From a candidate division BRC1 bacterium HGW-BRC1-1 (GTDB lineage Bacteria; Sumerlaeota; Sumerlaeia; Sumerlaeales; Sumerlaeaceae), in NCBI GenBank assembly GCA_002842095.1, contig PHCB01000020.1, positions 1 through 46,079 of the forward strand: a stretch of 46,079 nucleotides of DNA, read 5' to 3'. This document shows, in pieces, positions 1-46,079 of this stretch. Under the pieces are notes generated by a model, which was given only the letters and a program-made list of their open reading frames with translations, did not search any database and was not told the DNA's origin. Each line of letters begins with the position of its first letter. The stretch's first letter is position 1. The position numbers and the translations under genes are program-made.

Positions 1-55
1 CGACGAACACCACTTCCCCCCCACCGTAGCCCGCGAAGCGGAAGAACCCCCTCAC
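1..55 (-). CDS. Possible 5' end of a minus-strand gene running off the left edge
   Basis: Read on the minus strand, a GTG at 55 opens a frame that stays open to the window edge (about 18 codons, beginning MRGFFRFAGYGGGEVV). A G-rich stretch just upstream could serve as a ribosome binding site. The piece is too short to assign to a family, and an open frame of this length is not significant in GC-rich DNA. It would be divergent from rnc. This is a guess based only on frame and position. Confidence 0.15.
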   Translation of the reverse strand, partial: MRGFFRFAGYGGGEVVFV

Positions 56-96
56 GCGTAACCGTCCCCCCACACCATTGCCTGATCTCAAGCTCC

Positions 97-138
97 GTCC
101 ATATCGTCCATCGTGTCCATACAGTCCATCTCGTCCAT
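97..138 (+). repeat. Five-unit GTCCAT 9-bp tandem array, copy 1
   Basis: GTCCAT occurs at 97, 106, 115, 124 and 133, exactly 9 bp apart. The three-base spacers are ATC, CGT, ACA and CTC, and a C-rich tail follows. It lies in the gap upstream of rnc. The same five-unit array recurs at three other places in the window. Confidence 0.9.
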
Positions 139-247
139 CATCCACCCGGCAAACTTAGCGTTTGCAAAATCGTGGTGTTGGATTTGGCATGATGGGTTGA
201 TTTAAATTGCCGCTGATTTTTTCCGCGATGTCAGGAGTGTGGTTACC

Positions 248-988
248 GTGAAGCTTGCCGGGCAGATTGATCCCGAGCGGTTGAAGCAGTTGATGCAGTT
301 TCTGGATGCGCACCGTCTGCCGGTGGGTGATCTGGAATTGCTCGACCGTTCGCTTACGCATAGCAGTTACGCCTTCGAACAGCAGCTCGACCACGACAAC
401 GAGCGCCTCGAATTTCTGGGCGATTCGGTTCTCGGGTTGCTGGTTTCCGAGTACCTTTTCAGTGAACATCCGCGCGCTCGCGAGGGAGTGCTTTCCAAAC
501 ACAAGGCGACGATCATCAGCCGTAATGTGCTTGGAAAGCGCGCTCAGGAGATCGGGTTGGGCGAGCTGGTTTTGTTGGGCAAGGGCGAGGAACTTCACGG
601 CGGACGCGAGCGCACGGCGCTGCTGGGTTCGGCGCTGGAGGCGGTTGTGGGGGCGCTGTATCTGGACCTCGGGCTGGACGCCATTCGTGATTTCGCGAGT
701 AACGAAATCTTCGAGCCGGGTCGCACGCTGGCCACCACGGACGAATTCGGGGATTACAAGTCGCTGTTGCAGGAACTGGTGCAGAAACTGTTTCAGTGCG
801 TGCCGGAATACGACATCGTGAGCGAGAGCGGGCCCGACCACAACAAGCACTTCGAAGTGGTGGTGCGCGTGAACGGTATCATCCGCGGGCGGGGTGAGGG
901 GTTGCGCAAAAAAATCGCGGAGAATCAGGCGGCCATGTGTGCCTTCTGGGCCTTGAGCGAACAGATGCGACGCACCGAGGCGACCTGA
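248..988 (+). CDS. rnc: Ribonuclease III
   Basis: This endonuclease cuts double-stranded RNA in rRNA and mRNA processing. The catalytic RIIID domain covers about residues 5-150, with the signature NERLEFLGDS at about 51-60 and the second acidic metal-ligand site in the GSALEA segment near 131. A double-stranded RNA-binding domain follows (about 169-235), ending in the typical GRGEGLRKKIAE. At 246 aa it is full length. I chose GTG 248 because AGGAG at 233-237 lies 10 nt upstream. An in-frame GTG at 239 would add three residues but sits 1 nt from that site. The gene converges on ktrA with a 27-nt gap. Confidence 0.95.
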   Translation: MKLAGQIDPERLKQLMQFLDAHRLPVGDLELLDRSLTHSSYAFEQQLDHDNERLEFLGDSVLGLLVSEYLFSEHPRAREGVLSKHKATIISRNVLGKRAQEIGLGELVLLGKGEELHGGRERTALLGSALEAVVGALYLDLGLDAIRDFASNEIFEPGRTLATTDEFGDYKSLLQELVQKLFQCVPEYDIVSESGPDHNKHFEVVVRVNGIIRGRGEGLRKKIAENQAAMCAFWALSEQMRRTEAT

Positions 989-1015
989 AGGGACGCCTCG
1001 TCAGCGAGATTCAGA

Positions 1016-1687
1016 TCAGCGGAATTTGTCGCGGAACCGGGTGAGGTTTTCACTCTCACCAAGCGTGACAAGAATGGTGCCGATGGTCAGGGGCGCATCG
1101 GCGGCCGGGGAAATATCGATTACCTCGGGTCCCCCTTCGCCGGGTTTTTTGAGTGCGATCACCGTGACCCCGAACTTGCGGCGCAGGTCGATTTCCATGA
1201 GGGATTTCCCGGCGAGTTCGAGAGTTACGGGCATCTCGATGACCGCAACGTTTGCGCCCAGGGCAATCTGATCGGCGAGGTCGGGCAGGAGCAGGCGGCT
1301 GGATGCGCGCTCGGCCATGTCGCGCTCCACGAAAACCGACTGGGTTGCCCCCACGGCCTCAATGGCGCTTTTCTCGCTGTCGCTGTCGACCTGCACGACG
1401 ATCTGCTTCATGCCCGCGCGTTTGAACATGTGGGTCACCAGCACGGTGGTGTCGAAGCGTTTGCGGATGGCGACCACGGCGCAGTCGGCATCAAAGGCCC
1501 CGATGGTTGTCATCACTTCTTCATTCGTGGCATCGGCACAAACGGCGCGTGTGACCATGGGTCCGGCCTGGGCCACCACCTGTTCATCGGTGTCGATGGC
1601 AAGCACGTCGGCACCCCCCAGATGGAGGGCGTGGGCCGTGTGAATGCCGAAGGTGCCGAGGCCGACGACGACAAATGTGCGTTTCAT
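1016..1687 (-). CDS. ktrA: Potassium uptake regulatory subunit, KtrA/TrkA family (RCK)
   Basis: This cytoplasmic nucleotide-binding subunit gates a KtrB/TrkH potassium channel. The RCK_N Rossmann domain starts at residue 4 with the dinucleotide loop GLGTFG (9-14) and an acidic residue closing the second strand (AIDTDE, about 30-35). A TrkA_C domain fills the last 80 or so residues. At 223 aa it is the usual KtrA length. The ATG at 1687 is preceded by an AAGGA at about 10 nt. It lies 24 nt downstream of ktrB on the same strand, so the two are almost certainly co-transcribed and form one transporter. Confidence 0.93.
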   Translation of the reverse strand: MKRTFVVVGLGTFGIHTAHALHLGGADVLAIDTDEQVVAQAGPMVTRAVCADATNEEVMTTIGAFDADCAVVAIRKRFDTTVLVTHMFKRAGMKQIVVQVDSDSEKSAIEAVGATQSVFVERDMAERASSRLLLPDLADQIALGANVAVIEMPVTLELAGKSLMEIDLRRKFGVTVIALKKPGEGGPEVIDISPAADAPLTIGTILVTLGESENLTRFRDKFR

Positions 1688-1711
1688 GACGTGGGGTTCC
1701 TTTGTGGGTGA

Positions 1712-3193
1712 TTAACCGACGATGATCTGTTCTTCGGGCAGGGTGTATTCAAGGCGTTTGATGCTGCCCAGCAGCGAGTTGGCGACGAGGACGGTGCCCA
1801 ACCGTCCGACGAACATACAGATGACGAGCACGACCTTGGCCGGAGCGCCAAGGGTGGGGGTGATGCCAACGGAAAGACCCACCGTGCCCAGGGCGGAGAC
1901 GACTTCAAACAGTATGGCGAGGAAAGAGTTCTGCACCTCGGCATGGGGGTTGCCGGCGTGCTCGAGCATCTCGATGGCGATGGTTGCAATGAGCACCACG
2001 AGGAAAGCCGCGGCGGCGGTGGCCAGGGCCTTGGTCACAATTTCAGCGGGAAGGCTGCGGTTGAAAAGTTCCACCTTGGGACGGTTGCGGGCCCGGCTGA
2101 GGATGAGGGCGTTCAGCGTGGCGAAGGTGGTTGTCTTGATGCCTCCGGCAGTGGAGCCGGGAGAGCCACCGATGCCCATGAGCAGAATGCAGATGAGAAG
2201 CGTGGGGTTGCTGAGCTGGGAGAGATCGACGGTGTTGAAGCCCGCCGTGCGACAGGTGACGGAGAGAAAGACACTGGGCATGATGCGGTCCATCAAAGGC
2301 GCGGGCATTGCGCCACCGGGCAATTCGATGAGGAAGATGATGATCGCACCGCCGACAATGAGCCAGAAGGTGGTGTGAAGCACAATGCGCGAGTGAAGGG
2401 AAACGCGTGCGTTACGGCGGCGCGGACTCATGAACCAGGCCCACAGGTCTTCGACGACAATGAAACCCAAGCCGCCGAGGATGATGAGGGCCATGATGAC
2501 CACGTTCACGACGATGTCGCCGCTGTAGGCGGTCAGGTTGCCCTGAAGAATGGCAAAGCCGGCATTGCAGAAGGCGGACACGGCGTGGAAGACACCCATC
2601 CAAAGGGCGCGGGGGAAGCTGTAATCAAAGGCAAAGCGGGCCGTGAGCAGTGCCGCGCCAATCCCCTCGCACACGAACGTATACATGAAAACCCGTGCGA
2701 GAACGCCCCGGGGGCTGAAGGCGGGCAGCACGCCGAGGGTTTCTTCCATGACCATGCGGTTGCGCAGCCCGATGCGGCGGCGGCCGAAAAGAAAGAGCGC
2801 GTTGGACAGGGTGAGAATGCCGAGTCCGCCGGCCTGGATGAGGAAGAGGATGATGATCTGTCCGGAGATGGAAAAATCCGTGGCGGTGTCGCGCACGACG
2901 AGGCCGGTCACACAGACAGCGGAGGTGGCGGTGAAAAGCGCATCGACGGGAGTCAAGGTTGAGACGCCGGGCATCATGGCGGTGGAGAGCATGAGGGCCA
3001 GGGCACCGAGGATAATGGTGGACGCAAACGCAACAACAAGAAGCTGTTGAATAGTCAGGTGCCGCTCACGCGCCCAGGCAATGATGCGCGTTGTGAGCCG
3101 GGGCCCCTTGCCGCGTTCGGGCGTTTTGGGGGGCGGCGGCGAAAACCACGACTGACCGGGTGAGGGTAGCTCGGGTTCGGAATCTTGGTCCAT
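1712..3193 (-). CDS. ktrB: Potassium transporter membrane subunit, KtrB/TrkH family
   Basis: This integral membrane K+ translocating subunit works with KtrA. Four membrane-pore-membrane repeats are visible from their filter-region segments: SAVCVTGL, SAFCNAGF, TCRTAGF and SALGTVGL, each with the conserved filter glycine. The N-terminal 35 residues are polar and proline-rich, and the rest is hydrophobic. I chose ATG 3193 (493 aa). An in-frame TTG at 3241 would add 16 residues without a convincing ribosome binding site. It is the first gene of a two-gene unit with ktrA. The upstream gap holds a GTCCAT-type tandem array. Confidence 0.92.
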   Translation of the reverse strand: MDQDSEPELPSPGQSWFSPPPPKTPERGKGPRLTTRIIAWARERHLTIQQLLVVAFASTIILGALALMLSTAMMPGVSTLTPVDALFTATSAVCVTGLVVRDTATDFSISGQIIILFLIQAGGLGILTLSNALFLFGRRRIGLRNRMVMEETLGVLPAFSPRGVLARVFMYTFVCEGIGAALLTARFAFDYSFPRALWMGVFHAVSAFCNAGFAILQGNLTAYSGDIVVNVVIMALIILGGLGFIVVEDLWAWFMSPRRRNARVSLHSRIVLHTTFWLIVGGAIIIFLIELPGGAMPAPLMDRIMPSVFLSVTCRTAGFNTVDLSQLSNPTLLICILLMGIGGSPGSTAGGIKTTTFATLNALILSRARNRPKVELFNRSLPAEIVTKALATAAAAFLVVLIATIAIEMLEHAGNPHAEVQNSFLAILFEVVSALGTVGLSVGITPTLGAPAKVVLVICMFVGRLGTVLVANSLLGSIKRLEYTLPEEQIIVG

Positions 3194-3268
3194 GGGGAAA
3201 AATGCAAGCGCGAGCGAAGGCGGTGCGTCAACAATCTTCAAGAGAGGGGTGATAGGCGGGCCGGGGGG

Positions 3269-3310
3269 ATGGATGAGATGGACTGTATGGACGAAATGGA
3301 CGCCATGGAC
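3269..3310 (-). repeat. Five-unit GTCCAT 9-bp tandem array, copy 2
   Basis: On the plus strand this reads ATGGAT followed by four ATGGAC units, at 3269, 3278, 3287, 3296 and 3305. On the minus strand the spacers are GGC, TTC, ACA and CTC. The last two match copy 1 exactly. It lies between the malQ stop and the ktrB start. Confidence 0.9.
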
Positions 3311-3363
3311 GGTGGGACGATAAAAACCGGTGAGGGCTATGAAAGTGCCCTCACCGCTTGGGG

Positions 3364-4941
3364 TTATTTGTAGGGCGGCAATTTGGGGGCGGGGGGCTGG
3401 GCTTCCTTGGGGGGATTGGCGCAGCGCTGGTACATAAGCGTGGAGTGGCGAACCTGTTCGGCCAGACCTGCGTCCAATTGGTCGGGCAGCAGACGCCAGG
3501 CCCAGTTGTTGTGGGCGCGACCGGGGTAGTTCATGCGGGCCCAGCTATCGAGATTCAGGAAGTCCTGGGCTGGAATAACGGCGGTATTTGCCACGCTGGC
3601 CATGGAGGCGCGGATCAGGTCCGAGCTTGCGAGGTTGCCGTCGGTGGCGAGGTACATCTGCATGATGGCGCGCTCACGCTCGGTGCTGGAGTTGCGCCAC
3701 CAGCCCAGAGAGGTGTCGTTGTCGTGGGTGCCGCTGTAAACGACCATGTTCGGGTCGTGGCGGTGGGGCAGGAAATTGTTGCCGGGGTCGGGCATGACGG
3801 TTTCGCCATTCGCAGCGCTCCAAGCGAACTGCATGATGATCATGCCGGGCAGGCCCAGGGCGGCGCGCACGTCATCGACATCGGTTGTGATTTCGCCAAG
3901 GTCCTCGGCGATGACCGGAAGCTCGCCCAGTTGTTTCTTCACGCTTTCGAAGAAAGCCAGGCCGGGGCCCTTGATCCATGTACCGTTTTCGGCGGTGGTA
4001 TCGGTGGCGGGCACGGCCCAGTAACCCATGAACCCGCGGAAGTGGTCGAGACGCACAATGTCGACCTGGGCGAAGATGCTGCGCATGCGCGCCACCCACC
4101 AGGCGTAATTGTCGCCCGCCATCTTCTTCCAGTTGTAGAGGGGGTTGCCCCAAAGCTGGCCCGTGGTGCTGAAGTAGTCCGGAGGCACGCCGGCCACTGC
4201 GGTGGGCTGGCCCGACTTGTCGAGCTGGAAAAGATCCTGATGGGCCCACACGTCGACGCTGTCGAAGGCAACGTAGATGGGCGCGTCGCCAATGATCTCG
4301 ATATTGCGGCGACGAGCCTCAGCGCGAAGGGCATCCCACTGGTGGAAGAAAAGAAACTGGTTGAAGCGGTGATAATCGATGACGGCGGCGTGGGTGGAGC
4401 GGGCCTCTGCCACCGCTTTAGTCTTGAAAGCGCGGATGTCGGCCTCCCAGGAGGTCCAGGCGCGACCCTCGTGGGCGTCTTTCAACGCGAGGAAAAGAGC
4501 GTAGTCATCCAGCCAGAAGGCGACGTCGTCGCGGGCGCGAAATTTTTTGTAGGCAGCCTTCAGGCCGCCGCCGCGTCCGCCGAGGAACCGCTCGTGGGCC
4601 AGATGGAGCAGGCGGTTTTTCCATTCGATGACGGGGCCATAATCGACCATTTGAGCCGACAACCCCGGCGGGGCGATTTCGGGCATGTCGAGCAGGCCAT
4701 CGCGCACGAGGAAGTCGGGGCTGATGAGCAGCGGGTTGCCGGCCATGGCGGAGAAGCACTGATAGGGCGAGTCGCCAAAGCTGGTGGGGCCAAGCGGCAG
4801 CACCTGCCAGTAGGCAAGCCCGGCGGCGTTCATCCATTCGAGCAGACGGTAAGCCTCGGGTCCGATGTCACCGATGCCGAAGGGGCCGGGCAACGACGTG
4901 GGATGAACGAGAATGCCTGCAAGGCGCTGGTCGAGGGGCAT
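3364..4941 (-). CDS. malQ: 4-alpha-glucanotransferase (amylomaltase, GH77)
   Basis: This cytoplasmic enzyme transfers alpha-1,4-glucan segments between maltodextrins or glycogen-derived chains. The N-terminus has the GH77 hallmarks HPTSLPGPFGIGDIG and YWQVLPLGPTSFGDSPY. The catalytic Asp is in VRLDHFRGF, the acid/base Glu in VIAEDLGEI, and the third carboxylate in YSGTHDNDT. At 525 aa it matches the compact bacterial form without N-terminal extensions. The ATG is preceded by GGAGGAG at about 9 nt. It is transcribed alone, divergent from the sodium symporter gene. No other glycogen genes are in the window. Confidence 0.96.
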   Translation of the reverse strand: MPLDQRLAGILVHPTSLPGPFGIGDIGPEAYRLLEWMNAAGLAYWQVLPLGPTSFGDSPYQCFSAMAGNPLLISPDFLVRDGLLDMPEIAPPGLSAQMVDYGPVIEWKNRLLHLAHERFLGGRGGGLKAAYKKFRARDDVAFWLDDYALFLALKDAHEGRAWTSWEADIRAFKTKAVAEARSTHAAVIDYHRFNQFLFFHQWDALRAEARRRNIEIIGDAPIYVAFDSVDVWAHQDLFQLDKSGQPTAVAGVPPDYFSTTGQLWGNPLYNWKKMAGDNYAWWVARMRSIFAQVDIVRLDHFRGFMGYWAVPATDTTAENGTWIKGPGLAFFESVKKQLGELPVIAEDLGEITTDVDDVRAALGLPGMIIMQFAWSAANGETVMPDPGNNFLPHRHDPNMVVYSGTHDNDTSLGWWRNSSTERERAIMQMYLATDGNLASSDLIRASMASVANTAVIPAQDFLNLDSWARMNYPGRAHNNWAWRLLPDQLDAGLAEQVRHSTLMYQRCANPPKEAQPPAPKLPPYK

Positions 4942-5045
4942 GGTATCTGTCTCCTCCGGGGGGGACGGTTAATTGGGGCTGCTTGGTTAAATCGGTTCCG
5001 GGGAACGGGTTTTATTCGACGGAGGCGCCGGGGGAAACAGGAGCG

Positions 5046-5078
5046 TTGACAAGCTGACGTGGCGCGGTAAGCGGTAAG
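5046..5078 (+). promoter_or_regulatory. Possible sigma70-type promoter for the symporter gene
   Basis: A perfect TTGACA at 5046-5051 lies in the gap between the divergent malQ and symporter genes. The expected -10 region (about 5066-5078) holds only GGTAAG twice, which is a poor match. The assignment rests on the -35 hexamer and position alone. Confidence 0.2.
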
Positions 5079-5129
5079 TGCGTAGCTTTGACCTGTAACT
5101 TCATCGCCCGACTTGCGAGGTGCGCCACT

Positions 5130-7004
5130 TTGATTCTCAACGGTTTTGACTGGGTCGTTCTGGCTCTTTATTTCGGCTTTACGATCGGCATCGGACTTTA
5201 TTATCGGCGCCGGGCGCAGGGGTCCACGGATGAGTATTTCCGCGGCGGTGGCAAGGTAAGCTGGTGGGTGGCGGGCACAAGCATGGTGGCGACGACGTTC
5301 GCCGCCGACACCCCCCTGGCAGTGACCGGCATCGTGGCGAAGAACGGCATCGCCGGCAACTGGCTGTGGTGGAACATGCTGTTCAGCAGCATGCTGACGG
5401 TGTTCTTCTTCGCGCGGTTGTGGCGGCGAGCGAACATCCTGACCGACGTGGAATTTGCCGAGTACCGCTATAGCGGCGCGCCGGCGGCCATCCTACGCGG
5501 GTTTCGTGCGCTCTACCTGAGCATCCCGGTGAACCTGATTGTGCTGGGCTGGGTGAACCTGGCCATGGTGAAAATTCTGGGGCAGGTGTTCCCCGACCTG
5601 ATGCTATTTGGCATGTCGAACAAGATGACGCTGCTGGCGCTGGTGTTTGGCATGATGATCATCACGGCGTTTGTTTCCACGATGTCGGGGCTGTGGGGCG
5701 TGCTGGTTACCGATGTTTTCCAGTTTGCCCTGGCCATGGGCATGGTCATCGCCCTCGCGTATTTTGCGGTGGCGAAGGTCGGGGGAATGGACGGTTTGAT
5801 CACAAAGATTCAGGCGCTTGACGCAGCCAAGGCGGCGGCCGGCGACACGGCTGCGGGAGCGGGAGGATCGCTACTGTCGTTCACCCCGGATCTGAACTCG
5901 GCATGGATGCCGCTGACGGTGTTCTTCGTATACATCGGCGTAACGTGGTGGGCGTCGTGGTATCCCGGCGCGGAACCCGGCGGCGGTGGCTACATCGTGC
6001 AGCGCGTGTTGTGCGCGAAGAACGAGAAGCATTCGCTGCTGGCCACGCTCTGGTTCAGCATTGCGCATTACGCCGTACGCCCGTGGCCGTGGATTCTGAC
6101 GGCACTCGTCACGCTGGTGCTTTATCCCGACTTGCAGGATAAGGAAGCGGGCTATGTGAAGGTGTTCATGGACCCGGAAGTTTTCCCGATAAAATTGCGC
6201 GGGCTGATGCTCGCGGCCTTCATGGCGGCGTATATGTCGACCATCGCCACCCAGCTCAACTGGGGCGCGTCCTATCTGGTGAACGATTTTTATAGGCGGT
6301 TTGCGGTGAAGGGCATGAGCGAGGGGCACTACGTGAACGCCGGCAAGGGTGCCACGGTGCTTCTGATGGTTCTGTCCATCGCCGTGACGAGCCAGATGGA
6401 AACAATTGCTGGCGCGTGGAAGTTCCTCATGGCGGTGGGCGCGGGCACGGGCAGCGTGTTCATCCTGCGCTGGTTCTGGTGGCGCATCAACGCGTGGAGC
6501 GAAATCAGCTCAATGATCGCGTCGTTCATCACATCGATGTTCCTCGATTTTTATTACTTCGTGGAGATTCACCCCATGGAAAATTCCGATCCGCACCGGT
6601 TCGCATACACCGTGCTGATCACCGTGGCAGTGACGACGGTGGTGTGGCTGGCAACGACGTTCCTCACGCCGCCCGAGGAAAAGGCCGTGCTGCTGCGGTT
6701 TTATCGCAAGATCGCCCCCACGCCCACGCTTTGGGGACCCATTGCCCGCCTGGCGCCGGACGTGAAACCCAAGCGCGACGAGCTGCACAATCTGCTCTGC
6801 TGGGCGGCGGGCTGCATGATGATCTATATGATCTTGTTCGGCACGGGCAAGCTGCTGTTCGGTGAGGTGAAAACGGGTCTGACCTTCTTCGTCATCGCAG
6901 CGATTTCCGCCGGAGTGATCTGGTGGGATCTGAACGCCCGCGGCTGGGCGGTCATAACCGACGATGGATCGACCGACGACATTGCTCCTCCCGCCGGGCA
7001 ATAG
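5130..7004 (+). CDS. Sodium:solute symporter family transporter
   Basis: This inner-membrane secondary transporter of the SSS/SLC5 family couples substrate uptake to Na+. The protein is almost entirely hydrophobic, with about 14 membrane segments. It has the family's N-terminal pattern: a first helix at once, then RRRAQGSTDEYFRGGGKVSWW and a small-residue-rich second helix (GTSMVATTFAADTP). A hydrophilic insertion near residues 225-255 separates two helices. The substrate cannot be read from sequence. I chose TTG 5130 because GAGG sits 9 nt upstream. An earlier TTG at 5088 lacks this. At 624 aa it is somewhat longer than typical members. Confidence 0.88.
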   Translation: MILNGFDWVVLALYFGFTIGIGLYYRRRAQGSTDEYFRGGGKVSWWVAGTSMVATTFAADTPLAVTGIVAKNGIAGNWLWWNMLFSSMLTVFFFARLWRRANILTDVEFAEYRYSGAPAAILRGFRALYLSIPVNLIVLGWVNLAMVKILGQVFPDLMLFGMSNKMTLLALVFGMMIITAFVSTMSGLWGVLVTDVFQFALAMGMVIALAYFAVAKVGGMDGLITKIQALDAAKAAAGDTAAGAGGSLLSFTPDLNSAWMPLTVFFVYIGVTWWASWYPGAEPGGGGYIVQRVLCAKNEKHSLLATLWFSIAHYAVRPWPWILTALVTLVLYPDLQDKEAGYVKVFMDPEVFPIKLRGLMLAAFMAAYMSTIATQLNWGASYLVNDFYRRFAVKGMSEGHYVNAGKGATVLLMVLSIAVTSQMETIAGAWKFLMAVGAGTGSVFILRWFWWRINAWSEISSMIASFITSMFLDFYYFVEIHPMENSDPHRFAYTVLITVAVTTVVWLATTFLTPPEEKAVLLRFYRKIAPTPTLWGPIARLAPDVKPKRDELHNLLCWAAGCMMIYMILFGTGKLLFGEVKTGLTFFVIAAISAGVIWWDLNARGWAVITDDGSTDDIAPPAGQ

Positions 7005-7025
7005 CCCCGGCCGCGGAGGGGCTTG

Positions 7026-8387
7026 ATGGCCGGTGACATGAAGCCCTGGGACATTGCAATTGTGGGCGCTGGGGCTGCGGGTCTGGCGGCGGCGGTTTTT
7101 GCGTCGGCGGCGGCTACGGAGGAGGGGGTGCGCCTGCGCGTAGTGCTGGTGGATGGCGCGCGGCGGCCCGGCGCGAAGATTCTGGTGAGCGGTGGCGGGC
7201 GATGCAATGTGACCAACGAGCACGTGACTCCGGAAGATTTCGAGGGGGGATCGCGGGCGATTATCCGCAAGGTGCTGCGCGGGTTCGATGAACAGCGGGC
7301 GCGGGATTGGTTCGCATCGTTGGGAGTTAAGCTAAAGGCAGAACCGCACGGAAAGCTGTTTCCGGAGGACGACAAGGCGCGGTCGGTGCTGGATGCGCTG
7401 CTGGGCGCGGTTCACGGCGCAGGCGTGGAGGCGTGGTTCGGAAGGCGGGTGACGGGGATCGAGGTGGTGGAGGGCGAGGGCGACGAGTCGGCGCAGTTTC
7501 GGCTGAAGGTGGCCCGGTCTGGGGGTAGCTCGGCGTCGGAAGCCGACGAGGCAAAACGTGACGGAAGTGAGCCGGAGGAGTCGCTTCTGGCTCGGCGGGT
7601 TATTCTGGCGGCGGGGGGCATGGCGCTGCCCAAATCGGGCAGCGACGGCGCGGCGTTTGGTTGGTTGCGGACAATGGGGCATCGCGTCATCGCGCCGGTT
7701 CCGTCGCTGGCACCGCTGGTTCTGGCGGAGAGTCGCGCGCCCGGCGGGCGGTTGCGCGAACTGGCGGGGGTGACGCTGGACCTGCGACTGGATTTACGCG
7801 ACGCGGACGGGCGGCTTGTGGCGTCTCAGACAGGGTCGACGCTCTTCACGCATTTCGGGCTAAGCGGCCCCGCGCCCATGAACCTGTCGCGGCATCTGGC
7901 ACGGGCGAGAAACGACACCCCAACGATCGCGCCGCTGTTGCGGGTGACGCTGGGACATCCGTCGTGGCCCGATACGGCGGCGGCGGAGCGGATGCTGGTG
8001 GCAGAAGCGCGAAGGACACCGTCGCGGCGGGTGAGCGCGCTGTTGGGCGACTGGTACCCCGAACGACTGGCGCGTCTGCTGGGCGACGATCTGGGCACGC
8101 TGGGCGGATTAACCCGCGAAGCGCGACGCGAAGCGGCGGTGCGGCTGGCGGCGTTGCCCGTGGATGTATCGGGCGACCGCGGGTTTGCGTTCGCCGAAAC
8201 CACCGCCGGTGGCGTGGACCTGCGCGAGGTGGATGCCCGGACGATGGAATCGCGCGTGGTGCCGGGATTGCACCTGTGCGGCGAGTTGCTGGACGCGGAT
8301 GGGCGCATAGGCGGGTTCAACTTCCAGTGGGCCTGGGCCACCGGTTATCTGGCGGGGCGCGGCGCGGCGCGGCTGGGTGGCGGGTGA
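7026..8387 (+). CDS. NAD(P)/FAD-dependent oxidoreductase, HI0933/BaiN family
   Basis: This is a cytoplasmic flavoprotein. It has an N-terminal FAD dinucleotide fold (IVGAGAAGLAAAVFAS, residues 8-23) and the family-specific SGGGRCNVTN box near 60. A middle insertion domain carries STLFTHFGLSGP, and the C-terminal flavin-contact block includes GLHLCGELLDADGRIGGFN and WAWATGYLAG. At 453 aa it is slightly longer than the usual 400-420, because of a charged insert near 165-185. Family members reduce diverse unsaturated substrates, so the substrate here is unknown. ATG 7026 has GGAGG at 6 nt. The gene starts 21 nt after the symporter stop, so they may share a transcript. Confidence 0.9.
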   Translation: MAGDMKPWDIAIVGAGAAGLAAAVFASAAATEEGVRLRVVLVDGARRPGAKILVSGGGRCNVTNEHVTPEDFEGGSRAIIRKVLRGFDEQRARDWFASLGVKLKAEPHGKLFPEDDKARSVLDALLGAVHGAGVEAWFGRRVTGIEVVEGEGDESAQFRLKVARSGGSSASEADEAKRDGSEPEESLLARRVILAAGGMALPKSGSDGAAFGWLRTMGHRVIAPVPSLAPLVLAESRAPGGRLRELAGVTLDLRLDLRDADGRLVASQTGSTLFTHFGLSGPAPMNLSRHLARARNDTPTIAPLLRVTLGHPSWPDTAAAERMLVAEARRTPSRRVSALLGDWYPERLARLLGDDLGTLGGLTREARREAAVRLAALPVDVSGDRGFAFAETTAGGVDLREVDARTMESRVVPGLHLCGELLDADGRIGGFNFQWAWATGYLAGRGAARLGGG

Positions 8388-8428
8388 TGGACGGTATGGA
8401 CACTATGGACGATATGGACTTAATGGAC
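8387..8428 (-). repeat. Five-unit GTCCAT 9-bp tandem array, copy 3
   Basis: ATGGAC on the plus strand occurs at 8387, 8396, 8405, 8414 and 8423. The first unit overlaps the last base of the flavoprotein stop codon. Minus-strand spacers are TAA, ATC, AGT and ACC, the most divergent set of the four copies. Confidence 0.9.
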
Positions 8429-8482
8429 GGCGTTTGACGAGGAAATGCCTGAGCTTATCTCGCGCAACACTCCGAAATGCGA

Positions 8483-11400
8483 TTAGTCAGGCACCAAATC
8501 GTCCACGTACACTTCGATGCGGTCGACGGTTACGTTGCCTTGTTCCATGGGCGCACCGACTCCCAGACTGATGGAATCTAACAGGTCGATGCCCAGCAGC
8601 AGGTCGCGGCTTGAGGGTTGGTTCACTCCCTGTGCCGGTTGCGCCGACAGGTTCGGCATGCGCTGGGTCAGGGTTGCGCCCGCCACGTCGGGGCGCACGT
8701 CCATACTCAGCGGCGTGTGCATGAGCAGCGTGTACCAGCTGCCGTTCTCCGTGCCGATCTTGTCCGGGTTCAGGCTGCCCACACCGGGCAGCGCCTCCTG
8801 TGCGATGCGGTTGTTGGTGTCCAGCGGATAGGTTTTTGCGAAGTCCGTGGCCCACGCCCCGCCCAGTTCCATCTTTTGCGCCCAGCCGAATTTGACCGTG
8901 AACGCGCGCATGCGGATTTGTGCCTGCGCATTGGTGTTCTGGGTACTGGTCAGGTGGAATCGGGCGCGGTACTGTTTGTTGGGTTCCACGCGGATGCGCG
9001 AAGCCTGGTTATTGGTGCCGCCGTCGGGGTTGAAGTTGCGGTTGGCGATGCCGATCTGTCCGGCCACCACGGTGGAGCTGTCCAACCTCACGCCGAAGCT
9101 ACCCTCGGTGTCGGTTGGCAGCGGCGACGTGTACTCGGCGGTGGATGGATCGCCCGGGTTTGGCCCCATGACGAGGCGGTACAAAATCGATTCGAACGCG
9201 TTATAGAGTCTCATGTTTCCGGCGTCGCTGGCCGTGGGCGCGTAAACTTTCACGGGCACGGTGGCGGTGCGCGCCGAGATCGGGTACACGCTGACAGAAC
9301 TCTCGGTGAGGGCCAGATAGCCGTTGTCCTGCGGGTCCGTCGACAACGACTCAAACGCGCGCAAGAAACCCGTCGTGCTGGGATTGTCGCGCAGGTAGGG
9401 GACGTCCACCGGATCGATGTCCACGCGGTAAAGCGACGGTTTGGACGGATCGGAACTGGGCCGGATATCCTGCGACAAACTGTTCTGCACAGGATCACCG
9501 TTCAGGTGCGAAAAGACCTCCAGCATGGAGTTAACCGCAAACTGCGACGACAACCGCACGCGCATGTTCGGGATAAGGTTGGACTGACCCGGCGTGCTCT
9601 GCCCGCCCGCATAAACCCAGAACTTCGCCCGCGCACAGTAGGTGGTTCCCACCACAGCATACGGCAGCCATTCGCTCTGGTTGGAAATGACGCCCGAGAT
9701 GCGGAAGGCGGGTTGCGCGGTCGGATAAATGTGCGCCTTGTAGGCACCATCGCTATAGGAAGAACTGGCGAGACTGTTTTCGTAGCCGTAGCTGCTCCAG
9801 CCATTGGCCGATCCCGGCGGGACCAGTCCGCCGCTGGCGAAATCGTCGCGGTCCCACTCGGCGGTGAGGCCCGTGGTGCCCTCGACTTTGATGGCGTCGG
9901 CACAGAAGCGCGCGCCGGTTCCGGCGTTGCCGTCTTTGTTAAGGAACGTGATGCTCCCCGTTTGCCCGGCGGCGAATTTCACGTTGGTTGCGATGGGCAT
10001 CCAGGCGTTTGCCAAACCGGTGGTGGCGGGCGAAAGGCGCACGCTGCCGGTCACGGTCGCGCCGCTTTCGCCGGTGATGGTGAAGTCGGCCAGGGCGTTG
10101 TTGTTGCCGCCTGAACCGGCATCATCCAGCGTAACGAACACATCGTAAAAGCCCGACGATGCGATGGCGGGTTTGAAGGTGACGCTGTTATTAATGGTCG
10201 TGCTGTAGCGCGAGCCGGAGCCCACCAGCCCTGCGGCCGAGCTTTTGGAGGTGGTGCTGGAGAAACTGCCGGTCTCTGCATACGCCGGGGCCGCGGTAAC
10301 GCCACCCCCCGAGGTGCGGCTCTCCACGATAACGGTGGACCCGCCGGGCGTGGCATTGACCTCATTGGAGGTGCCCTTGTTGTTATAGTCGTCCACGGGA
10401 ACCACACGGTAATACTTCTTTCCGGCGGTGAGGCCTGTGGCGCTGGAATCGACGAAGCTGTTGCCGGTGACATCGGCGGTGCGGTTCACGAGGTTGGCGT
10501 AGTAGGGTTTCACGTTGGCCGACGCGCTGCGATACACGAGGTAACGCGCGGGCCGGTCGCCGTCGCTGGCCGCCGAGGGGGTATTCCAGGTGAGGATAAT
10601 CTGACCCGTGGAACTAGCGCGGGCGGTGAGGTCTGTGATATTATTGGGCTTCACCGCGTCCCAGTTTTTCTTGAGCGTGAAGTTGGTCTGCGGTGAGACG
10701 GCGTTCATTACGCCGGTGCCGCAACCGGTGGTGTTGGTCGCGTTGAGGGTGGACATGAAACTGTTGTTCTTCGAGCCGGTGTAAGAGAACAGTCCAAAAC
10801 CCGACATGCCGCCCACGCTGCGGGTGTCGCAGATGCCCTGCGCCACAATGGCTGCGCCGCTGGAAACCCAGAAAGTGGCCTGGTGGAAGATGCGGTTCGA
10901 CTCGGTGATGTCGGCGGCCACGAGGTTCATGAGGGTCTGGTTCGAGGCGGAATTGGTGCGATAATATTGCGGTGCGATGAAGTCCTGATTGCCCAGGCCG
11001 CTCACATGGTTGGGGTTGGCGGCGGAGTTCCACGATGGAAAATGTTGAAAGACGGTCGAATACGTATCGCTGAGGGTGCTGCCATAGGCGATGGGCGCGC
11101 TGCCGTAGATGACCCACGGTTTCAGCGCGTGGAGATCGGCGGCACCGGAGGTCACAAAGGCCGTGATGGCGTTGCGGCGCGCGGTGATGAAGGCTGTGCT
11201 CCCGGGGGCAGGCGTGGCACCAGCGCCCATGTTCGACAGCGCGGTGGGGTTGTAACCGAATGCCCGGTTACGGTGGGGAATCCCGTCGCCGGGGTAGCGG
11301 ATGCGATCGAGAATGACGCCGTCCACATCGTAGTTCTGCACCATGTCCTTCATCACGTTGCGTGTGAAATCGCGCACGGCGGTGACGCCCGGATCGACCC

Positions 11401-11920
11401 ACAGCCCATCGCTGTCGGCGGCCACCATCTTGCGCGGGAAGCCGGCATCAGGGGAATAAGTGGTATCGTTGGTGGCGTTGGGAGCGGTTACATCTTGGTA
11501 AAGGTAGGTGATCCAGTCTGTAGAAATCTGGGCGGGAAGCGTGTTGGAATTGTCGGTAACGAGGAAGCACCCGAAGGCCGCATAGACGCGCAGACCCGCT
11601 TCGTGGCCGTGGTCGATGGCGTACTGCAGCGTGTCGCCGGCGGCACCGCTGGATTGGGGCTCGGGATTGGCAAAGGTGCTAAAGTCACGGTTGGGGATAT
11701 AATAAGCGTTGGCGCGGTAACGGGCCAGCACACAGATGGCGTTGTACTTGTTCGCCACGGCAAAGTCGATGGCCGCTTGAAGGTTGGTTGAGTTGGTCAG
11801 GCCGTCGCCGATGGAGTACCAGAGGATGCGTTCCTCGGCGCGGGCACTGGTGGGAGCCCCGGCCCAGATAGCCAGAGCGGCGAGGCTGAAAAGTAAACGG
11901 CGAAGGGTTGAACGGATCAT
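8483..11920 (-). CDS. Large secreted GHL10-like glycoside hydrolase family protein with FN3 and golvesin-type domains
   Basis: The precursor is 1145 aa with a clear signal peptide (MIRSTLRRLLFSLAALAIW, likely cut after ARA at about 28). Residues 30-420 resemble the DUF187/GHL10 TIM-barrel family: KYNAICVLARYRANAYY, LWVDPG near 173-178, and the diagnostic VDGVILDRIRYPGDG at about 199-213. An FN3 domain follows (about 428-525), then a golvesin-C/Xly-like beta domain (about 530-682, ending FCADAIKVEG). The rest is two long beta-rich regions I do not recognise, possibly carbohydrate binding. I chose ATG 11920 for the signal peptide and an AAAGG 7 nt upstream. Exact substrate is unknown. It is probably a cell-surface or exported polysaccharide enzyme. 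Confidence 0.8.
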   Translation of the reverse strand: MIRSTLRRLLFSLAALAIWAGAPTSARAEERILWYSIGDGLTNSTNLQAAIDFAVANKYNAICVLARYRANAYYIPNRDFSTFANPEPQSSGAAGDTLQYAIDHGHEAGLRVYAAFGCFLVTDNSNTLPAQISTDWITYLYQDVTAPNATNDTTYSPDAGFPRKMVAADSDGLWVDPGVTAVRDFTRNVMKDMVQNYDVDGVILDRIRYPGDGIPHRNRAFGYNPTALSNMGAGATPAPGSTAFITARRNAITAFVTSGAADLHALKPWVIYGSAPIAYGSTLSDTYSTVFQHFPSWNSAANPNHVSGLGNQDFIAPQYYRTNSASNQTLMNLVAADITESNRIFHQATFWVSSGAAIVAQGICDTRSVGGMSGFGLFSYTGSKNNSFMSTLNATNTTGCGTGVMNAVSPQTNFTLKKNWDAVKPNNITDLTARASSTGQIILTWNTPSAASDGDRPARYLVYRSASANVKPYYANLVNRTADVTGNSFVDSSATGLTAGKKYYRVVPVDDYNNKGTSNEVNATPGGSTVIVESRTSGGGVTAAPAYAETGSFSSTTSKSSAAGLVGSGSRYSTTINNSVTFKPAIASSGFYDVFVTLDDAGSGGNNNALADFTITGESGATVTGSVRLSPATTGLANAWMPIATNVKFAAGQTGSITFLNKDGNAGTGARFCADAIKVEGTTGLTAEWDRDDFASGGLVPPGSANGWSSYGYENSLASSSYSDGAYKAHIYPTAQPAFRISGVISNQSEWLPYAVVGTTYCARAKFWVYAGGQSTPGQSNLIPNMRVRLSSQFAVNSMLEVFSHLNGDPVQNSLSQDIRPSSDPSKPSLYRVDIDPVDVPYLRDNPSTTGFLRAFESLSTDPQDNGYLALTESSVSVYPISARTATVPVKVYAPTASDAGNMRLYNAFESILYRLVMGPNPGDPSTAEYTSPLPTDTEGSFGVRLDSSTVVAGQIGIANRNFNPDGGTNNQASRIRVEPNKQYRARFHLTSTQNTNAQAQIRMRAFTVKFGWAQKMELGGAWATDFAKTYPLDTNNRIAQEALPGVGSLNPDKIGTENGSWYTLLMHTPLSMDVRPDVAGATLTQRMPNLSAQPAQGVNQPSSRDLLLGIDLLDSISLGVGAPMEQGNVTVDRIEVYVDDLVPD

Positions 11921-12092
11921 GGTCGTGCCTTTCGGGCGCGGGCGTAAGGGGGGCTGACTTGAAAGGGCGAGATGTAGAAACGAATGCGCCAAGTCAACTG
12001 ACATGACACCGCAAGGGGGAAAACATTGTGGCAGAAAGGTTAGATGGGGATGGATTTTGGGAAGAGGATTGGTCGTTAGATCCGATGCGTCT

Positions 12093-12120
12093 GATGTGGG
12101 ACCGGTGCCCTCGCCGGTCG
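12093..12120 (+). repeat. REP-like 28-bp hairpin element, copy 1
   Basis: The core is a GACCGG...CCGGTC stem with a short loop, preceded by GATGTGG. It matches the reverse complement of 21107-21134 at 27 of 28 positions. It lies in the long gap between the divergent glycosidase gene and recA, about 350 bp upstream of recA. Confidence 0.8.
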
Positions 12121-12330
12121 GCGCAAGGCGGATGGGGGCAGGTGAGGATGTTTTTCTGGTCGGTACGTTTCTGTTCACACCCACACCGACCGTAGGGGGG
12201 AACCTGTGTATTCGCCCAATCGAGAACAGACCTCGTCACGATCGACCCTCCGGGAGAGTCGAGATTACTCGCACAAAAATAATCCAAAACACCCAAGATT
12301 TTTCTGGCAATGCTCTAAAACCTTTGTTCT

Positions 12331-12350
12331 ACATGAATGCGTCTTCATGT
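12331..12350. promoter_or_regulatory. Perfect inverted repeat in the recA leader, candidate SOS-type operator
   Basis: ACATGAA and TTCATGT form perfect 7-bp arms around a 6-nt spacer, 97 bp upstream of the recA ATG. The size and symmetry fit a dimeric repressor site. It is neither the classical CTGT-N8-ACAG nor the GAAC-N4-GTTC LexA box. No lexA gene is in the window, so the regulator is unknown. Confidence 0.45.
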
Positions 12351-12373
12351 TGCCTGTTTTCATCGGAGGGTGC

Positions 12374-12457
12374 ATGATGGCAAGGTTGGTCGCGCTGGAG
12401 CGGGCGACTGTGTTTTCATCTCAATCAATGAAGGATAAAGCTGACCATGGCACGTGA
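12374..12457 (+). CDS. Possible 27-codon leader ORF overlapping recA
   Basis: A strong GGAGGG (12365-12370) precedes two tandem ATGs (12374 and 12377; the second has the better spacing). The frame encodes about 27 residues ([17 protein letters not shown]...) and stops at 12457, 11 nt inside recA and in another frame. No protein family is recognised. It may be a leader peptide that couples translation to recA. Chance is also possible, but the ribosome binding site is better than that of recA itself (AAGGA with an 11-nt gap). Confidence 0.35.
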
Positions 12458-13517
12458 AACGTCGGACTCGAAGCACGATCTCAATCGGGCTAAAAGCCTG
12501 GAACTGGCGCTGTCGCAAATCGAGCGCAACCACGGCAAGGGCTCCATCATGCGCTTCGGCGAGCACAACGTGGCCGACATCGGCGTGATCAGCACGGGGG
12601 CCGTCAGCCTCGATGCGGCGCTGGGCATCTGGGGCGTTCCCCGCGGTCGCGTGGTTGAGATTTACGGGCCGGAAGCTTCGGGCAAAACCACGCTGGCGCT
12701 TCACGTGGTGGCCAATGCGCAAAAAGAGGGCGGCATGGCGGCCTACGTAGACGCCGAGCACGCCATGGATCCGCAGTATTGCCGCAAGCTGGGCGTTAAC
12801 ATTGATGAGCTTCTCATCAGCCAGCCCGACACCGGCGAGCAGGCCCTCGACATCGTGGAGACGCTGGTGCGCAGCAACGCGGTGGACGTGATCGTAATCG
12901 ACTCGGTGGCGGCGTTGGTGCCGCGAGCGGAGATTGAGGGCGAGATGGGCGACAGCTTCGTGGGTCTGCAGGCGCGGCTCATGAGCCAGGCCCTGCGCAA
13001 GCTCACGGGGTCCATTTCCAAGAGCAAGACATGTGTGATCTTCATCAACCAGATCCGCGAAAAAATCGGTGTCATGTTCGGCAGCCCCGAAACCACCACG
13101 GGTGGCCGCGCACTCAAGTTTTACAGCAGCGTCCGTCTGGACATCCGCCGCATCGGGGCCATCAAGGAAGGCACCGACAACGTGGGCAACCGTGTGCGCG
13201 TGAAGGTGGTAAAGAACAAGTGTGCGTCGCCCTTCCGCGAGGCGGAATTCGACATTATGTTTGGCGAGGGTATTTCGCGCGAAGGCGACATGATCGATCT
13301 GGGCGTGAACCTGAAGCTGGTCGACAAGGCCGGCGCCTGGTTCTCCATCAATGGCGAGCGTATCGGGCAGGGTCGCGAAAACTCGAAAACCTATCTGCGC
13401 GAACACCCCCAAATGGCCGACGATCTGGAAAAAGCCATTCACGAAAAGATGAAACCCGATGTGCTGGTTCTCCCTGAAGGGGCCGGAGCCGAGGAAGAAC
13501 CCGAGGACGAAGAGTAG
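12447..13517 (+). CDS. recA: Recombinase RecA
   Basis: This ATP-dependent strand-exchange protein carries out recombinational repair and activates LexA-type autocleavage. Walker A is GPEASGKTT (about 71-79), Walker B is [11 protein letters not shown] (about 147-157), the L1/L2 region includes [13 protein letters not shown], and the acidic tail ends EEEPEDEE. At 356 aa it is full length and uninterrupted. ATG 12447 is preceded by AAGGA at 11 nt. The 520-bp upstream gap carries an inverted repeat and a small leader ORF. The TPR-methyltransferase gene begins 36 nt downstream and may be co-transcribed. Confidence 0.98.
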
Positions 13518-13553
13518 GATCGCGGGTCGGCAGCGGAACGAGACTGAAGGCGG

Positions 13554-14714
13554 ATGAACGCAAGGGAAACCCTGCAGCGGGCCATTGATTGCGCGCAGGC
13601 GGGCGACCATGGCACTGCCATGGAACTGCTCGGTCGCGCCATGAAGGACCCTTCAACATGTCCCGACGCTCTGGGGAATCGCGCGTGGTTGCATCGCCAG
13701 TCGGGGGATCTCGATGCGGCGCTGGCGGATTATGACCGGCTGATAAGTCTGCTGCCGGCAGAGACCAGCGCCGACCCGGCCGCCTGGCGGGCTGACTGTC
13801 TTCGCCTGCAGGGTGATCCGGCGGGGGCGTTGCGGGCCGCGCTGGATGTGCTGGCGCGCGAGCCGCTGTGCCGCACCGCCGTGGAGGTTGTCGAACGCGC
13901 CCAGGACGCTCTGGGTGCCGGGGCACGACCAGAATACACGCTGGGCCGCCATGACCCGTGGCAACCGCTTAACCCGGTGATTCAAGCTCTGGAAAATGAT
14001 AAGCGTTCGTTTCCCGCATCGGTCTTTCCGCCGGTGTCGCGGTTTTTGTATGCGCTGATCCGCTGCCTGCGGCCCAAGCTGGCGCTGGAAACAGGGTGCT
14101 ACATCGGTTACTCGTCGCTGTGTATTGCGCAGGCGATGGAGGAGAATTCCACCGGCCACCTGCACTCGTTTGATTTGTTTCTCAAGCGGCCCGGACTACA
14201 ATCCCCCGTGGCCGGTGCGTGCGCCGACAGTTTGAAAGTAGCGCGCACCCATGCCGAGAAGGCGGAATTGTCGCATCGGATCACCTTTCATCCGGGCGAC
14301 AGCGCGGTGCGCATCCGCGATTTGTTCGGCGATCGCGGCGAGGTGTTCGACTTCGCCTTTGTGGATGGCGATCACACGATCGAGGGGGCACTGGCCGACT
14401 GGTACGAAGTGGACCGCATTCTGGCACCGGGTGGTATGGTGATGCTGCACGATACCATGCCACAGAAATGTGGGTGGGTTGGCCCGCGTCGATTGTTGGA
14501 TATGCTGCATGAGAAAACCCAGGGCCGCTATCAGGCAATCAACCTCCCCACACCGGAAGGTTATGGTATCGCGCTGATACAGAAGGAAAGCCCGGGAACA
14601 GGACCGGAAATGCCGCCATCGCTATGGGAACTCCTCCGCGAGAGATTGTTTCGGGAGAAGCTCAATACGGCGGAAGCCTCCGCCCCCGGCGACAACAAGC
14701 CTCAAAGCTTGTAA
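13554..14714 (+). CDS. TPR-domain class I SAM-dependent methyltransferase
   Basis: This is a cytoplasmic protein of 386 aa. Residues 1-120 are helical repeats of TPR type (CAQAGDHGTAMELLGRAMKD, then GNRAWLHRQSGDLDAALADY). Residues 150-350 form a class I methyltransferase of the Methyltransf_24 / O-methyltransferase kind. SAM motif I is ETGCYIGYSS (179-188), with the acidic motif FVDGDHTIEGA (269-279) and LHDTMP (298-303). Such enzymes often modify sugars or secondary metabolites, but the substrate is not evident. It follows recA closely on the same strand. The fused TPR suggests a protein partner. Confidence 0.8.
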   Translation: MNARETLQRAIDCAQAGDHGTAMELLGRAMKDPSTCPDALGNRAWLHRQSGDLDAALADYDRLISLLPAETSADPAAWRADCLRLQGDPAGALRAALDVLAREPLCRTAVEVVERAQDALGAGARPEYTLGRHDPWQPLNPVIQALENDKRSFPASVFPPVSRFLYALIRCLRPKLALETGCYIGYSSLCIAQAMEENSTGHLHSFDLFLKRPGLQSPVAGACADSLKVARTHAEKAELSHRITFHPGDSAVRIRDLFGDRGEVFDFAFVDGDHTIEGALADWYEVDRILAPGGMVMLHDTMPQKCGWVGPRRLLDMLHEKTQGRYQAINLPTPEGYGIALIQKESPGTGPEMPPSLWELLRERLFREKLNTAEASAPGDNKPQSL

Positions 14715-14758
14715 GAAGGTGGCGCAGAAAAAATGCCGACGCAAAGAAACGAAAAGGC

Positions 14759-15310
14759 TTAGGTGTTGAACGTAGCCGAGGCGGGGGTGGCTTCGGGTGC
14801 TTCATTGGGGGTGATGAAGTTTTGTTCGAGGATCTCGGCGAGGGGGCGCATGGACGCACGCACGCGCACCTCGAAATGGTCCTCGCTGGTTTCGCGCTCG
14901 CTGACAACCACGGCGGTGTCGAGGTAACGCTCAACCGACCGACGCACGCCGATGTTAGCTTCCATGACCGCTTCGAGATTTTGGGTTTCGGTGACAGGCA
15001 GGCTCTCGATGCGTTTTTTCAATGCAGCGATGGCGGACCGTTTGGCGCGCATTTTACCCGCAAAGGAACGCTGGGGTTCGGTGACGATGGTGCGCGGCGC
15101 AGGGGCGCTCCCCTCGGCCTCCAGCACATCTCCCGCCCACGGGAAGAGATCGTCAGCCTCCGCCATGGCAGCCACCTTCGGCGGCAGGGAGGAGGAGTCG
15201 GGGGAAGAAGGCGTGGTGGTAGAGCAACCAGCGGCAAGTAATAACATAGCCGCACCAGCCGACAGCAACGCGATACGAGTAAGGCAAAGGAAACGGGAAT
15301 TGGATGTCAT
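14759..15310 (-). CDS. Putative lipoprotein, LPP20-like
   Basis: This predicted lipoprotein is 183 aa. A short hydrophobic signal ends in the lipobox LLAAGC (cysteine near residue 29), followed by a Ser/Thr/Pro linker. The C-terminal 110 residues follow the pattern seen in LPP20-type lipoprotein domains: Arg/Ala-rich helix (KMRAKRSAIAALKKRI), a middle segment with LPVTETQNL, and a strand pair (TAVVVSERETSEDHFEVRVRA). This resemblance is by pattern only. ATG 15310 places the lysine-free but arginine-containing signal correctly. An upstream TTG at 15340 is less likely. It is divergent from the coxS-like gene. Function unknown. Confidence 0.6.
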   Translation of the reverse strand: MTSNSRFLCLTRIALLSAGAAMLLLAAGCSTTTPSSPDSSSLPPKVAAMAEADDLFPWAGDVLEAEGSAPAPRTIVTEPQRSFAGKMRAKRSAIAALKKRIESLPVTETQNLEAVMEANIGVRRSVERYLDTAVVVSERETSEDHFEVRVRASMRPLAEILEQNFITPNEAPEATPASATFNT

Positions 15311-15497
15311 AGAGAATTGCAATCTGGCGAGAAGACACAAGATCGGTCAAGCGGATTTGGAGATGGGAGGAAATGACGAGGGCCCCTTCGGAAAGACAAA
15401 TGTGAGACCGGCGGCGTCATCAGGTTTTTCTGGCAGGGTTGCTCCGGTTTGCGGTAGGTTTCTTCACGTTCTTCGATTGGGAAAGGAAACTATCTTC

Positions 15498-16034
15498 ATG
15501 AGCGAGTCTCGTCCGGTGGCTGCGGCGGCGGATTCTGGTGTTTGCGAATTGCGATTCACGCTGAACAACAAACCTTGCTGCGTGACGGCCGCGCCGGAGG
15601 CTTCGTTGCTGGAAGTGTTGCGCATGGAGATCGGTCTGATGGGCACCAAGGGCGCTTGCCTGGAGGGCGAGTGCGGCAGTTGCACGGTACTGGTGGATGG
15701 CGTGCCGGTGAACTCGTGCCTCATCATGGCGGGGCAGATTCAGGGGCGCTCTGTCACCACCATCGAAGGGTTGGCGTCGGCCGACGATGGTACGCTCGAT
15801 ATTTTGCAGCGCAAGTTCATCGAGACCGGTGCGGTGCAGTGCGGCTACTGCACGCCGGGGTTGATCCTCGCGGCGCACCAACTGCTCACGCGGCCCGGCG
15901 TGGCCACAGAGGAAGATTTCCTGACGGCGTTGGAGGGCAACATCTGCCGATGTACGGGCTACGAAAATATTTTGAAGGCGGTGCGCGGTGCCTGGCGCGA
16001 GACGCATCCGGACGACGCCGGGGGGGCGCAGTGA
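15498..16034 (+). CDS. (2Fe-2S)-binding small subunit, CoxS/XdhA-C type
   Basis: This is the iron-sulfur electron-transfer subunit of the xanthine dehydrogenase/aerobic CO dehydrogenase family. The plant-type [2Fe-2S] cluster has C54, C59, C62 and C74 (CLEGECGSCTV...NSC). The helical second cluster has C115, C118, C150 and C152 (CGYCTPG, CRCTGYENIL). At 178 aa it is complete. ATG 15498 has AAAGGAAA upstream at about 9-10 nt. The molybdopterin large subunit and the FAD medium subunit that normally accompany it are absent. Only an XdhC gene follows, 36 nt downstream. Confidence 0.93.
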   Translation: MSESRPVAAAADSGVCELRFTLNNKPCCVTAAPEASLLEVLRMEIGLMGTKGACLEGECGSCTVLVDGVPVNSCLIMAGQIQGRSVTTIEGLASADDGTLDILQRKFIETGAVQCGYCTPGLILAAHQLLTRPGVATEEDFLTALEGNICRCTGYENILKAVRGAWRETHPDDAGGAQ

Positions 16035-16070
16035 ACCTCGCGCCCATCGCGACCCGCAGAGGCGCGTAGC

Positions 16071-16850
16071 GTGTCGTCGCTGGTAATCGAAAAGGCCGCC
16101 GAGCTTCTGCGCCAGGGGCGCCGCTGCGTGATGGTGACCATCATCCAGACCGTGGGCAGCACACCGCGCAAGGCCGGCACGCGCATGTTGGTGGCCGATG
16201 ACGGCTCGGTGACAGGCACCGTGGGCGGCGGCTGCGTGGAGGCCGACCTGTTCAGCTTCGCCCGCGAGGCCCTGCGCACCGGGCGCATCACGATTCAGGA
16301 TATCGATCTGACGGCGCGTGCCGCCGATGAAAACGACATGCTCTGCGGAGGCAAACTGAAGGTGCTCATCGAGCCAATCCTGCCCGACGAAAAACTCATC
16401 ATCCTCGGTGGCGGCCACATCTCGCGGGCCCTGCACGATATCTGCCGCTTGCTGGATTTTCGCATCACCATCACCGACGACCGCGCGCAGTTCGTCAACG
16501 CAGAGCGGTTCCCGCACGCGCACAATCTGGTAGCGGCGCCGTTTGAGGGCCAGTTCGAGCAACTGGATGTGGACGCGGCCACGAGCATCATCATCGTGAC
16601 ACGCGGCCACCAAAGCGACGAGGTTTGCATGGAGCAAGCCCTGCGCACACCCGCGCGGTTTATCGCGCTGGTGGGCAGCTCTACGAAGGTCGGTGTGTTT
16701 CGGGCGCATCTGCGCGAGAAAGGCTTTTCCGATGCGGACCTGGCGCGGGTGCAATGCCCGGCGGGGCTGGACATCGGCGCCGAGACACCCGAAGAAATCG
16801 CCGTGGCGCTGGCGGCCGAACTGGTGCGGCGCCGGCGTCGGCCTGACTAA
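16071..16850 (+). CDS. XdhC/CoxI family molybdenum cofactor insertion protein
   Basis: XdhC-family proteins bind the molybdenum cofactor and help sulfurate and insert it into xanthine dehydrogenase-type enzymes in the cytoplasm. The N-terminal block GSTPRKAGTRMLV (29-41), VGGGCVEADL (51-60) and LCGG (91-94) are all present. The C-terminal Rossmann domain starts with ILGGGHISRAL (111-121). The end ETPEEIAVALAAELV is typical. It has 259 aa with a GTG start and AGAGG upstream. It shares strand and close spacing with the [2Fe-2S] subunit. Its stop overlaps the end of the convergent gene by 4 nt. Confidence 0.9.
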   Translation: MSSLVIEKAAELLRQGRRCVMVTIIQTVGSTPRKAGTRMLVADDGSVTGTVGGGCVEADLFSFAREALRTGRITIQDIDLTARAADENDMLCGGKLKVLIEPILPDEKLIILGGGHISRALHDICRLLDFRITITDDRAQFVNAERFPHAHNLVAAPFEGQFEQLDVDAATSIIIVTRGHQSDEVCMEQALRTPARFIALVGSSTKVGVFRAHLREKGFSDADLARVQCPAGLDIGAETPEEIAVALAAELVRRRRRPD

Positions 16851-17272
16851 CGCCAGATGTCGGGGTTGGTCTCCTGTGGCAGGCCCTGGGCCAGTTCGCG
16901 GATGCGCTCGATGAGATAGGCCGGGTCGCGCTCCAACGCCTCGAGGCGCGCTTGCAGTTCGTTGGCGGTGCCGTGCAGGCACGAGAGCGACACAAAGCCG
17001 CCTCCTCGCGATTTCATGATGCGCAGGCTCACGAAGCGCAACTCCACGAAACGCGCCTCGATGGCGGGGTCCATGGCCATCACGACCATTTGCACATGCA
17101 GCGACACGGTGGTTCCGGGATCGCCCAGCGCCAGATTTCCTCCGGCGTGGAACTCGTGAAACGGTCCGCGGGTTGTCATGTGATGGTCGAACTGATCCAA
17201 TAGCGCGTGGATCATGGCGCTCACGGCGGTGGCAAGGGCGGCGGCGTCAGAAGGTTGATTCGGCGTTGGCAT
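16847..17272 (-). CDS. Hypothetical protein (141 aa)
   Basis: I do not recognise this protein. It has no signal peptide. The N-terminal helix (ALATAVSAMIHALLDQFDHH) is followed by two likely beta strands (FHAGGNLALGDPG, TTVSLHVQMVVMAM), then a helical C-terminus (ANELQARLEALERDP...LIERIRELAQGLPQET). I chose ATG 17272. An open frame extends 15 codons further upstream without a good start. It converges on XdhC with a 4-nt overlap, and codon use resembles its neighbours. Confidence 0.5.
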   Translation of the reverse strand: MPTPNQPSDAAALATAVSAMIHALLDQFDHHMTTRGPFHEFHAGGNLALGDPGTTVSLHVQMVVMAMDPAIEARFVELRFVSLRIMKSRGGGFVSLSCLHGTANELQARLEALERDPAYLIERIRELAQGLPQETNPDIWR

Positions 17273-17474
17273 GATTGGAATCAACCCGCACGGGCTTGCG
17301 ACATTCGTTTTGCGCACGGGACACCGGCCCTGCCTTTTTGGTTGAGGTGAAGGCGAGCGCGGTTGTACATCGTGCCATAAGAAATTCGTCCGGCGGCAAA
17401 CAAGGCGCGGGACGAAACGCCGGTTCTTCCACCGATCGCGCCGGAAGGTGGCCGGGCGACAAGGAGAGTGTACG

Positions 17475-18350
17475 ATGACTCACCGATGGATCTATCTGCT
17501 ACCGGCTCTTTTGCTATGGGCTGGAGTGGCGATGACTCAACCGTCAGAAGGCCGTGGACCGGGGCCTGGCATGGGATTTCGCGCTGCCGAGCGGGGTGGT
17601 GAACGCCCGGGGAAACTAACGACCCAGGCGGGGCGCGACCGCGACACCAGCGATTCACGTTCCTCAATGCGTGAGTTCATGCAGGCGGAGATGACTCAAG
17701 TTCCCGCGCTGACCAAAGTCTGGCGGGGCGTGCAGGAGGTGCAACAGGACCGCCTGATTCTGGCCCGCGAACGGGAGGAAATTGCGCGGTCATCCAGCGG
17801 CAACACTCGCGAACAATTGCGGCGCTTTCACGACAATCTCGCGCGCGAGGATGCGCTGACGAGTCGGCTGCAGGAAATTGCACAGGAAGCGAGTCTGGTA
17901 TCAGACGCGGCGGAGAAACAGATTCTTGCGCGTCGGGCCCAATTGCAAAAGCAACTCGACTCGGGTAGCGACGAAAGCAAGGCAAAGAACTCTGACCCGG
18001 ACAACATGAGCACGACGCGCAACCTTCGCATGGCCATTCGTTTGTACGATATGATGCTCGAGCGCTTGCCGGCGCTGAAAGAAAACCCGGGCGATGCCGC
18101 AGCGGTGCAACGGTTGTTTGGGCGGACGAGTTGGTTCAGCGAGGATCTCGACCCCATCCTGATCGGTCAGGCCCAGCGGCGGCTGCGTCAGTTGGAGCAG
18201 GAAGCCAACGATTTGCGCCGGCGGGCCGAGCAATTGGAATCGCAGGTAACTCAGATGCGGGAACTTCTGGAGGCCGCCAGCGCATCTGGCCGCCGGGGCG
18301 GAGCAGCCCCCCCAAGCGGGCGTGGCGAGCGACCCGGCAAAAAGCCGTGA
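17475..18350 (+). CDS. Hypothetical exported coiled-coil protein
   Basis: The precursor is 291 aa with a signal peptide (hydrophobic 5-20). The following segment is Gly/Pro/Arg-rich and low complexity (about 22-60). The core is strongly helical and charged with coiled-coil character: about 95-165 and again 230-270 (AQRRLRQLEQEANDLRRR). The C-terminus is again Gly/Pro/Arg-rich. ATG 17475 has GGAG at 8 nt. I recognise no family; it could be a periplasmic structural or chaperone-like protein. A strong minus-strand terminator lies beyond its end. Confidence 0.6.
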   Translation: MTHRWIYLLPALLLWAGVAMTQPSEGRGPGPGMGFRAAERGGERPGKLTTQAGRDRDTSDSRSSMREFMQAEMTQVPALTKVWRGVQEVQQDRLILAREREEIARSSSGNTREQLRRFHDNLAREDALTSRLQEIAQEASLVSDAAEKQILARRAQLQKQLDSGSDESKAKNSDPDNMSTTRNLRMAIRLYDMMLERLPALKENPGDAAAVQRLFGRTSWFSEDLDPILIGQAQRRLRQLEQEANDLRRRAEQLESQVTQMRELLEAASASGRRGGAAPPSGRGERPGKKP

Positions 18351-18402
18351 GGGGTTCGTCGGTGGCTAAGGTCCGGTGAAAAATACATCGACGCAAAGTC
18401 GC

Positions 18403-18446
18403 AAAAAAAGCCCCGCGGTGAGGGGTTAACCTCTTCCACGGGGCTT
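18403..18446 (-). terminator. Rho-independent terminator of the ABC ATPase gene
   Basis: AAGCCCCG (18408-18415) pairs with CGGGGCTT (18439-18446). On the minus strand the stem is followed by a run of T (18403-18409), 31 nt after the ATPase stop. The T run is adjacent to a GACGCAAAG motif. Confidence 0.8.
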
Positions 18447-18477
18447 GTTACGTTTAAGTCGGTTTAACCAGGCGAAC

Positions 18478-19632
18478 TCACGCTCCGGCGACGGCGGTAC
18501 TGCTATCGGCAATCGCTTTGGCGTGGGCGTCATACAGAATGTTCGCTTCCGTTTCGGGGTCGAAGAAGTGGACCTTTTCCATGTTGAAGAAGAGCTTCTT
18601 CTGCTGATCCACCTGGGCACGCACCTGGGGTTCCACGCGAGCCACGAAGGAGTCTTTGCCGGTGGTCAAATAAAGGTAAATCTCGCTTCCCATGGGCTCC
18701 ACGACTTCCACCTTCGCAGAAATTTCCTGCTTGTTCGGCAATTCGATACCGTAGGAGGGATCGTAAATATCCTCGGGGCGGATGCCGAAGGTGAGGTTCT
18801 TGCCCACATACTGCGCCAGCGGTGCTTCGTAGCGGGCGGGAATGCGGACCTTGAAGCTGCCTTCGTTGAAGAAGAGACCGTTGTCCTGCTCCAGCGTTCC
18901 CTGGAGGAAGTTCATGGGCGGTGTTCCGATGAAGCCGGCCACGAACTTGTTGCGGGGCAGATCGTAGAGGGAGATGGGATCGTCGACCTGATACGCCAGG
19001 CCGTCCTTCATCACCACGATGCGGTCGCCCATGGTCATGGCCTCCACCTGATCGTGGGTGACGTAAATCATTGTCGCCTGCAGGCGTGAGTGAAGCTTGG
19101 AAATCTCGGTGCGCATCTGCACGCGCAGTTTGGCGTCGAGGTTGGAGAGCGGTTCGTCAAAGAGGAAGACCTTCGGCTGACGCACGATGGCGCGACCCAC
19201 GGCCACACGCTGACGCTGGCCGCCGGACAGTGCCTTGGGTTTGCGCTCGAGCAGATGGGCGATGTCGAGAATGTCGGCGGCGTCCTTCACGCGCTGGTTG
19301 CGTTCGGCGGCGGGAACTTTGCGCAGCTTCAGTCCGAACTCGAGGTTCTCCTTCACGGTCATGTGAGGATAAAGGGCGTAGTTCTGGAAGACCATGGCAA
19401 TGTCGCGCGACTTGGGGGGCACGTCGTTCACGAGGCGGTCGCCGATGTAAATATTGCCCGAGGAAATTTCCTCCAGGCCTGCCACCATGCGGAGGGTGGT
19501 TGACTTGCCGCAGCCCGAGGGGCCCACGAGGACGAGGAATTCCTTGTCGTGAATCTTGAGGCTGATGTCGTCCACGGCTTTGACGTTGCCGGGATAAATT
19601 TTTGAAACGTTTTCGAGGCGGACCTCTGCCAT
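18478..19632 (-). CDS. ugpC: ABC transporter ATP-binding protein, UgpC/MsmK/MalK family
   Basis: This cytoplasmic ATPase energises carbohydrate (CUT1) ABC importers. Walker A is GPSGCGKST (38-46), the Q-loop lies in MVFQNYALYPHMT, the signature is LSGGQRQRVAVGRA, Walker B is VFLFDEPLSNLD, and the switch His is in YVTHDQ. A C-terminal OB/TOBE regulatory region follows (FGIRPEDIY). At 384 aa it is full length. AGGAG lies about 10 nt upstream of ATG 19632. No permease or binding-protein genes are nearby, so it probably serves transporters encoded elsewhere, as MsmK does. A T-tailed hairpin terminates it. Confidence 0.93.
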   Translation of the reverse strand: MAEVRLENVSKIYPGNVKAVDDISLKIHDKEFLVLVGPSGCGKSTTLRMVAGLEEISSGNIYIGDRLVNDVPPKSRDIAMVFQNYALYPHMTVKENLEFGLKLRKVPAAERNQRVKDAADILDIAHLLERKPKALSGGQRQRVAVGRAIVRQPKVFLFDEPLSNLDAKLRVQMRTEISKLHSRLQATMIYVTHDQVEAMTMGDRIVVMKDGLAYQVDDPISLYDLPRNKFVAGFIGTPPMNFLQGTLEQDNGLFFNEGSFKVRIPARYEAPLAQYVGKNLTFGIRPEDIYDPSYGIELPNKQEISAKVEVVEPMGSEIYLYLTTGKDSFVARVEPQVRAQVDQQKKLFFNMEKVHFFDPETEANILYDAHAKAIADSSTAVAGA

Positions 19633-20134
19633 GGCGAAAGGGCTCCTGCGTTTTTAGAGATGAATGGAAGTAACGAGCGCAATCGGGCTAAATCAAACCT
19701 TTTCGACAAAGATGAAAAAATCCCTGCGAGGGGTGAAGATGCAATAGTGGACGATGCCTGTCTGGTCGGTGAAAAGTGTGGGTGAGTTGTCAACGATTGA
19801 GAGCAGAAAGAGCGATTTCGCAAACGCCCCCTGACAGGTTAAATAGGCGGCTATGCTTTCGAAAAAAGGGACAGGAACCTAAAAAAAATCAAAGGCAGCA
19901 CCAAGGATAGGATTCAGACACTTGGTTTTTATAGACTTAAGCGCGCTTTCGTGATTCGCATCAAGGTGCATTCTTTTCCTTGATTCTGACCACGGCAATC
20001 ACCAAGGTTCATTCAAGTCCAAAATACGCTGCCAGCAGTACTGCGGGGAGGGACCGGCATTGATCATTCGAAAGATTGCTGTCCCCCCTTATCACCTTCC
20101 CCCGGTATGCAGCGCGCGGCGAAGGAGAAGTGTT
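19633..20134. other. Divergent intergenic region between the ABC ATPase and CBM9-like genes
   Basis: These 500 bp contain no convincing gene. The centre (about 19840-19990) is AT-richer than its surroundings. Two imperfect direct repeats, TCAAGGTGCATTC (19961-19973) and CCAAGGTTCATTC (20002-20014), lie 41 bp apart, about four helical turns. They could be regulator sites for the CBM9-like gene. No clear -35/-10 pair was found. Confidence 0.4.
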
Positions 20135-20953
20135 ATGAAGAGAATCATGTTGGTCGCCTGTGCAGCAACGGTGGCAATGTCCGCCTATGCACAGAAGACC
20201 TACACAGTGAATTACGCCGCGACGGCTCCGACCATCGACGGTGTTGCAGCAGCTGCTGAGTGGTCAATCGCTCCGCAGGCCGGTGGTGACTTTGTGGCTC
20301 ATGATACGGGTGTGGTTTCGACTGAGCAAACCGTGTTCCGTGCGTCTTGGGATGCGACCAATCTGTACGTGTTGATGCAAGCTGTCGACAACAACATTGG
20401 TTACGATCCCAACTTTGCAGGCAACAACGCCACGTTCACCTTCACGAAAGACGATCTGGAGCTGTTCCTCAGCCCCAAAGCGACCAACACGGCGGGCGAC
20501 GAGAACAAGTATCAGATGGTCTTCTATCCGAAGACCGACGCCAGTGGCCAGCCCATTGACGGCCCCACCGCCTTCATCTGGGGCGCAGCCAGTGCCACAG
20601 CTGCTTTCCCCGGCGTCGGCTCCTGGCCCGCTGTCACGAATGCTACCGTGAAGCAGTGGATCACAGTGATTCCGATCGGCCCCGCAACCAGCATCGTGAC
20701 GATGGAAGCTCAGATTCCCTGGGCCTCCTTCAATCTCGCCGCTGTTAACGGCACCGCAGCCACTCCCCCGAACAACGGCGACCAGTGGTTGGCTCAGCCG
20801 GCTCGCGCCCACAACGCTGCCAGCGCCAACAACACCGGTGCCAGCAAGTGGAATCCCTCGGGCGCCGGCTTTAAAACCAAGCCTTGGGGCGTGTGGACCT
20901 TCACGGGTGCACCCATCCTTACCTCAGCCCAGGATTGGCAGCACATGCAGTAA
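20135..20953 (+). CDS. Secreted CBM9-like domain protein
   Basis: The precursor is 272 aa with a signal peptide (MKRIMLVACAATVAMSAYA, probably cut before QK). The mature part is a single carbohydrate-binding-family-9-like (DOMON-type) beta sandwich. It starts with APTIDGVAAAAEWSIA, continues with FRASWDATNLYVLMQAVD and DDLELFLSPK, and has the late strand MEAQIPWASF. Such domains bind sugars or sometimes haem. There is no catalytic domain. ATG 20135 has AAGGAG at 7 nt, and a strong terminator follows, so it is a monocistron. Its codons look adapted to high expression. An abundant secreted or surface binding protein is likely. Confidence 0.8.
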   Translation: MKRIMLVACAATVAMSAYAQKTYTVNYAATAPTIDGVAAAAEWSIAPQAGGDFVAHDTGVVSTEQTVFRASWDATNLYVLMQAVDNNIGYDPNFAGNNATFTFTKDDLELFLSPKATNTAGDENKYQMVFYPKTDASGQPIDGPTAFIWGAASATAAFPGVGSWPAVTNATVKQWITVIPIGPATSIVTMEAQIPWASFNLAAVNGTAATPPNNGDQWLAQPARAHNAASANNTGASKWNPSGAGFKTKPWGVWTFTGAPILTSAQDWQHMQ

Positions 20954-21006
20954 TTCATGCCGGGCGTAAGCCCTCAGCATGAACCCGCATAAAAAGAAAA
21001 TCTCCA

Positions 21007-21042
21007 CCCCGGTTGCCTGCAAAGGTAGCCGGGGCTTTTTTT
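21007..21042 (+). terminator. Rho-independent terminator of the CBM9-like gene
   Basis: CCCCGG (21007-21012) pairs with CCGGGG (21029-21034). The pairing extends inward through TTGCC/GGTAG with wobble. A T-run follows at 21036-21042. It lies 53 bp after the stop codon. Confidence 0.85.
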
Positions 21043-21106
21043 GTGTATTTGACCCACGGAATGGTTCATCGGGAAAACCGTTTGGTTTGATCCAAACGCC
21101 CAGCGG

Positions 21107-21134
21107 CGACCGGCGAGGGCGCCGGTCCCACATC
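21107..21134 (-). repeat. REP-like 28-bp hairpin element, copy 2
   Basis: This is the inverse of 12093-12120 with one difference in 28 bases. Here the stem is perfect: GACCGGCG and CGCCGGTC around AGGG. The substitution in the other copy turns one G-C pair into G-T, so hairpin pairing is kept. It lies between the CBM9 terminator and ilvD. Confidence 0.8.
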
Positions 21135-21328
21135 TGGTTGTGTTGCCTGGCTCAACCGGTGGAGGGAACGTGCAATCTATCCCGGGCGATTCTTGGTTTC
21201 ATGCCCCCCGAGGGGGCGCGGCGAGTAGCCGGGCGGTGAAGGTCGCGCAGCAACCGGAATCCCCGGAACCGTCCCACCTGACATCCCGCCCAACGGGCCA
21301 GCGGCAACCGATTGCGCGTGATCCTCAT
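21135..21328. other. Non-coding hairpin-rich stretch between the CBM9-like gene and ilvD
   Basis: I see no gene in this gap. It holds short perfect hairpins such as CCCCC-GA-GGGGG-type (21205-21216) and GCCC-AAC-GGGC (near 21288-21298). These sit directly beside the REP-like copy and look like accumulated dispersed repeats or a small structured RNA. Nothing here could be assigned to a known family. Confidence 0.35.
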
Positions 21329-21368
21329 AAAAAAGCAGAATGCTCGCCCATCCATCCGGCGAACATTC
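21329..21368 (-). terminator. Rho-independent terminator of ilvD
   Basis: GAATGCTCGCC (21338-21348) pairs with GGCGAACATTC (21358-21368) with one G-T wobble. On the minus strand it is followed by TGC and six T (21329-21334). It begins 30 nt after the ilvD stop. Confidence 0.8.
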
Positions 21369-21397
21369 CGCATTCTTAAATCCAAACTTCCCCACTT

Positions 21398-23215
21398 TTA
21401 CTTCAGCACGGCACCCTTGGCGGCGTTGGTTACCAGGCGCTGATAACGGCCCAGCCAGCCGTGGGTCATGCGGGGTTCGGGACGCTTCCATTCTTTCCGA
21501 CGGCGCTCCAGTTCGGCGTCGTCCACCAGAACCTCCAGTACGTGGGCCGGGATGTCGATGCGGATGCGGTCGCCATTGCGCACGAGGGCAATCGGGCCAC
21601 CCTCGGCGGCTTCGGGCGATATGTGCCCGATGCACGCGCCCCGGGTTCCGCCGGAGAAGCGGCCGTCGGTAATGAGCGCGACCTGGTCGCCCAGCCCCTG
21701 TCCCATGATGTAACTCGTCGGCGCCAGCATCTCCTGCATGCCGGGCCCGCCGCGGGGGCCTTCGTAACGGATTACTACCACATGGCCCGCCTTCACCCTG
21801 CCCGCCAGAATGCCGTCGCAGGCTTCCTCCTGGCTTTCAAAGATGATGGCCTCGCCCTCATACTTCAGCATTTTCGGGTCCACACCGGCGCTCTTCACCA
21901 CGCTGCCCTCCGGCGCGAGGTTGCCCGACAGCACCACCAGCCCGCCGGTTTCGGTGTACGGTTTGTCGCTGCGGCGGATCACGTCGAAAGCGTCCCAATC
22001 ATCCGTGGCCACGGCGGTGGTACCCGCTTCGTCGCTCATGCGGAAAGTGCCCGCACCTTTCAGCCGTGCGCCGCGTTCCACAATGCGATGGGCTTCTTCG
22101 GTGGCCGCGGGGGTGCGGATGTCGAAGTCCTCAATGTTCTGCCCGAGGGTCTTGCCCGTCACCGTGGGGCGGTCGAGATCCAACAGTCCGGGACGTGCCC
22201 GCACCACTTCGCCGAGAATCGTGTGGATGCCACCGGCGGCGTGCACGTCTTCCACGTGGTACTTGCTGCTGGGCGAAACCTTGCAGACGTTGGGTGTGCG
22301 GTCGGAGAGCATGTTGACTCGCTCCATGGGATACTCAACGCCGGCCTCGTGGGCCACAGCCAGCGCATGCAGCAGCGTGTTGGTGCTGCCGCCCATGGCC
22401 ATGTCGAGAATCATGGCGTTGTCGAAGGTTTCCAGCGTGCAGATTTCGCGCGGCAGCAGACCGTGACCCTCGCCCTTTTCATAAAACTCGCGGGCCAGTT
22501 CCACGATACGGTGAGCCGCACGACTGTAAAGCGGACGCCGCTCGGGGCTGGTGGCCAGAATGGTGCCGTTGCCCGGCAGAGCCATGCCCAGCACTTCGCA
22601 CAGGCAGTTCATGCTGTTGGCGGTGAACATGCCCGAGCATGACCCGCAGGTGGGGCAGCCGTAATCCTCGCGCAGTTTCAATTCTGCCTCGTCGATGGCG
22701 CCCACCTTCATCGCCCCCACGCCCTCGAACACGGTGATGAGGTCCATGGTGCGGCCATCGGGGGTGCGGCCCGCTTCCATGGGGCCGCCGCTTACGAACA
22801 ACGCCGGGATGTTACAGCGCATGGCGGCCATCAGCATGCCCGGCACGATCTTGTCGCAGTTGGGGATGCAGATCATGGCATCGAAACGGTGCGCCTCGAT
22901 CACAGTTTCCACCGAGTCGGCGATGATCTCGCGGCTGGGCAGCGAGTACTTCATGCCGTCGTGACCCATGGCAATGCCGTCGTCCACGCCGATGGTGTGA
23001 AAGATGAACGGCACGCCGCCTGCCTTGCGCACTTCTTCTTTTACGTACTGGCCAATCTCAGCCAGGTGGGTGTGGCCGGGGATAATGTCGATGTGGGAAT
23101 TGACGATGGCGATAAAGGGTTTGTTCTGATCGTCATCGGTAAAATTGCCTGTGGCTTTAAGAAGGGAGCGGTGGGGTGCCCGCTCGAAACCTTTGGTAAC
23201 GGTATCGGAACGCAT
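21398..23215 (-). CDS. ilvD: Dihydroxy-acid dehydratase
   Basis: This Fe-S enzyme dehydrates 2,3-dihydroxy acids in valine, leucine and isoleucine synthesis. Cluster cysteines lie in [10 protein letters not shown] (C120) and [16 protein letters not shown] (C193 region). The substrate/Mg region [10 protein letters not shown] and the C-terminal block [12 protein letters not shown] are also present. The 605-aa length suits the longer IlvD class. ATG 23215 gives the conserved N-terminus [18 protein letters not shown]; the open frame extends 24 codons further without support. It stands alone among ilv genes. The MBL-mfd unit on the same strand ends 166 bp upstream, and a T-tailed hairpin follows ilvD. 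Confidence 0.96.
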
Positions 23216-23381
23216 GAAAAAAAGAGTGCCTCGCTTTTGGAGATTTACTTGGACGGAACTATGCACGGCAAAATGGTGATGCCACACAAAAAATGACCGG
23301 ATAACCGGGATAATTAATCACGGCGACATTTTCGCTTTGCAAAGGGGCGGGGGTATTCCTGCCCCCGAGTCGCCGGGTCGC

Positions 23382-24053
23382 TCATGCAACACGTATCACC
23401 CCCCCATGCCCCGGTACGATCCAACGCGGTTCCAGCGCCAGCAACGCGCGTCGGCTTGCGGCCAACGCGGCGGGGTCGGTGGCGATCGTGTCGGGCAGAC
23501 CGATCAGTGCTTCGGGAGCCAATTCGATGTGGGATGATAATGCAGTAGAACCCGCCCCACCCGCCTGCGGAGGTGCGTCATCCTCCCACCAAAACAAATC
23601 CCCCGCCACGGCCACCCGCCCGATTTGCGTTTCAGCCACAAGCGCGTAATGTTCGGCGCAGTGGCCCGGGGTCTCCAGCAGGCGCATCGTTGTGCCGGGC
23701 AGCAAACCGTTGCAGGGGATCAACCGGTCCCCCCGTGCCGTCACGAACCCGTCGCACACCACCGCGCTTGGAAACAGCGACAAGTTTACGATGTGATCAA
23801 TATGCCCATGCGTGAGAAAAACCGTGGTCACATCCTCGGGCATCACCTGTTGCAAAGCCAACGCAGCCAGCAGCGTGTCGGCGTTGCCGCCGGGGTCGGT
23901 CACCACCACCTGCTGGCCCTCGCGTAGCAACACACTGGCGCTGGCCGCCACCCAACCGCCGTCGTTATCCGTGCGACGGGCGTAGCCCGTGGTCAGCATA
24001 TGAAACTGCGCGGGCGCGTGACCCGGCCTTACCGCACACCCGCCCGCCGTCAT
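23382..24053 (-). CDS. MBL-fold metallo-hydrolase (MBLAC1-like)
   Basis: This is a zinc-dependent hydrolase of 223 aa. The metal-binding motif is THGHIDH (81-87), with a further His in ETPGHCAEH (131), an Asp in AVAGDLFWWEDD (152) and the final His in IVPGHGG. Length and order fit the MBLAC1/glyoxalase-II-like branch. The substrate is unknown. Its ATG overlaps the mfd stop in an ATGA arrangement, so it is translationally coupled to mfd. A direct role in repair is not implied by the family. Confidence 0.85.
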   Translation of the reverse strand: MTAGGCAVRPGHAPAQFHMLTTGYARRTDNDGGWVAASASVLLREGQQVVVTDPGGNADTLLAALALQQVMPEDVTTVFLTHGHIDHIVNLSLFPSAVVCDGFVTARGDRLIPCNGLLPGTTMRLLETPGHCAEHYALVAETQIGRVAVAGDLFWWEDDAPPQAGGAGSTALSSHIELAPEALIGLPDTIATDPAALAASRRALLALEPRWIVPGHGGVIRVA

Positions 24054-27000
24054 GCGGCTGCTTCCTCGGCGCTCACTTGCAGACCGCCGAGAATGCGCAA
24101 CGTGTCTGCTGGAACATCGCGCTTCTCGGCGTCCGTGAACTCGAACTCCAGCGCGTTGGTTTTATCGGTATAAATGCGCAGCCCCTTCTCGCGGGCGAAG
24201 TTGGATGCGCTGCGACCCAGCCGCGCCACGGCATCGTCGCGATGCACGATGAACCCCTTGGGCGTCATTGTGAGGCGTCGCAGCCCCAGCTTGCGCCCAA
24301 GCATGCGCATACGCGCCACACGCAACAGGTTCTCCACCTCGGCCGGCAAATCCTCGCGACGCGAGGGAGCCTCGCCGGCCTTGGTGGCCGTGGATGTTCG
24401 CTCCACCTCGCCGTAACGGTCGCGGAATTCCGCCGCCACTTCATCAAGTTCCTCGGGCGTCGTGGACTCCGCCACGCGCTTGTATAGCATGAGCCGCTGG
24501 CTTTCCACGGGCACGTACCATCCGGGAATGTGCACGCTCACCTTCCACTGGATTTCCACGTCGGGCTGTTCTTCGGTGTCGCGGGCCTGGCCGCGCAGCA
24601 CCTGCACGGCGTCCTCCAGCAAGCGGCAGTAAAGCTCGAACCCGATGTTGTTCATGGTGCCGTGTTGCTCCTTGCCCAGCAGGTTGCCCACGCCGCGGAT
24701 TTCCATGTCGCGCATCGCGATGTTAAAGCCCATGCCCAGTTCGGTGAATTCCTCGATGGCGGACAGACGCGCCACGGCGTGCTCGGTGATGGCCTCGCCC
24801 TGCGGCACGATGAGGTACGCATACGCGCGCCGGTTCTCGCGCCCGACACGACCGCGGATCTGATACAGCTGCGCCAGACCAAACGTGTCGGCGCGGTTGA
24901 TGATGATCGTGTTCACGTTTGGGATGTCGAGGCCACTCTCGATGATGGTGGTCGACACGAGGATGTCATGCTTGCGGTCGATGAAATCAAGCATCACCTG
25001 TTCCAGATCGGCGTCGGGCATCTGGCCGTGGCCCACCACGATGCGCGCGCTGGGGACGATCTCCTGCAACCGCCGCGCGATGTCGTGGATATTGTGTACG
25101 CGGTTGTGCACGAAGTACACCTGCCCGCCGCGGTTCAGCTCACGCAGCACGGCCTCCTCAATCTGCTCGCGCTCCCAATGCATGATGCGCGTTTTGATGG
25201 GGTGGCGGTCGGCCGGGGGCGTGTTGATGATCGACATGTCGCGCAGGCCCGACAGCGCCATGTACAGCGTGCGCGGTATGGGCGTGGCGGTCAGCGTGAG
25301 GAAGTCCACGCTGGCGCGCAGTTCTTTCAGCCGCTCCTTCTGGCGCACGCCGAAGCGTTGCTCCTCGTCCACCACCACCAGACCAAGGTCCTTGAACTCG
25401 ATGGACTTGCTCAACAACGCATGGGTGCCCACCACGAGACCGATCTTCCCGGCCTTCAGGTCGGCGGAGATTTCGCGAATCTGCTTGGCCGTCTGGAAGC
25501 GCGACACCATCTCCACGCGGATGGGGTAATCGGCAAAGCGCTCGCGGAAGGTGTTGTAATGCTGCTGCGCCAGAATGGTCGTGGGAGCCAGCAGAGCCAC
25601 CTGCTTGCCCTCCTGAATGGTCTTGAAACCAGCGCGGATCGCCACCTCGGTTTTGCCGTAACCCACGTCGCCACACACGAGGCGGTCCATCGGTTTGTCG
25701 GCCATCATGTCGTTCTTCACTTCATCGATGGCGCGCAACTGGTCAGGCGTTTCTGTGAACAGGAACGACGATTCGAACTCGCGCTGCCACAGCGTATCCT
25801 CGTGGGACGAATAGCCCACGCCCACGCTGCGCGACGCGTACAGACGCAGCAGCTCCTGCGCCATCTTCTCGATGTCTTCCTGGCTCTTGCGGCGGCGCGC
25901 CTCCCACTTTTTCCCGCCGAGACGATCCAGCGTGGGTGCCACTCCGTCGGCCCCGGAGAACTTGTGCACGTAGGCGATTTTATCCGTGGGCACCAGCAGG
26001 CGGTCGTCGTCGGCATAAACGATTTCCATCAGGTCGGCCACGCGCCCGTCGAGGTTCTGCGTGCGCATCCCCTCGTAGCGGCCCACGCCGTGGTGGATGT
26101 GCACCACCAGATCGCCCTTGCGAATCTCGCGGGCGTCCGCGATGGGCGTTCCCTTGTAAACCTTGCGGTACACATGCCGCCGTTTGTAGCGCCCGAAAAT
26201 TTCACGATCGGTTACGATATAAAGATTTGCCTCTGGAAACGAGAAGCCCGAATGCAGACGTCCGGTTGCGAGAATAACATCGCGCGCCACCGTGCCCCGG
26301 GCAGATTTCTCCGCCTCCGCCACACTGCGCACCACGGCAATTTCGTGCTCGCGCAGCATCTCGTCCATGCGCTGCACCTGGCCGTCGTTGTCGCACACCA
26401 CCGACATGACATAGCCGTTGGCCGCACCGTTGCGAAGCTGCGTGATGTAATGCTCCAGGCTGGGCTTCACCATCTCGAAGGATTGCGTGGTGAACGCCAC
26501 CGAGGGCACGCCCTTCACCACAGTCTCCACGAGAAGCGAGTGGTGCAACTGCGTGAAGCGGCCCACGGCCTGTTCCACATCAGCCAGCGTGGCGTAAAGC
26601 ATCGCGGGGTCGAGGGGTGCGGCGGGCGGCGGGGCATCGTCGGAATCGCCAGACAACGGATTCACCCGCACGCTGCCGGCGTTGTGCTGCGCGAGGCGCT
26701 CGGTGTACTGGCGCGCCGTGAGCTGGCGGAACCGTTCGTCCAGCATGAGGAAGTTTTCGGTGTTATCGAGCAGCACCAGCGTCTCGGCCGGCAGCAGATC
26801 AAGCAGCGTGGGCAGGGGCTTGTCGGGTGCCTCCGTCACAGCGCGTTCGATCAGCAGCCGCTCGGCGGCCGGCAGGAGCACCACGCGCTCCACGTCGCCC
26901 TTGCCACGCACGGAGCGCTGGGTGTGGGTGTCGAAGTAGCGCATGCTCTCGATCTCGTCGCCGAAGAGATCGATGCGAATGGGGTTTTCTGCGTCGGGCG

Positions 27001-27673
27001 GATAGACGTCAATGATACCCCCGCGCACGGAAAACTCGCCGCGCGCCTCCACCGTGGGCACGCGCTCGTAGCCGAGTTGGGTGGCGCTTTGGGCGAAATC
27101 GTCAATCACCAGTGGCGTGCCCCATTCAACGGTCAGCGTCATGGCACGCATCACGTCCAGCGGAGCCACGCGTGTGAACAGCGCCTCGATGGATGCGGCG
27201 CAAACCACAGGCCCGGTGGCAGCGGGGCCGTCCTGCGTGGCGGCCTCTCCGGCGTGGCCGGTGGCCAGCTCGTGCAGCAGTTCGAGGTGCTTCACCTGCT
27301 CATCCAGCAGCGGAGCCTCGGCGTCGTACGGCAGCACCTGATATTTGGGATAATGGAACGTGCGCTCGAGTCCGAAGAAGTTGAGGTCTTCGTAAATCTC
27401 GGACGAATGCTCGTCGTTGGCCGTGACCACGAGAATCATGGACGGTTGAAAACCGGGGCTGGCGGATTTTTTCGCCGTTGCGGCATCCGCCAACACGGCC
27501 ACCAGACCCCCGAGGGCCGAGGCGCGCAGGCCCTTGAGCGACATGCGCCGTGCCTTCGCACCGGCATCGCCGCTGCCTGCAACGAAATCCACCACGCGCC
27601 GCACACTGGGCGCACCGCTCAACTGTTCAATCAAAAGTCTCTGATAATCGTTCACAAAAGGTCCGCAAAACAT
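24050..27673 (-). CDS. mfd: Transcription-repair coupling factor
   Basis: Mfd is a DNA translocase that removes stalled RNA polymerase and recruits UvrA. At 1207 aa it is complete. It has the UvrB-like N-terminal module, a linker, and the CarD-like RNA-polymerase interaction domain beginning RKGDLVVHIHHGVGRYEGM. The RecG-like SF2 motor follows, with Walker A GDVGYGKTE, DEEQ in VVVDEEQRFGV, TATPIPRTL, and motif VI QIRGRVGR. The TRCF C-terminal domain comes last. I chose ATG 27673; a GTG at 27685 would add four residues. It heads a two-gene unit with the MBL-fold gene. Confidence 0.96.
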   Translation of the reverse strand: MFCGPFVNDYQRLLIEQLSGAPSVRRVVDFVAGSGDAGAKARRMSLKGLRASALGGLVAVLADAATAKKSASPGFQPSMILVVTANDEHSSEIYEDLNFFGLERTFHYPKYQVLPYDAEAPLLDEQVKHLELLHELATGHAGEAATQDGPAATGPVVCAASIEALFTRVAPLDVMRAMTLTVEWGTPLVIDDFAQSATQLGYERVPTVEARGEFSVRGGIIDVYPPDAENPIRIDLFGDEIESMRYFDTHTQRSVRGKGDVERVVLLPAAERLLIERAVTEAPDKPLPTLLDLLPAETLVLLDNTENFLMLDERFRQLTARQYTERLAQHNAGSVRVNPLSGDSDDAPPPAAPLDPAMLYATLADVEQAVGRFTQLHHSLLVETVVKGVPSVAFTTQSFEMVKPSLEHYITQLRNGAANGYVMSVVCDNDGQVQRMDEMLREHEIAVVRSVAEAEKSARGTVARDVILATGRLHSGFSFPEANLYIVTDREIFGRYKRRHVYRKVYKGTPIADAREIRKGDLVVHIHHGVGRYEGMRTQNLDGRVADLMEIVYADDDRLLVPTDKIAYVHKFSGADGVAPTLDRLGGKKWEARRRKSQEDIEKMAQELLRLYASRSVGVGYSSHEDTLWQREFESSFLFTETPDQLRAIDEVKNDMMADKPMDRLVCGDVGYGKTEVAIRAGFKTIQEGKQVALLAPTTILAQQHYNTFRERFADYPIRVEMVSRFQTAKQIREISADLKAGKIGLVVGTHALLSKSIEFKDLGLVVVDEEQRFGVRQKERLKELRASVDFLTLTATPIPRTLYMALSGLRDMSIINTPPADRHPIKTRIMHWEREQIEEAVLRELNRGGQVYFVHNRVHNIHDIARRLQEIVPSARIVVGHGQMPDADLEQVMLDFIDRKHDILVSTTIIESGLDIPNVNTIIINRADTFGLAQLYQIRGRVGRENRRAYAYLIVPQGEAITEHAVARLSAIEEFTELGMGFNIAMRDMEIRGVGNLLGKEQHGTMNNIGFELYCRLLEDAVQVLRGQARDTEEQPDVEIQWKVSVHIPGWYVPVESQRLMLYKRVAESTTPEELDEVAAEFRDRYGEVERTSTATKAGEAPSRREDLPAEVENLLRVARMRMLGRKLGLRRLTMTPKGFIVHRDDAVARLGRSASNFAREKGLRIYTDKTNALEFEFTDAEKRDVPADTLRILGGLQVSAEEAAA

Positions 27674-27860
27674 GATAAGCCCCACACGACCATCAACGCG
27701 GGGAAGGTTATTGAACCCGCCCGCGGGATAGTCGTCCGGGGTGACGCACTATGTGAAAATGGTTACCGCGCGGATGCGCTCCCTCTTCGAAGCAGGTGTC
27801 ATTGGCCTGAAAGAATGGCGTGATCCCTTCCGCCCCCGGTGTCCATCCACCAAAGAGAAA

Positions 27861-27888
27861 GCGGGGCAGACCCCATCGTCTGCCCCGC
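27861..27888 (-). terminator. Probable terminator of the NagB-LmbE fusion gene
   Basis: GCGGGGCAGA (27861-27870) and TCTGCCCCGC (27879-27888) form a perfect 10-bp stem with an 8-nt loop. On the minus strand a T-rich stretch (TTTCTCTTT) follows. It is 38 nt after the stop codon. The mfd gene lies on the far side, so the hairpin also separates the two transcripts. Confidence 0.7.
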
Positions 27889-27925
27889 AAAAACGCCGCC
27901 ATTACTGCATCGCGACCGCCGCGAA

Positions 27926-30346
27926 TTACTCGGCCAGGCTGCGCAGTTCGTCGCTCTTGGAGTAAAACTCCTCCAGCGACATATCGCGCAGGAACACCAT
28001 GGCCGTGGCTGCACGCACACCGTGGTCGGTGTGGTTCAGGAAATAATCCTCGCCGAGGAACGTGCGGATGTAATCCATCTGTTTCACCTGAACCTTGCGG
28101 GCCACCTTCGAGAACGGGCCGTCCAGCTCGGGGCTGGGGAAGCTGGCCGTGCGCTGCGTTGTGAAGCAGACATCGAAACACGCCGCCATGTCGTTCAGAT
28201 GGCGCAGCGTGGTGGGCACATACAGATTCGCCTCGCTGGGGTGGAACCGGAACCAGACGTTGCGATAACCCAGTACGCGGATATCGCTGTTGCCGGTCTT
28301 CTGTTCGTACACCTTCAACGCCGCGCTCACGGCCTGCAGCACCTTGTAGTGCGTGTCGGGGCCACTGCCTTCGGGGTCGAAGGCCACGGTCACATAATCG
28401 GGCTTCGTCTCCATCAGCAAGTTCACGATGGGCGGCACGTCGCGGTCCAGCGTGGGTGCCTCGGTGAAGATGTCGCCCTTGTAAAAGCCCAGACGCAGGT
28501 GGCGCACTTCCTTGCCACGGAAACCGTAATACGCCCACTTGCGGTCGCTCTCAAACTCGCGCATGCGGCCCTTGAGCATCTGCACCGTGTGGATATCCTT
28601 CTTGCCCGGATACTGGGTTTCGAAGTAATTCTGCAGCTCCGCCAGACGCGGCATCAGGTTGGTGATGTCCTCGTCTTCGTAAAGCTCGATGAGGTTGCGC
28701 AACATGCGCCGCGCCACCGCCTCGTCCATTTGCTCCGACCGCTCGCGGGCCGATCCCTGAAGGAAGTGCGTCGTGTCGAGATCGCGGCCGCGTTCGTTGT
28801 TGGGATCGAAATAATCCGTCTTCAACAGGTCGTCGAACTGCCCCCGCTCGATGCGGTTGCGCAGGTCCCTCACCGCGCCCAACATGTAATCGTTGGTGAC
28901 GGCGTTGAAGCCCGACGTGAGATAAGTGAAGAAATGCTTCGTACTGGCCCGCCGCACGAGGTTGGTGAAGTATGGCAGGTAGGCGAGGATGATGTCATCG
29001 TGGTGGGGCGCGGTGTGGAGGTACGTCTTGTCCTCCACCGTGGCGATTCCCCGGTCGATGTAGCTGAGAATGTTCTCGCCCACTTCGCGGCGCAGGTCGT
29101 CGGGCTTGCGGCCCGTTTTGCGCAGCAGTTCCACGCCCCAGCGGTCGCCCTGAAAGTCTGCATTGGTCAGCGATGCCACCGGTTTTTGTTTGTCCATCGA
29201 GATGTCCATCACCACCCGGTTCACGTCTTCCATGTCGGCCTCGGCCTTGCGCTGGAAGTCGACGAACATGCGGTTGGACAGCTTTTTCATCGCGCCGTGG
29301 GTGATGTAGAAACGGCCGTTTGGCACGGTGGAAAGAATCGATCCGGGATAAATGTTCGACGGCTCGCTCTGGATGGTGTCGGCCACGATGCCGGCCTTCG
29401 CCTCACCCGCCGCGATCACGATCGCCGCCACATTGGGGTTGTAAACAATGGTGTTGAGGCCAATCGTGATGACGTGGCGCGCGCGCGAAACCTCGATGCC
29501 GCCCAGGTCGCCGGCCGCCGCCGCCTGCGTTTCGTAGTTCGGCTCGGTCAGGCGCGTGGTGCTGTAGAGGTCCGTGCCGCGCACGTTAAAAGCGATGTGA
29601 CCGTCGGGACCAATACCCCCGAGGAAGAAGCCGATGCCGCCCATCTCGCGCAGCCGCGCTTCGTAGTCTGTGCAGAACTGGTCCACCGCCTTCAGCACTT
29701 CCTGCTGGCGCTTCTCCTGCAGGCTCCTGGCACGACGCACCCGCAGCGACAGATCAAGCGTCATCTCAGGGAAGACGTCCTCGATGGTGCGACCCGCCGG
29801 GATGCCGATCTTGCTGGGGTTGATGAGCAGCGCGCGATCAGGGTCGAGGCCGAACCCGCGCAGGTAGAACTTGTTAACATAATAAAAAAAGCTGTTGTGC
29901 TGTTTCGTGTCGATGGGATAAAACTCGTCAATCTGCACGAACCGAAGCCCCGACAGCACCGGTTTCGTCTCGGTGTCGAGACCCATATCCGCCAGCGTCT
30001 TGCGGGTTTCCTTCTTGTCCCAGTTCTTCACGAAGTGCTGCACAAACTTGATGAAGTGCTCGGGGGTTTTGCCCGTCGGCAGGCTCACCACACCCTCGGG
30101 ATGTTGCAGCACCCACTCCAGAAACCGCACCGCCGCCAGCTTGCCCAGCAGGGGGAAGTTGGGCACCACGATGGTGGGCACCTTCTCCTGCGGTGGATAA
30201 AGAAGATCATAGCCGCTGCGCTCGAGCGCCACGCGCTCCACGTTGCTCAGGGTCGATTTCCCACCCGAACGGGGGGCCTTGTCAGACTTCTCCGCTTTTA
30301 CCGGAGTCACTTCAGAATTCTCTTTTTTGGACTGGGCCTTGGCCAT
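27926..30346 (-). CDS. NagB-type glucosamine-6-phosphate deaminase domain fused to a PIG-L/LmbE deacetylase domain
   Basis: This 806-aa cytoplasmic fusion has a Lys-rich N-terminal tail (1-30). The NagB/6-phosphogluconolactonase fold covers about 45-365: phosphate loop SLPTGKTPE (88-96), FVQIDEFYP (137-145) and GGIGPDGHIAFN (243-254). The Glu that follows this motif in classical NagB (FNEP) is replaced (FNVRG). The PIG-L domain starts near 440 with APHHDDIIL (446-454), a variant of the metal motif, and ends with HTDHG. Such fusions are known in Bacteroidetes-type genomes and are inferred to act in amino-sugar catabolism. ATG 30346 has AAAGG at 7 nt. Confidence 0.85.
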   Translation of the reverse strand: MAKAQSKKENSEVTPVKAEKSDKAPRSGGKSTLSNVERVALERSGYDLLYPPQEKVPTIVVPNFPLLGKLAAVRFLEWVLQHPEGVVSLPTGKTPEHFIKFVQHFVKNWDKKETRKTLADMGLDTETKPVLSGLRFVQIDEFYPIDTKQHNSFFYYVNKFYLRGFGLDPDRALLINPSKIGIPAGRTIEDVFPEMTLDLSLRVRRARSLQEKRQQEVLKAVDQFCTDYEARLREMGGIGFFLGGIGPDGHIAFNVRGTDLYSTTRLTEPNYETQAAAAGDLGGIEVSRARHVITIGLNTIVYNPNVAAIVIAAGEAKAGIVADTIQSEPSNIYPGSILSTVPNGRFYITHGAMKKLSNRMFVDFQRKAEADMEDVNRVVMDISMDKQKPVASLTNADFQGDRWGVELLRKTGRKPDDLRREVGENILSYIDRGIATVEDKTYLHTAPHHDDIILAYLPYFTNLVRRASTKHFFTYLTSGFNAVTNDYMLGAVRDLRNRIERGQFDDLLKTDYFDPNNERGRDLDTTHFLQGSARERSEQMDEAVARRMLRNLIELYEDEDITNLMPRLAELQNYFETQYPGKKDIHTVQMLKGRMREFESDRKWAYYGFRGKEVRHLRLGFYKGDIFTEAPTLDRDVPPIVNLLMETKPDYVTVAFDPEGSGPDTHYKVLQAVSAALKVYEQKTGNSDIRVLGYRNVWFRFHPSEANLYVPTTLRHLNDMAACFDVCFTTQRTASFPSPELDGPFSKVARKVQVKQMDYIRTFLGEDYFLNHTDHGVRAATAMVFLRDMSLEEFYSKSDELRSLAE

Positions 30347-30484
30347 GATGATGCCTTTCGCTCTCTTTCTCGCAGACCTGATTTCTATGATCGGGATATT
30401 TCTAATGGGGTGCAATCCCTAAAGGCGGGTTTTGCACCCCCCCAACCAAGACCATGTTTGTCCTGATTACCCAAACCACGCCTC

Positions 30485-30522
30485 AACATTTGACCGGCGC
30501 GCCAAGTTACCGCTCAAATGTT
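30485..30522. promoter_or_regulatory. 9-bp perfect inverted repeat between divergent genes
   Basis: AACATTTGA (30485-30493) and TCAAATGTT (30514-30522) are perfect arms around 20 nt. It lies between the NagB-LmbE fusion gene (minus) and the Memo gene (plus), 64 nt upstream of the likely Memo start. It could be an operator or an mRNA stem. If translation of the Memo gene begins at ATG 30454 instead, it would be coding. Confidence 0.4.
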
Positions 30523-30585
30523 AGCCTGGCACGGGTTCAGAATTGGGGTGAGAATGCGCCCCCTCCCTGCGGCGTAGTTGGTCCC

Positions 30586-31878
30586 ATGCCTATAGACTTC
30601 CCGGTTTTTCCCTTATCCACACCGTGCCTGCGTCCCGTTGAATTGATCCCCGTACGCTCGCGCGATGGCCAACCCGCCATCATGGTGCGCGACCCCCTCG
30701 GCGTCATCGAAGGCACCGCCGTTCTCTCCGCTAATCCGCTGCTGATGGTGTTCCTCGAGCTGGCCAACGGCGAAAACACCATCGAGCAAATCGTCAGCGC
30801 AGTAACCCGCGCCACCGGCGAAATCGTGCCGGCGCAGATTTTCGAGAGCATGACCCAACAACTTGATCAGGTCCTTCTGCTGCAAACCGAACGCTTCCGC
30901 GAAGCCTTCGAGGCAAAGAAAGCCGCCTTCGCAGCGTCTGACGTGCGCGCCCCGCTGGTGTTTGCGTCCGATGAAAAAACCGACCGCCTCGCCGTAATCA
31001 AGGAACTGTCCGACGAACTGCGCCGCCATGGCGCTGGAACCCAAGGGCCGCCTTCGGACCTCGGTCTGCCCCGCGCATCGGTGCGCGCGATTCTGTCGCC
31101 CCACATTGATTACGCCCGCGGCGGCCATGGTTATGCCTGGGCCTACCGCGCGCTGAAGGAGGCCGGCACTCCGGCCAAAACGTACATTGTGCTGGGCACC
31201 CACCACCACGGCGCGGAACACCCGTTCATCGCCACGCGCAAACATTACGAAACCCCGCTGGGCCGCGTGGAGACGAACATCGCGTTGCTTGACGAGTTCG
31301 CCACCGAATTTCAGGGCGAGCTCTTCGCCGACGAATATGCCCATGCAAGCGAACACACCATCGAGTTGCAGGCCGTGTACCTTCGCCACATTTTCGGCGC
31401 GCAGGCACCCTCCATCGTGCCCATCCTTGTGGGAAGTTTTGAACATCTGCTGCACGACGGGCGCACCCCCAAGGACGACCCGGAGATCGTGGCCTTTTGC
31501 GCCGCGCTACGCACGGTGCTGGACCGCCACCCCGAGGTGGGCCTGATCGGTGGCGTGGATTTCAGCCACTGCGGCCCGCAGTTTGGCGACGTGGAACCCG
31601 TGGACGCCAATCGTAAGAAAGAAATCGAAGCGTGCGACCGCCGCGTGTTGGATGCGCTGGAGTCGGGCGACCCCGAGGCGTTCTTCGAGGCATTCCGCGA
31701 AGATCTGAACGCGCAAAACGTCTGTAGCATCGCGCCGATTTATTGCGTGATGGAAGCCATGCGCGACCGCGCAAAACCCCGCGTGTTGCACTACGACGCC
31801 CACAATTCGACGGATGGCTCGTGCCTGGTAAGCTTCGCCGCCGCCGCCTTCGTGCAAGCCCCCAGCCTGATCATCTGA
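30586..31878 (+). CDS. AmmeMemoRadiSam system protein B (Memo family) with N-terminal PqqD-like domain
   Basis: The C-terminal 270 residues are a Memo-family domain, related to non-haem-iron dioxygenases: LSPHIDYARGG (170-180), GTHHHGAEH (204-212), ASEHTIELQ (254-262) and GGVDFSHCG (322-330). These are the conserved His/Glu/Cys pocket residues. The first 110 residues are not part of Memo. They have a beta segment and then NTIEQIVSAVTRATG, resembling PqqD-like peptide-binding domains. The usual AmmeMemoRadiSam partners (radical SAM protein and AMMECR1) are absent. I chose ATG 30586 (430 aa); ATG 30454 is possible but would cross an inverted repeat. Confidence 0.85.
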   Translation: MPIDFPVFPLSTPCLRPVELIPVRSRDGQPAIMVRDPLGVIEGTAVLSANPLLMVFLELANGENTIEQIVSAVTRATGEIVPAQIFESMTQQLDQVLLLQTERFREAFEAKKAAFAASDVRAPLVFASDEKTDRLAVIKELSDELRRHGAGTQGPPSDLGLPRASVRAILSPHIDYARGGHGYAWAYRALKEAGTPAKTYIVLGTHHHGAEHPFIATRKHYETPLGRVETNIALLDEFATEFQGELFADEYAHASEHTIELQAVYLRHIFGAQAPSIVPILVGSFEHLLHDGRTPKDDPEIVAFCAALRTVLDRHPEVGLIGGVDFSHCGPQFGDVEPVDANRKKEIEACDRRVLDALESGDPEAFFEAFREDLNAQNVCSIAPIYCVMEAMRDRAKPRVLHYDAHNSTDGSCLVSFAAAAFVQAPSLII

Positions 31879-31885
31879 TCAGGCT
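31864..31885. terminator. Near-perfect palindrome over the Memo stop codon
   Basis: AGCCTGATCA and TGATCAGGCT are separated by only 2 nt. In RNA this gives a 9-bp stem with a 4-nt loop. The stop codon (31876-31878) is inside the right arm. No T-run follows, so it may protect mRNA ends or act as a weak terminator. Confidence 0.4.
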
Positions 31886-31947
31886 GTAGCTTCCAGCCGC
31901 GTTGCTGCCCTCTCAGCGCTTCACCGCAGTCTGTCCGAGCTGGTCTG

Positions 31948-31989
31948 GTCCATAGTGTCCATTTCGTCCATACAGTCCATATCGTCCAT
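31948..31989 (+). repeat. Five-unit GTCCAT 9-bp tandem array, copy 4
   Basis: GTCCAT occurs at 31948, 31957, 31966, 31975 and 31984 with spacers AGT, TTC, ACA and ATC. It lies between the convergent Memo and guaA genes. The third spacer ACA is shared with copies 1 and 2. Confidence 0.9.
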
Positions 31990-32018
31990 CCCCTACCAGC
32001 CACCCCCGCCGCATCGCC

Positions 32019-33563
32019 TCACTCCCACTCAATCGTCCCCGGCGGTTTGCTGCTGATGTCGTACACCACGCGATTCACGCCGGCTACTTCGTTGATGATC
32101 CGCGACGATACCCGGCCCAACAGATCCCACGGCAGATGCACGAAATCCGCCGTCATGCCGTCCACGCTGTTCACGGCGCGCAGCGCAATGACGTCAGCAT
32201 AGGTGCGCAAATCGCCCATCACGCCCACAGCCTTCACCGGCAGCAACACGGCGAAACTCTGCCAGATTTTCTGGTACAGCCCCGCCGCCTTGATCTCATC
32301 CAACACGATCTTGTCGGCCTTTTTCAAAATCTCCAGACGCGCCGCCGTCACCTCGCCCAGGATGCGCACCCCAAGGCCCGGACCGGGAAAAGGCTGCCGC
32401 CACAGAAGATCGCGCGAAATGCCCAGCTTCAACCCCAACTCGCGCACTTCGTCCTTGAACAACTCTCGCAGAGGCTCGATCACGCGATCCTCTTTCATCA
32501 ACTGCAGAATCTCCGGCACCCGGTTGTGGTGCGTCTTGATGGTGGCGCTGGGCCCCTTCACGTTCACGCTCTCAATCACGTCGGGGTAAAGCGTCCCCTG
32601 CGCGAGGAAATCGTTTTTGCGCAAATCGCGGAAGAAAATGTTCACGAACTCGCGCCCGATAATCCGGCGCTTTTCCTCGGGCTCCGTCACGCCCTTCAGC
32701 TTGCGCACGAAATGCTTCGCCGCGTCGATCTTCTTGATGTTCATGCCCAGCCCATCGCGGAAATTCGCCACCACCGCGTCCGGCTCGTCGGCGCGCAACA
32801 AGCCGTTATCCACGAACACCGGCATGAACCGGTCGCCCGCCGCGCGATGCAACAACACCGCCATGACGGTGCTGTCCACGCCGCCGCTCACCGCGCTTAC
32901 GATACGCGCGCCGCGGGGCGCCGCGTCGAGCCGCGTACGGATATCGTCCACCGCCTGCTCGATGTAGTCGGTCATCTTCCAATCGCGCTTCGCGCCGCAC
33001 ACCCCCACCACAAAATTCTGCAGCAACCGCTGCCCCTGCGCGGTATGGTGCACCTCGGGGTGAAACTGAAACCCGATGAGTGGCAGCTTGCGATGGCGCA
33101 CCAACGCCTGCGGACACGACCCCGTGGAAGCCAGCGTGCGCCAGTCGCGTGGCAACCTCACCGCCGCATCGTTGTGGCTCATCCAGACCGTGGTGGCATC
33201 GGGTAGCTTCGCGACGATCGGATCATCCTCGGCACCCTTGGCCACCGACAGGGTGGCGCGGCCGTACTCGCTGTGAGCCTGCGGAGCCACGTCGCCCCCC
33301 AGCAGATGCACCAGAAGCTGCATCCCGTAGCAAATGCCAAGGATCGGCACGCCAAGCTCCAGTAACCCAGACTCCACCCGCGGCGCTCCCTTCTCACCAA
33401 CCGAAGCCGGCCCGCCGGAAAGCACGATCCCAAGGGGCGCCAAAGCCCGGATCTCATCCAGCGACGTGTTAAAAGGAACAATCTGAGAGTAAACCCCAAA
33501 CCCGCGAATTTTACGAGCAATAAGCTGGGAATACTGAGATCCAAAATCAAGAATGAGAATCAC
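32019..33563 (-). CDS. guaA: GMP synthase (glutamine-hydrolysing)
   Basis: This enzyme converts XMP to GMP using glutamine in the cytoplasm. The class I amidotransferase domain comes first, with LDFGSQYSQLIARKIR at the N-terminus, nucleophile Cys in LGICYGMQLL, and the His-Glu pair in FQFHPEV. The ATP pyrophosphatase P-loop is SGGVDSTVMA. The C-terminal dimerisation domain ends in the typical KPPGTIEWE. At 514 aa it is complete. The start is GTG 33563 with AGGA at 7 nt. It lies downstream of guaB3 on the same strand, separated by a GxxExxY cassette. Confidence 0.97.
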   Translation of the reverse strand: MILILDFGSQYSQLIARKIRGFGVYSQIVPFNTSLDEIRALAPLGIVLSGGPASVGEKGAPRVESGLLELGVPILGICYGMQLLVHLLGGDVAPQAHSEYGRATLSVAKGAEDDPIVAKLPDATTVWMSHNDAAVRLPRDWRTLASTGSCPQALVRHRKLPLIGFQFHPEVHHTAQGQRLLQNFVVGVCGAKRDWKMTDYIEQAVDDIRTRLDAAPRGARIVSAVSGGVDSTVMAVLLHRAAGDRFMPVFVDNGLLRADEPDAVVANFRDGLGMNIKKIDAAKHFVRKLKGVTEPEEKRRIIGREFVNIFFRDLRKNDFLAQGTLYPDVIESVNVKGPSATIKTHHNRVPEILQLMKEDRVIEPLRELFKDEVRELGLKLGISRDLLWRQPFPGPGLGVRILGEVTAARLEILKKADKIVLDEIKAAGLYQKIWQSFAVLLPVKAVGVMGDLRTYADVIALRAVNSVDGMTADFVHLPWDLLGRVSSRIINEVAGVNRVVYDISSKPPGTIEWE

Positions 33564-33595
33564 TGGGAGGTCCTGTTTCTGTTATAAAGAATTTT

Positions 33596-33620
33596 GACGC
33601 AAAGACGCAAAGGCGCAAAG
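33596..33620 (+). repeat. GACGCAAAG tandem array, left
   Basis: Three 8-bp units: GACGCAAA at 33596 and 33604, then GGCGCAAAG at 33612. Single related motifs occur at 14738 (GACGCAAAGAAA) and 18390 (GACGCAAAGTCGCAAA). Confidence 0.85.
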
Positions 33621-33647
33621 AAAAACCAAGAAATAATATTAGAGCCT

Positions 33648-34055
33648 TCACTCAGGGAGATTGTTAACGACTCTATGAATTCCATTTTTCAAACATGTTT
33701 CACCAAAATTAATCAACAAACCTAAACGTAAGTTGGTTAATTTAAAATAAGTCAGAAGCTGTGATTTGAATGCGTCAAGCGTTTTGGGTGAAATCTGGAT
33801 CGAAGATTTACATTCAACAACGATCAATTCATTCACCATCAAATCAACGCGCAAGGGCGTGGCCAGAGACTTGCCTTTATACAATATTGGCACGCAGGTT
33901 TGCCTTTGAACCATATGGCCTTTTAAATCAAGCTCCCAGGCCAGGGCTTCCTCATAAACACTCTCAAGAAGACCGGAACCTCCAAGCTCTTTATGAGCCT
34001 CGATTGCGCAACCAATAATAGAATGACTTAAGAGGTCTTCGGGATTAACCATCAT
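33648..34055 (-). CDS. GxxExxY family protein (PD-(D/E)XK-like fold)
   Basis: This small protein (135 aa) carries the family signature GSGLLESVYEEAL (G..E..Y, about 27-39). It continues with the nuclease-like core: RVDLMVNELIVVECKSS (about 68-84) has the D...E-x-K arrangement of PD-(D/E)XK folds. It ends with LRLGLLINFG. The biochemical role of the family is not established. The gene is visibly AT-rich against its GC-rich neighbours, a sign of transfer. The start is one of two tandem ATGs (34055, 34052) after a GAAGAAAAG stretch. Inverted GACGCAAAG arrays flank it. Confidence 0.88.
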   Translation of the reverse strand: MMVNPEDLLSHSIIGCAIEAHKELGGSGLLESVYEEALAWELDLKGHMVQRQTCVPILYKGKSLATPLRVDLMVNELIVVECKSSIQISPKTLDAFKSQLLTYFKLTNLRLGLLINFGETCLKNGIHRVVNNLPE

Positions 34056-34122
34056 CTTTTCTTCATCCCTTAAATAACTTTACCATTTCTTGGGCCCATG
34101 GCCTATTCTTGACCATGCTTTT

Positions 34123-34162
34123 CTTTGCGCCTTTGCGCCTTTGCGCCTTTGCGTCTTTGCGT
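34123..34162 (-). repeat. GACGCAAAG tandem array, right (inverted)
   Basis: Five 8-bp units read CTTTGCGC three times and CTTTGCGT twice on the plus strand. Reverse-complemented, this is the left array with two more GGCGCAAA units, and the AAAA flank is also shared. Confidence 0.85.
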
Positions 34163-34189
34163 CAAGGTTTTGAGCCTTGGATTACCTTA

Positions 34190-35350
34190 CTACTTGCCCA
34201 TTCCAATCCTCTGGGCCTTTTGGAACAATTTGCCTTCTGTTTTAATAGCGGGCGCTATGCAGACTTCTACTCTTTGTAGCTCTCTGATTGTCTGTGCGCC
34301 TACGCTGCCCATGCAGGTTCTCAGGGCGCCTATCAGGTTTTGCGAACCATCGTCCAGATGCGCCGGGCCGTATAGAATCTCCTCCAGCGTGCCGCTGGTC
34401 CCGACCCGGATCCGCGTGCCGCGGGGCAGGTTCGCGTGGGGCGTGGCCATGCCCCAGTGGAAACCGCCACCGGGCGCTTCCTCGGCCTTCGCAAACGCGC
34501 TGCCCACGATGACCGCATCGGCCCCCGAGGCAAACGCCTTGCAGATGTCGCCGCCCACGTTCATGCCGCCGTCGGTGATAATGGGCACATAAACACCCGT
34601 CCGCGTGTAAAACTTGTCGCGCGCCGCTGCGCCGTCCACCGTGGCCGTCACCTGCGGCACACCGATGCCCAACACGCCGCGACTGGTGCACGCCGCACCC
34701 GGGCCGATGCCGATGATCACCGCCGCCGGCTTGCATTCCATCAGCTCCAGCGCCGTCTCGTAAGACACGCAGTTACCAATCATGACTTTCATCTTCGTGC
34801 CTTTGATGAGGTGTTCCAGGTCGAGGGTCTTGTAGGCACTCGCAATGTGACGCACCGTGCTCACCGTGCTCTGCACCACGAACACCTCGCAGCCGGCTTC
34901 CTCGGCGATGGCCGCGCAACGCTCGGCCTTTTGCGGTATGGCCGACACGATGGGCGACACGCCCGCAGCGCGGATTTCCGAAATGCGCCGCGCGATCAGA
35001 TCCTCGCGCACCGGCGGCAGATACAGCATCTGCACCAGTTCCGTGGCCCGCTCCGGTGTGGCCTGCGCAATTTCTTTCAGAATGTCCGTCGGGTCATCAT
35101 AGCGCATCCAGACCCCTTCGAGGTTCAGGATCGCCAGACCACCCAGCTTGCCCATCAGAATCGCGAAATTCGGATCCACCACGCCGTCCATGGCCGCGGC
35201 GATAATCGGGATCTCGTAACGCTTCCCGCCCAACTCCCACGAGGAGTCCACCTCATCGGGGTTAATGGTCAACGCCCCCGGAACTATTGCAATTTCGTCA
35301 AACCCGTATGCCCGGCGCGCCTTGCGCCCACGGCCAATCCATTCGCCCAT
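34190..35350 (-). CDS. guaB3: GuaB3-type IMP dehydrogenase family protein
   Basis: This TIM-barrel protein of 386 aa lacks the CBS pair found in standard GuaB. It begins MGEWIGRGRKARRAYGFDE and ALTINPDEVD, as in the GuaB3 / IMP_DH_rel_2 family. The catalytic loop is GIGPGAACTSRG (Cys221), where canonical IMPDH has GSICTTR. IITDGGMNVGGDICKA binds the phosphate. GuaB3 is best known from actinobacteria and cyanobacteria and acts on IMP or in related purine steps. I chose ATG 35350. The frame runs 40 codons further upstream, but homology starts here. It lies upstream of guaA on the same strand. Confidence 0.88.
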   Translation of the reverse strand: MGEWIGRGRKARRAYGFDEIAIVPGALTINPDEVDSSWELGGKRYEIPIIAAAMDGVVDPNFAILMGKLGGLAILNLEGVWMRYDDPTDILKEIAQATPERATELVQMLYLPPVREDLIARRISEIRAAGVSPIVSAIPQKAERCAAIAEEAGCEVFVVQSTVSTVRHIASAYKTLDLEHLIKGTKMKVMIGNCVSYETALELMECKPAAVIIGIGPGAACTSRGVLGIGVPQVTATVDGAAARDKFYTRTGVYVPIITDGGMNVGGDICKAFASGADAVIVGSAFAKAEEAPGGGFHWGMATPHANLPRGTRIRVGTSGTLEEILYGPAHLDDGSQNLIGALRTCMGSVGAQTIRELQRVEVCIAPAIKTEGKLFQKAQRIGMGK

Positions 35351-35621
35351 CGTAAAGAAGCACTCCTCAAAGTTTAGGAAGCCGAGCGCCGGCGTTCTCT
35401 GCGTAAAATCCGCGCGAAAAGCGTAAACGCACTGCATCTTGTTGATGGACATTGTAACGAACGGTTGCACCCGCCCCTTGTCAAGGGGTGCATGCGAATT
35501 TTCCCTGTCCCCGCGAGAAAAGCTGTTTCAGGTTTTTATTGACCACTTCCCCTGGTGGCAAATCCGCCGCAATTTCTCTCAAACCATAATTTTTGCTTCT
35601 CTTGTTTTTCTTCGTCTCTTT

Positions 35622-37004
35622 GTGTCATTGTGTCCCTGCATTTCCTTAAACGGAATCCTTATCATTTCCAAGCCACCCCCCCATAACCTCCCCACCCCCG
35701 ACACCGAACCCACCTCAATCTGGGACCTCGTGAAGGTTTTCAGTTGGATCGGCCTCACCGGCTTTGGCGGACCCGCCGCCCATCTGGCCATGATGGAGGA
35801 GGAATTCGTTCAGCGCCGCCGCTGGATCTCGCCCGAGGAATTTATCGATTTCGTCGGCGCCACCAACCTCATCCCCGGCCCCAACGCCCCCGAAGTGGCC
35901 GCCCACATTGGCGAGCGTCGCGCCGGATGGCGTGGCATGCTGGCCTGCGGCATCAGTTTCATCACCCCCGGCATCATCCTGACCCTCATCCTCGCGTGGG
36001 CCTACGTGCGCTACGGCACCATGCCCCAGGCCGAGGCGCTGTTGGGTGGCATCAAACCCGTGGTGCTGGCTGTCGTGGCCATGGCGACCTATCGGCTGGG
36101 CCGCGTGGCCGTGCGTGGGCTGCCCTGCTTCGTCCTCGCTGGTGTCTCCCTCGCGCTGGGCATGTTTGGCGTGGATGAAATCCCACTGCTGTTCGGCATG
36201 GGGATCGCCGGTATGCTGCTCCTGCGCCTGTTGGACGCCTCCTCTCCCCCCGACGACAAGACCCCGCCCATCCTCAAAGTCATCTCCGAGCCCGGCACCG
36301 ACTGCGTCTCGCCGGAGGCAACCCTCTCATCGCGCAACGACGACTCGTCCAACAAGCTGTCGATCTGGTTCACCGCCGCCGCTGCGTGGGCCGGCCTCTC
36401 CCGCTCTGCCCTTGCCGCCACCGCCACCGCTGCCGCCGTGGGTGCCGCCGGAGTGGTGGCCGCGCAGCATACCATGCCCACGCTTCTCACCCTCGGGTTG
36501 TTCTTCGCCAAGATCGGTTCCGTGCTTTACGGCAGCGGATACGTGCTCATCGCCTTCATCGAAGGCGGCCTCGTGAATGACCTCCACTGGCTCACGCGCC
36601 GCGAACTGCTCGATTCCATTGCCGTGGGCCAGCTCACTCCCGGCCCCCTCACCACATCCGCCACGTTTATCGGCTATTATTTGCTCGGTTGGAAGGGTGC
36701 GGCGGTTGCCACAATCGGTATGTTCGCTCCGGCGTTTGCCTTTGTGGCGGTGCTCAGTCGCGTGCTGCCGCGGCTGCGCAAGTCGGTTTGGGCCGGAGCC
36801 TTCCTCGATGCCGTGAACGCGGTCTCCATCGCCCTCATGGCCGAGGTGGTTTTGAGTCTCGGTTTCGAGATGCTCAATTCGCCCTTCACATGGCTACTCG
36901 CCATAGCCGCCCTCGTGGCGGGCCTGCGTTGGAAAGTCGCCACCCCCTGGCTGATGCTGGCCGGCGCTCTGGCCGGCGCGGGGCAGTACCTGGTGTTGCG
37001 CTGA
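35622..37004 (+). CDS. chrA: Chromate transporter, ChrA family
   Basis: This inner-membrane transporter of about 460 aa exports chromate or related oxyanions. Two homologous CHR halves are visible. The first has VFSWIGLTGFGGPAAHLAMM, FIDFVGATNLIPGPNAPEVA and GGIKPVVLAVV. The second has FFAKIGSVLYGSGYVLIAF, LLDSIAVGQLTPGPLTTSATF and GYYLLGWKGA. A polar linker (about 36230-36360) separates them. The start is uncertain. No ATG lies at the expected place; GTG 35622 and TTG 35628 are the in-frame options, without a clear ribosome binding site, inside a degenerate CTTTGTGTC-type stretch. GTG 35730 would leave only two residues before the first conserved block. Confidence 0.88.
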   Translation: MSLCPCISLNGILIISKPPPHNLPTPDTEPTSIWDLVKVFSWIGLTGFGGPAAHLAMMEEEFVQRRRWISPEEFIDFVGATNLIPGPNAPEVAAHIGERRAGWRGMLACGISFITPGIILTLILAWAYVRYGTMPQAEALLGGIKPVVLAVVAMATYRLGRVAVRGLPCFVLAGVSLALGMFGVDEIPLLFGMGIAGMLLLRLLDASSPPDDKTPPILKVISEPGTDCVSPEATLSSRNDDSSNKLSIWFTAAAAWAGLSRSALAATATAAAVGAAGVVAAQHTMPTLLTLGLFFAKIGSVLYGSGYVLIAFIEGGLVNDLHWLTRRELLDSIAVGQLTPGPLTTSATFIGYYLLGWKGAAVATIGMFAPAFAFVAVLSRVLPRLRKSVWAGAFLDAVNAVSIALMAEVVLSLGFEMLNSPFTWLLAIAALVAGLRWKVATPWLMLAGALAGAGQYLVLR

Positions 37005-37016
37005 CCCCCGCAGACC

Positions 37017-37751
37017 TTACCCCCAGACGGCCGTATAACCCACCGTCATGATGGCCACGTCGATCAGCATGTGTGACAACCACACCGCCACCAGCGAATT
37101 GTGGCGCGTGTAATGCCACGCCCAGAACATGCCTCCCGCCAGTACCGGCAGGCTGAAGGCCGCCGTGAGAAGCCACGACCCCGGCGGCAGAAAACACGCC
37201 ACCACGATAACATGGTGCGCCGTGAAGGCCACCGATGACATCATGATCGCCCACCAACGGCTGGCGTGCCACTTCACATGGGCACAAAAAAACCACCGCC
37301 AGTAATACTCCTCCAGAAACGCATGGATGACGCTCAGGAACAACGCCATGCCGATGTATCGCGCCGGCGTGGCCAATCCCAGCGCCGTCAGCCGGGCATA
37401 GATCAACTCGGGGAAATCACCCAGTGCCGCCACATTGCGCAGCCACGCCGCATACGCCACAATGATGGCCAGTCCCGCCGCGAGGCCAAACGCCAGTGCC
37501 GATCCCACGCCCGAAACTCGCGGACGCCGCACCCAGTATTCCGTCTGGTGCATGATCAACAACCACGCCACCGGGATGGCAAACTGCACCACCTTGCTGC
37601 CACTATACAACGTGCGCACAAACGGCGCCTCGGCCCAATGCACAAAATACAACCAGGCCGCCACCGTGGGCAGCAACGCCGCCAGAAGCAGCGTGGGTAG
37701 TCCTGCAGCGCGCGGACGTAAAAGCTGGGCTGTAATGCTCGACGGCGTCAT
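37017..37751 (-). CDS. CPBP family intramembrane glutamic endopeptidase
   Basis: This polytopic membrane protein of 244 aa belongs to the CAAX-protease/bacteriocin-processing (Abi) family. The catalytic motifs are all present: EEYYWR (147-152, EExxxR), FTAHH (176-180, FxxxH) and HMLIDVA (227-233, HxxxD). About seven hydrophobic segments are visible. Its substrate is unknown. The ATG overlaps the stop of the upstream reductase gene in an ATGA arrangement, so the two are translationally coupled. It converges on chrA with a 12-nt gap. Confidence 0.88.
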   Translation of the reverse strand: MTPSSITAQLLRPRAAGLPTLLLAALLPTVAAWLYFVHWAEAPFVRTLYSGSKVVQFAIPVAWLLIMHQTEYWVRRPRVSGVGSALAFGLAAGLAIIVAYAAWLRNVAALGDFPELIYARLTALGLATPARYIGMALFLSVIHAFLEEYYWRWFFCAHVKWHASRWWAIMMSSVAFTAHHVIVVACFLPPGSWLLTAAFSLPVLAGGMFWAWHYTRHNSLVAVWLSHMLIDVAIMTVGYTAVWG

Positions 37752-38491
37752 CCCGGTATCGCCACCCCTCCGTCCACGGGAAGAAACGCCCCCGTGATAA
37801 AATCGCCATGCTCGGCGAGATACAAAACCATCCGCGCGATGTCTTCCGACGAGCCGATGTGCCCCAGCGGAATCGCGTCGAGAATTGCCTGACGCAACGC
37901 CGGCGATTGATCGTCGTTGAAGATCACCGTGCCGGGCCCCACGCAGTTCACCTGAACCTTCGGCGCAAGCTCCAGCGCCAGCAACCGCGTCATCGCTTCC
38001 AGCGCCGACTTGCTCACCAAATACGGCAGGTGGTGCTTGTACGGGCGTTGGATAGCCGCGTCCGCAATGTTGATAATCTTGCCGCCGTCGCCCGCCGCCA
38101 TGGCCAGTCCGAGCGTGCGCGCCAACTGAAATGGTGCCCGCAGATTAAGCGCCAGCATCGCGTCCCAATCCGCCGCCACATCAATATCGCCCAATTTCAC
38201 ACGACGAAAATCTGACGCGCAATTCACCAGCACCGCAGGCACCTCGCCATGGGCCGTCAGCGCCCGCGCCGCGATCGCATCCACGTCTGCCACGTCACAC
38301 AAGTTGGCGCGCAGCAGCGTGCACTTGCGTCCCATCGCGCGAATCTCGTTCGCCGTATCTTCCGCGGCCTGCTCCGACCTGTGGTAATGCAGCAGAATAT
38401 CCGCGCCCGCCCGCGCGAGAAACAGCGCGCACTCGCGCCCCACGCGTTTGGCCGCTCCCGTCACGAGCGCGGTTTTTCCGGCGAGGTTCAT
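37748..38491 (-). CDS. Short-chain reductase, pteridine reductase (PTR1)-like
   Basis: This NAD(P)H-dependent SDR enzyme has 247 aa. The cofactor motif is TGAAKRVG (11-18), and LLHYHRS (33-39) carries the NADPH-selective Arg. The catalytic Tyr157 and Lys161 (YLVSK) are present. Thirteen residues before the Tyr is Asp144 (NIADAA) where most SDRs have Ser. PTR1-type pteridine reductases share this Asp, the TGAAKR-type loop and the HYHRS segment, so I infer a pterin or folate-related reduction. ATG 38491 follows a GGGGCG stretch. It sits 49 nt after pheT and overlaps the CPBP gene by 4 nt, as a likely operon. Confidence 0.8.
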   Translation of the reverse strand: MNLAGKTALVTGAAKRVGRECALFLARAGADILLHYHRSEQAAEDTANEIRAMGRKCTLLRANLCDVADVDAIAARALTAHGEVPAVLVNCASDFRRVKLGDIDVAADWDAMLALNLRAPFQLARTLGLAMAAGDGGKIINIADAAIQRPYKHHLPYLVSKSALEAMTRLLALELAPKVQVNCVGPGTVIFNDDQSPALRQAILDAIPLGHIGSSEDIARMVLYLAEHGDFITGAFLPVDGGVAIPG

Positions 38492-38540
38492 CGCCCCGCC
38501 GCCTTTGCACTCACGCGCATATTCCGCCCCGGACCCATCA

Positions 38541-40985
38541 TCAGCCTCTGAGTTCAACCCCCAGCTTGGCCTTCAAATCCGCGAGAATTTTCTCGATGGT
38601 CTTATTAACTTCCACATCCGTAAGCGTGCGATCGGCTGCGCCGAACGTCAGCGTATACGCCAGGCTCCGGCGCCCCTCGGGCAGTCGGTCGCCTTCGTAC
38701 ACGTCGAACAGGCTCAGGTCCGTCAACATCGTCTTCGCCCGCGCAGCGATCACCGCCGCCACATCCGCCGCCGGGATGTCGCGGTCAGCCACCAGCGCCA
38801 GGTCGCGGCTCACGCCCGGGTACACCGCCACGCTGCGCACCTTGAACGCCACCGCTTGCGCGTGGGCCGCCGTCAGATTGTCGAGCACCCCCGTCAGCAA
38901 TACGCATGGACGCTTCAACCCGAAGCCTTCCTTCAGCCGCGGATGCAACTCACCAACGTACAGCAGCGTTTCCTTGCCGCCCAACCGCGTGAGCGCCGCG
39001 CTTTTGCCCGGATGAAAGACCGACGCCGTCCACTCCGGATCGCCCGCCGCCGCATCCAAACGCCGCGCGGCCACCGCATCAATTTTCAACCGCGCCAACA
39101 CTCGCTCCGCCGCGCCCCGCGCCGTGGCGTAATCCGCCACCGATGCCGCATCGCGCCAGTTGCCGCCGTTGCCGCTGCCCGCCATCACCGCCGCGAAATG
39201 CGTTGTCTCGCGCACCCCCGTGCGGTCCCGCGCGTCCTCCACAGCCGCCGCCGGTTCATACACGCGACCCACCTCGAACAACGCCACATCGGGGTTGCCG
39301 TGGTTCTGGTTGTGAAGCACGCTCTCCAGCAGGCCGGGAATCAAACTCGGACGCATTTGCGCGTATTCCGCCGACAGCGGATTCGTGAGCGCCAGCCCCT
39401 CGGGCGTTGCAAAACCGCAACGCGCGAGAACCTCCGCCGAGAGGAAACTGTAATTGTACGCCTCGAAGAAACCCGCCGCCGCCAGTTCGCGACGCACCAT
39501 ATCGGCCATGGTTGCCTCGCTCGATGGAACACTGCCCACCGACGTGAGGCGCGGCAATTGCGAGGGAATGCGATCGTAGCCGACGATGCGCCCGATCTCC
39601 TCCACCAGGTCCGCCTCGCCTTCCACGTCGGGCCGCCACGAAGGCGGTGTCACGCGCCAGGCCGCATCGCCCGCGGGTTCCAGCGCAAAGCCCAGGCGCT
39701 CCAACGCGCCCGTCGCCTGCTCCGGGCTCAACTCCGTGCCCAGCATGGAGCGCACCCGTGCGAGGGTCAGATCGATGGCCGCAAAATCCGGCACGCCCGG
39801 ACCCGCCGCCAGACGCCCCGGTGCCACCGTGCCGCCACTCACTTCGGCCGTCAGCCGCGCCGCGAAATCCACCACGGCGTCAAGATTGTGCGCATCAATC
39901 CCGCGTTCAAAACGATACGATGAATCCGTCGATTTGCCCAGCCGCTTCGAGGTTGCGCGGATCACCGCCGGATCGAAATAGGCGCACTCGAGGAACACGT
40001 TTGTGGTTCCGTCGTGAATCTCCGTGTTGCCGCAACCCATGATGCCCGCCAGCGCGATGGGCTTCTCCGGGTCCGCAATCAGCAGGTCCGTCGCCTTCAG
40101 CGTCACCTCCTGCCCGTCCAGCGTGGTCACGCGCTCACCATCCTGCGCCCGCCGCACGCGCACGTCGCCCCCCGCCACCAGATCCAGATCGAACGAATGG
40201 AGCGGATGCCCCACTTCCTGCAAAACGAAATTCGTCACATCGACGATGTTGTTGATGGAGCGCATGCCGCCCATCTCCACGGCCCGCGCCAGCCACCGCG
40301 GACTGGGCCCCACCTTCACGCCACGCACCACGCGACCCGCGTAACGCGGACACGCCTCCGGTGCTTCGACCGTCACCTTCGCAGACTCCGACGCCGGCGC
40401 GCCGCTCTCCGAAACCTCGGTCGACGGGAACGCCGGCGGGTCCAGTTCGAACGCCGCCGCGATGTCTCGCGCCAGTCCCATCAGGCTCAGCGCATCGGGC
40501 CGGTTGGGCGTAATTTTAATATCGATCAGCGCATCGAAGGGCGCACCGATGGGATACAGCTCGTCGTCGTCGGGCAGCAGGATCAGCCCCGAGTGATCAT
40601 CCGTGATCCCCAGTTCGTCGCCGCTGCACATCATCCCCTCGCTGGCAATCCCGCGAATCTTGCTCCGCTTCAGCGTGATCCCGTTGGGCAGTGTGGCCCC
40701 CTCCAGCGCCAGCGGCACCCGGTCGCCCGGGCCCATGTTCTTGGCCCCGCACACGATGTTGTAAGGCTGCTCGCGGTTGGCCTGAACCTGTGCCACCACC
40801 AGCGAATCCGCGTTGGGATGCGGTTCCATCTCCAGAATACGCGCAATCACCACCCGGCCCGACTTCAGCCCGAGGTCCGTAAACGACTCCACCTCGAGTC
40901 CGATCATGATCAGGCGATCGAGCAATTCATCGAGCGGAATCTCACGCCCAAGCGTGTGAAGAAGACGGCGATAACTGACCTGCAT
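38541..40985 (-). CDS. pheT: Phenylalanine-tRNA ligase beta subunit
   Basis: With PheS this subunit charges tRNA-Phe. Residues 1-40 are the N-terminal module (MQVSYRRLLHTLGREIPLDE). The EMAP-II-type tRNA-binding domain follows (about 45-150; EMEPHPNADSL, NIVCGAKNM). Next come the B3/B4 editing domain (YAGRVVRGVKVG), B5 (VRSMLGTELSPEQA) and the core (VEEIGRIVGYDRIP). The C-terminal ferredoxin-fold anticodon-binding domain contains YPGVSRDLALV. At 814 aa it is full length. ATG 40985 has AAGGG upstream at about 10 nt. The usual partner pheS is not next to it in this window. Confidence 0.96.
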   Translation of the reverse strand: MQVSYRRLLHTLGREIPLDELLDRLIMIGLEVESFTDLGLKSGRVVIARILEMEPHPNADSLVVAQVQANREQPYNIVCGAKNMGPGDRVPLALEGATLPNGITLKRSKIRGIASEGMMCSGDELGITDDHSGLILLPDDDELYPIGAPFDALIDIKITPNRPDALSLMGLARDIAAAFELDPPAFPSTEVSESGAPASESAKVTVEAPEACPRYAGRVVRGVKVGPSPRWLARAVEMGGMRSINNIVDVTNFVLQEVGHPLHSFDLDLVAGGDVRVRRAQDGERVTTLDGQEVTLKATDLLIADPEKPIALAGIMGCGNTEIHDGTTNVFLECAYFDPAVIRATSKRLGKSTDSSYRFERGIDAHNLDAVVDFAARLTAEVSGGTVAPGRLAAGPGVPDFAAIDLTLARVRSMLGTELSPEQATGALERLGFALEPAGDAAWRVTPPSWRPDVEGEADLVEEIGRIVGYDRIPSQLPRLTSVGSVPSSEATMADMVRRELAAAGFFEAYNYSFLSAEVLARCGFATPEGLALTNPLSAEYAQMRPSLIPGLLESVLHNQNHGNPDVALFEVGRVYEPAAAVEDARDRTGVRETTHFAAVMAGSGNGGNWRDAASVADYATARGAAERVLARLKIDAVAARRLDAAAGDPEWTASVFHPGKSAALTRLGGKETLLYVGELHPRLKEGFGLKRPCVLLTGVLDNLTAAHAQAVAFKVRSVAVYPGVSRDLALVADRDIPAADVAAVIAARAKTMLTDLSLFDVYEGDRLPEGRRSLAYTLTFGAADRTLTDVEVNKTIEKILADLKAKLGVELRG

Positions 40986-41112
40986 GGAGAGGCAACCCTT
41001 GTAAAAAAAGTGATAAAACCAAAATCCAATCCGCAATCCCACCCCCAAACACCCAACACCGCAACCCGAGTTTTACTTTCCCCCTTCTTTGATCAAAGGT
41101 TTTCTTCATCCC

Positions 41113-41440
41113 CCACACGTTAAAACCCGGCGTCGATTTCTGCCTTTCCCCCTTCTTCCACGAACGCCGCCATTCCGTCGTGTTCCTCAGCAAAGTGGTC
41201 GACGCCGACGGCGCCGACATACTTCCGCAACCCCGGCACTGAGGACGAGACGCTGACAGTGAGCTATAGACCATCAAACAAGCCGCGCTACGCACCGACC
41301 TCCGCTGGAACCCCACCCGAGGCTGGTTCGCCACCGCCGCCCACAGCGTCCCCGATACCTTTGCCGCCCTCCTCGCCCAACAAGGCGGGCGGGTAGAGCA
41401 TGTAAGCGATGGGCCGATTACGGGGCTGGAAAAAGGCTGA
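41113..41440 (+). pseudogene. Possible degraded coding remnant upstream of pheT
   Basis: This 468-bp gap (40986-41453) holds no intact gene. Two plus-strand stretches have protein-like composition but are broken. One runs 41113-41242 (FFHERRHSVVFLSKVVDADG, then TGA). The other runs 41270-41440 in a different frame without a start (RTDLRWNPTRGWFATAAHS ... ending LEKG). They could be pieces of one gene disrupted by frameshifts. The family is not recognised. Two direct copies of TTTCCCCCTTCTT lie near 41082 and 41147. Confidence 0.3.
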
Positions 41441-41453
41441 GGCGAGGACGCGC

Positions 41454-43993
<2,540 letters not shown>

Positions 43994-43997
<4 letters not shown>

Positions 43998-44131
43998 TGG
44001 CGTGGTCCTCCATCGCAGACTCGATGAGGACTCTTGGGCGGAGCCAATTTCCTCCCCGCTGGGGAGGAAATTGCCCTATCAATGAATTCCACGCCCAAGG
44101 TGTGGAGAATTTGTTCGATGGTCTTATTCAT
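43994..44131 (-). CDS. Small ORF (45 aa) between methylase and helicase
   Basis: The ATG at 44131 lies inside the last codons of the methylase frame (8-nt overlap), and its TGA overlaps the helicase GTG (GTGA). The first residues (MNKTIEQIL) resemble the helicase N-terminus (MSKAIEEIL). The middle is specified by a 29-bp hairpin, so the residues there (ISSPAGRKLAPP) are unlikely to be conserved protein. It may be an upstream copy of the helicase start interrupted by a hairpin element, or a coupling ORF. No family is recognised. Confidence 0.4.
44045..44073. repeat. Perfect 13-bp hairpin between methylase and helicase genes
   Basis: CAATTTCCTCCCC and GGGGAGGAAATTG are perfect arms with a 3-nt loop (GCT). 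It sits 48 nt before the helicase start and within the 45-codon ORF. The right arm in mRNA includes a GGGGAGGAAA-like sequence that can mimic or hide a ribosome binding site. It could be a translational switch or a small repeat element. Confidence 0.8.
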
Positions 44132-45707
44132 CATCGGCTTCATCGAGGTTCATCGCCCTGACCTGAGACTCGATGAATGCCTGCTCTTTTTGTGTAATGC
44201 CGTACTTTGCGTAAAGGGCTTCGTCCGTCCATGTGCGGTCCCATGTCTGCATTGGCACCCAAACGTATGTGGAGTGGGCCGCGTCCTGAGTGATCTTCCG
44301 CAGAGAAGCTATAAAACGAAAAAATCTCGTCGTGTAATATGACTGGAGACTCATAGCAGCCTTGCGTGAACCAACGTAAAAGAACAGGAACGACTGGGTG
44401 CAGACTGACGGCGACGGAGCAATGAGTGGTTTCCCTAATATTTGATGAGGCACTGCGTCGCCGCCGTTAAAAGCCTTGGGGACAAGGATCTTCCAAGTAT
44501 CAATCAGATGGGAACTCTTGGTGACCGCCTTTCTCCCGATGTAGCCCACGTCGCGCTTCATCTTGCGGATATAGTAAAGCGGCACATCTCCTGAACGCTC
44601 TGTTTCGTGAAAGCCATCGAAGTTTGATGTCCAACCGAACTCCTTATCGCGGGCAAGGATCGTGTTAATGGAGGCTTCACCACGGCCGATAACTTATTGT
44701 AGGATTGCTACGGCCCGCGCATCCCGGACAAAGACATCATATTCCCCAAGGTTACGTTGAATTGGTCCTTCGACCTCGTCCCCTCGAATTGTTGTGACTT
44801 TGCAGTCGCCGTCATGAGTTGCGTCCCATAGGAAGTAACAGACTCCGGCTTTTACTTCGACACCCGGGAACACATCGTTGGCCGCAGGATAATCTACCAA
44901 TTCGCGGATACGCGTGTCACCGAGCATGGTCTGACGGAACTCGCTGAGGCCGAGGCCAGAAGCCATCCAGCGTGAGGGGATAACCATGGTGAGGAATCGT
45001 GGCTGAAGCATCTTTGCCTGCTCGATGAAGTGCTGATAGATCGGACCGTCTCGTGTACCGCCGTCGCTTGCTAACTGATACGGCGGGTTCCCAATGATTA
45101 CGTCGAATTGCATATTACCTCCAAATATCTTGGCCAGCCGAGTCTTGATGTTGTCGGTGTGGATGAACGTGTAGGCGTGGGTTTCCAGACCTTTCGCTCG
45201 ATCAAAAACAGATTTTCCGGCGCCGCAGAATTTGCACCGTTCCCCGTCCCACGTGTGCTTGATGCGCTTGAACCAGATGTTGCCATCGTCGCCGGTGAAG
45301 GTCTTGGCGATGGAGTGCTTGCCCGTGGCGTGTTTCGAGCAATAGACACTGCGGCGCGCCAGCATGCTGGTGATTTGCGTGATGCCGATGCCGAACACCT
45401 GGTTCGTGAGGATGTGATCGACGCGCTTCTCCAGATCGGGAATCTGCTTCTCCAGCCCCTTGGTGAGGCGGCTGGTGATCTCGCGCAGGAAGACGCCGGA
45501 TTTCGTGCAGGGGTCGAGGAACTTCACCGTCTTGTCGGCCCAGAGGTTTGCGCCCTTGTGGTTGGCGGCCCACGCCTCGGCCAGCGTGTCGAGCATCCGG
45601 TTGGCGAACTCGGGCGGGGTGAACACCTCGTCGTTGGAGAGGTTCGCGATGCACGTCAGCACGTCCGGGTTGCGACCGCGCAGGGAAAAAGCGGCTTGGT
45701 CGGTCAT
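44124..45707 (-). pseudogene. N6-adenine DNA methyltransferase (Eco57I-like), interrupted by an in-frame TAA
   Basis: The protein would methylate adenine in DNA. Motif I is DPCTKSGVFLREI (65-77) and motif IV is VIIGNPPYQL (203-212). A Cys-rich insertion (C123, then CKFC at 158-161) may bind zinc. Codon 338 is TAA (44694-44696), after AVAILQ. The frame then continues with VIGRGEASINTILARDKEF and over 150 further residues to a TAA at 44124. One change, for example AAA to TAA, explains the break. Without the tail the likely target-recognition region is lost. ATG 45707 has AGAGG at 7 nt and overlaps the stop of the upstream gene (ATGA). Confidence 0.8.
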
Positions 45708-46079
45708 GGCTTGGCCTCTCCGGATGGGTCTGGCATTGGGGGCTTTTCGGGGTTGCACGGCCTCGTGCCCCGGCACGCCGGATAGCTGGTGCAGCCCCAG
45801 AACGATTGTCCGGCATGGGGGCCGCGCCGGGCCGTGCACCGGCGCATGGGCTTGTGGCAATTTGGGCAGGGGGGTGGGGTTGTTTTGTCGGACGGGTCGG
45901 ACATGTCAGACTTGTCTGACTGGTCCGACTTGTCCGACGCATTTTTTGTTGCTCGGGCTTTTACTCGCTCGCTGTAAAGTCTTTCGGTGAAGCCGCCCTC
46001 TTCCAGAAACGCGCGGCCCTGCTGCTCCATCAGGCGGCGCAGCAGATAGGCCGCCTGGTTTACCGCGCAAAGCATGGCA
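45704..46079 (-). CDS. Four-helix-bundle suffix domain protein with topoisomerase-type zinc finger (partial)
   Basis: The 5' end lies beyond the right edge. The visible part begins with the suffix segment MLCAVNQAAYLLRRLMEQQ ... FLEEGGFTERLYSER, typical of proteins that carry an upstream four-helix bundle. A Ser-Asp-Lys repeat linker follows, then a C4 zinc finger of the topoisomerase I type (CPNCHKPM ... FWGCTSYPACRGT). The linker is a 9-bp DNA tandem repeat. Four-helix-bundle relatives include 23S intervening-sequence proteins and Avd of diversity-generating retroelements; no such element is visible here. Its stop overlaps the methylase start, so it belongs to that operon. Confidence 0.75.
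   Translation of the reverse strand, partial: AMLCAVNQAAYLLRRLMEQQGRAFLEEGGFTERLYSERVKARATKNASDKSDQSDKSDMSDPSDKTTPPPCPNCHKPMRRCTARRGPHAGQSFWGCTSYPACRGTRPCNPEKPPMPDPSGEAKP
45887..45938 (+). repeat. Coding 9-bp tandem array GTCNGAC
   Basis: Six GTCNGAC units start at 45887, 45896, 45905, 45914, 45923 and 45932. On the minus strand they encode SDK/SDQ/SDM-type triplets in the linker of the zinc-finger protein. Each unit is an odd-length palindrome around N. Confidence 0.9.

Follow-up and report, generated by a model that had tools for sequence, protein, structure and literature searches.

A probable recent nonsense mutation at the catalytic/recognition domain boundary of the methyltransferase in a split Type ISP-like restriction-modification system

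A single TAA interrupts a DNA methyltransferase gene (M) on contig PHCB01000020.1 of the candidate division BRC1 bacterium HGW-BRC1-1, and the most probable account of it (roughly 0.72) is that a recent nonsense mutation, Lys338 to TAA, broke the M of a split Type ISP-like restriction-modification system, with loss of function. The window, meaning the whole 46,079-nucleotide stretch that was analysed, also carries an open nuclease-helicase partner gene (R; Table 1). M would normally consist of an adenine-N6 methyltransferase domain followed by a target-recognition domain (TRD), and with the TRD gone, modification would be lost and R would lose the subunit that directs it to DNA, leaving R tolerated and not yet decayed. 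The lesion is ordinary in kind, that of a dying restriction system, and it is instructive: it offers a specific explanation for an intact-looking nuclease-helicase beside a dead methylase, namely that one stop would disarm both in split Type ISP-like systems, and it cautions against reading such M-R pairs as paradoxical or toxic.

Table 1. Features of the M-R locus in the window and the related loci with an insertion between the two genes
Feature	Position or loci	Strand	Description and evidence
Segment, 164 bp	41271..41434	+	~90% identical to L080:9011-9174, on the far side of the second, truncated copy (contig C1)
R gene, 847 aa	41454..43997	-	GIY-YIG nuclease (MUG113-like), SF2 helicase (ResIII) and C-terminal helical region; open
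M/R junction	43998..44131	-	Relict R start ATG 44131 (MNKTIEQIL...), ~125-nt insertion with perfect hairpin 44045-44073, second R start GTG 43997
M gene 3' part, TRD	44124..44693	-	189 sense codons and natural TAA (44124-44126); PADLOC MTase_II 2.3e-15, dN/dS, HsdS-type fold alignment from residue 334
In-frame TAA, codon 338	44694..44696	-	Translation and alignment; relatives Lys 70/72, Arg 2/72
M gene 5' part	44697..45707	-	Codons 1-337, catalytic domain, Eco57I-family adenine-N6 MTase; Pfam Eco57I (PF07669) 2.4e-34, translation
Upstream partial gene, overlaps M start	45704..46078	-	Four-helix-bundle suffix domain and Top1-type zinc ribbon; NCBIfam TIGR04258 3.6e-14, Pfam Zn_ribbon_Top1
Loci with M/R junction insertion	L011, L013, L017, L022, L024, L031, L032, L035, L041, L046, L052, L053, L060, L069, L073, L076		

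The minus-strand frame from 45707 to 44124 translates as 337 codons, the TAA, 189 sense codons and a natural TAA, and no full-length product with both catalytic and recognition domains can be read from it, the internal TAA removing codons 338-527. The head, an adenine-N6 DNA methyltransferase by its Eco57I match, retains motif IV (NPPY, frame residues 207-210) and motif I in its family form (DPCTKSG), and shows 0 deviations from conserved family columns; the tail carries no further lesion along its full length and is homologous end to end to intact relatives such as L003, which is 88% identical over residues 1-527. A single family profile (PADLOC MTase_II, PDLC03375) covers the head (profile positions 5-150) and the tail (165-348), spanning the stop in register. 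The first-pass annotation of this DNA had described a single in-frame TAA splitting an otherwise intact methyltransferase, and the translation, the intact motifs I and IV and the homology throughout the tail bear it out; the 190 codons that it gave for the tail are right in that the frame stays open to the stop at 44124, but they comprise 189 sense codons and reach 190 only with that final stop.

A scan of bacterial and archaeal genomes returned 76 M loci, up to 88% identical, and the window was aligned with the 72 relatives that were long enough (73 rows). Identity among the aligned relatives is ~80% in the first 120 codons and ~40% after codon 330, and the Lys at the column of the stop, for which a check of conservation had been proposed, proves to be nearly invariant (37 AAG and 33 AAA codons); none of the 72 relatives has a stop in the column of codon 338 or ends at that position. 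Stops in three other loci were considered as lesions and rejected, those of L010 and L014 (codon 525) and that of L114 all lying at natural ends. The one-base path from AAA to TAA that had been suggested is feasible, in that a single A-to-T change would do, but it is not established; because the closest relatives mostly use AAG, and because the codon before the stop is CAA (Gln) in the window against their His (mostly CAT/CAC), more than one change may lie behind the stop. The search for close neighbours found no same-genus genomes other than the organism's own, and same-family genomes hold only intact M relatives that are 45-48% identical.

The tail has been under constraint until recently, or is so still. 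By the Nei-Gojobori method, omega (dN/dS) between the window and its near relatives is 0.05-0.13 for the head and 0.05-0.07 for the tail, within the range of the relatives among themselves, and of the changes private to the window at sites on which the eight near relatives are unanimous, 6 fall in the head against 2 in the tail. Since the tail (omega ~0.06) is no less constrained than the head, the stop is either recent or an error, and this constraint, together with a full tail free of other lesions, speaks for the recent inactivation that was among the earlier suggestions.

The organism's own assembly (34 contigs, 94.76% complete) contains one full M, with the stop, and one R. A second copy of M, on contig C1, is a stub of codons 1-188/191 that lies at the contig end and is followed by a gene other than R, which is missing there; the stub differs from the window M by a dS of 0.13 and a dN of 0.012. 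The window contig and C1 terminate at an identical base, with 99 bases in common up to that point, the pattern that a repeat leaves when it breaks an assembly graph. Because both copies lie at such contig ends and the assembly is ~95% complete, another, intact copy could exist in sequence that was not assembled; within the assembly there is no intact paralogue or donor copy of M, only the N-terminal stub. On C1, the place where R and the rest of M would lie is taken by a 273-aa ORF with no Pfam match (L080:9242-10063), and the 164-bp segment of Table 1 is the 3' end of a longer ORF on C1 and a fragment in the window.

The main rival to a genuine mutation is that the TAA arose as an error of sequencing or assembly, or represents a minority allele of a mixed population, while the gene of the living organism is intact; I regard this as unlikely. 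An undecayed tail is what an intact gene would show, a local error could cause the difference of two adjacent codons from the nearest relatives (CAA TAA against mostly CAT/CAC AAG), and the contig end suggests a short-read assembly. However, the stop site lies outside the stretch shared with the stub, which ends near 45130, and a collapse of the two copies cannot create it; errors do not seem frequent either, as 20 other window ORFs scanned against Pfam included none that was split (no pair of fragments hitting one family), and comparable stops occur in other family members, described below.

What the stop removes was judged from an AlphaFold model of the intact relative L003 (pLDDT 70, pTM 0.67), which is poor in the N-terminal third and good around and after the stop. 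Residue 338 falls inside a helix (330-341) of this model, and in fold comparisons the HsdM chains of Type I systems align only at ~170-330 and the EcoKI S and Esub1 chains from ~334 (Z 6-7 for both kinds of one-domain match), and M.TaqI, CamA and M.BseCI align across both M parts (Z ~12). On this modelled structure the stop separates the catalytic domain from the TRD at a domain boundary of M and takes away the whole TRD, a division with which the fall in identity along M is in keeping; the product would be a catalytic domain that cannot find its target sequence, and I infer that it is inactive. The suggestion of a tolerated short methylase is accordingly hard to sustain, because by the fold comparison the part lost is the entire recognition domain. 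The same boundary, lying between an HsdM-like and an HsdS-like part, and the constraint that persists in the tail would also suit a two-piece enzyme, with head and tail translated separately and acting together, or with the short catalytic piece served by a recognition subunit in trans, as HsdM is by HsdS. It is, however, quite improbable that the stop has in this way divided a fused M naturally in two, the catalytic piece acting with a recognition piece that is made separately or borrowed and R staying functional: the first in-frame ATG, GTG or TTG comes 36 codons past the stop (GTG 44585), already within the recognition domain and with no well-spaced ribosome-binding site, the stop sits within a predicted helix, and no aligned relative is split there.

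Phase-variable or programmed switching, whether through repeat slippage, recombination or readthrough of the stop, has a precedent in other restriction methylases that are phase-variable, for example Type III ModS (PMC8125046), and had been raised for this gene as well. Here it is the least credible of the readings, as no simple tandem repeat lies at the stop, the inverted repeats are only short and imperfect and do not flank a plausible switch, the assembly holds no other tail copy that could act as donor (the stub on C1 ends before the stop), and a TAA followed by G at a family-conserved Lys has no readthrough signature.

The closest parallel is with the Type ISP enzymes, such as LlaGI and LlaBIII, in which a nuclease, an SF2 helicase-like motor, a gamma-class adenine methyltransferase and a C-terminal TRD follow one another (PMC4872093), and the TRD, being in the same chain, serves modification and also triggers cleavage (PMC4872093; PMC3874165). 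Their functions come in the same order as here. A fold search with R, whose model is too poor (pTM 0.38) for a firm assignment, gave only generic SF2 matches and, weakly, PDB entry 4XQK. Unlike the single-chain Type ISP enzymes, the window has two separate genes, its nuclease is GIY-YIG/MUG113-like (by a weak Pfam match at the start of R, 0.0033) and not Mrr-like, and PDB sequence searches with R and with M gave no match at E 0.1. The family does include a single-chain relative, of 1417 aa, on the Pediococcus pentosaceus plasmid pRS5 (L140; nuclease-helicase-MTase-TRD), whose residues 15-634 match R at 34% and whose residues 939-1417 match M at 26%. The PADLOC profile REase_MTase_IIG (PDLC03626), a model of one fused chain with 1359 positions, takes in R at positions 181-798 and the two parts of M at 865-1117 and 1193-1359, although R and M are two genes in the window. 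There is also a likeness to Type I systems (HsdR/HsdM/HsdS), in that the motor-nuclease subunit is separate from the modification subunit and the folds of HsdM and HsdS match the parts of M before and after the stop, respectively, but no separate S gene is seen in the window, methyltransferase and TRD share one chain, and the nuclease is of the GIY-YIG kind. The best folds for M are those of M.TaqI, CamA and M.BseCI, with BREX BrxX/PglX following at Z 9-10, yet sequence identity to M.TaqI, CamA and PglX is ~10% and the operon is different; the M.TaqI, CamA and BREX PglX methyltransferases are not known to pair with a GIY-YIG helicase. The pair in the window is best read as a two-gene Type ISP-like system with a GIY-YIG nuclease. 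No paper describing such a GIY-YIG Type ISP-like family surfaced in a literature search at the level of titles and abstracts, and this widespread M-R family deserves biochemical typing.

That R is open, as first described, is confirmed: it runs its full length without a stop and is 80-87% identical to most relatives, across phyla, in an alignment of 36 sequences; it has 2 deviations from columns conserved at 97% or more and a dN/dS of ~0.09. Its nuclease assignment is seconded by the relatives, which are annotated as GIY-YIG nuclease family proteins, and its motor by the ResIII helicase match; a family search identified no recognition domain in R. This high identity of R between bacteria of different phyla, while M varies far more, suggests a wide recent horizontal spread of R that may have gone along with exchange of the recognition part of M, and a conserved R beside an M tail at ~40% fits an M that supplies variable specificity to a common motor. 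By analogy with the Type ISP enzymes, R presumably needs M for targeting. Because M carries recognition and R has no identified recognition domain, losing the TRD would take away modification and targeting at once, and an open R is then no paradox, even if R could keep some non-specific activity. The surprise voiced in the first-pass annotation at an open nuclease beside a dead methylase rested on a Type II picture and falls away if, as it seems, M supplies the recognition, all the more so as other loci pair an open R with a broken M; those loci, and the failure to assign a recognition domain in R, speak against R being an independent Type II endonuclease, one that finds its site unaided and makes loss of M lethal.

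Among these loci, L068 (4823-8020) is a natural fusion in which what remains of M, up to about residue 238, reads in frame into R from about its residue 20, the TRD being deleted and R open, and two IMG/VR loci that were chosen by their R combine an open R with a TGA at M codon 421 (L101) or a TAA at codon 450 of the aligned M segment (L120). In L054 a TAG interrupts M, and the remaining 1.5 kb shows no match to R. The reverse case also occurs: in L060, L072 and L075 it is R that is interrupted, beside a full-length M. All these numbers are small, and some of the lesions, coming from draft contigs, may be errors.

The surroundings of the two genes vary as well. In most relatives (L003, L004, L012 and others; L141:3733-4380) a 215-aa methyltransferase-like gene with MmeI_Mtase/N6_Mtase matches lies just upstream of M or one gene away; in the window the suffix gene takes that place and the contig then ends, and the 215-aa gene was not found in the organism's own genome by a search run with no positive control, the contig ending just upstream. 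Between M and R, most relatives have an R start that directly overlaps the M stop, and this junction is also an insertion site, at which relatives carry genes for RhuM, a DUF1016/YhcG nuclease, BRO-N, PIN, DUF559 or an IS200-like transposase, in some cases together with duplicates of R's opening 31-57 codons. The junction of the window is a small version of such an insertion, with a hairpin.
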